Shown here: in pieces, positions 1 to 64,000 of the stretch
Layout of the letters: each line of letters opens with the position of its first letter
How positions within the stretch are numbered: position 1 is the stretch's first letter
Source: Marchantia polymorpha subsp. ruderalis
Taxonomy: Eukaryota > Streptophyta > Marchantiopsida > Marchantiales > Marchantiaceae
DNA: 64,000 nt
Direction of reading: 5' to 3'
NCBI GenBank assembly: GCA_037833965.1
Contig: AP031357.1
Location: forward strand, 24,138,001 to 24,202,000
Position numbers and translations under genes: made by a program
Notes under the pieces: generated by a model
What the model saw: the letters and a program-made list of their open reading frames with translations, nothing else
Databases searched by the model: none
What the model was told of the DNA's origin: nothing

Positions 1-1783
1 CATTCTTCTCAGGTCAACAAGACTTTGTGATAATATTTCTGCTGGGTGGGAAAACTTTCATCATGAAGTTTTCATCCGACAAGTGATGCGTGTACCGTAA
101 TACATGTTGACACGAGTTTCCTCAACTTTCAAATCCAATCTCGCTTGTTGGTCCTAAAAAGATCTCTGCTTTGAAAGCACATGCGACTTCCCTAAGGTCC
201 GGAAGCATACGGATTCATCCGATCAGCTAATAACAATGCTCTTCCATAGAATGTCAGACACGAGTCGGTTGAATTGATATCCTACTTGCCGACCACTAGT
301 TACAAGGACTCTGCCTATTAAAACATCCAATGAAAAAACTACTTCTTAAGCGCTAGCGTATGCTTCCTTCAATATATCGAGGAATGTAAGTGCATGAAGC
401 GGATGATAAGATTAGCAGCCTACTTGCCTGCAAGCTGAAGTAAGAATCCCCTCCAGGTACCAACAAAATAATAATGATACCATATGCTAATGTTGAACGT
501 GCCTTCAGTAACCTATATTCCTTCGGGTTACAAAAGATCAAGAGTAATGGAAAATCTAGCAGCAATTTGCGACAAAAGGCAGACTGGCATTCTGGAAGTT
601 CTTTGTAAAGCCATGACAATCTCAACATTGTAAGGAAACATCAACACGTTACTTCATGTATCTTACTAAATCTCGGCGGCACGTTTGTATCAAGTATACG
701 TAGCATAAAGAAAGTTTTATCATTTTTTATTTCTCAGTCTTTTGCTTGCTTTCGTCGAAAAAGTTGAACGTCACGTCCGGCCATAGATACCGTCCGTGTC
801 CTTCAAGCTAATAAAACGTGAACAGATTTCCATACTTCACCGACCGCAGCTTCATTTGTTGCAGAAAGTTAATTTTAAGAGATCCGCATTTTCAATTGCA
901 TATGAGCTACTAGCAAAAGTATTACATTTTGTCCTCAACTCGTCTACCTTGAACCTGGTCTAATCGCACCAAATTTTAGTCATTTCTTGAAATAACACTA
1001 TTGTGCATGCAGGTATCGATGAACTTCGTGCGCAGCTTCGTTTGATCCATGCTTGGAAATCAGAATTCTTCTGAAGGTCGGTGAGAGAAAGTCTTCACAG
1101 AGAGCTTCAGATGAGGAAGACATTTTACAACTTTATCTACAGTTTTTCCACAGAAAAAGTTTGGCGGCGTTTCTAATAGTCGTAAATACATCAAGGACTT
1201 GCTATACTCAATCGGCGCCTACGAGTCTGGACTCTTCAAAAAGTTTTCTTACAAAATTAGAGGATATATTTTCACAGAAGATCTCAGATGAAATAGGGAG
1301 AAATGGTCGAATCAATTCGAAACAACCTCAGCATGTCAAGATCAAGACTTCCGACAAGTGTTAGTACTGTTGAGACAACAAATGGAGAGCACATAAGTAC
1401 TCAATACACTGAGTGAGTGATCCATTCCGAGCAGCTAGACCTTTCCAGAAAGCCAGAAAGAGCAGGCAAAGGCATAGTCGAGAAGGATGAAATATACGAC
1501 AGATCTCGATTGATTTGACATATCACGTAAACTCAACAATTGATGTCAACAGGAATCAGGAAATCAGTTGAATGAATCAAATACATCAAAAAAATCTTAC
1601 CTCGGTAATTTGAATCAAAGGCATCTATATCTACAGTATAAATTCGGCTAATACCTGGACTAATTCTCTAGCGGTCTAAAAGCTATCGCACATTGACTTC
1701 TCTGCAACTGTTACACTACAAAGTCGCAATATTGAGTACAAAGAAAAACGTTCCTCTTCTACGCAAGCTCGTCTGTGACCTTA
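1..1783. other. intergenic, nothing recognised
   Basis: Moderately AT-rich DNA with only short open frames on both strands (the longest are about 90-100 codons, near 353-628 and 1053-1364). None shows a recognisable domain, signal peptide or plausible exon structure. It is the 3' flank of the NHL gene that ends at 1784. Confidence 0.6.
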
Positions 1784-2503
1784 TCATCGCTTCACTTCGC
1801 ATTGTTTACTCACAACTTGAGAACCGTTCAAGACATCCGGATTCACAGAGACGTTGCATCTTACATGGACCCAGAAATGGGGAGATTTCCAGGCACCGAT
1901 CCTGATACGTGCGCGCACATCCACGGTGACATACAACGGAATCCTGCCTACGCTCTGGGCGCTTTGCAGAGCTTGCCCGACGGTGGATTCCAAGGGTACA
2001 TCACTGGCACGCAGGTCCCCGGTAATGACAGTGGTATTCTTGTGACCTTGATAAAAGGAAGGAATGTCTCCGGCGCCGATAGATACCCCTTCGGAGAGCA
2101 CATCAATATTGATTGCGTCATAGTAGATGCCGATTTTCTGATTGGGATTACGAGCTTCGACCTCGTACTGTGTCAGCGCATTCAGCACATATTTGCTCGG
2201 GTCCGAGGAAGAGGGGCTGACGGAGAAAGTAGCCAGTTTGACATCCTTCACGTTGTACTTGGGAGCCTTGGGGTGCACGACCAGGAAGAAGACGAGAACA
2301 GCGATGCCGATGGCGAAAATGAGGGCAACGAGAATGCCACAGAACCAGGCAGCGCACCTACAGCAGGGGTCTCGTCTCCTGCCCTCTCGGCCGTCAAAAT
2401 CTTCGGGAACTGGCGCAGCCGTCTCATCCTTCAGATTGTAATACGCTCCGTGAGGAGGAGCTCCGGAGACAACATTCTTCTCCGGATAGACACGATCTGC
2501 CAT
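1784..2503 (-). CDS. NDR1/HIN1-like (NHL) LEA_2-domain membrane protein
   Basis: An intronless gene of 239 residues. I chose the ATG at 2501-2503 (MADRVYPEK); the open frame extends six codons further upstream only through a TTG. A cytosolic N-terminal tail of about 50 residues ends in a basic, cysteine-rich patch (GRRRDPCCRCAAW). One hydrophobic transmembrane segment follows (roughly residues 55-80, GILVALIFAIGIAVLVFFLV), then an outward-facing LEA_2 domain. The family hallmark NPNQKIGIYYD is present, followed by FYQGHKNTT. Length and layout match NHL proteins, which are plasma-membrane anchored and linked to pathogen and abiotic-stress responses; the biochemical role is generally unknown. 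Family assignment is firm, the exact orthologue is not. The 600 bp upstream are GC- and pyrimidine-rich, as expected of a promoter and 5' UTR. Confidence 0.85.
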   Translation of the reverse strand: MADRVYPEKNVVSGAPPHGAYYNLKDETAAPVPEDFDGREGRRRDPCCRCAAWFCGILVALIFAIGIAVLVFFLVVHPKAPKYNVKDVKLATFSVSPSSSDPSKYVLNALTQYEVEARNPNQKIGIYYDAINIDVLSEGVSIGAGDIPSFYQGHKNTTVITGDLRASDVPLESTVGQALQSAQSVGRIPLYVTVDVRARIRIGAWKSPHFWVHVRCNVSVNPDVLNGSQVVSKQCEVKR

Positions 2504-3150
2504 GGAATCGTCGCCGAACAATCCACGCTAGTGAATCGCTTCTCAGCTGCAGCTGAGACACGTCTACTCGACAACAATTCCGCTTTCCCTTCCTACTCGC
2601 CGGTGTTCGAGCGGAACATTCGTCAACGATCAGAAGAACTGCTTCTATCGAGATGAGAGTTGAGCCTGAACAGACTTGGCCCACGCAAATTGTTCTTGTA
2701 GAAACCAGTTCTCGGCCTTCCACGGAGGAGCCGCAGCTGGCAGCGGCAGTAGCAGCGGCAGCTGCAGAACCAACGCGGAGTCTAAACCCCCCACTCCCCG
2801 CACCTCACTCCCCTCCCCTTCACTTCCCTTCACTACAGCACACGCTAATCAAACCCTCACTAGTCTCACACTTTCGGTGAGTTTGTTGCACCATGGAGAC
2901 GTATCACTCGTCCCCTTAAACACGCTATTGACAGAAGCTGTACAAAAATTATAACCTTTGACTTTGCAATGGGAAAGGAACAACGTCACCTGGTCGCGAA
3001 GGCACAAAACGGGATGGAGAAGCGACGCGCTAGCCGTTCGCGCGGGGGGCCTTCGCGCCCCCCACATCACCAAGCCAGTCCAGTGTGCATGACGTACGAC
3101 TCGTCAGTCAGTCTCTAGACCGGAACTACTCTACTCCTTCGTACCCCACC
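2504..3150 (-). promoter_or_regulatory. probable promoter/5' UTR of the NHL gene
   Basis: GC-rich flank upstream of the NHL start, with purine-rich tracts on the minus strand (rc of the CCCCTCCCC-type runs at about 2795-2830). I see no convincing TATA box. Assigned as regulatory by position only. Confidence 0.35.
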
Positions 3151-4410
3151 CAAAAGCGGGCACACAGCGCAGCGCAGTCGCGGCAGTCCTGAACGACATA
3201 TATCGTACGGCCACGCGCAGCCTGGTTCCTAGCTCCGTCGCTTTACACCTTCTCCATCACTCCAGACCAGCAGCAAGGCAGCGGGCGGCGTCACCGTTCT
3301 GCAGTCCACTACTACTGTACACTCCATCCGCGGCTTCACCGGAATCTCTCCTCGTGCTGATCCCGAATGTCCTACGGATCCGATACAGCAGGCTACGAAT
3401 TGATGCCTGGGTTCATTTATTGCGATCCGGTTGCGAGGTTTCTCCGTCCTAGCGGACCCGCCTCGCCCATCATCGCAGAGCGGAGACATGGGTCCGTGTT
3501 CGGCGACTTGTCGCCGCAATAAATTCCAGCGCCGATTGTCAGATGGACAAGATTCCGGCGAGAGACGCGGTACTCGTCGCCAGTTTAAGCTCCTGCTCCT
3601 CGTCCTCCTCTCCTCCAAACCCTTGCGACTTTTGTTTCATTCTGGCGGCATTGGCACGCCGGCCCAAAAATGTCCGACCCTTCCTCCCTGCCTCTTTGTC
3701 TGCTGCCCGGCGATATGTGGTAAACATTCCAGGATGGGAGTCTTCGTCGCCACGACAGGGTTTAGTGGGCTCGGTCGCTGACCTGGCAGACCTCCAGCAA
3801 TACTCACCGCTTCCGTCATCCGACGCTCGCCCACCGACACACAAGGCCCGCTTTGTCGCGGCGCTCCCTCTACTTGCGCCCGTAAATTTCTTGTTCAGCT
3901 ATCCAGATAGAGGAAGTCTCCTCCAGTCAGTGCTCGGTGCTCTCGTATCCGTCCGCCCTTATCTGCCCGATGGACCGGACTCTATGGGTATCGATGGACG
4001 GACCAATGATTCTCGTGCTGCCGCTGCTGGCGCCGAGGACATGGCCCGAAACCCGCGGAGGCGGTTTTCGGCCCCACACGCCTTTCTCCGTTGCGGCGCA
4101 TGCCCCACGTCGAAGCCACGTGTTTAGATTCGAACGTCGACCGTGGTTATCCATCGAGGTGAGTTCTGTCGGACGGACTGCGTCGATCACCGTTACATGG
4201 GACTGGCGACCTGATGTTGCCTTGTATTGTAACATGACGGAATGCCGCGCGGATGTCTACTGGTCAACCCGGAACTCGATGTTCGAGCGATGGACAGACG
4301 ACGAAGTCACACTTAAGTGGGTGCAGGATTCTGTCCAGCTTGCGCACCGTACGGGCTGTAATTTAGACAAATATGTCGATCCAGTTGTCCCTCACTCACT
4401 CCGATAGCCG
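3120..4410 (+). other. GC-rich block with overlapping unassigned ORFs
   Basis: This stretch is much richer in GC than its flanks and carries overlapping open frames on both strands. Two plus-strand frames start with ATG: 3543-4127 (194 codons) and 3970-4407 (145 codons, beginning MDRTLWVSMDG and ending DPVVPHSLR). They overlap in different frames, so at most one is likely to be real. The C-terminal half of the second (VYWSTRNSMFERWTDDEVTLKWVQD) looks more protein-like than random translation. I recognise no domain in either. It may be an unannotated gene, a 5' exon or UTR, or a GC-rich repeat. Confidence 0.25.
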
Positions 4411-7400
4411 TACGTTGTAGACTGTTTTGACTCCACTATATGTACGGTCATGTCATGTACTTCTCTAGAACGTATGTACTCAACACTCCAGCTGCAACGT
4501 TTGTCTGAAGTAATAAATTTTGTGTGTAATTTACTTTTGTGGTTGGAATTAGCCAAAAAAAATTCCTGCAATCATGGTCGGGAACGAAATGGTTAAGTTT
4601 GAGCACCAAGCCGCAATCTGAGCACTTTTTGACTACTTTGACTGTGGATTTCACCCTGATCTTTGCCAAAACAAGGGGGAAGAGAGAGAAACCCATTTAG
4701 CGTCAGTGGTTAAGGCATTATTATTATATTTAATGTTTTTCATCTCGCCTTAAGAAGATTGATTGTGCCATCTTATGGTATGTACTAGAGACCGCCCGAT
4801 AGTGAGGTAGTCATTCGGACAAAATATGTTCTTATAGATGAATATATGACCTTTTACAAATAATGACATATACTCATCTATAAGCTTTCGAGCTTATAAA
4901 TGGTTGCAGAAATATAGAAGTGAAATATCGAACGTACATCTCATTCATCTCATCTATCTTGACCACAAAGATTAACACATACATCTTTGCTAGTCTTCAT
5001 GCAGGTTCTGGTCATGTCAATAATATATTGGTCCAGTACCGTCTGGGATTGACAAATGCAGGATATACCAAAATCAACTTTCGTTTCAAATTCTCTCCGA
5101 AGAGCAACTGTTAAGGTGTAGACAATATAGAGATTGAAATTTTAGGCCATAAACACTTGACAACCCGTCTTTCTCATAGACCTGTTTGTCCGTAATTTCC
5201 ATTTGATGGACATTTGGAATCTCTGTATTGTTGAGTGTTGATTCGACCCTGAGGAGACTATTCGAAGATGTCGACAAGCATAACTGCAACGCGAGGCCTA
5301 CTCTAGGACAAAGCGAGGACTGTTCAGAGAATATATTCTGCTCACGGCTGTCGCACGAACTTTACACAGATTACAGGAACGACCGGAATCCTTCTCACCT
5401 CCTCCTATGCTAGTTTCCAGCAACTCAGCATTCCTTTTATGCCTCAGAGGTCTTAATTGATTGAGAGAGAGAAAGAGAAAAGAAGAGAAAGGGGAAAGAG
5501 AGTTCAATTTCAAATGAGGTCATGAAAGTTCTTAGGAGTTCGTTTTCATCTCTATCTGAGGAAAACAAAAGGTCAATTACATGTTATGATCTTACAAATC
5601 ATTAAAGCTAGTCCCACCAGTAGATCGAATCTGGCTGAAGGGATTTGTACAATTATTGATCTCAGTGGGTTCTCACACCCTATGCACATAGTCGAGAAGT
5701 TTTTAAAAGGTCATGGAGACGAAGTCTTACTTTACTAAGGTTGTATTTGTGGAGCTAAAGGTAATCCCTAAACCCTAGAGTTGTTGGCTGTGACTTTTGC
5801 AAGAACGTCACTTTTCATTGAGCTGAAGTCACTTCTGAGCTGACCATTTTGCCAAGCCAACTCATTGGCGGTTGTAGCAGATCGATTTGCTTTAGACCAG
5901 TGCTTGTGATCAGTTATAACACTGTGAATGTGGAATAGCACGCTGTACAGGGTCTGCACGAGTCCTGGAGATCATATATTCATTTTCACACATGTTCATT
6001 TCAGCAGAAACTTGTTTGTTTGTTCGCTCGCTAAAAACAAAATGCCAAGCTTGGTGGTTGTCTATCGTACTCCCACCTACTGACAAAGTGATTCTCCGCA
6101 AAGCTCAGAAAAGATCAAACGACAACAGCTTGGACCAATACGAAATTTTACAGGCCGTGAAGTTATTAGCTCATGATAACTCAAGGATGATGATTATTGA
6201 GTCATGCCCCAACTTTATGTATACACTTATAATCATATAAGATTCAAATTCACTTTTCCTTTCTTTCCCAAGCAGCAAAAATATCCTTCTAGCAAAAGAA
6301 CCATATGTATAATTGAATATGGAATTTATCTGTTATAATATAAAATATATCGAATGCATACAATAGATTTCTATTGTTTATATATTATCTTTTAAGGGCA
6401 GTACCAGACAACCAATTTAGCTGTAGGAACATCCGTACCCTAATCTATTATAGTGAATTCACATCTCCAATAATAGGTCATAAAAATAGTAAGTTATACC
6501 CGTTCTAAGCGTCCTTGTGAAAATAGATTATATTGGAAACTGTGGGCTAGACTTCTCCTAACTGATTCGTAACTAGTAGGCGCAAAAGTTAGACGTCACG
6601 GATTCATAATTAAATTTACGCCTACTGCCTCATTCAATTACTTGATGGGACCATGTGAAACTCAAAACATATTTCATTTTACCCGATAATATCCATTCAA
6701 CAGCCATGCATGGACAACATGTTCTAATCAAAGTTCTTATAACCTAATAATTTATGTCGTAGTGTGAATAGTGTTATCATTATCGGGCCAAAATACTCTC
6801 TCCTTTTAAAGTAATTTGGCGACTTCTTCGCACCGTGTCTTAGAAAGCGAATGCCACCATGATATTGACGATCCCGATATCGTCTTCCCATATCTGCATC
6901 TGAAAAAACAGCGAAAGCATCCTACCAAGTTACCATCGAGTATAAACTTGAAGGAAACTTTGTGCTTGACAATAAGAGCTAACATCTGGAGAGGTTGAAT
7001 TGAAGCGAATCATATATGGAATCTCAGCCTCAACAGATCGATTGACATCCATTGACTCTCAAGATCAATCTATGTAATCTAAGGCGATGGATAAGAGTCA
7101 GAAGTATGGAAAGCCTGGAAGTGTGAAAGCCTATGGAGGAAATCCAGGCTTCAGCTGCCCAAAGTATGGAACAGTTGGATGAGCAGCGTGTTCCCAATGC
7201 TAGAAGAGTTTGCTCTCCATTTGCAGGTTTTCCTTGAGAACATTCATAACCTCCCCATGTCTGACCTCTCTACGCCGTTGGGCAGAATGCACGACAACGC
7301 CAATCTTGCCACCATGAGCACTTCTTCTCACTCGTACTCACCGCACCAAGACGGATTCACTATGGTGTCGACATGTAGTATTGGAACATCTTTGACTGTT

Positions 7401-7600
7401 GGTCGTCGAGTGGGTCCCATCAGATAAAAATTGAAACCTGTTGGATCCATTCAAGTTTATTGAGTTTACTTGGGATCCCATCAAGTAATTTACTCGGGAC
7501 GTAACTGATTTTCTCTTTACATAGACGTACACTTGAGTGTCTAGTTGACCCCTCTCTTTAGGATTGAATCTCATGACTCTTTCTAGAGAGTAAATTCATA
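4411..7600. other. intergenic, nothing recognised
   Basis: AT-leaning DNA with no open frame above about 90 codons that resembles a known protein. A purine run (GAGAGAGAAAGAGAAAAG type) lies near 5462-5500. No RNA gene or mobile element is evident. Confidence 0.5.
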
Positions 7601-10600
7601 TTCATATATCCATTCTGTTTTTTATACCCTTGTTAATGATAAGAAAATCAATGACTAAAATATATATTATAAAAAATTTAACTTTTTTAGTAAATCAATA
7701 ATATTTTTATAATAAGTAATACAATACTGAAAATTAAGTGTTAAATCTATACCTCATATTATGAAGATGTTAAATGAGTAAAAACCTTTGTAGTTCCCTT
7801 TGATTTATTTCAACAACTATATCATTCAAATGAATTCACACTTTGTATCACATGTACATCCACATTGTTTCATCACATTAAAATACACATGTTCAAATTT
7901 TTTTTTACCATCTTTGAATCATCATTTTAGCATCAATTGGAGAATCTTTGCAAAAGTGTTTTGCATCACCATAAGGCTATATGTATCATTATTGTTGCAC
8001 CTCTTTAGAATTTTTTTAGTGGCTTTCGTGGACTTTTTGAGTGTCTTCGTACTAATAACATTCCATCAATTTGAATAATCCACAATTCTATTCTTTAGTT
8101 GTTTTATCTAGTAAATATGTTAATACAAAAATTGATCAAAGAATATGACATTGGTGTGACTTTTAACTAGAAATAAGATGAATCTTTTTCATAGAATTAA
8201 TTTCAAATTTTTTTTCAATTCATTTTTTAGACTGAAATAAACATGACAATACAAAGAAAGATGCAATCATTGATTGACAAAAGTATTTTGAACTTAGTGA
8301 AACTTTCAAAGGTTCAAAAACTAGTGCTTTGTTAGAAATTTTTATAAATAAAAATAAAATTTATTGACGAAGCTCAAAAAATTACACAAAAATATGATGT
8401 TCATGTGATACATACATAAGAAAAATATATATTAGTATGAGACCTGTATTCTAGTACCTATGTATGATTCAATTTACTTCTTTTGTTAACTGAAAAACCA
8501 ACAAATCTTTAAACTCTTTTTTTGCTCAAACTTCATGCTTTCAGAATTTTTTTTTCAAAAAATAACTTGAATAGAATTTAATATTTAAGAGTCTTAAAAA
8601 TGAATGAGTGAGATGTTTAGTATTTTTTATCATTCGCACTAGACCTAATATTGTTGCTGCTATGAACAATACTAGCACATACAAGTCGATTCCCAAGATC
8701 ATACATTAAAAAGTTGTGAATTGAATTTTTAGATATTTTTAATTTATGTTGAATTTTTATATTTAAATATACAATGCCACATTATTCTTTAATTATGTAC
8801 ATGCTAAATATGAATAAGATTTGGATGAAAAATGAAATCAAAAATTCAAAATTTAAATTGCAAAAGTGCACATCTCAATCTATTATGCAATCTCAATATG
8901 TAATAGTAGCAAAAAAATGACTCAATATTTTTAGATGGATTTTTACAAAGATGAAATGAGTGTTTTCTATTGTGAATTTGTATTGTACTAGTAATAATTT
9001 ATATATTTTTAGATTATATAATTTATTTTTAAATAAAATAGAATAAAATAATAGATAATTCTTTTAAATATATTCTATATGATGAAATCAAAATTAAAAT
9101 ATAATTTTAATCTTGTTGATAATTTCATCATAACTAATTATCTTGGAAATGTTCTTTAGACATTGCAGATACAAATTAAGTAAAAATATAAAATTATGAT
9201 ATTTATATATGCATTTTATTCTATCATATAATGACTATAATTTGATTTTTGTTTGGAAAATGACATAATTTATTATTTTTTCAAAGTTTTTGTTGCAAAG
9301 AAATCAAATTCATTAGAATTATTATGTAACATTAAAGATTATGGAAGAACAACATTTGAAGATGAAATATGAAGTCTGAAGAACAAAAAAATATAGAAAA
9401 GTTACATCTTTTTTTTATTTAGATCTTTCCAAGAAATGTAAGTAAATAAAACCTCACATGACATGACTAATCATTTGATCACTAATAACCAGGCCTATGC
9501 TAACTTGGCATTTGCCAAATTTGTCATAACTTAGTCTATTATGGCATCAGCCAATTTTTATTTATGACAAATATGACACTAATTTTGATTTGCTTGAATT
9601 GCTTATAATGTATTCTTACTAGAGTGACAATATAATTATGGAAGATATATACTCATCTTTCTCTTAGGTAATCATGGAGAAATCACCCTCCACACACATA
9701 GTTTCAGGATACACGGTTTGGAAAATGTAAGTTCAAAAGTAATCCATGTTTCATCAAATTCCACGGATTCTGGCATTTGATCCACTGTTTTGCAGAGTAT
9801 ATCTTCTCTTTCTCATTCTATCAATGAATAAATTCTCAATTTTGGGATCAAATAAAAGGCAGTAGAATTGTGTCAACTATGTTTACGTTATTATCCAAAC
9901 ACAATGGATCATAGGACGCAACAAAATGAGTAGGATAGTATTCAAAGAAAGTTCGTTTGACGTGTAATTATAGAGCATGATATTCACTCCATATTTGCTT
10001 TACAGTGTTGACTTTCAAGATGTTTTGATTTCAGCTCTAGTCAATGTGGAACCTTAAAGTATTTTGTGATTCTAGCCGGACCTTCGCTTCATGTCGATTA
10101 TTTTTTTTCACCGCTCATACTTGGCAAAAAGCTACAAAAATCCGATGTAACGACACCATACGTGAAGATCTTCAGCCCATAGTCAAGTATGTGAGAGAGA
10201 GAGATCACATGGCTTCTACATTTCTTTGAAGACATTTCATCAACGTCAACAGCGAAGAAGAGAGAACAAAAACGTTTTAATAGTGAACAAGAACGAAAGT
10301 AGACTTGGACTTCCATTCTTATTTATGGCATCACGCCAAAATTATTTATGACAAATATGGCATAGCACCCCCAAATGCCATATTTGAAGAGGCCTGCTAA
10401 TAACTGACAGGATCGTTCATTTTGTTATCAATTAACACATTATATCCTTATCTAATAATAATACAAATGGTTGATTTCTATCCAATAACTAAGACAGTTA
10501 TTGTTTACCTATCAAATACATGGATCGGTGACTTGAATAATATAGATTATCTATAATGAATAAATTTTATTTTTATCTGGAATAATTTTTATTTTAATCT

Positions 10601-12170
10601 ATCTAACTAGAAATGGTTACATATTACAATTCCAAAACATGAATCAAATTTTACATTTTTAATATTTAGTTTTGATTAAAGTTAGATTGATGATTTGTCA
10701 TTACATCAAAGTACTGCAATGGATACTCGTACCCATGGGTATCTAATATCCATCCATATCCATGGGTAAATGGGTGAATAATGGGTATGGGCTGGTATGG
10801 GCTAGGATGCATGGGTGGATAATGGATAGATATAAGGAATGAATAGATAATGTATGAATATGATGGAGCTCGTGTTTAAAAAGACTGAGTTAATCGACTT
10901 GACTGAGCTCGTTGATTGTGCCATGATAATAGCTAAAAATGCAAGACACTGGACTGATGGAAATGAGCTAGGTATGGACAAGGTACCATGAATGGATAAT
11001 TGTTTTGGAATAGGTGCCATGGATGGATAATGGTTGGGTAAAGTTGACCCACGGGCAATTTTGGGCTGGATATGGATAAAGTTTTGAAGCCCAATGTAGG
11101 CTCTGCATTACATATGAGAGCTTATTGCTCTTAAAAACACAAGTTAAAATTTTGACTTCTTTGAATTTTTTGAAGTTAATTAATTGGCTCAAAGCTCTTT
11201 ATTCAATACTTGACAATATTATAAATTGAAAAAATCAAGAGAAAAAATCAACGTGAAAATAATATACAAAATAATTATTTTTTCTTATAAAAATAATTAC
11301 ATTTTCATTTTATTGAATAAAATAAAATATGTATATAAAATATTTTTTGCAGTTAAAAAAATTTGATTTGAAAAGTAATAATAAAAAATACTTCAAAATA
11401 TCTTTACAAGCCAAGTAAGACTAAAATTTCTAAGATCAAAATTGCATGATATGAATTAATTTTTAATGATTTAAATTTGAAAAACTAATCAAAAAATATT
11501 ATTTATTTGTATATTTTAAAGTCTATGTTCATTTATTTTTTTAAAATATTAGTTTTATATTTAATTTTGTATAGATAATAATTTAATTAAATATTTATAA
11601 AAAAATAAATTAATTTCACATTTTTATTCATAGATTTTGTAATATTTATTTATTATTATTCAATAAAATCGTTTATATTTCAAAAGCATATTTCCTGTAA
11701 GGCCCAACAATCAAGATCAATCAGCATGCACGATAATCAGATGATCGAGGTAACGTGGTTCAACTTCCACCAGCAAGAAAAAAAACTTCACTAAAGCACA
11801 AGTGTATATATGGTCTCCATAGCCCATCTCTCTTCCATCATGCTTGCTCTAAAAGTGAATGTCATGAATGTGTCATTCTCTTCTCTATACAAGAAAAGAT
11901 AAGGTGCACATCTTAACTAACATAATCATAGTTAACTTCTCAATCATGGTTATCGCTAAATGAGGTTAATCCAATATAGAGTTCATGTAACATTTTCAAG
12001 CTGCATATTCATGATGTGCAAGTTAGATATTTTGGCATTTATGACACTAGGTACGAGGAAAATGAAACACAATTCTCAAGATAAGAAATGATTAGAATAA
12101 TTATCTTTTTCTTCATAACAAGTATAATGACATAAGATTTCATCTCCATCATTATTTCACTTCTAGTGAT
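7600..12170. other. very AT-rich intergenic DNA
   Basis: Long stretches of A/T-dominated sequence with homopolymer runs and no credible coding frame. The base composition suggests old repeat DNA decayed by C-to-T change, but no ends or domains remain visible. A short degenerate tandem region inside it is listed separately. Confidence 0.5.
10718..11090. repeat. degenerate GGATA / TGGGTA-rich repeat tract
   Basis: A locally GC-richer tract within AT-rich DNA, built from many variants of ATGGGTA, TGGATAATGG and GGTATGGGCT. Near-copies recur, for example ATGAATGGATAATTG and ATGGATGGATAATGG. It looks like a decayed mini- or microsatellite; no coding content is seen. Confidence 0.5.
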
Positions 12171-12171
12171 T

Positions 12172-12394
12172 TGATGACATGGCGAATAAACTAAACAAAC
12201 ACACAAATTGTTGATAAGTAGTTCTCAATTAACACACTAACTAACACACTAAGTCATTACCTAACAAGTAGATGAATTGATGTTGTTGTAAACTAACACG
12301 GATCGCTGACGTGACAACTTTGAATAATGCACTATAAGGTTACTATAACTTGATCTTGAGTAAACACTATTTAGTTCTAATCAACTAAAGTTAG
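12172..12394 (-). repeat. left arm of a diverged inverted repeat (partner 22994-23237)
   Basis: Read on the minus strand this segment aligns along its length with plus-strand 22994-23237. Shared blocks include TTAGTTxxTTAGAACTAAA, GTCACGTCAGCGATCCGTG versus GCCACGTCAACGATCCGCG, GTGTGTTAGTTAGTGTGTTA (exact in both), and GTGTGTTTGTT followed by ATxCGCCA. The two arms lie about 10.6 kb apart and bracket the retroelement nest. It is probably a dispersed repeat, perhaps old LTR material, present twice in opposite orientation. Confidence 0.6.
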
Positions 12395-12411
12395 TTACAA
12401 AGTTCACTCCA

Positions 12412-12675
12412 AAGACATAACGTCTTAAAAGACATAATGTCTTTGTTGTAAATGCAAAACACGCAAGTGACAATAAACACAAGATATAACGTGATTCATC
12501 CTTTTAAAGGGGCTACGTCCACCGTGAACATGCTGCTTTTTATTCTAGATTTGCCACAAAAGACTATACATCATGTACAAGCAGAAGTCAAATATTTAAC
12601 CCAAGTCTAGTTGACCATCCTAGCTAAATATAACTAGGACATGAAGTTACTCCTTAGCTGGAATCAACCTCAACA
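12412..12675 (-). mobile_element. Copia-type LTR fragment, copy a
   Basis: On the minus strand this begins TGTTGAGGTTGATTCC directly after a purine-rich tract (AAGGGAAGAT, 12676-12685), as a 3' LTR begins after its polypurine tract. It contains the block ACGTGxTTCATCC and GCTACGTCCACCG shared with the segments at 12838-13018, 20769-21743 and 23881-24160. Its left boundary is not sharp. It is an old fragment; no pol coding sequence is attached. Confidence 0.55.
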
Positions 12676-12837
12676 ATCTTCCCTTAACTCATGTTAAGGC
12701 AATAGTAACCTCCGTAACCAACATATCACTTCGCGAAAAGTTCTAGACAGAAACCTAACACAATGTCTTCTCTTTACACGAGAGTTAACTAGAACTAAGC
12801 CGTAGTCATAACTATACGTTTAAAACCCAAGAGAGAC

Positions 12838-13018
12838 ACAACGACACAAAATAATGTGGTTCATCCTTAAGAAGAGGGCTACGTCCACCGAGAACACGCT
12901 GGACTTTACTTCTAGGTTATGTTCAAAAAGATACAATGTAGAGGGCGAAATTCAAGGTATTTATCTCTAGTCCAGGCGACCGTCCTAACTATAAATAGCT
13001 AAAATCTGAGGTTATTCC
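12838..13018 (-). mobile_element. Copia-type LTR fragment, copy b
   Basis: About 94% identical by eye (around 11 differences in 180 bp) to the split copy at 20769-20823 plus 21596-21720. It runs from the ACGACACAAAATAA block to GAGGTTATTCC and then stops abruptly where the TGTCGTGCGAATA repeat begins. Importantly it preserves the uninterrupted site CCACCGAGAACACGCTGG, the empty version of the site into which a solo LTR inserted at 20824. Confidence 0.65.
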
Positions 13019-13019
13019 T

Positions 13020-13134
13020 TGTCGTGCGAATATGTATAGCCATACACTCTACATCGCTGACATGCTACTCACATACATATACGCACACAAACACACATAT
13101 AAGGCGCGAGAGAGTACACACTCAAAATGTCACA
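13020..13134 (-). repeat. short TG...CA repeat, left copy
   Basis: A 115-bp unit starting TGTCGTGCGAATA on the plus strand and ending TGTCACA, so it has TG...CA ends on either strand. It recurs at 13401-13509 with three substitutions and one short indel. The pair flanks the 261-bp repeat at 13138-13398. It could be a very short LTR or a terminal part of a longer LTR duplicated in tandem. Confidence 0.6.
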
Positions 13135-13137
13135 ACT

Positions 13138-13398
13138 GAGATAAACAGGAGATTCTCCACTGGAATTCCCGTCGGTCGTTTACCCTACTAGCAAAACCGT
13201 CACCGTCACAAACATAGTCAAGCCAAATCCACTCCACACTCGGAGATTGCAGGTCGATGCTTCCGGGCACTACTTCCAACACGCCAGGCTTGACTCGAAG
13301 AACTGACGTTCTTCGAGCCGTCCCCCACTGTATACCCCTCACGATCCAAACCCTAAGCTCAACACTATTTTTAGCAAAACACGGAAAACTACATGACA
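13138..13398 (-). repeat. 261-bp LTR-like direct repeat, left copy (partner 20508-20768)
   Basis: In the same orientation as 20508-20768, with about 18 differences by eye (roughly 93% identity). The minus strand begins TGTCATGTAGTTTT, a plausible LTR start, and contains the imperfect hairpin GAAGAAC...GTTCTTC. The two copies flank the methyltransferase-carrying element and the HISN3 fragment, so they may be partial LTRs of one insertion, or two insertions of an unrelated LTR. Confidence 0.65.
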
Positions 13399-13400
13399 GC

Positions 13401-13509
13401 TGTCGTGCGAATACGTATCGCCATACACTCTACATTGCTGACATGCTACTCACATACATATACGCACACATACATAAGGCGCGAGAGAGTACACACTCAA
13501 AATGTCACA
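13401..13509 (-). mobile_element. candidate 3' LTR (or part) of the Ty3/Gypsy element
   Basis: The second copy of the TG...CA unit. On the minus strand it begins TGTGACATTTTGAG immediately after a guanine-rich tract (CTAGGGGGGCGAGT, about 13510-13523) that could be the polypurine tract. It lies about 170 bp beyond the end of the PHD-finger frame, where a 3' LTR should start. A length of 109 bp would be unusually short; the true LTR could run on through 13138-13398 to 13020. Confidence 0.45.
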
Positions 13510-13680
13510 ACTCGCCCCCCTAGCTGGCGGTCAGGTACCTCTGACTCCCGGGTAGCTCTATCTACAACTACATGCTATACACCTTCATGGGTGCGCAAAA
13601 AAATAGGCCGGGTGCTATGTTGCCCCATCGTTAGTCGCCTATCTGCAATTCATAACATGTGAAGATCAAGTCATCTACCC

Positions 13681-14010
13681 CTATGAAGTACATTGAGGAC
13701 AAACCCATCGTCTAGCCGGAATAACATTGATAGGTGGAGTCAGGCACAACATGTGCCATCCCCTAGAACACCTATCACACACCAACATACGGGCCGCCTG
13801 ACCATCAGACCCACATAGTATGCACCTCAAGCCAGCACGTACTATAGCTAAGCTTGGGTCCATAGTACCATCTATGTTTGGGAGGTGGCATGGCGCACAA
13901 TTGCGCACATGATCCTTCCAAACAACGCCGTCACGACCCTCCAACAAATAAACTCCAGAAGGTAACACCTCCCGCACTCGCAAGATTGTGCGTCCCGCCG
14001 TCACATCCAA
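13681..14010 (-). mobile_element. PHD finger region of the Ty3/Gypsy element
   Basis: The last coding stretch of the element, after the integrase. An N-terminal part (VREVLPSGVYLLEGRDGVVW) resembles the SH3-like tail common in Gypsy integrases. The C-terminal 50 residues form a C4-H-C3 PHD finger: paired cysteines in LRCILCG, then LVCDRCSRGWHMLCL, and RRWVCPQC at the end. PHD fingers usually bind histone H3 tails, so by analogy with chromodomains of chromoviruses this could steer integration. Motif spacing is clear; the targeting role is inference. Confidence 0.8.
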
Positions 14011-14121
14011 TGTCGTCGGTGCAGTCTGCTATATATAGACGTAGTCCCCCACATGGAATCTACGAATCGATAGTCGATAACCTTCTCCCCGAATGGTTGC
14101 ATATTGCAACGTATCTCTATG

Positions 14122-15176
14122 TTAAGCAATCACAAGATTCTCAAACGCTGCAGGCATAACTCTCCGAAAGAGCTCTACATGCTGAGAACATACTATCACC
14201 CACATATTCGGGTCATCAAGGTTCACCACCTTGCTAGATTCACGACGAATCGATGTTGGCAAGTCTGGATCTCGGCCGTACAATAGAAAATATGGTGAGA
14301 AGGAAGCCAAGAATGCTTGCCGACTGAATCGATATCCCATGGCCAACCATGGTAACTTAATATCCCAGTCCCCAAGATGACCTTTCTGAAGGCCATACTT
14401 GCGCAACGTCCTCTTCACCGTCTGTACAACACGTTCAGCTAAACCATCCGCCTCTGGATGATCTCGCGACGTGATCCGGTGATCAATCAGCGTCTTGTCA
14501 CACAAGACCTAAAACTCACCCTGAAACTCCGTCCCCTGATCGGTCAACACCTCAGCTGGTGCACCATAGTGACTAAGCACCCTGTCAAGGAAAACATATG
14601 CTACTCTCTCACTTGCCTTGTCATGTAATGCCACCAACTCAATCCACTTGGAGAAATGTTTACCATAATCAACACATATCGATGATGTCGTACAGTCAAA
14701 GGTAGTGGTCCAACAAAGTTCAAACTCCAACGGTAACCCAACCCCATGATGGGTAATGGATGTAACTCTGGTGTCGGGGCATTGAACGATGCCCTCACCC
14801 GATCACAAACTACGCAACGTGATACCAACTGCTGTACCTGAGTATGCATACCACGCCATGAATACTGACCAAGGAGTAAGCTGTATGTACGCTTCACTCC
14901 AAAATGTCCCAACTACTCCTGAGCATGCCTCACAATGCGTGCTCTTTGAGCTGGATGTGGTACTACTCGTACCCTACCGTTCTCCCACACTCGGAGAACA
15001 TGTGATCCCTCTAATCGGTATCTCTTCGCCCGTTGGAGAACACGATCTCGCTCTTTGGCACCCACTGTGCCTGATACCATGCTGGTCCGTAGGAACTCCA
15101 ACACCAATGCATCATCGTGAACATCACGCTGATCCACACCACCATCCTCAACCTGTAGGATCTGAAGATCGACCAT
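14122..15176 (-). mobile_element. integrase region of the Ty3/Gypsy element
   Basis: Pieces of a Gypsy integrase. The zinc-binding part (HFGVKRTY...CVVCDRVRASF) is at about 14910-14780, a catalytic-core stretch with VLTDQGTEFQGEF at about 14560-14510, and the later core with HPEADGLAERVVQTVKRTL and the downstream FLLYGRDPDLP at 14505-14122. The wording of these motifs is typical of plant and algal Gypsy elements. Part of the fossil described above. Confidence 0.85.
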
Positions 15177-15345
15177 CTACTCTATAACTAGAGTAAGATG
15201 TCAGATGATCCTCTCTGCCGGAGTTTCCACATAACCAACACATGAAAGAAGATGCATGCCAACCAGGCACCATCTCCTTGTCAACCACACCATGCCATCT
15301 AGCTCCAGTGTCATCCTCATGGCTAGTGCATGGGTTCCGACTCAA

Positions 15346-15741
15346 TCATTCGGCATCCAGGTTCGCAACTCCAGGTCTATGCACTACCTGAAAGTCGTAC
15401 TGCTGTAAGATCAGAGCCCACCGTGCAAGCTTCCCTGTGAGCTTGTCGGACTTCATCAACCACTTGAGTGGCTGATGATCAGTAACAAGGGTGAATTGCG
15501 TACCAAACAAGTAACACCTGAAGTGTGCCACAACCCACACTGCTGCCAAGCACTCTCCCTCGTACGAACTATACCGCGACTCTGCTACGTTGTTTGAACG
15601 ACTAGCGTACGCAACCACAAACTCCTTGTTCTCATCATCACGCTGAGTCAACACCGCTCCAAGTCCCAACATACTCCAATCAGTGTGCAACTGGTATGGA
15701 CAACCTCTGATAGGTCTCTTCAAGATGGGAGCGACCACCAA
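15346..15741 (-). mobile_element. RNase H region of the Ty3/Gypsy element
   Basis: A Gypsy-type RNase H: LHTDWSMLGLGAVLTQ, then VVAYASRSNNVAESRYSSYE, CLAAVWVVAHFRCYLFG and FTLVTDHQPLKWLM, followed by the tether motif ARWALILQQYDFQVVHRPG. Placed directly after reverse transcriptase, as in all Ty3/Gypsy elements. Confidence 0.9.
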
Positions 15742-15783
15742 CCTGGCTTTGAGCTCTCCAAAAGCTCTCTCCTGCTCATCTTC

Positions 15784-16703
15784 TCATTGCCACTCCTGAT
15801 TTGACTTCAGCAACTGGTTCAAAGGCTTGGCTATCGCACTAAATCCCTTCACATACCTCCGGTAGTAGTTCGCCAAATCCATGAATGCACGGACTCTACT
15901 CACATCCGTGGGACGAGGGATGCGTGCAATAGCCTCCACCTTTGCTTGCTGAACTCCTAAACCACCTGGGTATATCACATGACCCAAGTACTCAACCTTC
16001 TCCTGGAAGAACTTACACTTCCCAGAATGTAACCTCAAACCATGAGACCTCAACCAATCTGCAAATGTATCTGGTGTTGCTCCACAGTGTCACTAAACAC
16101 CAAGATATCATCAGTGTAACATCTGACAAAATCCAACCCTGCCAGGATTCTGTCCATAATCCTCTGAAACTCGGCAGGTGCATTCTTCAATCCAAAGAGT
16201 AAGAATCGCCACTGATACAAACAATCCTTGCCATGGGAGTTGACGCCCCAAAACGCTGTCTTAGTCTTGTCCTCCTCCCGAATTGGCAACTAATGATATC
16301 CTGCCCGAAGATTCAAAGTACTAAAAATCCTTGCATGTCCCACCACATCGAAGATCTCCTTAGGTGTAGGCATGACATACTTATCGGACTTTGTCTGCCG
16401 ATTGATAGGACGGTAGTCTCCACACATGCGCATATCCGTGTAGTTGCCATGTACATCCTTCTTCACCGGCATGACAGTGGCTGACACATACTCTTCATGT
16501 GATAACTCCACTACTCCAGCCTCCAGTAGGTCCAACGTCCTACTTCGAATCAAATCCTTCTTCATCTCACTGTATTGATAAGGACGACGGAAGATTGACG
16601 TATCACTAGCCAATTCTATCCGTATACCGGGTCCAATCAATGCACCCAACTCTTTCATACTGAAGGCAAAACAACTCCTATAGTCTCGTAGGAATTGTGT
16701 CAA
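15784..16703 (-). mobile_element. reverse transcriptase region of the Ty3/Gypsy element
   Basis: Recognisable RT blocks: PVKKDVHGNYTDMRMCGDYR and DKYVMPTPKEIFD (fingers), FLLFGLKNAPAEFQRIMDRI, the YTDD catalytic box in FVRCYTDDILVFSD, and the thumb/connection motif CKFFQEKVEYLGHVIYPGG. The sequence is closest in feel to Ty3/Gypsy RTs. Part of the fossil described above. Confidence 0.92.
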
Positions 16704-17029
16704 TCGTCACCTTTTTACTTCTCTGATCTGGGAACCAATCAATGGCTTCCATTCCTCTTCCATAGACACACTAGAGGGAGGCGACACTGTCAATGGTTGC
16801 TACGCTACATCATGCAAAGAAGGATTCTCCATACCCTCCTTCGTAGCCATCTCCACATGAGAATCCTCTCCCATGGGCTGCAACTCTAGCAAGTCCTCTC
16901 GCCACGTCCCATGAACTCCAAGGATGACGAATATCTCGCCTTTCGCTCCCATTCATTGCCACTACCGTCCCGGTAGACAATGAGCTCAGAAGTGGTGTAC
17001 TAACCACTAAATCAACGCGCAAACGGCGT

Positions 17030-18033
17030 TGATCCGCCAAACCCAAGCCCACAATCCACGTCAAGCTGTTCAAGTCCATAGCTTGACCCAAAACCTGACA
17101 ACGTGAAGCCTCTGAAACTGAAGCAGTTGCGGTCACACCAGTCATAAATCCCATCGCACGTTCTCTCTCATCAACGTTGGGCTCCACCAACTGATGGACT
17201 ATACTATTCCACAGTAGTCGAGGTCCACCATCACGATATGCATGTGATGCCGGATAACTGACCAACGTAGGTAAAGCCATCCGAGGCTGACCTACGCGGT
17301 TCACCAACGCCATAGGCGACCTATCAGCAACTTTCACCACCTGAGAGTGTCAAAAAACATCCAAGATACTGTCAACGGTGAGTGTAGGATCACGCTGCAC
17401 AGAATCATAGGCATGACGCAATATCTCACGTGGCAAAAGGTTGGTCCACCATAAACGTGCATGATGAGCACGTGATCCAACCCTCGCAGCATCCAATAGT
17501 ACTACTGATCCAATCCATGCTCGGACCTGATGTACACTCGCCATCATCTGGGCCCGAGTGTCATCCAACAATGGTACGTTCTCCAGAATGTATGCTGGAG
17601 AACGTGTTTGCTGCACTTGGAGATGACGTAACACTCGCATCATCTCCCAAAACATCCGAGATCTGGGATCATGCAACCCTGTCCCATGTCCAGCGCGTGT
17701 GTGTACCTGACATGGCCATCCTGCACTCACCATATCAATATGGCCGACTCGATCAAGGTCCGGCGCCCCCAGCAACGAAATGTCTGTAGGCAATGCCTTC
17801 TAGTATCCTCTAACAGTTGATCGCGGCAATAAAGAAGGAAAACGCTGCATCAACTGCGCAACATGTCGTGAAGAGAGTCGACGTGCAGTCTCGTCCTTCT
17901 CCACATACAAGTATCTCCGCACGAAAATACATGACTGCAACACTGCAGCCAAACCTGTGCTGATCCCACCAAAAAGATCCAGCAAACAAACGACTTCTGA
18001 GGAATACTCCCATGCAATAGGTGTAGTAACCAA
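17030..18033 (-). mobile_element. C5 cytosine DNA methyltransferase domain captured in the Ty3/Gypsy element
   Basis: The conserved C5-methyltransferase motifs occur in their normal order on the minus strand. Motif I (AdoMet binding) is LLDLFGGISTGLAAVLQ near 17990. Motif IV (catalytic Pro-Cys) is DMVSAGWPCQ near 17730. Motif VI is YILENVP near 17570. Motif VIII is HHARLWWTNL near 17450. Motif IX is ERERAMGF and motif X is RCQVLGQAMDLN, between 17170 and 17050. The region between VIII and IX would hold the target-recognition domain. Features such as the FGGISTG loop and RLWWTN recall DNMT3-like and phage-type enzymes, but I cannot place it by eye. It would methylate cytosine in DNA. It sits between protease and RT of the same strand, so it looks like part of the element's polyprotein. 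The domain shares the element's broken state. Confidence 0.88.
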
Positions 18034-18144
18034 TGGTGATAGTGTGCTAGAACCACATACTAGCCGGTCACCTGAATCTCTCTCTGCCTCTGCTGGTAAA
18101 GAGGCTTCACTTCAAGCCTTCTTCACCAACCTATCAGCCTCCAG

Positions 18145-18623
18145 CTATAGTGCCTGACCAGAACTCCAAAGTGAAACATCTAAGGGTGAAGGCACTACCG
18201 CTGCGAAACTCACAACTTCCTCCATATACTCACAGACTGGGGTATCGTTGGCTGACCTGTTCCTCTCTAATAAGTCCTCAGGCCAGGTGAGCACTCCGCT
18301 GAAACCCGCAACAGATGCTAAGACCGCAGATGAAGATCCAAGAGGACGATCTCGAGAAATATATCTCACTGGCAACTCGCTTAGACGTCCATCGCCAGAC
18401 TGCCAACCAGGACCAAAGGCAGCTGTCTCCGTCCAATAGTCCATCCGAAAACCCATCAGATATAACATAGCTCCACCAACAAGCACATCATATGACTCTG
18501 CTGATGTAACCACCGCAAGAATTCCGAACTGCGAGCTATCCTGAGGGTGATCATGCCTCAACTGCACCGCTATGCTCTCGCTCGTCATAAAGTAAGACCT
18601 ATCGCTGGCGCCACCAAGCTCTC
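18145..18623 (-). mobile_element. aspartic protease remnant of the Ty3/Gypsy element
   Basis: The motif YDVLVGGAMLYLMGFRMDYW followed by TETAAFGPGWQSGDGR and LPVRYI resembles the C-terminal half of a retroelement aspartic protease, where YDVLLG(M)xWL is usual. The LGGAS string just upstream may be a remnant of the active-site region. The segment from 18400 to 18145 is an unrecognised linker before the methyltransferase. Confidence 0.6.
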
Positions 18624-19100
18624 ATCCCCTAGGAACTGATGATTTAAGCCACGAAATCAATCAGCAGCCAGCGAGGAAACAAAGAGAAAGAAGGTATAAG
18701 TGGTGGACTTACTCCCCTTGTATCTCTATGTGTGAGAATACACGGTTCTTTCTGTGATGTATCCCTCCAAGTGGATCCATCCATCCTTGTTCCTGTGCGA
18801 GAAGCTCTATAAGGAAGCTACCACCCTATTATTCACTACCAAGATGTTCAATGACTAGCATTCGAACTATAGAATTGCCATCGATGTGCATCTACCCTGG
18901 AGAATGTGATTAGTTTTCATTCTCAACCTGCGGTAGTGCCATGTGAGATAAGCTACGCATTTATCGCTGTGGGGTACACCTTAATTCTGGACTACTACTG
19001 CCTTGGGGTTGAGTACGTCACTACTACTACCCACTTTTGCTCGCAGAGTACGTAAAAAAAATGACAAAGTGCACTTTGACATTGCTCCAAACAGGGTTTT
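18624..19100. other. unassigned DNA upstream of the retroelement coding block
   Basis: No protein domain is recognised here on either strand. By position it should hold gag or the 5' untranslated leader of the Ty3/Gypsy element, but neither is visible. Confidence 0.4.
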
Positions 19101-19106
19101 ATCTGC

Positions 19107-19526
19107 CTAGGTTGATAGCCACTTATCCGTAATTAGCTCCTCATCAACACTTAACCTTTTGACTTCGACATCGACTCCATGAACCGAGAACTCATCTGCA
19201 ACATTTCCCAACTCTTCTATTGTATCTTTATTCACGATCAAATTAGTGAATCGCTGCCAACGGTCGGTGACGACATAATATTGTCGATCCTTCTTCCTGC
19301 AGCTCAGATCTAGATGTAGCTTGTCTTTACTGACCACTGTCACAAGCTTCTGTAACTTCTGTAGATCAAGCTCACCTCGACTGAAAATATATGACGTGAC
19401 GATGACATGGCTGGCACCATATGCTAGATACCTCTCTGCGTTTTCCGGATTGACACCTCCACCAAACTGTAAACCACCAGGATTATCTCCCAAAGCTTTT
19501 ATAGCTTCAACCTCTCCAATGCCAAT
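19107..19526 (-). pseudogene. HISN3: intronless fragment of HISN3 (HisA-type isomerase)
   Basis: About 140 codons match the middle of plant HISN3, the plastid enzyme BBMII isomerase that catalyses the fourth step of histidine synthesis. Diagnostic strings are NPGGLQFGGGVNPENAERYL, GASHVIVTSYIF, LDLSCRKKDRQYYVVTDRWQ and DEFSVHGVDVE. The match begins at EAIKALG and is lost after DEELI, so the N-terminal third and the C-terminal phosphate-binding end are missing. An in-frame stop lies just upstream (19527-19529) and another soon after the match. The stretch is collinear without introns, which suggests a cDNA-derived copy. It lies between the retroelement coding block and the right-hand LTR pieces, on the same strand as the element. 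Capture by a retroelement is the likely origin. Confidence 0.8.
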
Positions 19527-19749
19527 TCAGGTATGGAAGTACAACGTGAGTTGTTTCCACATCCGCGAGAGTCTACTATAGTATATACACGTCTTTCGTG
19601 ACTTTGACCTTGATTGTTGGAGGTCCAAACTGGTGCTGAGCCTGTCACCTTCTCGGTGCCACGCACTTGCGAGCCAAAATGACAAAGTTCACTCTCTCGC
19701 CTTGGTCTGCCTAATCTGTATCACCATCATCTCTTTGGAGCCTGTGTGC

Positions 19750-20121
19750 ATGTCGGTCGGCCCGTTCCCAACAGATTCAAAAGTTGTGGCATCTGCAGTC
19801 GATGATATGATTAATGATAAAATGAGTCATCCCACGGGGGCGGCTTCTTCAGTCTACATCGATGTGACTGAAATCCGAGATGACGACATGAACGTTAGCC
19901 CGTGTTATGCAACCGTGGCCGAATCACAAATCGAAGTACGATCTGATGCAAGTGACTCCGATGATGACCTGCCTTTAGTTGAAGCGGGCTGCCGAAGAAT
20001 GCTAGCGAACTATGATCCAAAACCGAAAACCAACACCAACCCAAAGAAGAGGAATCTTCTTGAGGTTTCCATTTCGACGGAATTAGGTGTTTTCGAAGCA
20101 ACCCTGGAGCTTTCTCTCTGA
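19750..20121 (+). other. unassigned ORF of 123 codons
   Basis: An ATG-started frame (MSVGPFPTDSKVV) with an acidic stretch (RSDASDSDDDLPLVEAG) and a basic patch (DPKPKTNTNPKKRN). No domain is recognised. It lies on the strand opposite to the retroelement, between the HISN3 fragment and the right 261-bp repeat. It may be captured host sequence or chance. Confidence 0.2.
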
Positions 20122-20507
20122 TTTCTTTCAAATGTCCCGCTCTCCTCTGCCTTTCATTGCTAAAAAGCAATATCAGACAGGACTTATCATCCACGCGCCA
20201 AACATCCAACAAAACGACTCATTAATTTCTGATTTCTCTACATTACGTACTCTGCTTCATTGACCGAGTTCCACTTGATCGTTTTTACTGTTCTAAATCG
20301 TTTATATCGAATCTGTGAAATCCTTCATTTAAAAACTCCAAAAAAACTTCAAACTCTCAAAACTCTTCAAACGTCCGCGGCGAACGAACACTTTGTAACC
20401 ACGAGTGTTGTTTCTCGTACTGCAAACTGCAAGAAACCAACAAAGCAACATCAAACAAAAACTTGATAGTAAACACCGACCGATTCGGTGTAAGCAGTTC
20501 TTCGAGG

Positions 20508-20768
20508 GAGATAAACGGGAGATTTCCCACTGGAATTCCCGTCGGTCGTTTACCCTACTGGCAAAACCGTCACCGTCACAAACATAGTCAAGCCAAACCC
20601 ACTCCACACTCGGAGATTGCAGGTCGATGCTCCCGGGCACTACTCCCAACGCGCTAGGCTTGACTCGAAGAACTGACGTTCTCTGAGCCGTCCCCGACTG
20701 TATACCCCTCGCGACTCAAACCCTTAGCTCAACACTATTTTTAGCAAAACACCAAAAACTACATGACA
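20508..20768 (-). repeat. 261-bp LTR-like direct repeat, right copy
   Basis: Partner of 13138-13398 (about 93% identical by eye). The related sequence may continue leftward to about 20470, where minus-strand GTTTACTATCAAG follows a small hairpin (ACACCGA...TCGGTGT). It abuts the Copia-type LTR block at 20769 with no gap. Confidence 0.65.
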
Positions 20769-21743
20769 ACGACACAAAATAACGTGGTTCATCCTCAAGA
20801 AGAGGGTTACGTCCACCTAGAACTGTAAGATCGGATATTGCATGTGTGAAATAAAACTAGAATTAGCCAAGGAGTTAATCATGGTTAGGATAGTTATGAC
20901 TAAATCTAGCTAGTTATGACTAAGTCTAGCTAGTTTAGCTATAATGTCTATACTTGGCAGAATAACTAGAGAAGTTCTAGAAGATTTGAGTGAGCACTTC
21001 TATTTTGTCTTGTACAAAAGTCTAGATTCCAAGAGAAAAGACTTTTTGGATTTCATGTTTAGTTTTGATTGGTTTGACTAAAGTAAGGAGTATTCCATTG
21101 GTTAGACTAAGTCTTATGTTGACTTAGTGGAAAGTGGAAGTTCTAGAAGTTGGAAAGGCACAAATGGCATGTCGCCACCTCAATCTAGGGATTAGTAAAC
21201 ATCTAGAAGGTTTAGGGGGCCAATGGCATGTTGCCACATATTGATAACTAGTCAACCTTACTATGGTTTATCTTCGTAAAAGTAAGTTAGATAGAAATTA
21301 CCATTTGTTACTATGGTAAATTCTCAAGTAGTATATATAGAGAGGTAGGGAAGAGCCTCTCAAGCAAGTTTGGAGAGTTCATATGTAGAGACTTGTTTCA
21401 TATATGAAAGAGTGACGAATTTTCAGTACCTTGGAGTGTCGATGAGTGTATGAGTTGGAGTGATACCTTGAGAGATTGTGTGAGAGGGTGTTTAGGTTAT
21501 GAGTATGATGCGGAATCCTAGTCTTCTAGAATCATGATGAGCTACCGAAAAGCCATCTGAGGTAAACCTGAGTGAGAGTCAGCCCGGAGGTTGCAGAACA
21601 CGCTGGACTTTACTTCTAGGTTATGTTCAAAAAGACACAATGTAGAGGGCAAACCTCAAGGTATTTATCTCTAGTCCAGGCGACCGTCCTAACTATAAAT
21701 AGCTAGGATCTGAGGTTACTCCTTAACTAGAGTTAACTTCAAA
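20769..21743 (-). mobile_element. Copia-type LTR, copy c, split by a solo LTR
   Basis: Two pieces, 20769-20823 and 21596-21743, align as one with copy b (12838-13018) at about 94% identity. The right end lies before a purine-rich tract (minus-strand GTTAAGGGGAAGAT, about 21744-21760), as expected of a 3' LTR. The 772 bp between the pieces is a later insertion. Confidence 0.65.
20824..21595. mobile_element. 772-bp solo LTR nested in a Copia-type LTR
   Basis: Starts TGTAAGATCGG and ends GGAGGTTGCA, so it has TG...CA ends. It is flanked by a 4-bp direct duplication GAAC (5 bp, AGAAC, if the final A is shared). The related LTR at 12838-13018 shows the uninterrupted target, which confirms the boundaries. 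No coding sequence lies inside, and there is one LTR only, so it is a solo LTR left by recombination between the ends of a full element. A TATA-like TATATATAGAGAGG lies near 21333-21346. Confidence 0.85.
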
Positions 21744-23867
21744 AATCTTCCCCTTAACTCACGTTAAGGAATAACAACCTCTATAACATACATTATTATT
21801 CCGCGGAAAGTTCTAGACAGAAGTCTAACATAAGGCTTCCTCTTTACACAAGAGTTAACTAGAATCAAGTCGTAGCCTATTCACGATAGAGTAATAATAT
21901 ACAGAGGTGACTCAACAACCCCCCCTTAACTCGTATTTAGAAATCTCAATAACATTTCTCATCTATATTATTACTTTGCAAAAAAATTCTAGACGGAAAC
22001 CTAACACAAGTTCCCTCTTTATACAAGAGTTAACTAGAACCAAGTCCTAACCATAACAAGATAGAGTAATAATATACAAAGGTAACTCAACAATCTCCCC
22101 CTCGCCTATATCCATGCGCAAGGATTTTCCATTGTCAGTTCGGAGATCATGAGAACTCTCTTTCTTTTTCGATGATTTGGAATGAAATACACATCTATAC
22201 TGACCAAAACCTCATAGTTTCTTAGTCTATAACATTACTTTTGCCAACGCACTAGTCTGATCACCAAGTGTCGCCCACACTTGCGACCATAGTCTTGACT
22301 GATTGTCACCCATGACTGTACTTCACCGTCGCCCACAACTAATTACGCCATCAACAAATGTTGCTCGCGACCATTGTCCGCAACTTACGTCGTTCGCGAC
22401 TGTTGTTTATTGTGACTATCAATCCAAATACTCCGACCTATTGTGTTGTATCTTAGCTCGTAAAAAAACTAGATAGGAAATTAACTTTTGAGGCTGTTTT
22501 CTCCGTGTGGGTTAATCTTTCAGTTCCTGAAAATGGTCCACATGCTTTAGTTGCATCCAGAATTTTCAAACGATACTCAATTTGTCTATCATCTGAAAAA
22601 GATGCTCGCTGACGTAATATTTACAAACAAAATATTCCGTCACCGTTGATCCGGCCGTAACTGTTAACGTTTATTGGCAGTCACTGTCACTGTCAAGTGC
22701 CATTGACCGCGGTTCGCCTGTTTGAACGTGGTTGTTCCATCTAACGTAGTTTTCTTTGGTCGCAGATCATCATTACCATGATTACACCATCAAACGTAAT
22801 TATTTTCTGATCGCGGTTAGCCGCCTTACATGGTTATCCAACCAACCATGGTGGGCTTTGAGTTCGTGAGCACCTCACTTGCGCGGCTCGTCCACGCCGT
22901 GCAAAAAATCCGCCACGTGGCGCTCGGGAATGGGGGGTCCTTGGAAACGCCACACGACATCTTGCTGAGTGCGCTCCAAGCGGATGTAACCATCTTTAGT
23001 TAGTTAGAACTAAAGTAGATGTTACTCTAAATATTGATATAGATAGTTTAGTGTGCACTAGTCATAGTTGCCACGTCAACGATCCGCGCACTTGGTAGGT
23101 ACAGAGTGGATGTGTTAGTTGACAATGCCACGTCAACAATCCGTGTGCTTGTAGGTAAGAATTGAGTGTGTTAGTTAGTGTGTTAGTTGGAAGCGCCACG
23201 TCAGCGATCAGTGTGTTTGTTAGGGTTATCCGCCACGGGTAAAGGGCTAGATGGGCCACCTCAAGGGGTGGGGAAAAAGTCTCCTTCGACCAAAACCACG
23301 TCCCTGACCACGACTACAACCACAACCTTGACCGCGTTCGGTTCAACTACGATCACAACCGACCACGTTCATAGTGACCATCCACGTTAGACCCCGAACC
23401 GCGTTGTGTTCACTCTGACCATGTCTAACTGCAACTGTGCAAAACCATCCAAGTTTTTTCACCTTCACCGTCCAACAAGTCGATTTGGAGGGGGGAGCCA
23501 CGTGACGCAGGAGTAGGGATGAGGGTCACTTCGGCCCTGCCTGTGGTGTACAAAAAAGCCCCGCTGCTCGGGATACGCCGTGCCACTTTGCCAGCTTGCC
23601 ACTTTGCCGTGCTTGGGGTTTCTTAGAACAAAAAAAAACTCCAACGAAATCTATCTCTTAACAAACCGTAAGCAAAGCAAGCAAACTGTCAAAGAAAAAG
23701 AAAAAGAAAGAACGTTAATAGAACGAAACTTGTAACAAAAAACACCTTCAAAAACTTATCTCTGAACAAACCGTCAGCAAAGCAGAAAATTGTTACTGAA
23801 AAACGTTAACAAAATGAAACTTGTAACATTGACTAAGGCTTTGACATAGGATTCCGAACCGACAAAG
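21744..23867 (-). mobile_element. non-coding interior of an LTR retroelement (no pol)
   Basis: Contains repeated units ending in CTCAACAAxxxCCCCCTTAAC or similar (near 21913 and 22088), which resemble LTR/polypurine-tract junctions read from the other strand. Short G/C-rich stretches follow (22600-23500). The leader-like DNA next to the primer-binding site holds a diverged tandem duplication (23650-23735 and 23757-23828). No protease, integrase or RT is seen, so this looks like a non-autonomous or deleted element. Confidence 0.4.
22994..23237 (+). repeat. right arm of the inverted repeat, with three internal tandem units
   Basis: Partner of 12172-12394 in inverted orientation. Inside it, three degenerate units of about 58-68 bp begin at roughly 23069, 23127 and 23194. 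Each starts with GCCACGTCAxCGATC or a close variant, followed by GTG-rich sequence and GTGTTAGTT. Confidence 0.6.
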
Positions 23868-23880
23868 GCTATGATACCAT
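23868..23880 (-). other. primer-binding site, initiator tRNA-Met type
   Basis: The minus strand reads TGGTATCATAGCC. Plant LTR elements primed by initiator tRNA-Met carry TGGTATCAGAGC directly after the 5' LTR, so this is a one-mismatch match over the core. It fixes the adjacent 23881-24160 as a 5' LTR on the minus strand. Confidence 0.65.
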
Positions 23881-24160
23881 TTCCTAACGTAAATCCAAGA
23901 GTCATTCAAGCCAAGTATGAATCATACGAGGAACTCATATAACGTGGTTCACCCTCAGGTGCTACGTCCACGACTGAAACACGCGAGACTGTTTAGTGAC
24001 TAGTGAATGCACGAGACTGTTTACTCACTAGTGAATATAGAATACTGTTGCACTTTGAAGCCTTGGCCTTGGGGGTATATTTATACCCAAAGCCAGCGAG
24101 ACACCTAGCTATAAATAGCTAGAACTTGAGTTTACTCCTTAACGGGAGTTAATCTCAACA
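23881..24160 (-). mobile_element. Copia-type 5' LTR, copy d
   Basis: A 280-bp LTR on the minus strand, starting TGTTGAGATTAACTCCC and ending directly before the primer-binding site. It carries a TATA box in a palindrome (GGGTATATTTATACCC, 24073-24088) and the shared block ACGTGGTTCACC...GCTACGTCCACG. It differs strongly from copies b and c, so it belongs to a related but separate family. Confidence 0.6.
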
Positions 24161-24323
24161 ACTATCATCTTCGGAGTTGATATTTTCATCTTTGAGTGAA
24201 CTTCTTTTGAAACTCTAGTGTTATAATATTTTTTTGATTGAACCAAATATTCTATTTTGAGATATTTATGACCTATAATATGTTTCTTGACATAATTTTG
24301 ACTAATCATAAATTCTTTATGAT

Positions 24324-24967
24324 TAGTAAGACCGTTTTTTTGCCTATGTGAAATAGTATTAGAAGTAGCCAATGAATTGATCATAGTTAGTTTAGGTATA
24401 ACTAAAATTCTAATTAGTTATAACTAGATATAGTTATAATATCTATACTTGGATAAATAATAAGAAGAGTTGTAGAAAATTTGGATATGCTCTTTAATTT
24501 TGTTTATTACAAAGGTCTAGATTCAAAGTAAAAGATTTTTGACTTCAGATTAGTTTGACTGAGCCATGAAAAATTTATTGATTAGACTAAGTTTAAAATT
24601 GACTTAGTGACAAGTATAGATTTTAGAATTTGAAAAATCTAAAATGACATATCGCCACTTCAAACAAAGTATTAGAAAATTTTTTGAAAGTTTGATAAAC
24701 CAATGACATGTTGTCGTGTATTGGTAGTTAATCAAATTTATCTTTGTAAAGTAAATTATGAATTAATTACCATGTGTTAGTATGATAATTTTTCAAATAG
24801 TCCATATAGAAAGATAAATAAGAAGATTTTAAACAAGTTGAGAGAATCATAGGTATGAAGAAAAAAAGACTGTGATTAAGTTTAGAAAGTTTATGAAAAA
24901 TCCAAAAAGTATGAAGCAAAATACATTAGCAAAACATCATTGATGTGAAATTTTTGATTGAAAAATC
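24324..24967. mobile_element. decayed second copy of the 772-bp solo LTR family
   Basis: Aligns with 20824-21595 over nearly the whole length in the same orientation. Matching strings include ATCTATACTTGG versus GTCTATACTTGG, AAGGTCTAGATTCAAAG versus AAAGTCTAGATTCCAAG, and GATTAGACTAAGT versus GGTTAGACTAAGT. The differences are dominated by G-to-A and C-to-T relative to the younger copy. This is the pattern of long exposure to cytosine methylation and deamination. Confidence 0.7.
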
Positions 24968-27090
24968 CTTTTACCATTTTATTTTATAAAAATGAAAAAT
25001 CAATTTTGTAAAAATGAATTATTTTTTTAGCGAAAATTTCAATTCAAATCATTATAAAAAAAATTTCATTAGCATTAATTTATTTGTGAATAAATAATTT
25101 TAAATTTAACTTTATATATCAATTTCAAGCACATGTCTTTGAGTTTTTTGAAAAATTTATATTATACTTAAATTGAAAAATATAAAAAATGACTATTGAT
25201 TTTCGTAAATAATCTAAATTATAATCACTTTAGACATTTTTTATGATATTTTCTATATATATTGAAAGTATACTAAGATATCAATATTTAAAATGAATTT
25301 ACACCATTAGCAAAAAGAAATTCAGATTTCAAATTTTCTTCTTACATAAAATTGCACAATTCAAAAAAATTTGAATTAAAAGAAGATAGGAAATCAAAGC
25401 CTTAAGATCATATTAACATGTATATGATTTTAGATATTTGTGACTTGACATCACTGTAGTAATGGTTTAGTATTATTATTTTTTACACAATTTCACACAG
25501 AAGTAAAATTTGCTTGATATAATCGCATCAGTGTGAAACTGAGAACTGTTATATATAAAATTGTATGATAAATAAGTTTTATAATATATTCTATATTTAT
25601 ATTTACTCTTATAAGTTCCACATTAATGCTTAAAGCGGTGTCTAAAACCTTTTTTTGGCGCATGGGGCGTGTTATCTAAGAGGAAAACGTCTTCTAGTCG
25701 AATCTCTATAACATCTAGCTACGGTAAGCCACAGAAGGGACAACCTTTGCATATTTCTTGCTTCAGAATATATTTGCGGGGGTGGACTTATCATCTAGTT
25801 GAATTTTCGTTCAAGAATCTCAGTCAACATACCGTGGTCTTTTGCACTCTAGACCTGTTTTCTCCACGAAAGATAGTTTGTCATTACGTTCGCATTCCTC
25901 GACTAACTTCGCTCCCCAAATCATCATCTTTGCGTTGAAGTCTTACAAAGTGAAGTTGGATGGGGTTATTCTTGATGTCTTCGTCCTTATTACTCCGGTT
26001 GAATTTATACACAGAGATTTATTCCATAAGAAGCAATCGATAAATACCGCAGTACCACTTTCAACACAAACATCTGGAATGAGATTTCGAAAACCTTTGA
26101 TTCTACCACCCTCTTCACATGTTTCGTTCAAATTCTGATAGTTCACAGAAGTCAATGTCCTCCACTTGGCAGATTTGCAAAAGTGTCATCCATCTTTAAG
26201 AAATTCATCTACTAATTTGGCAGTGCCACAATCACAAATGTCTTCATCGTCACTTCTACGACAAATCACCGGGCGAAACGTATCCACAACTACTGACCGC
26301 CGTCGACATTATGAATGGGCAGAGTGCGAACCTGGGGCGACTCAAAGATTAGAGTAAGAAAAAGCACGTGCACAATACATTGGCCGCAGAAGCAGTGACA
26401 TTTGATGTGGCGTACAATTAAATGCCAGAGAGACATCTTCCTCATGCAGGAAAATTTACACCAAGGACCATGCTTTGGCCCTTGACGGCGACTTTCATAC
26501 ACCAGAAAATCGAGAGCAATCTGGCCACGGAGATGCCTTTCTGGCATTCATCAATAGCCATCCAGGCAATTCGCACTTTTCATTGCTGCATACAAGAGCT
26601 ACTGAAAGGTTCAGGGTTCGGCTCTGGGAGGTGTTGCTTGACGCTTCTGACAGATTTGTGTACCTCGGTATGATACTCGACACAGTTTTGCACGAGAAAA
26701 GGAGAAATTAGAAAAAGCGGCGGTCGAGCACAACGTTCATGGTGGAAGTGTTCAGGTGCATGTAAATCTTCCCATGAGGGCTAGAAATTCAAATCTGAAG
26801 AGAATTCCTCGTCAGCGAATTCTACTGGACGTGGCCATCCGGTCGGCAATGCTGGCCTTCGAACTGACATCCACAAACATTCACGCTTTTCGTTGGATGA
26901 ACCGACACAAAGAATCGCTAAGAAACGAAGGGAATGCAAGAGACATCACCAACTTGTGTCAGCAGTGTTACAGATTGAATTTCAATCGGCATGAGCGTAC
27001 CGTATGTGCCACAATCTAATATACAAGTTCTGTGTTGGTACAAGATTCGAATGACCATGAAAAGAATTGGAAAGGGAAGACTATCTTTAC
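24968..27090. other. intergenic, short unassigned ORFs
   Basis: AT-rich to about 25630, then more balanced composition. Frames of 60-98 codons occur on both strands (for example plus 26475-26711, with FLAFINSHPGNSHFSLLHTR). None matches a family I know and no exon chain is obvious. A decayed gene cannot be excluded. Confidence 0.35.
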
Positions 27091-27096
27091 AGCAGC

Positions 27097-27846
27097 TCAT
27101 GAAGAATTGGCGGGAGTGGAGTCGAGAACAGCGGACTTCGGATTGGTCATCGGCGGGCCTTTGGCCGTGCGTTCCAAATCGGTAATCTTGAATGTGACCA
27201 ATTTATCCCAATTGCCTCCTTCGAATATAACGCCTGCCCTTCCATCGGTGACTCTTTGCACGATTCCTGTGTACATGTAGTAAGGGTTTCGGGGCTGCTT
27301 CACAACAACTGTCATCCCTGGCATGAGCAACGGGGGAGCCACAGTCCTCGCTTTCAACCCCGGGCCTCCAATTTCTCCTTTGAGTCTTTCCAGCTCCTTC
27401 GAAGCCTTTGTGGGGGGAGGATAAGCCTGCAAAAACTGCCTTAAACCCTTCTCGCCTCCAGGAAATCCACCGACCATGCCCGACATCTCCTTACCGAAGG
27501 CATCATAACCTTCCACTTGGTCTCGCTCCTCGTCTCCGGTCTCGGACGAGCTTTTGGAGCTTTTCTCACCGACATTGGCGAACAGCTTCTTCGCACCCTC
27601 CTCGGTTTTGAGCCCCGCTTCTCCGCCCGGCAATCCTCTTCCTCCAAGCACCTGCCAAAAATCAAAACCTTGGGCTCTTACAGAATGAGCAGCGCTCCGA
27701 TTCTTCCCTTCCCGCCCGACGGCATTTCGACTGCTGAATCTCAGCTGCTCGCCCCTGCTCCAGCTCCCGTCGCCGCAGACTCTCCCCTCCCTCGCTGGGG
27801 CAATTGCTGCTCCTGCTAAACACAGCAATTGCGCAGCAGTCGCCAT
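27097..27846 (-). CDS. ndhS: NDH-complex subunit S (NdhS/CRR31), chloroplast
   Basis: An intronless gene of 249 residues. The first 55-60 residues are rich in Ala, Ser and Arg and fit a chloroplast transit peptide. A conserved middle follows (FDFWQVLGGRGLPGGEAG, then GGFPGGEKGLRQFL). The C-terminal SH3-like domain is PPLLMPGMTVVVKQPRNPYY, MYTGIVQRVTDGRAGVIFEG, GNWDKLVTFKITDLE and GPPMTNPKSAVL. NdhS is the nuclear-encoded subunit that docks ferredoxin on the thylakoid NDH complex in cyclic electron flow. The conserved signature makes the call strong, and length agrees with the family. The gene has its own GC-rich upstream region (27850-28080) and no close partner on either side. Confidence 0.92.
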   Translation of the reverse strand: MATAAQLLCLAGAAIAPAREGRVCGDGSWSRGEQLRFSSRNAVGREGKNRSAAHSVRAQGFDFWQVLGGRGLPGGEAGLKTEEGAKKLFANVGEKSSKSSSETGDEERDQVEGYDAFGKEMSGMVGGFPGGEKGLRQFLQAYPPPTKASKELERLKGEIGGPGLKARTVAPPLLMPGMTVVVKQPRNPYYMYTGIVQRVTDGRAGVIFEGGNWDKLVTFKITDLERTAKGPPMTNPKSAVLDSTPANSS

Positions 27847-27849
27847 AGC

Positions 27850-28085
27850 TGGCGCTCCGATCCGGATGGCGAGCGTACAATGCCGTCGTCAATTCTCCTC
27901 CTCCTGCTCGTCTCGTCTCTCGTTCTCGAGCTCCCCTATCGATCAGTACGAACCGCGTACGTTTGCACTGTACGCCTTTCGACCAAGCGCCCTTGCCATC
28001 CATCCGCGTACGCCACGTACTACGTCTCGCTACGTAGTACGTACCTCCGGGAAAACCGGTGGCGCATGCCTACCGGACTGGGTTA
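27850..28085 (-). promoter_or_regulatory. probable promoter/5' UTR of ndhS
   Basis: A GC-rich, pyrimidine/purine-skewed stretch directly upstream of the ndhS start, ending where AT-rich DNA begins at about 28085. No clear TATA box; assigned by position and composition. Confidence 0.4.
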
Positions 28086-30300
28086 TTAATCCGGTTGGAT
28101 GATATTAATTTTTACATTGTGTCTGCACAGATGTCTCGAGAGGCTAAAGAAGATAGATATACACATAACGGATGCATATTGTGACAAACATTACACAAAT
28201 TGGGCGATTAAGATAATATTTGATGATGCTTCAATGATTGATTTCCAAAAAAAATTGCTGTATTTCAATGATCTGATAAAGACTAAGAACCACAGTGGAA
28301 CTTTTCACGTGTCTTCATATATAACATTTAATAAGCTATTTACAAAAAATTTCGAGATTTGGAGAAAGCTAGTTACAGGTCTAGATAATGCAAACTATAA
28401 AACTAAGATAGTTTCATAAACTGCAAGGTTTTTGGTATAATTGGAACAGATGTAACTTTTAACATCTAAAAAGCCCATGAAATGTGTAAAATATACCTAT
28501 TTGAGTTTGGAATTCTTACATATGTCTAATGCAACGGAGTTATGGTACAGCATAGTCTCTTACCGCTCATGCATGGACGCACTAAACAGGTATCCTGACC
28601 GCTCTTATGCGTGCGTGGACATGACTACTAATGTCAATTTTGTTGTGATTTATTGCTTAACTAAAATGTATCTCTGGATTCACCTTCAATGAGGTTTTCG
28701 TTTAATGCTTAGTAAGTGTACACTCATACAACTGTTTATTTTCCCAATGCGCGCATTAGGAAGATTTGGATTATTTCGTTCTATTCTAATTTAATAATGT
28801 TCGCAACTTCGAAGGTGGCATTTGGGTTAGATTACAGTCTATTAGACCTCTTGATTTGTTTCAAAATAACCGTGGTTGTTCTTCCTCTTGGTTGATGTGT
28901 AAATGAGATATTAAGAGCGCCTAATAGTTCATATGGGGTCACACCAAGCAAACCATTTCCACCTTACGACCTCTAGATGTGTTCAAGCACTGTTAAAGCA
29001 ACGTCTTCCAATCAGCTCCGGTGAAAAATTAGTCCATAATGGTGGGGGAGCTCGAAGGACAAGATCATAGTATACTGATTGGCTCACAATAAAACAGGTT
29101 ACCTAATTGAATTATACTGATTCGTGCAGATCATGGCATCGATGGATTTATGATTGGATACGATGAGACAGTGGATGAGAATTATGTCGAATGATCAGGT
29201 TAGTGAGCTAGTTTTCTCATGTGTTCCCCAATTGCACGACCCACATCATGAGCATGAAAAGGAGACAAATATCCACGAAAGCTTCTTCTCTACGAAGGAG
29301 AGATGCTACCTTTATTTCTTGTAGTGGCAGATGTCATCTCGAGAACGACGTTTGTACTCAGGTTGAGACACAGGTCACTTACATCCGACCCTTGAGACAG
29401 GCTAGACTTGTGCTTCAGGTTCGAACGGTCGTGCTGTAATTATAGAATAAATATCAACAGGCTAAGACACCAGCAACACAATAACTGGGGTTCCTTCAAA
29501 CCGAAGATCTGCAATCGGTCCATGTGGATGATGCCTCGTCCTCCCTGGTAAAGCACCCCTCAAGAGGAACTAAGCATTTAGTGCTGAGAAAGGATGTGGT
29601 AAAAAAAAACCCGACTGGATCTGATCCTTGATTTGGAAGCAAAGGCTCCAAATTTGCGAAAGTTGACTGTCTACACGACTTGCGGGAAAGAAACTATTGG
29701 GTAATAGTGTTGACTGCAAGAACCAGAAGTCCATCTCAACCTCCCAACTTTCCAGTTCTCTGAGTTTCGGACCTCTCACTAATTAATGAGCAAACAAACC
29801 ATCAGGGAGTTTGCTCAGACAGGTCTTATCTGCAATTGCTCAGTATTATGAGGATTATGGAGGTCATTAATTTGGAGGACATCGTTCTGCGGTTTCACCT
29901 AGTAGAAACTGCACAATATAAACAACTGTCCTAAATGACGATTCTTGCAATAACTATGTGACACTATTCCTGAAGTTGATTATCTGCTCTCGTAAGATAT
30001 ATCCAGAAGCTGAAATACGAAAGCGTGTCTCCCGTCTGTGCTGGACATACTAGTATAAACCGGTGGCCATAATCCATGAACCTCCTCCATACCTGTCGAG
30101 ATACATATATCAGTTTCCGAATGCACATTTAACTGGAAAAACAAAACTGCCTACCAGCCTTATATCAACGACATTTACAGCAATAGAAGTTCATCCTACA
30201 CACAACCATATACATGATAAGGTAGTATCTTCACCTCAAAAAGAAGACAAAAACTCTTCAGTTTGTATCTGAAGAGTACCTAGGTTAGCACTGGCAAATG
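28086..30300. other. intergenic, nothing recognised
   Basis: AT-rich to moderate DNA between ndhS and the 3' end of the ASCC2-like gene. Open frames reach about 105 codons but show no domain or repeat structure. Confidence 0.5.
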
Positions 30301-30307
30301 CTATGGC

Positions 30308-33300
30308 CTATAAACCGCTCAGACCCGCAAAATGTTTCTTCATTGCTTTATCTTTCCTGTGATGATTGTCATTTTCACCACGACCTCTTCCTCTTCCGGC
30401 TGGACCTCCCCGTCCTCTACCACCACGACCGCTTCCACCGTCTCCCATAGGACTTTGAGGACCTTTCCGATAATTACTATCACTTCCATCTTGATTCCCA
30501 TCATTCTCACCACCTCCGAGCGGTCTTGGCACATTTCCTCCTTCTCCAAGACCATAAATAGTTACTGCTTCCTCCCTCTTAATTTGCTCAGCCTCCTCCA
30601 CACTGCCAACACCGATAGCACCAGCCACCTTATAGCTGTAAAGCTTTCCATCCTTGAGGTAGAAATCAGACTTTGGTTGGGGTCCTCTGTTTTTGCCTCG
30701 TCCTCGGTTGCCACGTCCGCCACGGCCCCGACCTGCTGCCGAATTAGATTCAGTTTCATTCAGTTGACCATCACCGTCCGGCTTTGGAACTCCGAACTGA
30801 TATCCTGTGGTATCATTTGAACTGCTGCCTCCTGAATACTGCCTATCGCCCTTCTGTGCGTCAAAGGTATTCACCGCCCGGAATGGCCTGTCTCCTCTTT
30901 GTCCTTCATTACTCGCCGAAGCACCAGTTGCGAAATTTCTCTCTCCCTTTTGTGCTCCTAAATTAGTACTTGGAGCACCCGTTGAATATCTCCGCTCTCC
31001 TCTATGAGCTTCAGCATTGCTCCTGGGTGTGTTTGCTGAGTACTGCCGATCTCCTCTTGGTGGACTTCTTTGTGCAGATGATGTATATTGCTGGTCTCCT
31101 CTTGGTGGTTCAAAACCACCCTTAGAAGTAGCCACTGGATGTTGCCGATCTCCTCTTTGGCCTTCACCTAAAGCAGATGTATTACCACCCGAAGGTTTCC
31201 TATCTCTGGGACTACTGGCTGCTCCTCCCCATGGTGTTACTGGTGAGGGTCGGCCACTATTTCTCGGATGAGAGTTTTCACTTCGAGCCCTGCCTCGGTT
31301 ACCAACCAGGTCGGCAAGGCTCTCCGTTTCCTCAACCCCTCCAGTGTCAGCCACGTACTGTCCTAGCTCGTCAAAAGAGTCGTCATATTCGTCCTCATAC
31401 TCAGCTCTAACAGCTGCAGCTTTAGTAGCTAAACGTATGTCTTCGTTACCGGCGAGCAGGGAACTGAAGTTTTCGTCATCTCCCTTTTGTCGCCGCACGT
31501 ATCGCCCGGCATTTACACCAGTTTTAGCAACAGGATTTGATATGTTTGATAGAGGAGGTGTCCCACCAGCAGATGCACTACCAGAACTGGAACTGCCTGC
31601 CAAAGACAAGGTGGAGCTCACTCCCACTAACGATATAGGCTTGTCTACCCAAACACTATCAGAGTCAGGAAATGACGTTTCATTGATCTTGCCTTTACCT
31701 TTATCTTTCACAGGTTTCACTTTTTGTGAAGCCACAGGTTTTGTCGCTATAGACGTATCAAGCGACGCAAGATCAGGATGCAGGGTACCTTCCAATATCC
31801 TCTCAATCACTTTTTCAGGATCATTGTCATATACCTCCAGACATGCGTCTACGAATCCATCACCAAAGTCTGGAAATAGATCCTTAATCTGACTGATCTT
31901 TGACTGTCGAATTACAGTTTCTTCGTCCCCGTCCCTTTCTGGCAACGTTAGTCTTAGTACGTTCTGTTTGCTCTCTACAATTTCTTTACCGCGTACTCCA
32001 GGTGCTGCTTGATCATCCACCATCAATGCATAAAGATAATCATGTTGTGCGTCGTCAAGAAAAAGTGACCCTGCACAAAATAATGCAGACATCTCATTAA
32101 CATAGATGTGATAGATGATAAGCCCAAAGCTGAGTTCTACAAGTTCATAAGAAGTATGACTTCCATTCTTCCATCATTGCAAAACGGATATAAGTATAAT
32201 TTGCATGTATTAGTACCGGCCATCCTTTCACTAGACTCGGTAAAGTAGATTCAACCTTTAGAAAAATACAGGATGTATTGAGATATACCTTTCTGGCAAG
32301 TTTGTTGAATCTGATAGGAGACTCCATGTCGCTGTTCCATGCGCTTGAGTAACGATCCCGTACATACGAGTCTAGAGTTACCCGATTCGAGAGTACTATT
32401 ATCAGTCTCAGAAGGCCCCATGGCTAGGGCTACAACTGCTTGTACCAACGAATCTCCCCTTCCAGCTGCATCTTCATAAGGATCATCATACGTGGTTATC
32501 GTGGGCGTATCATCTCCGGAGCTACCACCAAGATAACGATGATCAATCAATCTCCAAACAATATCGACTAGCTTTTCACCGAGCCTGTTAAGTCGGACTT
32601 GTGCCGAAGCTGCTGTTTCTTCTACTTCTTGTGATTGGCTGCTAGCAAGTACTGCGAATCCTTCTTGAAGGTTTGGCAACAACGTGTCATGCATTGTTGC
32701 TAAAGCAGGAAGAAGCAATCCCTGTCCTGAACTGAAAATCAATGAGTGAAAACGTCAGAAATCAATGATACTACAATCATGTTTGTAATTGAAACATATA
32801 ATTACAGTTAGGATGAAAATTGAGAAAGCTAACAACGCAACCAACCAACCAGAAAATGCTTGAAAGTACGATATTTCACTTTTCTTCTAGACCTCAACGT
32901 CTACACAACACAACAAGAACTAATTGATATGCAGGTGTTAGTGAATTACTTTGGATTTCCGGAGGTAACCAGGATATGTGCAGCAGGAGGATAGACTTCA
33001 ATGAAGGCGTTTAGAGTGATGACGACATCAGTCAAGTAGTCTACTATCTGTTTGGAACCATCCAACGCGTAATTAGTAAGATACTTGACATCCTTTTGAA
33101 TCCAAAGTTCAACGCCAGCAATCTATACAAGGGACAACCTTGTGTCTGTCTTCAAAACAAAGGACCAGTAAGTCACCTCTAGAAGCTCATGATAAACACG
33201 ATCTCCAACAGCACCCGGACTTTTATCTCTTGGACCTGTAAGAACCTGTCCGAAATGAACCAAAGACGAAATGGTTTAAGAAATATGATCCAAAAGTTCA

Positions 33301-35488
33301 GCCAAAAGTCAGTTCAAAATTTATGCGTCTCTTATCTAAGCGAAGATGAACAGCAATCCTGTGCATATAGTGTTATTCTAAAGATCAGAACTCCGCATAT
33401 TTCAAGTATTTGACACGCTTGAGGAAGCAGAGAAAGGCGAATAGAGTAATAGAAAAACTTTGTCATTACCTGAATGGTATCACAACATCGTTGATGCATT
33501 GTGATAATTCTCTGTAAAAGGGGAGGGACATGACCGGCGAGCTCATCGGCATAACAAGGCTGTGCCTGAAATGCATTGCTAACCTTTGAATACATACACA
33601 CAAGGTGGATTAGATAACGCTCCTGATCCAGATGTAGTATGCAAATCAGACATCCTACATGGAAACGGGACACGATTGACCACTATCTCTACTCAAAGTC
33701 AAATCTTTGGCAGCAAGACAACGAGCGAGCTCCTACCAAACGTTTTGTCAGATCTGGATTATCGTGACCATAAATGGCACAGATGTCCATCAGCTTCGGT
33801 ATATCCAACAGCTTCTTCTCCTTCAAGATAGCTGCATGTTCCTTTGCAGAAAGACTCTCACTGGGTGGAGTTCCTGGATCACTATTTGATGACCTAAACG
33901 GACAAAGAGGATTATTGTTCATCAAATTCTTTAGGCAGAAATCAAAGTTGGTCTGCCTGAGATATTTATCCACTCGAGTAAGTGCCGGGCAATCGCTTGA
34001 ATTACAGAGAGACTTTATCACTGTCAAAATCACTAATAACGAATTGAGTGAAATCTTCAACTGAAAGGAACACGTTATATAACATGAAGATGATGACAAC
34101 AGATGTAACATACCACATCCGTTAAGACAGAATGATATTATGAAAGAGCCTTACATGCGCAGAAGAACCATAAATGTGCGTCTGCTTAAGTCTCCATCAC
34201 CAGCAACTACTCCAACTTTCGATTCACTCGGGCTTCCGAGTGGACTGTCAAACCATCGCCTTCTAAAGTGCAGGTAACTGTCCAGGAATACAGACAAGCT
34301 CTCGTCCGTAACAACTGGATAGACCCGATGTACACCGTATAAGATTACAGGTTGTTTAGGTAGTAGACGGTTCTACATTCCTTATTTGACCAGGCTTAAA
34401 CCTCAGTGCTTACATGCGTAGAAGCCACAACTTGATCACAGAGAATATTCAGATGTACGATAATAGCCAAAAGCTCTAACATGTCTCACTGCCAACAAAT
34501 GCAAGACAACTATGATAACGAAGTCCACGGAACAAGGAAAAAAGGGAAGAATCTAATAAAATCGATGAGAGTAGTGCAACTTCTTTCAGCAAAATCATTA
34601 CGTAAAGCCCAAGTTTAACCAAGTTGACAAATGCGAAAAAATTTAACGCCAGATAAGATCGGTTCGGCGGTTACTAATGTGCAAAGGAGCATTGATCTTT
34701 CCAATTTCAGCTCTTATGCAACAAGGAGTTCACTAGATTCATGACTGATCACAAAGTAACAGGTTTGACATGCTCACCCTCGACGTGATGAAACATAAAA
34801 CAACTGTAAAAGAAAAGGCATTCTCTTTGTACATACAAATGAGGCTGCATACATCCGACTTTCTGCAATTATGGCAAAATTGACAAGCAAGTGTCATTTG
34901 CTTGACATGATCAAGTCCGAGAGGTAACAAACCTTTTTTCCAAAATTGTCTAGGAGGAAGACAAAGCAAGGCACTAAGCTGCTCATTCAGAAGATCGGTC
35001 ACCTCCTGAGTTTCGGCAGCATCCACACCACCTTCCCGCTCTCCTAATCCGGCCAGTATGGCATCGTCCTGCGGCAAGTATGGCACAAAACTCTGTTCCA
35101 CTGCCATTCCACTTCTGCTACCCCCTCCTACTCCTGAGCTACTCCTAATACTATTAGAAATCGTTTTCGCACCCTGGTCAGAATTAGGTTTCATGTCCAC
35201 GCTATGAACTTTGCTCCATGCCCTACTGCTTTCATAGGCAACCGAAGGTGTTCCATTTTGGGCGGCAAGACTGCTTCCTGCTATTTCAACGATTGCCTTT
35301 CCGCTCCCCTCAGGCCCCCTATTCTTCACTACGGCAGCTGGTGCACTGCTGCTACTCCCAGTGCTTTCATTGGACATCCATCTCTGCTGATATCCACCCG
35401 AATTTCGATGACCGCTCCCATCTCTTCTGTTCGTTCCTCTCCTGTAGCCATTGCTCGAGTGATCCGATACAATGCCTTGTGTCTCCAT
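30308..35488 (-). CDS. ASCC2-like CUE-domain protein
   Basis: Eight exons, each bounded by GT-AG and in consistent phase: 35488-34933, 34314-34155, 33893-33737, 33583-33470, 33245-33177, 33122-32950, 32731-32289, 32070-30308. They give 1144 residues. The N-terminus is Ser/Gly-rich; the ASCC2 helical region begins at SFVPYLPQDDAILAGLG and continues through KKLLDIPKLMDICAIYGHDN. A CUE domain (ubiquitin binding) lies early in the last exon (KISQIKDLFPDFGDGFVDAC, NDPEKVIERILEG). The C-terminal half is low-complexity: a run of degenerate RGDRQYS-type repeats, then RGG-rich tracts (GRGRGGRGNRGRG; GRGGRGRGGPAGRGRGRG). In animals ASCC2 reads K63-ubiquitin for the ASCC helicase complex in alkylation repair and ribosome quality control; the plant role is less known. 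Exon ends were picked by eye; exon 6 has two possible donors and I chose the one that keeps phase. Confidence 0.9.
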
Positions 35489-36340
35489 GATCTTCCCTAG
35501 CTCAACTCACCATATACATAAAATCTGCTGCAGTATCTCCGATGATGCTGGAAAAAATCTATGATATAAAATTCCTCTCTCCTGCCCTCTCCTCTTCCTG
35601 AAGCAATGCTCCACTCAATTATCTCCAATTCAAATCCACATCCACAAGAATATGCGAGTTCCGCCCAGCAAACTTTCCTGTGCGTTCTGCGTCTGCTCGA
35701 CGACAATCCACTCCACCTGCACGAACGTTGCGTATCAAGCGTGAGAATCAGATCCTCCTCCTCCTCCTCCCCACCCAAATCGCGCTTAAGCAGCCTCAAA
35801 CTCCACTCGGATCGCTCGGCATTGATCCGACAGATGCAGATGGGAGTAGTGAACGATCCAGACAGCCCTTAGGTCTTGAGCTGCCTCCGGCAGAAATCTC
35901 GAACTGGCTGTCGAGAACCAGTCGTGCAGCAAGCGGCGGTCGTTGCAAATCATCACTCTTCCACTTCCACTTGGGCTCCCTTACGATGCACGTCACTCGC
36001 AGTGCAGAGGAGGGCGAAATTCACATCGCCTCGGCTCTCTCTCTCTCCTGCTGCGTATTTTCTTCCGTCTTGTTCTCTTCCTCCCTCCCTCCTGCAGTGG
36101 AACAGAGGTTCCGTCTGCCGTCCCCTTGCTGGTGACCTCTTGGGGGACTGCCGATTGGCCCTCCACTGTAACGCTTCTGATCGACAGGCAGTGTCGTCGA
36201 TGTTTCGTCTTCCGGACTTTTGATCCAAGTAGTCAAATATTTAAACCTCCGTCGTCTACATTATCTCGAAATATCCTCATTTCCGAATTTACGCTTAGCT
36301 TAAATGCTTCGTTGCTACGATCTACCATGAAGTCTTGTTG
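35489..36340 (-). promoter_or_regulatory. probable promoter/5' UTR of the ASCC2-like gene
   Basis: GC-moderate DNA with CTC/TCC-rich runs on the plus strand, lying upstream of the gene's ATG at 35488. Open frames on both strands here are typical of a GC-richer UTR and promoter zone and show no domain. Confidence 0.4.
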
Positions 36341-39300
36341 ACTTTTGGGATTCAAGGGAACGAAGCGGATTTGCTGTCTTCATTCGTATGTCGTATTGGA
36401 TTCATGGATTGTATGCAGCATTTACACCGAAATTGCCTTCTTATATTTTCATGTTTAGAATGGGTTTCGATGAGATGGTTAGCTCCTAACCTATGTGATA
36501 CGACCCGTAAATGATTTGTCATTTCTGTAAGGTTTAATCTTGTGCAAAAAATTTTCATATATAATGCCAAATTTTTGATTCTATTTTTTTTCATGGACTT
36601 CGATATTTAACCAAGTTTTCATATTATCAAAATTTTCACAAAATTTTGAGCAAAATTATCTACTTTCATATGAATAAATTAATTTTGTGAGATACACTAA
36701 ATCAATATGCGATGATACCAACTCGTCTTTAAATAATCCTTCATCTTTCATTAAACCACATATTCATGAAAAATATAAGTACAATTATATGTGATATTAC
36801 ATGAACACGTAAGCAATTAAACCAACATGTTTTTCGATTTTGATATGAGTTTTCACAAATAGTGTGACCTTTTTGTTCATGTGAATGGATCCTTATGATG
36901 TAAAGGGAATCAGTGCCAAGTGATGTACAGTGGTATGAGAACAACTCATTGAAAAATACAAGAATAAAAGTAAAGAAAATATTAATGACCAGGTTTCATT
37001 AAAATTATAATTTTTATAATGCCATACAAAATCCCAAATAACTAATGTGTAAGTTTAATCGGTTTACAAATAACTAGAGCATCCAAATTGAATTTGTACT
37101 ATGTGATTACTCTGGTATGTATATTATTAGAAACTTTTACTCACAGATGAATGGAATAATGTTTTCTAAACCAGGCTAAAATGATTAGCTTGGAGTAATC
37201 CACTTGGACTAAAGTCTAATCGCAAACATAAGGTCATTATGAAATCATGTATAATTACCTCTAGGCGAGATGTTTATCCCCACAAACTATTACAAACATC
37301 AAAATTTTACTGCATAAAAAATGAACACAATTCATACACAAAAAAATAATCACTCATGTTCAGGCAGTCATAAGTTATGTTAGATATGTTATGTTAGATA
37401 TGTTATGTTTCACAAATGAATAAAAATCCATCATTCTAATGTAATTTATTTAAGTGTGAAAAGTTCATTGAGATGAAAATTCATGACAATATGATATTTC
37501 TATCAACTTGAAAATTTTCATTAATTTTTTTTATCATATTCAATATCAAACATCACAATACATTTATTACATTAAAAAAAATGTATCATAAAAATCCAAA
37601 ATTTTTACCGAAATAATCATAAAAGAAAAGCTTTCATTTGATATTCATCATTTTTCGTAGAATTATCGCAGAATTAAAAATTTGTATGTATTAGATTGTT
37701 TTCCAAAAAATACCATGTTTGCACTAGCTAATATCTCATTTTACGTTTGCTCTTCAAGTCCCAATCTTAAAATATACTGAGTTCAAATTTGAATTATAGA
37801 ACTTAATAATGTAACATTAAGGAAAAAAATCAGTTGGATAATTTTCTATTCAAACAGGTCTTTGAAAAATTAAGCTTCAAATTTACACAATGATTAAATA
37901 AGATGCATGATACAATATTACCCATTCAATGACCATGATCATCCATTCAGTTTTTGTACATCAATGATGTGGAATTTAGTATCATAATTTCATGAATTGT
38001 TGATGACAACATCACCTGATACACTCACATGAGATATCCAGAAGCATGGAAATTGCTCATGCGATAAAAATTAAAGTTGAAATAAAAAGAAGATCATATA
38101 TCATTTATCTACATAATCAATAAATTTTATTTCCATACAAAAAAAATAAATTTTTTTATCTTGTGTTATCATTCTAATTCAAATATTAAGTACTATAGTT
38201 TTATATTAAGTACTATAGTTTTTTTTATCCTAATATGTATATTTTAAAAGTTTTTTTACATAAATTATGACAATTACTATGCATATCACATGATAGTATA
38301 CATCATTATCATATCAAAGAACACACTAAATATATGTTAATGATTCAACATGACTGATGAGTCAATAAATGCAGATAATAAATTAAAAATAGTATTACTC
38401 AGATTATAATTAAGTCAGTCAAGATTTATTTTTAAACATGTTGAGCATTAAAAATATGAATTGAAATTTTTATCATTGTAAGAAATCATCCAATAAAGTT
38501 CAAGCTAAACTATAACTCACTCAATTAGTAGCACAAAATGAAACATAATGGTTGCATGTTTTTTGATTTATGATATTTTATCGTTAAATTTTTTTAGTTT
38601 AGCATCATACTCATTATAATTTATAATAGGCGTAATGAATATTAAACAATATAGGATCATAAATAAATAAAAGATATGATTAGATTTGTATGTGAAATGA
38701 GTGAAATTTTTTTTATCAATAAATAATAATAAATTTCATGAATTTTTCAGTACATCATTCAAAAATATTGTAAATCACAATGTTGTTCCACAATTGATTA
38801 AAAAAGGAAGTAATAAAATAATTTTACTTAGAAATGAATATGTTAGTATGTTAAAAGTAACTAAGTAGTATTCAATTATAATCACTTATCATACGTATAC
38901 GAAGACATAATTGTGATGTACAAATTTTGAAATATATTCAAATACAATCACATATTATCATAACATATAGTTGTAAATAATATTGTATTTATATCAACAG
39001 CTACAAATAAATATCTCATATGTATTATTGGTAATGCAATTGCCATAATCTGAGAGATATTAAATTTTATTAGAATATTATTAGATCTGATTATTATTAC
39101 TCTAATTTCCATGTTCCATGTTAAGGTTGAGATGCATGCAGCTCAAATTATTGGCAGTCAATCTCACATTATTGGCAGCACTCTGAGCACTCCATCGTCG
39201 CATCTTTGTCTCGTAAACTGATTTTTACATCTATCACGATATTCAATTAGTAGGTACCCAAGGACCGTTCGGATCGTTGAGGTGGAGAAAACTCGACAAC

Positions 39301-39590
39301 GTTACTGCAGTGGATTCTCCTTCCTTGTGTAAGAAGAAAGTCTCGTGTTCAGCTGTTCTTGTATAATATAATTCAAGGTTTGATCATCTAATATCTGTAT
39401 TATTAATCTGTAGAGGAAGAGAGCTAGTGTAGAGATTTCCATATCTAAGTTTGAGTATCGCTGTGGAACTATCGCTGCCAATCATACGCTCCTGAAAATT
39501 GTTCAAGGCTCGATTTGAAATGCATGCTTGCTCGAAAAGCTCGACAACATGGCTGAACCGAGGTAAAATGTAAACGTCGTCGTTGGACAC
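36341..39590. other. AT-rich intergenic DNA
   Basis: Very AT-rich with no credible coding frame. Small local duplications are visible, for example GTTATGTTAGATAT repeated near 37376-37405 and AAGTACTATAGTTTT repeated near 38189-38222. Confidence 0.55.
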
Positions 39591-39599
39591 TTCAATCTG

Positions 39600-40016
39600 C
39601 ATCACGTCGAAATTACTTACCACAGATGGCTTTTGGATCAAAGAAACGTGAAGGTTGTGCTTTGGAGCTTTCTGGTCGGCTTGATTGTGACAAGTAATCT
39701 AGTGATTGGATCTGGAGTGCTAGATGAGGCGATCCCCAGCTACATGCCCAGATGTGAAGTCATCAATCAAGTGATCAACGCGTTTTCAACTCTTCTGATT
39801 CTCTGCCTCCATCCCGAACGATTCCTTTATTCGTGCATTCTTCATCGGTGGCAGAGCTCCGATCAGATCAAGCTCAGAGAAGCTTACTGCACAAACGGGA
39901 CCAAGAAGCCGAACGAGAGGCTTGACTTGATGCTCCACCTTGTGCTCTGGCAATAAAACTGTGTTGGGCAGTTTATTTGTGCTACCTCAATTTGCAGTAT
40001 TGTACAGTGCAGCTGA
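39600..40016 (+). pseudogene. fragment of a DUF2985/PLAC8-type plant membrane protein
   Basis: An open frame without a usable ATG at its start reads HRWLLDQRNVKVVLWSFLVG, then VINQVINAFSTLLILCLHP, RFLYSCILHRWQSSDQIKLR and EAYCTNGTKKPNERLDLMLH. This resembles the plant DUF2985 family that often carries a PLAC8 domain, whose members have the order 'NQ.(L/I)NALFT', 'HP', 'RWR..D...LR..YC...' and 'H......LHL.C..Q(Y/F)'. A TAA at 39954-39956 interrupts the frame, yet the same frame goes on with NCVGQFICA, matching the family's next motif. The PLAC8 cysteine domain itself is absent before the next stop (40014-40016). This looks like a decayed or truncated host gene. Confidence 0.5.
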
Positions 40017-40659
40017 TAGACCTGGCACGTTGGTTAGAATTTGCCTCGCGTTGTCTCTATATAAACTTGTAATATGTAAACTTTTTAATAAATAAAATTC
40101 AAAACTATTTTAATGATCCTGTATATTATAATTTACATTTATAAAATTATTAGTTTTATGATGAAACACATGACCAAAAATCACTACAATAGAGAAAAAA
40201 TATATGAAGTATAGGAATTAAGCTCTATAATTTTGCCATATGGAACATATGTATTATGTCAAAATTTCAGATCAGTATCTATATTTTTTGAAATAATAGA
40301 AGTATCAAATATTTCTTCATCTATTTTTATAGATTTTTATAAATCATCATTCTTGAACATTCAGATGTGTTTTAAAATTATGTATTAAATTATATATTTC
40401 AAATTGTCATTATGGATATGTTTTCTTATTTAAAAAATGCATGTATTTTTCATTTCAACTTTCATCTACATTATTTGATCTTAAAATGTATCATATAGAT
40501 AATATTCTTAAAGTTATGGAAAAATAAATGTATGTCATTTTTACATCATGATATTTGATGAAAAAATATTAACTTGATTTGACTTAAATTTTTGATACTA
40601 CTCTTTGAAATAACTATTTATCACAAAAATGTACATAAAATCACAAAACCAAACTTGTA

Positions 40660-41650
40660 ATAACCCACTAAAGGTTAAAACTGCAATATAGTGGTAGAAA
40701 TGTCGAAGCCACAGGGACAGAGTAACACATAGGGTACAAAGTGTCACGTTTTAACAGACTATTGAGGAGTTTGAATTCTCAGGCGACTGTCACTCCCAGA
40801 AGTACTGCAAGTGTTCACTCGGAGCGCACTCGGAGGTCGCACAGTGCAGCATAACACACACACACACACACACACACACCTGAAACTGCAGAAACACAAC
40901 CCAGAGATCCGTTAGGACCTCTACTCAAGATTTCAGGGGGAAGGTCTTTCAAGAGTGCACTCAGCAAAGCTGCGGGTAGTGACTCCCAACTCCGGCTTTT
41001 ACAACACTTCCACTAGCTTGCTGCTAGCGTAGGAAACCCGGTTTGGACTGCCTACTTCGGATTGAAGTCACTCATACGCGGTGAACAACACTCTCAACTC
41101 ACAAAACGCGCAGAGAACACAGGTCCGCACTGAAGGACTCACTGAGAAACATTCCAGTAACACACCATAACAGTCTATTGAAGAGTTTGAATTCTCAGGC
41201 ACTTGTCATTCCCAGAAATACTACAGGGGTTACCCTGAAGGCACCTGCTGCAGCGTAACCTGAATTTACAACCAAGGCTTACACGAAGTAGCAAAACTTC
41301 ACTTTGGCATTCAGGGAAAAAATCCCGAAGGAGTACAATCAGGAACAAACACTCGAAGGTGTAGGGGCGAAACTATTCAAGTATCTAACTAGTCACTGGC
41401 TCTTAGCATCGGCAATCACCCGCAGGTGTAGATCCGAACTACTCAAGTCTCTAACCAATGTACTAGCTCTGAACATTCGGCCGAAGGCCTTCAGCTACAC
41501 AATGCGGACCGCTAAGGTGTAGCTCCTCGTGCGTGATGACAGAACTAAGGACACAAACACGCAGAGAAAATGAGTTCCTGATCTGCACTTCTGATGTTGG
41601 GAAAGATCACAAGGCAAGACGCCTTGAACTACTTTATACCTTCTAAGTCC
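40660..41650 (-). repeat. repeat-bearing flank, possible LTR, of the GC-rich element
   Basis: A block CTATTGAxGAGTTTGAATTC plus downstream sequence (CAGGCGACTGTCACTCCCAGAA) occurs at about 40764-40816 and again, diverged, at about 41172-41225. An (AC)n run lies at 40854-40879. On the minus strand the left end reads TCCCTGTGGCTTCGACATTT, reminiscent of sequence near the 3' ends of plant LTRs. No matching copy was found to the right of 45.4 kb, so the LTR idea is unproven. Confidence 0.35.
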
Positions 41651-44600
41651 TAACTAACACTACACTGCACTATGCTATGCACATGCACGGAACCACGCAA
41701 CACTACACTCCGCAGACCTGTGCTTCGCCTCCTGCGCGACGGACTGCCGCGCACTAACTCCCCACCCTGCCAGTCTTCCGCTCGACTGCGCAGTCCCAAA
41801 CGCTGCAACGCCGCGGACACTTCCGCCTCGAGGGTGGACATGGTATCCCGCGCCTTCGACAGAAAGGAATCTAACTTCTTCGCTATTCGCCGCCGACTCC
41901 TACTGTCACCTGCCAACAACCCGGCTGCACGAAGCTCTAACTCACGCAGTGTGAGTTTCTCCTGCGCCGCCACTTCCCAATGGGCGTAGCCCTTGAGACA
42001 GTGGGCGACGCGCCTCGCCATCTCTTCCTTCGAGCGATCTGCCTCTCGCCTGCGATCATCTTCAATTACTACCAACTGCGATTCGGCCTCCGCACGCTGA
42101 GCTCTCAATTCCCCGCACTCCGACTATAGCCTGCGGATTAAATCCTCATCCGCCTGTCGTGCGAGCTGACACTCCGCCAACAACCGCGTCTGTCGCACGA
42201 GCTCCTCTGACAGAACCTGATTCTGAGTCTTCTCAGAAATCAGTTCTTCTGTGGTCTTCACCACATCCCTGGTGAGCTCTTCCAGTCTCGCCTTCTTCAA
42301 TGTGTCGTAGTGGGTGTGCGACTTCCGCACGAGATTATACTGTCCCCACAAGCATTCATGCTTCTCCCGCAAATCCTTAAGTTCCCGGTCCACCCGAGCT
42401 AGCAGCTTGCTAGTGTGGACTTTAGTGCGAGTCCGCCTGCGCACTAACTCGACGTACGACCCAGGCTGGAGAGGATCTGCGTATTTATCAAATTTGCGAT
42501 CCAAGTACCTCAGCAGAGGTACTACCTGCTCACAGAGCGCCGCCGCCGGAGATCCAACGATTTCCTACTCCTCCTTGGTGTCTCCCGATCCCGACATTGC
42601 TTCCGTGGATCCTACTTCGTCATCGTCCGAGGGAAGGATTTCGGTCGCCATTGATTGCGTTGGCGACTGGCCCGAGTGGGGCTACGAGTGGTCTGCGGGT
42701 GCTGCCGCCGATGGCACTCCTGCAGCTTCGCTGCTCCCCGCTAAAATGTCCAAGGCGGTGGGTGAATGTGGCCGTGCTACATCCCCATCATCCGCCTGCC
42801 GATCGTCGATCGTCTCCTCTTCGCCGCCGACGTCCGCCGCCGAAGGCGATCGAGCGGAATGTGTCTGCGCGGGGTGTAATTGCGCATCGCGCACTCGAAT
42901 TTCGTCCCGCGGACAGACAATCCGCTCATCCGTTAGGTCCTGCGCGAGGGCTGCGTCTGACCTGCGCGTAGGCGCAATTACCGGCACCTGGTCCGCCGTA
43001 GGCGCAGCGCCGAAGGCGACAGAGCCGAAGGCCGCTCGCCCGATGTACCTGGCCCCGAAGGCCCTACCGCCGAAGGCGCATCTGCCGGCGGATTACCCGC
43101 CGGCGGTGCGGTCTCCGCACGCTCCCTGCTAAAAACTCGTTGGCCCGAAGGCCCTGGCGCCGAAGGCGCAAATCGCGGCGCGTTATACGCCGGAGGGTCT
43201 AGTCCCGAAGGCCCTTGACCCGAAGGCGGATCTTCCGCCGGCTCCTTCCCCTTCCTACGTTGTACCGGGGGTGAATCCTGCCTACTCGTAGGCGGCCGCT
43301 TGTGCGTAGGCGAACTTTCTCTGCCTACGCGTAGGCAGAGGTCCACGTCTGCTTGAGGTCGCCTATCCGCTGAAAATCGCCTGTGCGTAGGCGGAACACT
43401 CGTCTGCATCGCACGTGGTAACTCCGGAGGCCCCTGGCCCGAAGGCCGCCTCTCGTCCGCCGGAGGTGTAGCGTGGTCCGCCGCTCCTTCGGACGTCCGC
43501 GCTCTCTCAATCATCTCCGGTGACGCACTTCCCTTCTCCGTGGCGATCGTCGCCGTGTCCGCGCTGCTGGCTGGTAACACAAGCCTGCGCGCCTTCTGCT
43601 TCGGCCGGCTGCACACTTCGTGCAGTGGCCGTTGTCGTATGGGAGCAGTGGGTTCTCGATGCTGCTCCTCCTCTGGTTCCTCTCTCCATCTCCGCTTCCG
43701 CGGCACTCTTGCTGCGGGTGTGCTTCTTCCATCGTCCCGCCAGGTCGGCGGAGTAGAATCTGGTGAATCCTCTGCATCAGTGTCGACCTCGTTATCCCGC
43801 ACATACTTCCCGGGATGGTCGACGGACAATGGCGGAAAGCGAGCGAGCTCCGCCGCGGTCAAACAGTTCCTCTGCCGATAGAAGTTTATCAAGAACGGGG
43901 AGAGGTGATTGAGCGTTCCCCCCTTCTCCTCGAAGGCGTGCTGTCGCATCACTCTATGCAGGATGCTCGCCCAGTGAACTGGAGCTCCGGCCAAGATGAG
44001 CTCCACAAAAGAAACCTGCCACAAGGTGATGTATGAGGTGCGGTGTGGCGGCAGCAATTGCAGCAGCGCCGCCGCTACAGTTCGGCAGAAGCGATCTTTG
44101 TAGTCGCGGGTCTTGTACCCGTTCTTGGTAGACCTCTCCCGCTTGAACAACTCCACAAATTGCGCCTCGTCCTGCTTCGTCACCTTGACGCTCTCACTAT
44201 CAAAGAGGAGGTACCCGTCGGTGCCGGCACACCTCCCCAATGCCTGCGCCCAATCGTGGACGGTCCACCGATCTACGTGCGGACGCAATCCGCGCGTAGG
44301 TTGTGGCTCCGCGTCCAACCATTCGCGTACCATGTCTACACAAATGTAATTCCATCCCCATAGCAAGAAATCAAGCTTTCTTGCAATCAGCCGCTCCTCG
44401 AAAGCACGCAACCCGTTCTGTGGAAGCCGGAGCAGCAGCATCCGCAACCTGTTCAATCTTGACATTGCGTTCTTGAACTTTGCTTGCGCAACAACTCTCT
44501 CTCTGCTCTACTCGAGCTTCTTGCTCCCTCTACAAATTCTAATCTCCCTCAATTCCAAATCGCGCGCACTCAATTCTCTCTAAGTCCCCAAGTAATCCTC

Positions 44601-45720
44601 CGCGCGGCGATGTGTAGAATGTTTAACAGCTAGCAGGTGGCCGCGCGCAGCTCGCACTAGAAAGTGAAATCGCGAATTCAAGAATGGGGCGTACTCCGTC
44701 TCGTGGTCGAAGGTCATGGTCGGTTCTCGGTCGTGAAGGTCGAATCACTTGATGGCCGCGCCGGCTCCGCGCTATAACGGCCTCTTCTCTCACGCGCGGC
44801 TTCACGCTCCGCCGACGCCGACTTAACTCACACGTTCGAATTGGCAATTTGAACTCCGCTAGCGTACTACGCCGCGGACAGGGGTGCGCAGCGCAAAAGG
44901 CGGATTTCTCGCCTTGCGCGCTACACTCGTTCGTACTAATCTCTGGCCAATCCCTCTCCGCCGAAGGCGATCGTCTGCGCATCGGACAAAAGTTGAACTC
45001 CCTTCTGCGTAGGCGGAATCCCCGGCGGAATCTCCGCCGGCGCGGAACTTCATCTGCCTGTGAGTAGGCGAATTCCGTCCGCCTATCAAATGTTCGTTCG
45101 CGCTGCTGCGCTGGCGCCGAAGGCGTCGTACAATTTCCAACCCCGAAGGCGCATTTCTAGGGCCGAAGGCGGATTTCCCGCCGACGCCGAAGCGCTTGTG
45201 CGTAGGCGAGCTTCGCTCGTCCGCCTGCGCAGAGGTTTTAATCCTCCCCGCCTACGAGTAGGCGAAATTCGCGGCGGACATCCCGCCGACGTCAAACCCT
45301 ATTTCGTCTACGCGTAGGCGGACTTCCTTCGTCCGCGCATTGGACAAACTTTCCTCGCCTACTCGTAGGCGAGAAGCTGCGTGTCTTGCGACCTTTATAA
45401 CTCCCGGAATCCTCCTCCGTTTGTGGCGTTCTTGGGCTCGTTAGAATCAGCGCGTCGAGCTTTTTCCAACGAGACCCTAACCAAGTCGAGGCGTTCGGGA
45501 ATTGACCAGGTTCTAAAGGATTCCTCTAGCGCCGAAGGGGTTATTCCTTCAGAGCCCGCATGTAGGGTGGTGTCCGTCCCCGACGTTGCACCCAACTACT
45601 GGATTCTACGGGTTTTCTTGAGATTCTCTGCGATCTTCGAATTTCACTCTATTTTGATGCACCGAAGGCTATTTACACTGCTGTCGCGGTACAGTTTTCC
45701 AAAAATGTTTTAATTTACTC
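41650..45720 (-). mobile_element. GC-rich island, probable non-autonomous retroelement with gag-like ORF (fossil)
   Basis: Composition jumps from AT-rich flanks to GC-rich within a few hundred bases on both sides. The minus strand carries a long ATG-started frame (44465-42978, 495 codons) and, further on, two frames with strongly charged coiled-coil character (42504-42124 and 42108-41650). The first frame has a folded N-terminal part (WNYICVDMVREWLDAEPQ; RTSYITLWQVSFVELILAG; WASILHRVMRQHA) vaguely like plant mobile-element proteins, then a long Pro/Ser/Gly/Arg-rich tail. No RT, integrase or protease is seen, so it would depend on other elements. The coding part looks broken in a few places. 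It could instead be a rapidly evolving host gene. Confidence 0.4.
42840..45540. repeat. dispersed GCCGAAGGC and GTAGGC palindrome families
   Basis: About 17 copies of a (G/C)CCGAAGGC motif and about 13 copies of a GxGTAGGCG motif, often forming perfect inverted pairs. Examples: 43319-43340 (22 bp, arms meeting at a central CG), 45246-45261 and 45354-45373 (20 bp). They occur in the coding stretch, where they write Pro-Ser-Gly and Ser-Ala runs, and also in the non-coding upstream DNA at 44.9-45.4 kb. Confidence 0.75.
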
Positions 45721-46030
45721 AAAAATACCAAAAGTGGGATACCACAAAACTTTACTCTAAACCTGTTGAATATGATCATCATTTCATTGATCGATAGTGA
45801 TGAGAGCGAAAGAATTTGCAAATCTGTTGGGATCTTTTCATATTAGAGAACTATGAAGTGTTTCATATTTCAAAATTCTGAATGAGTGAGGAGGTGTAAC
45901 TACTTTGCCTATCTCTCGGAATTATAAATTGAAATCTAGGGTTGTACAATTAGTCTCAAGAGTATGTATTATACTACAAGTCACCGCAACTATATATGAC
46001 TTTAAAGGTTGCGCAGATGTACTCTATTAA

Positions 46031-46070
46031 TTCTTGATCGTATGATGTAGAGACATCATACGATCAAGAA
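46031..46070. repeat. perfect 18-bp inverted repeat, 4-nt loop
   Basis: Left arm TTCTTGATCGTATGATGT (46031-46048), loop AGAG, right arm ACATCATACGATCAAGAA (46053-46070). A perfect hairpin in AT-rich intergenic DNA. There is no following T-run on either strand, and a bacterial-type terminator would make no sense here. Confidence 0.9.
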
Positions 46071-50747
<4,677 letters not shown>

Positions 50748-51628
50748 ACATAAAACCGATCCTGGAAGTTCGAATTCGGTCTAAGAAGATCTTGCACTCT
50801 GCATCTTCCATAATATAACTAGAAAACTCAGAGCAGTTGTGGTGCAAACCTGTGAGTGGAGTTATAGACCACGAAGAAAATCGCTGTAAGCTTGTGTCGT
50901 GGTGATATATAGGAAAAATTTGTTCTTATCTTGTTATATGTGCTTCAGATGTGTTCCCATGGTTATTTCATGGCTAGCTCCATAAGAATTAAATGCTACA
51001 TCCGTAATCTTAAGGGCAGTTCCTACTACCCTTCATGAATTTGCTCTACAAATGTCATATTGTTCCTACGTGATCATGTAATATAATATGCAGCTGAGCA
51101 TAAACTATTTATATATTTGTGGGCAATTTACGCTTAGTCAGCTCTGACTGTGTAGCTCATCCACCAGTTCCTGAAGTTTTCATCTGCGTACATTTACGGA
51201 GTAGATGTCAGTCTGGTGTACAAGCGATTATATTGCTCTTACGCAGATCATCCGCTGAGATAGTCGTATGGCACATTGCAGATCATTGAAGAGAGTAATA
51301 TTTTGAAATTTGTAGCAATCCAGGTTTTGGTTTATATAGTCTATGTCGTCAATATGTGGCTATGGTTGACGTTCTCGAACTTTTGGGCGAAATGCTCGAA
51401 TCAGATGGTTCCCTTCCCCCGTATTTTTATGCTTTAGTGCTTCATAATGTGGTCTTGCAAAGCGGTATTGGGTACTTTGTCAGTACAGGACATTTATACC
51501 TACGACGAACGATTCTCCCTCGTTCCTGACGTAGAATTTATCGTTTCTATCCTCCTATTGTATCTCTTCTCTCCATGCTATTCGTATCTTCTCAGCAGTC
51601 TGCAAACAATGCAAACTTTAATGAGTAT

Positions 51629-51666
51629 TGAGGTGGATATACAAATATACTCGTATATCCACCTCA
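51629..51666. repeat. 14-bp inverted repeat
   Basis: Arms TGAGGTGGATATAC (51629-51642) and GTATATCCACCTCA (51653-51666) around a 10-nt loop. Pairing continues outward with one indel. Confidence 0.85.
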
Positions 51667-51954
51667 TACTCGTGCTGGACAGCTGAGATCTGGTAAGACT
51701 TAGATTTGTGACTGCTTTCTCGGCTGAGTCGTCATAGATTTGGAAGTGCGTATATCATAAAATATTGCAAACTGGAAGAATATCACAGCTTCAATTACTC
51801 GTTGACATGTAAGAAATGCAATCAATAAGAGACAAGCAACCAAACCATATCTCTTGGAATATAGGTTGCTATAGTTCATCTTCGGACTCCTCACAGGATA
51901 CGGAGTGGAGAGGGATATGGAGATATACTCACATAAGCACTAACTTGGGGCAAT

Positions 51955-51956
<2 letters not shown>

Positions 51957-51982
<26 letters not shown>
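51957..51982. repeat. (AT)n microsatellite
   Basis: An uninterrupted AT dinucleotide run of about 26 bp, followed by AAATAAATAA. Confidence 0.95.
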
Positions 51983-51992
<10 letters not shown>

Positions 51993-54254
51993 GTGAAAAA
52001 TATTTAAAAAACCTGTGCGATCAAATCAGGGAGTTACTCTTTTGCGGCATTTGCTGTGTTGCTATTGATCATCACATGTTGCCATGGAAGTTAAGAGACA
52101 GAGGCACTACAGTTCCAAATTTCTAAAGGTAGTCATATTATTTTCGGTGGACGGTAAGAGGTGAAGTACACTGAGGGCTGAGGAAATTTCGCTTCTTGGT
52201 TATTGCCTGCTGTAAGTCTCCAACCGAACACAGGACTTACTGTCGAAGAACTGTAAAATTACCATCAGTTTCACCAAGTTTTAGTGGAGAATTTAACTCT
52301 TGATCTCAGTTTGCGTGAGATGACTGAATCTTTTGAGTTTGTGTCTATATGTCTCAGTGTTCGCTGTCAGTTCATGCGTCGAAAAATACTCAAATTAAAT
52401 TGAAATAGATTTGGCTCGTTCATCTGATCAGCGTCTCTAACAAAGTGATGTGAGGAATTCCGAATCTCGTGAAAAAGTTCGATGCGCGTTCAAAGCACTG
52501 GAATAGCCTTGGTCAAAAGCAGGAGTTGAACTCCTCTGCCCGCATATTCAGGAGGGTCCAAAGATCTCCGGAAAGAGCGTTATGCCAGCGTTGAAGGGAC
52601 TACACAGGACACAATAACCAGCTTTCTGAGCACCCATCGACGGTGCTAGCGGCCAAGAACTTATCTGTTAAATTATCAGTTAACAGGCTGCATTGCATTG
52701 TTATTACTCGAATCAATATTGATGTCTGTGCACTTTGAAATATTCTAGAAAAATATATGCCAAGTTAAGAAAAGAAGGCAACTGATAAGGGAAGCGCGCT
52801 TTCTCGGCGAAGATGAATTGAACTGGCACGTACAGCTTCCAGTCAAAACAGATAGCGAGGACCATATGAATGTCAGATAGCATTCATGATGAATTTGAAT
52901 TGGATACTATTTGAATTGGACGCTGCAGTTACTGCAATTGGAAAAATTCAGCAGAGTTTGACAAGGGATTGAAAGTGCCAACAGTACAAGTATGAACAAT
53001 TCTACGCTCTCGCCGAGTTTTGGCATGTCCTGATGTTTTTACCCACTGAAGGTCTCCTCAGTCGAGGATTCTTTGTCACTGGAATGAACCAACCTCCAAA
53101 TGCAAGTGAGGGTGATGATACAACAGTTAATGACGTTATCTACCTAATTAGTTTGTCTAAGATCAGCACATAAGTCATCGGCACATGCATCGAAACTGTC
53201 CTATAAATTGCTACATCAACCAGATCGTGTTCCCTGGCTTCAGCCAGAAGTAACAGAGAGCTGGAGGATCCAGTTCTCTACAGGATGAGTGCTGGAGCTT
53301 TCGGCAGTGACCCCAGATGTCATAGTTGACACTACAACATCTTCGACACACACACACACACATGTTAGAGAGTTACAAGGGGAAGGTGAGAATGTTGCAG
53401 AAATAGAAATAAGTCAAAGTATATTAATTTGTTTCTAAATCTTATCAATTTATTTCAAATAGTTCATAATATATTTTTTACCTCTCAATTATTTAAGTAT
53501 CTCATCTCATATAAATTGAATTATGTTACAGCAGACAATCCTCTGTAAAATCAATGCTATGCAAATTTTTGTTTCATCACGCCAGTCTGGCCTCACTAGC
53601 AATGGCCTTTGAACGGGAATCGACAATGTATGCATCTTGAGGTAATTGCTCGTAATGCTCAACTCTGGAAATCGAGGTCTCTTTAATCCCCCTCTTTACT
53701 CTCGTTACTGATCCTACAGTGTAATCTATTCATGCCATTTTTTCTAAGTGCCTATTTTATATTAGTAGCTCCAAATTTGGCGGAGCTGCGAACGCATGTT
53801 CACAAGACATAGCCTTCAAGCTTACTCACGCTTCGTACTCGCAGGAAAATCTTTCCCCCAATATGAAGTTTTCTTTGTGTCAAAATAGGACAAAATTCTC
53901 AAGTGCCTAACTTTGGTCCTACAACACCTCAACAGAAGCTCTTTTCTTCTCCGTCTCTAATGCGAGATACGGTAAGAAATTCCTGTCGGTACCTTCAGGA
54001 TTCAACGTGGTTGAGCCACGATGAAGTACATCTTTCTGCATCTGTCCAAAAGAGTTGATACTTCAACAATAAATTGAATGCATTCAATATCAGAAAACTT
54101 CCTAATATTGAATGCTGAGCTCAAAGAGAGGTTACAACCCAATTACAAATCATCATGGACAGTGAAGACGAGAATGAAGAAGCTGGATTCCAGTAGGTTT
54201 GGAATCAGAAGGTCAAATCGAAGGGTTGTCTTTGTAAGCGAGAATGTCGATTAG

Positions 54255-54283
54255 CTGTCTTGTCACACAAGGTGACAAGACAG
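54255..54283. repeat. 12-bp perfect inverted repeat, 5-nt loop
   Basis: Arms CTGTCTTGTCAC (54255-54266) and GTGACAAGACAG (54272-54283). Confidence 0.85.
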
Positions 54284-54616
54284 TAGGAAAAAGTGCTCGC
54301 AGCAGGAGCAGTAATCAAAAGCAAATAGTTTATAAAATATATAACCAAACATTTTGGTTCACACTTGTTCTTCAAGCATGGAGATGCTCGACGACTTTTG
54401 GTCAGTCATCTCCACAACTCACTGCTGGTATAAAAATAACTCTATTTAGAGTCATGACGAACAGGGGAAGTGATGCAAAGTGAAAAAAATTCGCATGGGA
54501 CCTACGTGTGAATGATGCCAACTGGCTTCATTCATGCAAGGTGTACGAATCACTCATCCCGTTTCCTCAGTTATTGACCGACTGATGTTGCATACACCTC
54601 AGGCATCTATTGATTG

Positions 54617-54671
54617 GTGCGTGTCAGCTGGTAACACTGACACGCACTGTCACAGTACTGTCAGCTGGTAA
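54617..54671. repeat. hairpin plus direct repeat of TGTCAGCTGGTAA
   Basis: Arms GTGCGTGTCAG (54617-54627) and CTGACACGCAC (54637-54647) with a 9-nt loop. The string TGTCAGCTGGTAA occurs at 54622-54634 and again at 54659-54671. Confidence 0.8.
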
Positions 54672-55034
54672 TACTGGCTGTAACAGAAGTATAGTTCTCG
54701 TAAAATGATGAAAGAAACAACTTGTATTAAGGAATAATTAATCCATATCATATACGATTACATGGATGCAAGGCCAACATAGTAACAACGTAAAATAACT
54801 TGAATATAAGTAGCGAAGGCCTCATTCTTGTGTGAAATGGCATCGTAGCTGTAAATACTGCTAAATTTTGCTTTTAAAAAACTTCGTTTTCAATGTTTTA
54901 ACAAAACTGATGTCTGATTCACGTGCAATAGTATCATAAAGGTATGCACATACTTCAAGTGGGTTTTTACGTTGTGTTCGACAGTTGAAGCGTAGATTTG
55001 GACATAATTTAACAAGGTATTAATAATCATGTTC

Positions 55035-55066
55035 ACTCTGACTATAACTTAAACTATAGTCAGAGT
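55035..55066. repeat. 12-bp perfect inverted repeat, 8-nt loop
   Basis: Arms ACTCTGACTATA (55035-55046) and TATAGTCAGAGT (55055-55066). Confidence 0.85.
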
Positions 55067-55460
55067 CTTCTTCTCCATCTTCTTCTTCGATGAAGGCATA
55101 ACATTCAATATTGGCATCTGTTATGCCAATACCATGTATAGTATGTATACCTTGAATAATGAACTGAATTGGTATTCAAAGCCTATACAGATAGCAGGAT
55201 ATCGATTGGACATTCACATGCGCATCCCTGTTATAGATACCTAGCTAATTTATCTGGAGAGTGTGATCTTGTTTACTACGTCGCCCTCGCGGACAGATTG
55301 GTTTGCTTCGATTTACGTCACGTGCAAATCCAACAGAAAGATCTGAGTATAACGAAAGGGAGACAAATTTACATGCTATTAAAATAAAGTTACAGAAACA
55401 ATTGAGTCCGGATGAATTCAGAAGATATCTGTCTACTGGCTTGTGTCGGAAGATTTCAAA

Positions 55461-55600
55461 CAGGGGCGGAGCCAGGATTTTTCTGGTGCGGGGTGGGGTG
55501 GCTACCCGCCAGGTATTGCAGTACCGCCGCAGGCGAAATTTTTTCTCAAACGCGTTTTCACAATCTGTAGACCCTTCCCCCAGCTTTACCTCCGCCCCTG
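55461..55600. mobile_element. hAT-type MITE, 140 bp
   Basis: Terminal inverted repeats of 11 bp: CAGGGGCGGAG at the left and CTCCGCCCCTG at the right. It is flanked by an imperfect 8-bp target duplication (ATTTCAAA at 55453-55460, GTTCCAAA at 55601-55608). CAGGGGCGGA ends and an 8-bp duplication are typical of hAT elements. No transposase is inside; GC content is well above the flanks. Confidence 0.75.
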
Positions 55601-55608
55601 GTTCCAAA

Positions 55609-58600
55609 CACCTCATAACACTAAATCCTTAGAGGCCTTTATTACCCTATATGCTATTCGTTAGTTACTCAATTACACAGTCAATGCCATCCTTCTGAGG
55701 AACCTAGACTTTTGATGACTGCCAGATTTGCTGAAGATGATCTTTAAAGGCATACGAAAATTACAAGATCAAGAAAAAGTTATAACAGATAGCCTGATAC
55801 TAAATCTGATAACCTGATAACCCAATAGATAATAAACGAGCGAGCTCGGATACTGCTAAGTGTCACAATGTCCAGTATCATAACATATCAATAACATTCA
55901 TATCTTGGAAATTCGAATAAGGGGCATAACGTTTGAGTGTTGATGGCTTTGATAGTGGACAGTCCACAACTTGTGACGATCCAAATCCAATGCCTATTAC
56001 AGTTAGTAATTTCGTGCAAATTCTAAATAGTTCTAAAGGTTTTTGGCTTGCTCTAGGAGATTTGTTTCACAATTGGTCTCAAATGTTTCAAATTTCAGTC
56101 AAATCCAAATATCTAGTTTCTACATAGTCCAGTTCATAGAACAAAGGCCTTACATGCGTGCGAGAAGTTCAGTATCTTCGCTTTAGGAGCACAAGTTCTT
56201 CACTTGCTCTCTGTTCTAAGAAGCTCAGCCATTACTTTTACGTACCTGTTTCAGGCAGGTACGTAAAACTTTGTTTTAGGTTTAGTCAAGACTTCAATTT
56301 CAAGTTCCAATGAATATGTATGTAAAACGTAATTGTAAATAGATTAAACACTATCTTGTCTCATTAGTATATATTAAAACTCTCTTTTAAAGTTTGGATA
56401 GAACTCTGTTGCCACCAATTCAAACACTTCGTATTAGAATTTTCAGTCAAAACCGAAAGTTCAAATATTGAATTCCTCTGTTTACAATACAAGAAAAAAT
56501 TGTAATAGCTAATTTTATTTTAAATACGTACACCACAGTATTAAAATTTGTATATAAATCATCTTCCATGGATAATTATCAATCATAATAATGTTACAAT
56601 TGTAAGTCATGACCTGAGTCTCAAGTTTTCTTTATGTATACCTTAAGAATATAAACATAAATGTATTTTCTTTTGATATTATGTAGCATTCGATTTTGAA
56701 TAGAACTCAACAACTAATAATCATTTCAACAGTAAGCGTTTGTTTCAATTAGTATTTTTCGTAAAGCGACAATAATCATGATAATCAAGCATATTTTGTC
56801 TGAACTTACTATAGCAATATAATTTGAATAGACGTAAGCTGCCATCAATTGCTATCCATCACTTCAACGTTGGGTTCTTCAATCGGTTTCAATGCTGAAA
56901 TTAATATATTTTTCTTTGTGCAATATAAAATGGAAATATTGAAGATTTTATGGTTTTAATATATTTTAGCAGTATAGTTTAAATAGAATAGAGTTGTCAT
57001 CAATCGCAATTGAATTAAAATTAACAATTTTGTTCTGTTCAAATTCTATTACCATACATTCAAAATATGAGTTAAGTTTCAACACTGAATTGTGTGTATA
57101 TTGCATATTTCACTGTAGCAAGTACAAGTGATATGTCACATCTAGCTCGTGTTTACTTTCCGAGATACTTATAAAAAAGTCTTTTTACATGCAATGCTTT
57201 GAAATATTGATAAAATTAGCATTTTAATAGGAGTTAGAATTGGTTCCATTTCACAAATGAGAAATATTATCTAGAATTTGTTCCTAGTATTGTCAATCTC
57301 ATTAGAGGAGTAGAGTGCCTAACAAGCTATGCTATTCTAGGGTAGTCATCAGTCACCAATGATATATTATAGTCAATTGCTCCAGCAAAGTTTTCAAGAT
57401 CAAACCCATCTTGTCATAGTTTTCGGTTGATGTATTTCTGATTTAAACAAGATGTATGGGTGTTATCTTGAATTCAAATGATTTATAACAAATTGTTCAT
57501 AATTTATTCATTGCAGAAACTTTTGCTTTTATCATATTCTAAGTTGGTGCAATGGCAAGTTCAAGCAATTCGGCATCCTTGAATGTGAATGAAAAAGCCA
57601 AAGTTTCACATGCTCTTCATCAAGTTTACATTTGGATTGGTTGTTGCATGGGATGACATTGTTCACACATGTTTTAACCACAGGTCGAAGATGTGGACCA
57701 TATAGCTAGGATTTGGCATACAAAATGTCAAATACCATGCAGTTACCATCACAAAACTTATTGCAAAAAGTTTCACTCAGTGACATCTTGCAAAATATAT
57801 TTACGTCTTGTTTCTGAGTGCACTCTACCAAAAGTCTGGAAATGACTCTATTGTCTCTAAAATGCTTTACTAGGTTAGACGAAGGAGTCAGCCAAGTTTA
57901 CTTGATAGACGCTACAAGACATATCGGATACAGTATAAAGATTAAAGACCAAAATCAAGTTTAATTGATAGATGCTACTTTATCATATTAAATATAGAAT
58001 AAGAAGGATGATACACTCTGCAAGTTTCAAAAGATTCAGTAAAAACTTTCTTTACTTAAGAAACTGTTAAAAGTTATTTCAAGCTTTTAACTTAAAAATC
58101 GTTATCTCTCTTCATTGATGTTTCAGATTTGCATTTGATAGGTCCAACATGCATATATTAGATGTTAGATAACATATATACACAATTGATAAGGTTCACA
58201 TCTATTGTAATAATTATTATACCCATGTATATCACAACATATCATGAATCAATTTCAAATCAAACATCATAATACACAAATTTTCATATACCATAAAAAA
58301 TGTACTAATTTAGTAGTTTAACTTTCAAAATATTCATCAGATCATAGCGCTTATTACCATATCATAGAAGAATTTTGAATTGCAATTCTATCAAGTTCAT
58401 TCTATGTTTCAAAACTAAAGTTTTTTATATTTTTCATCATAGGTTCATTTTTTAAAGATTTAGCTTTTAAAAAAGCATCGAAAGCTATAACTTAAGAAAG
58501 GCTTTTAACTTAGCTACATAGTAAGAAACACCTGTTGATATAAGCAGTTTGTTATATATAATGCCATGTTCGAAAGCATTCACATCCCGCTATTTAGTGA

Positions 58601-59100
58601 GAAAATCACAGCATAGACCGAGTCTATTTGCTGGAGACTCAGATATATGTACATTATACAATATTACTAGGGTATAACAAGAATCTACGTCAACGGTCGA
58701 GGTAGCATCCCGAAGAGATGTGACCTATTTCTGGTTAAGTAGTGGGCCAAGCACATGCATAGCGTGGACCTTCATCAGCCAGCCAGCCCACCCAACATCT
58801 AAACTTCTCGCCTGATTTCCTGCTCGTGGTCAAGAATACCATTGACTTCACAGATCAACCTAAGAATGAAGACGTAAAATCATGGTGCGCTGGGTTTCTA
58901 GGTGCGCTGGGTTTCTAGATGCTGACTTTCGGAGAATTGGTCTGAAAAAGAAGGTACAAAGATGATATCCATGGCATGCAGGCAGAGGGAGGGAGGGAGG
59001 GAGAGATAGTTAAACTGTTTACGATGTATTGTAGAAGAAGTATATCGAGTAGCCGACACGCCAAATAAGAATCTTCAAGATTCGACAAAGTGAATGACTC
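55609..59100. other. intergenic, nothing recognised
   Basis: AT-rich DNA with many C/T transitions and no supported coding frame. Contains the hairpin at 56236, a tandem pair of a 17-bp unit GGTGCGCTGGGTTTCTA at 58884-58917 and a GGGA run at about 58985-59003. Confidence 0.5.
56236..56268. repeat. 13-bp perfect inverted repeat, 7-nt loop
   Basis: Arms TTTTACGTACCTG (56236-56248) and CAGGTACGTAAAA (56256-56268). Confidence 0.85.
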
Positions 59101-59154
59101 CGCACAGAGTTACGTGAAATCCGCTGAACCAAATGTTGATCGACCATGCTCAGT

Positions 59155-59161
59155 TATAAAG
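59155..59161 (+). promoter_or_regulatory. TATA box of the intact peroxidase
   Basis: TATAAAG lies 120 bp upstream of the ATG at 59275. A transcription start about 30 bp downstream would leave a 5' UTR of roughly 85-90 nt. Confidence 0.55.
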
Positions 59162-59274
59162 AGCCGTCCGTGCATGAGGATTGAGCCAGGCTGAGAGGGA
59201 GACAGAAGTAGAGAGAGAAGGTTCGAGCGTAAATTGAGACCCCTTTTGGAAGCAGAGAGGATATATATTAAGGA

Positions 59275-60910
<1,636 letters not shown>

Positions 60911-63769
60911 CTTAAGGTCCCAGAAATGTATATAGCTGCGATGTTATTTATAATTCAAACTCAATAACCGTAATGTAGTATGTGTGGATTTCGTACGATG
61001 CGACAGACCTATAATGGAGCAAGATCGCATCAAAGTGATGGGTTCTACGGATAACTGCCTCACTTTTCTCTGTCGGTGATGCAACTTGTTGGAATTACTC
61101 AGGAGTGCTGTAACATACTACTGTACCAATATTTACTTCATAAAAAATTGTCTATTGTTCCCCTGTTGTTCGCAGATTACCATTTAAATTTGAAGCTCTG
61201 AAAGATTGTCTATCTTATACTGAAGTCTAACACTGATCAGTTCGTAGATGAGAAACGTTATTCTCTCGTCTCAATTTTATAGGGAATCTCAAGCAGGAAA
61301 TTATGTACAGGAAATTATGCCTTCTACAGCATGTGTCCATTACGTCAGTGGATTCGGGTTGAAAGAGAAGGTTCTCTGAGCAGCTACTCGGGAAACTGTT
61401 CGTTCGATGAATTTGAAGCCTAAGTGATCTTATGCACTAAACTGTCTCAACAAATGACTCTAACTCTATCAAGTATACGACTCTACGATGTTCAATATTG
61501 ACTCTACGAAGTATGCCTCTTGGAAATTGCAAACATAATATTTCCCAATTAAAGCATGCTTAAGTACTTTGCAATCTCTAATGATCTGCTGGGCTCATAA
61601 ATTTCACAAGGTTTGACTCCATAAATGCTACTTCAGAGGTCTGGCATCCTCCAATGATCTGAAGTAATTATTTTAGCATCAAACTTGAAAACTAATGTTT
61701 ATAGACTTTTCATGTCTTAGGTAAACCTGACCTTCTTTTTCAATTTATTTTAATTAATAAAATATATAAAAGAAGATTCCAATGTTAAATTGCAACAATA
61801 TTACAATACCCTCGTACAATATTCTCGTTGGAGGGCTCACACTTCCACGAACAGTAGCACTGGAGAACGTTTTCCTAGGACAGGCTAATTATTCTAAATC
61901 CGTATATCCTAATATTAGAGATACTTAACAGAGCAGGCTTCCAGCCGCCACGCCATCACTCTATCTCCATGCAAACATCTGATCATCTGAGCCCACAGAA
62001 AAGCACAAAAATCTTCAGAGGAGGAAGAAGTGGCATGTTCATGTCTGTCCTATTTCTCTTTAAACTGTTAAGATTATGTCAGATCAGCTACATGACTACG
62101 AGCTCATATTGTACTGCATGACAACAGTATTAATTTCAAATATAAAAAGTGAGAGTTTAGTTATCAGTCACTTGGGGTTAATTAGCACTCCCTCTACTAA
62201 ACGTATTCTTTATTGGTCAATGTAATTTTCTGATTGGTCCATGCAAGGTTATAGGGTTCGCGGGTGAATAGCAACTAAACGCTATTCTTGGATTGGTTGA
62301 TGTAATTTTCAGATTGGTCCTTGCAAGGTTATAGCAACTATTTCTAAAATAGAGTGTCCTACCAATAAGAGATTATAGTAAGGTCAAGGTTAATTAGCGT
62401 TGAGTGAGTGATGCATGCCACTCCCTTAAAAAAACAAAGACCAATCATGGGATATATACCAACCTGATACAAAAAGTAGAACGCTGATACTGAAGTTCTA
62501 CGTGAGAATTTCAATCTCCTACAGTAACCGCAGGTTCCAAATACTCGTGAGCAAAAAATATTTTCTGGCATCACTATCGGCTATTGGAAGGTGTAATTGA
62601 ATTAGAGATTTGGATAGCAACTCAGATTTGAGATTGCCATGATTCATTTGCTATCTGGAGAGTTCTATTGAAGGACTTCATTGTAACTCAGGTTTGTGGT
62701 GATTATCGTTTCAAGTTCAGAATTCTACGATCGGAGGGTGTATTACTATGATGCAGAACAGGACAAGATTTAGGTGGACATCATCGGGTTTCGAGTTTTT
62801 GATGGAAGCTGTTCGTGAACCTAAATGTCCCTGTAAATTCGTACTCTGGTTAAATTCATCAACGTGGTTCGAGGACCAACTGTTCTTATTTTTTCTGGAG
62901 CTTGTGGCTTTATTTTAGTTAGTTGTCTTTGTATGCTGGAACCGCTAATATCTGTACATGAAAATCGTTTCGGCAAAAATTTACTTTGGAAGGTGAACGC
63001 CTTCTACGACTTGATCGCCAAACATGCAAGCAATCACGATACAGGGCCCAGGTATCTAGTACATAAAGGAAACAATGTATGTTCAGAGCGCACTTTCAAG
63101 TTGTCCAGATATTCAGTACTAGTTAGCTGAGCTGTCGTGCGTTTGATCTCTGGTTTAGTTCTGACTTTCTATGCAAGCAAATGACAGCATTCGATGTCCC
63201 AATATGAATTTGCCATTAAAATTTGGTGGTTTGATTCGGCGTAATGGAAAAGACGAAATTTAAAGTTAACCGTTCTCAAATCAGTACGCATCATTAGTAT
63301 GAATGATGAATACTCTGATGACTGAAATTTGTTCAGGCTCAGAACAAACCACACGAGATAGAGAAATACTTAGAGATTTGTTAGAGCTTGTCGAATATAA
63401 TTTCAAACATTCATTCTGTACTCATGGAAACTGGACATATTTTATACATGAATATCATTACAGACACACATATTCCTAGGAGGATCTCCTGGAGAGTTGA
63501 TATACGTATTCACAGCTAGCATGAGCATTGAGTGACAAAGGCTATCTCATCAAATTTATGCACAATATGGAAACCGGGAGCCTAGATTAGATGAGGTTTC
63601 TTTCATGTACTGTCGTTGGCATGGCGTAATCAGGTGGCAAATAGTACATTTCCCTCTGCTTGGCTGTCGCGCAATATCGTAAATATCGTTTTCGATGATC
63701 GAGGTAGTGTTATATTCTTGGCAGATCTCAGCCAATCTTAATCACATAAAACACAGTTACTACGAATTG
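60911..63769. other. intergenic, no gene recognised
   Basis: The region between two convergent peroxidase genes. It holds a tandem duplication at 62197-62334 and otherwise only short, unrecognised frames. Confidence 0.5.
62197..62334. repeat. two-copy tandem repeat, period about 78 bp
   Basis: Units begin CTAAACG at 62197 and 62275. Both contain ATGTAATTTTC, GATTGGTCC and TGCAAGGTTATAG in the same order, with a handful of differences. Confidence 0.75.
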
Positions 63770-64000
63770 ACAGCACGGCAGTTGGTCCGAATCTCTCCAG
63801 AAGAACCAGTTAAGACGCTGATGCCGCCCATTTTGATCATGGAAGTTGCGAACTGCGAGAAGAATGCTGACTGGTCACTTCCGAAAGATGTGACGAGGTC
63901 CTGCGTGGTGCCTGCAGTAGTTTCGAGGACTTGGTCCGAATTCAGAAGGCCCTTGCCGGTCAGCAGATTGTTGTAATAAGAGTTGTCGAATGTGGTCGGA
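63770..64000 (-). CDS. class III peroxidase, C-terminal part of the last exon (runs off the window)
   Basis: On the minus strand, 76 codons plus a stop (63772-63770) read TFDNSYYNNLLTGKGLLNSD, then TSFGSDQSAFFSQFATSMIK, MGGISVLTGSSGEIRTNCRA and VNS. This matches the end of class III peroxidases, with FDN.YY..LL, the conserved SMIKMG and the eighth cysteine in TNCR. The upstream part lies beyond 64000. It is less similar to the other two peroxidases than they are to each other (GIS-LTGSSGEIRTNCRAVN versus S-LEGTDGEIRVNCRVVN), so it is an older member of the cluster, and it converges on them. Confidence 0.93.

What the first reader, a model, noticed from the sequence alone, without database searches (positions are those of the whole stretch)
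17030..18033. A cytosine DNA methyltransferase captured inside a Ty3/Gypsy retroelement of a land plant
All main C5-MTase motifs (I, IV with Pro-Cys, VI Glu-Asn-Val, VIII, IX, X) occur in normal order on the minus strand, between a protease remnant and a Gypsy reverse transcriptase. The only described retrotransposon-borne DNMTs I know of are from Klebsormidium (a charophyte) and Symbiodinium. A land-plant case would mean the system was inherited or spread across the algal-plant transition. Such an enzyme could let the element methylate its own copies, perhaps to hide from or manage host silencing. This copy is a fossil, so any activity would have to be sought in relatives.
Basis: partly seen in the sequence, partly recalled or inferred. 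Interest (0 to 1): 0.95.

Follow-up and report, generated by a model that had tools for sequence, protein, structure and literature searches.

The report
Plant jumping gene carrying DNA methylase
A plant genome, probably that of a Marchantia-like liverwort, holds many copies of a copy-and-paste jumping gene that carries its own DNA-methylating enzyme, kept in working-looking condition by selection, and that also stitches pieces of host messenger RNAs into itself; this appears to bring a rarity described from algae into land plants, where it could be tested.

Summary
Confirmed, and larger than first seen. The window holds a decayed 7.7-kb Ty3/Gypsy-type element (minus strand, 20768 to 13020) with a C5-cytosine methyltransferase (MTase) between the end of the protease and the reverse transcriptase. 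The same genome lists 121 MTase matches (capped list); 89 have the element's RT downstream on the same strand, 76 of them at one exact spacing. Of 20 fetched copies, chosen for long frames, 19 have an open ORF1 (Gag-protease-MTase), ending in TAG-CAA-CCA in 19 of 19; 15 also have an open in-frame ORF2 (RT-RNaseH-integrase-PHD). The MTase is under purifying selection between two subfamilies (dN/dS 0.13). Ends are split repeats (A...B-A-B) with TG...CA termini and 4-bp target duplications (7 of 7 tested). Six leaders examined are patchworks from unlinked loci; two, tested at exon joints, contain spliced host transcripts. Most likely the enzyme is made with Gag and methylates the element's own DNA copy; that step is inferred. 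Origin of the enzyme (DNMT3 or phage-like) is unresolved; the host's identity is inferred.

The parts
13020..20768 (-). Whole decayed element copy, TG...CA, 7749 bp; no matching 4-bp target duplication in this copy
   Evidence: end rule from other copies
20508..20768 (-). 5' repeat A1
   Evidence: 93% identical over 261 bp to A2; starts TGTCATGTAG
20496..20506 (-). Putative primer site CTCGAAGAACT, complementary to a hairpin arm in A
   Evidence: in other copies the 12-mer follows A1 and its complement lies in A1 of 8 of 8
19649..20110 (-). Captured transcript piece from contig C9, three exons joined, antisense
   Evidence: 2 of 2 joints fit intron removal
19154..19514 (-). Captured transcript piece from contig C5 (HisA-like), four exons joined, sense
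   Evidence: 2 of 3 joints fit intron removal; PF00977 E 6e-5, 23.0 bits, just below cut-off 23.6
18148..18621 (-). ORF1 stretch after the protease active site
   Evidence: no Pfam family
17015..18020 (-). C5-cytosine methyltransferase, broken by stops
16794..16802 (-). TAG CAA CCA at the end of ORF1, leaky-type stop context
   Evidence: same nine bases in 19 of 19 open copies
15787..16706 (-). Reverse transcriptase
   Evidence: PF00078, below cut-off in the window; open copy 118.5 bits
15349..15783 (-). RNase H
   Evidence: PF17917 5e-36
14125..14912 (-). Integrase (zinc finger and core region)
   Evidence: PF17921 1.2e-11; core PF00665 in an open copy
13690..13824 (-). PHD finger at the integrase C-terminus
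   Evidence: PF00628 5.2e-11
13401..13512 (-). Repeat B1
13138..13398 (-). Repeat A2
13020..13137 (-). Repeat B2, ends CGACA

Best explanation
A dead copy of a multicopy, recently active Ty3/Gypsy-type retrotransposon family that has taken a C5-cytosine DNA methyltransferase into its coding region. ORF1 encodes Gag, protease and MTase; a conserved UAG in a leaky context separates it from an in-frame ORF2 with RT, RNase H, integrase and a PHD finger. The MTase would thus be made with Gag, in structural-protein amounts, and Pol only by stop readthrough. Most likely the MTase is carried into the virus-like particle and methylates the element's double-stranded DNA copy before or at insertion, so that new copies arrive marked. 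The ends are split repeats (A...B-A-B), inserted by the DDE integrase. In the leader, strand jumps during reverse transcription add pieces of host mRNAs next to the primer site. Shown: anatomy, copies, selection, termini, target duplications, spliced transcript pieces in two leaders. Inferred: readthrough, packaging, catalysis on cDNA, self-priming, PHD function.
For: Open ORF1 in 19 of 20 and both ORFs open in 15 of 20 copies picked for long frames; domains; MTase-RT adjacency 89 of 121, strand-flipped control 0; TAG-CAA-CCA 19 of 19; MTase dN/dS 0.128 between subfamilies, Gag 0.135, RT 0.048; A1 at the 5' end 8 of 8; B-A-B at the 3' end 16 of 20; TG...CA and 4-bp target duplications 7 of 7, A1 and A2 differing by 0-2 substitutions; exon joints 8 of 10 fit intron removal. 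A related retrotransposon DNMT (SymbioDIRS-Dnmt3) methylated CG in yeast (PMC5890265).
Against: No activity, expression or readthrough data. The algal KnitGypsy DNMT gave no methylation in yeast, called inconclusive by its authors. Protease and Gag rest on weak Pfam matches (E 0.24 and 0.02) and motifs. The structure model failed (mean pLDDT 32.5). The copies used were chosen for open frames. The window copy has no matching target duplication.
Confidence: 0.6

Rival explanations
1. The MTase is real and selected, but its target is not the element's cDNA: it acts on host chromatin or RNA, or serves mainly as a nucleic-acid-binding part of the Gag precursor.
For: The algal relative's DNMT gave no activity in yeast; no substrate is known here; the selection result does not name a target.
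Against: Catalytic motifs are conserved in the open copies checked (16 of 16 rows that the script could place; 4 others were not placed by its pattern); fusion to Gag-protease places the enzyme where cDNA is made (inference).
Confidence: 0.25
2. The MTase was taken from a phage- or virus-like enzyme, independently of the Klebsormidium element, so the shared layout is convergence.
For: Profile comparison favours five phage MTases (5.9e-20) over three DNMT3s (7e-15); PHROG 116 4e-17; phage tblastn down to 1e-15.
Against: Against solved structures the best matches are DNMT3A (1e-10), with bacterial HaeIII and HhaI weaker; profiles differ in depth; the tree is unresolved with long branches; the described A-coding-B-A-B layout is shared with KnitGypsy-Dnmt3.
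Confidence: 0.35
3. Chance neighbours, or a host DNMT gene broken by a retroelement insertion.
For: Only that the window copy is broken.
Against: Adjacency in 89 of 121 listed places, 0 with strands flipped; continuous ORF1 from Gag through MTase in 19 of 20 copies; 28% identity to host DNMT3.
Confidence: 0.01

Closest known systems
KnitGypsy-Dnmt3 of Klebsormidium nitens (de Mendoza et al. 2018, PMC5890265; passages and one section read)
   Same: Gypsy-type domains, intronless unrearranged DNMT in the polyprotein, DIRS-like A-coding-B-A-B repeats, purifying selection on the DNMT
   Different: Here the MTase lies before a conserved leaky-type stop, a PHD finger ends ORF2 (the word PHD does not occur in the paper's main text), leaders carry captured host transcripts; host is probably a liverwort. 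Sequences not compared
SymbioDIRS-Dnmt3 and SymbioLINE-Dnmt of Symbiodinium (same paper)
   Same: Retrotransposon with a DNMT; SymbioDIRS also has A-B-A-B repeats
   Different: DIRS has a tyrosine recombinase, LINE no repeats; here a DDE integrase and target duplications
Maize Bs1 (passages in review PMC13317346)
   Same: Pieces of several host genes inside one LTR-type element
   Different: Here each of six leaders examined has its own patchwork, placed right after the putative primer site
Tf1 of fission yeast (recalled)
   Same: A primer site next to the 5' repeat that is complementary to a sequence inside the repeat
   Different: Transcript start unknown here; split repeats instead of plain LTRs
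PAT/DIRS elements (recalled; A-B-A-B layout seen in PMC5890265)
   Same: Split direct repeats
   Different: Integrase instead of tyrosine recombinase; TG...CA ends with 4-bp target duplications

Membership tests
Ty3/Gypsy | Order protease-RT-RNaseH-integrase | tested here: met
   (protease by DSGA motif; Pfam RVP_2 only E 0.24)
Ty3/Gypsy | DDE integrase with short target duplication and TG...CA ends | tested here: met
   PF00665; 4 bp in 7 of 7 copies with both flanks
Ty3/Gypsy | Two plain LTRs | tested here: not met
   no LTR pair; A...B-A-B instead
Ty3/Gypsy | RT groups with Ty3/Gypsy in a tree | not tested
   assigned by domain order and RNaseH/integrase families only
KnitGypsy-Dnmt3 lineage | Gypsy domains plus A-coding-B-A-B repeats plus intronless unrearranged DNMT | tested here: met
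   against the description
KnitGypsy-Dnmt3 lineage | MTase and RT group with the K. nitens sequences | not testable with these tools
   no K. nitens sequence held; protein database switched off
C5-cytosine DNA methyltransferase | PF00145 match and ordered catalytic motifs incl. Pro-Cys and ENV | tested here: met
DNMT3 | Closest to DNMT3 among C5-MTases | tested here: inconclusive
   favours DNMT3A; favour phage MTases; tree unresolved
DIRS/PAT | Tyrosine recombinase | tested here: not met
   integrase PF17921/PF00665 in ORF2, no recombinase among the Pfam matches of ORF1 and ORF2
DIRS/PAT | Split direct repeats | tested here: met
Tf1-like self-priming | RNA 5' end complementary to the primer site | tested here: inconclusive
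   complement present in A1 of 8 of 8 copies, hairpin stable; transcript start unknown

The most novel reading that the evidence does not exclude
One methylase-bearing Gypsy lineage with split ends has lived in streptophytes since before the move to land and still works in liverworts. It makes its DNA methylase at Gag level, marks its own cDNA before insertion, and again and again adds newly spliced host transcripts next to its self-primer site: a self-methylating, exon-shuffling retrotransposon.
Probability: 0.3. Interest if true: 0.92.

Novelty: new variant of a known kind. Interest (0 to 1): 0.8.

Why it matters
Retroelements with DNA methylases were reported from charophyte and dinoflagellate algae. 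A family with many open copies in what looks like a land plant, possibly Marchantia, would put the question of why a transposon writes the mark used to silence it into an organism that is easy to work with. The stop placement predicts how much enzyme is made relative to Gag. The per-copy patchworks of host transcripts give a natural record of strand jumping during reverse transcription, and a route by which such an element could pick up a gene such as a methylase.

Tried and rejected
Plain LTRs: looked for, not found; the split-repeat layout replaced them. Structure prediction of the MTase: mean pLDDT 32.5 with nine near-identical sequences; no fold search was made. Tree of MTases: unresolved, long branches. 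Relatives in viral and bacterial contigs by peptide pattern: none confirmed. NCBIfam: only dcm, 42.3 bits, below its cut-off of 100.65. Host-gene disruption: rejected. tRNA-type primer site: none beginning TGG stands right after A1 in the eight copies; the 12-nt complement to A stands there.

Rows dropped: L012 from the target-duplication count (no B2 found); L016 from the ORF1 set (early stop) and so from dN/dS; subfamily B and L016 were left out of the site comparison. In one search four copies (L014, L019, L020, L021) were not placed by my search pattern. Leader searches covered only the part in the fetched upstream piece: L010 2053 of 3966, L012 2371 of 4337, L017 2002 of 3881, L020 1661 of 3544, L022 1661 of 3708 bp; the window 1831 bp. 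Some leader sources may be other element copies (the first 659 bp of L020's leader match DNA just upstream of L016), so one search's source numbers are upper estimates; the exon-joint test is the firm part: 8 of 10 joints fit, 2 did not.

Full report
WHAT IS THERE. On the minus strand, 20768 to 13020, the window holds a decayed retroelement. Pieces of its proteins match Pfam DNA_methylase, RVT_1 (below the curated cut-off here), RT_RNaseH, Integrase_H2C2 and PHD in that order (ten pieces sent, five without a family). The methyltransferase (MTase, about 17015-18020) shows LDLFGGISTG, AGWPCQ, ENV, SRAHHAR and the motif IX and X regions in normal order (by eye).

THE FAMILY. The window lies in an unnamed 241-Mb genome of nine contigs. 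A search with one MTase listed 121 matches, scored out of 645 candidates; by my count 26 of the 121 lie in uninterrupted frames of 1348 aa or more. A search with the RT listed 137, scored out of 3340 candidates. In 89 of 121 MTase places the RT lies downstream on the same strand within 0.9-3 kb, 76 of the 89 at one exact spacing; with strands flipped the count is 0. Both lists are capped, so the family is larger; 48 of the 137 RT places have no MTase match in the list, which may be due to the cap, to decay, or to copies without MTase. Adding extra matches and a wider span (0.5-6 kb) leaves 31 of 137.

CODING PLAN. I fetched 20 copies chosen for long frames. In 19 of 20, ORF1 (1351-1365 aa) is open; in 15 of 20, ORF2 (1042-1045 aa) is open too. 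ORF1 has Gag (Pfam E 0.02, below cut-off), two CCHC-like knuckles (by eye), a DSGA protease motif (Pfam RVP_2 only E 0.24) and the MTase (PF00145 5.8e-10); ORF2 has RT, RNaseH, integrase and PHD. The two ORFs share a frame and are parted by TAG-CAA-CCA in 19 of 19 open copies of both subfamilies, although the flanking codons differ, and in the window at 16794-16802. UAG-CAR-YYA is the readthrough context of tobacco mosaic virus (recalled). The MTase therefore sits on the Gag side of the stop.

SELECTION. Between subfamilies A (16 copies) and B (3 copies) dN/dS is 0.128 for the MTase, 0.135 Gag, 0.163 protease, 0.248 linker, 0.141 post-protease and 0.624 for the ORF1 tail after the MTase; RT 0.048, RNaseH 0.048, integrase 0.074, PHD 0.122 (13 against 2 copies). 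So the MTase is kept about as well as Gag and less strictly than RT. Within A the MTase value is 0.230. In the window copy, C-to-T changes are more frequent at CG and CHG than at CHH sites: 47 of 480 against 56 of 987 in the ORF2 region (p 0.005), 71 of 773 against 78 of 1399 over the three regions compared (p 0.002). In the smallest region CHG (4 of 52) does not exceed CHH (11 of 133). This fits past methylation and deamination, by whatever enzyme.

ENDS. Paired LTRs were not found. Instead a 119-bp repeat B flanks a 294-bp repeat A at the 3' end (B-A-B in 16 of 20 copies, one of them with an extra unit; L009, L012, L019 and L028 incomplete), and A alone stands at the 5' end (8 of 8 copies with upstream DNA). 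Integrated ends are TG...CA with 4-bp target duplications in 7 of 7 copies with both flanks; A1 and A2 differ by 0 to 2 substitutions in these, which speaks for recent insertion. The inner B1-A2 joint carries GC that is absent at the termini. The window copy has the same ends but no matching duplication.

PRIMER. Directly after A1 stands ACTCGAAGAACT, the complement of AGTTCTTCGAGT in A, which is one arm of a stable hairpin (z -5.1 and -6.1 in the two subfamilies). The rest of A hardly aligns between subfamilies, so this part is singled out. It suggests self-priming as in Tf1 (recalled). Not tested.

CAPTURED TRANSCRIPTS. Between the primer site and the last ~600 bp before ORF1 the copies differ, with some pieces shared by subsets. 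The upstream parts of six leaders were searched against the genome (window, L010, L012, L017, L020, L022): each matches two or more unlinked places. For three source loci I fetched the genome and tested the joints: 8 of 10 fit canonical intron removal (L017 4 of 5; window C5 2 of 3; window C9 2 of 2). The window carries a HisA-like piece in sense (PF00977 E 6e-5, just below cut-off) and a piece from C9 in antisense. Spliced pieces show that mRNAs were copied; several joints between sources overlap by a few bases, others leave gaps, as expected of template switching. L022 also holds an AAA-ATPase-like piece in antisense whose source was not searched. Some matches may be other element copies, so the number of sources is not firm.

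ORIGIN OF THE MTASE. Against solved structures the best matches are DNMT3A (1e-10). Against phages, tblastn reaches 1e-15 (490 records, all under 60% identity), PHROG 116 4e-17, and profile comparison favours five phage MTases (5.9e-20) over three DNMT3s (7e-15), with profiles of different depth. The tree is unresolved. The host's DNMT3 (L001; itself 2e-30 to DNMT3B) is 28% identical over 184 aa: not a recent capture of that gene.

PHD. The finger is closest to chromatin readers such as MLL3, CHD4 and KDM5B among solved structures. A role in choosing insertion sites is inference.

WHAT IS KNOWN. De Mendoza et al. 2018 (PMC5890265; passages and one section) describe KnitGypsy-Dnmt3 with Gypsy domains and DIRS-like repeats, DNMT in the polyprotein, Ka/Ks below 0.2, and no activity in yeast, called inconclusive. 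PMC12344493 (passages) mentions retrotransposon DNMT3s of streptophytes and dinoflagellates as previously reported. Marchantia, Physcomitrella and Selaginella do not occur in the main text of PMC5890265. PMC6453930 (passages) treats plant DNMT3 genes, not elements. Four paper searches were answered (of the 87 papers I saw the 20 listed) and showed no land-plant case; eight others failed, and the library lacks most subscription journals, so absence from print is not established.

HOST. Peroxidase, NdhS and LEA_2 genes in the window, host DNMT3- and DRM-like genes, and one 5.6-Mb contig beside eight of 24-33 Mb fit a dioicous liverwort such as Marchantia (micro sex chromosomes: PMC13182070 passages).

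Noticed in passing
window 18650-20480; leaders of L010, L012, L017, L020, L022: Copy-specific leaders made of pieces of unlinked genome loci, with introns removed in the two leaders tested; sense and antisense pieces both occur.
   Followed up: yes
window 12838-13019 against 20766-20823 and 21595-21724: Host DNA on one side of the element recurs on the other in pieces, and the copy has no matching target duplication; perhaps a later rearrangement or insertion into a repeat.
   Followed up: partly
L019, 9468 onward (oriented), with L036: After B1-A2 the sequence continues as the 5' part of another copy (949 bp, 99.9% identical), so copies may stand in tandem.
   Followed up: no
ORF1 and ORF2 of subfamilies A and B: Synonymous divergence is uneven: about 0.5-0.6 in Gag to post-protease, 0.28 in the MTase, 0.15 in RNaseH; may mean recombination between subfamilies.
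   Followed up: no
leaders of L010, L012, L017, L022: A shared open frame of 130-133 aa ending in LEKFLDSLPKD or close to it, no Pfam family; possibly older captured cargo.
   Followed up: partly
window 42978-44465: A 495-aa open frame without a Pfam family.
   Followed up: no
window 48880-50747 and 59989-60399: Peroxidase exons at two places, possibly neighbouring paralogues.
   Followed up: no
contig C1 (5.6 Mb): Eight of the 121 listed MTase matches lie on the small contig, which may be a sex chromosome.
   Followed up: no
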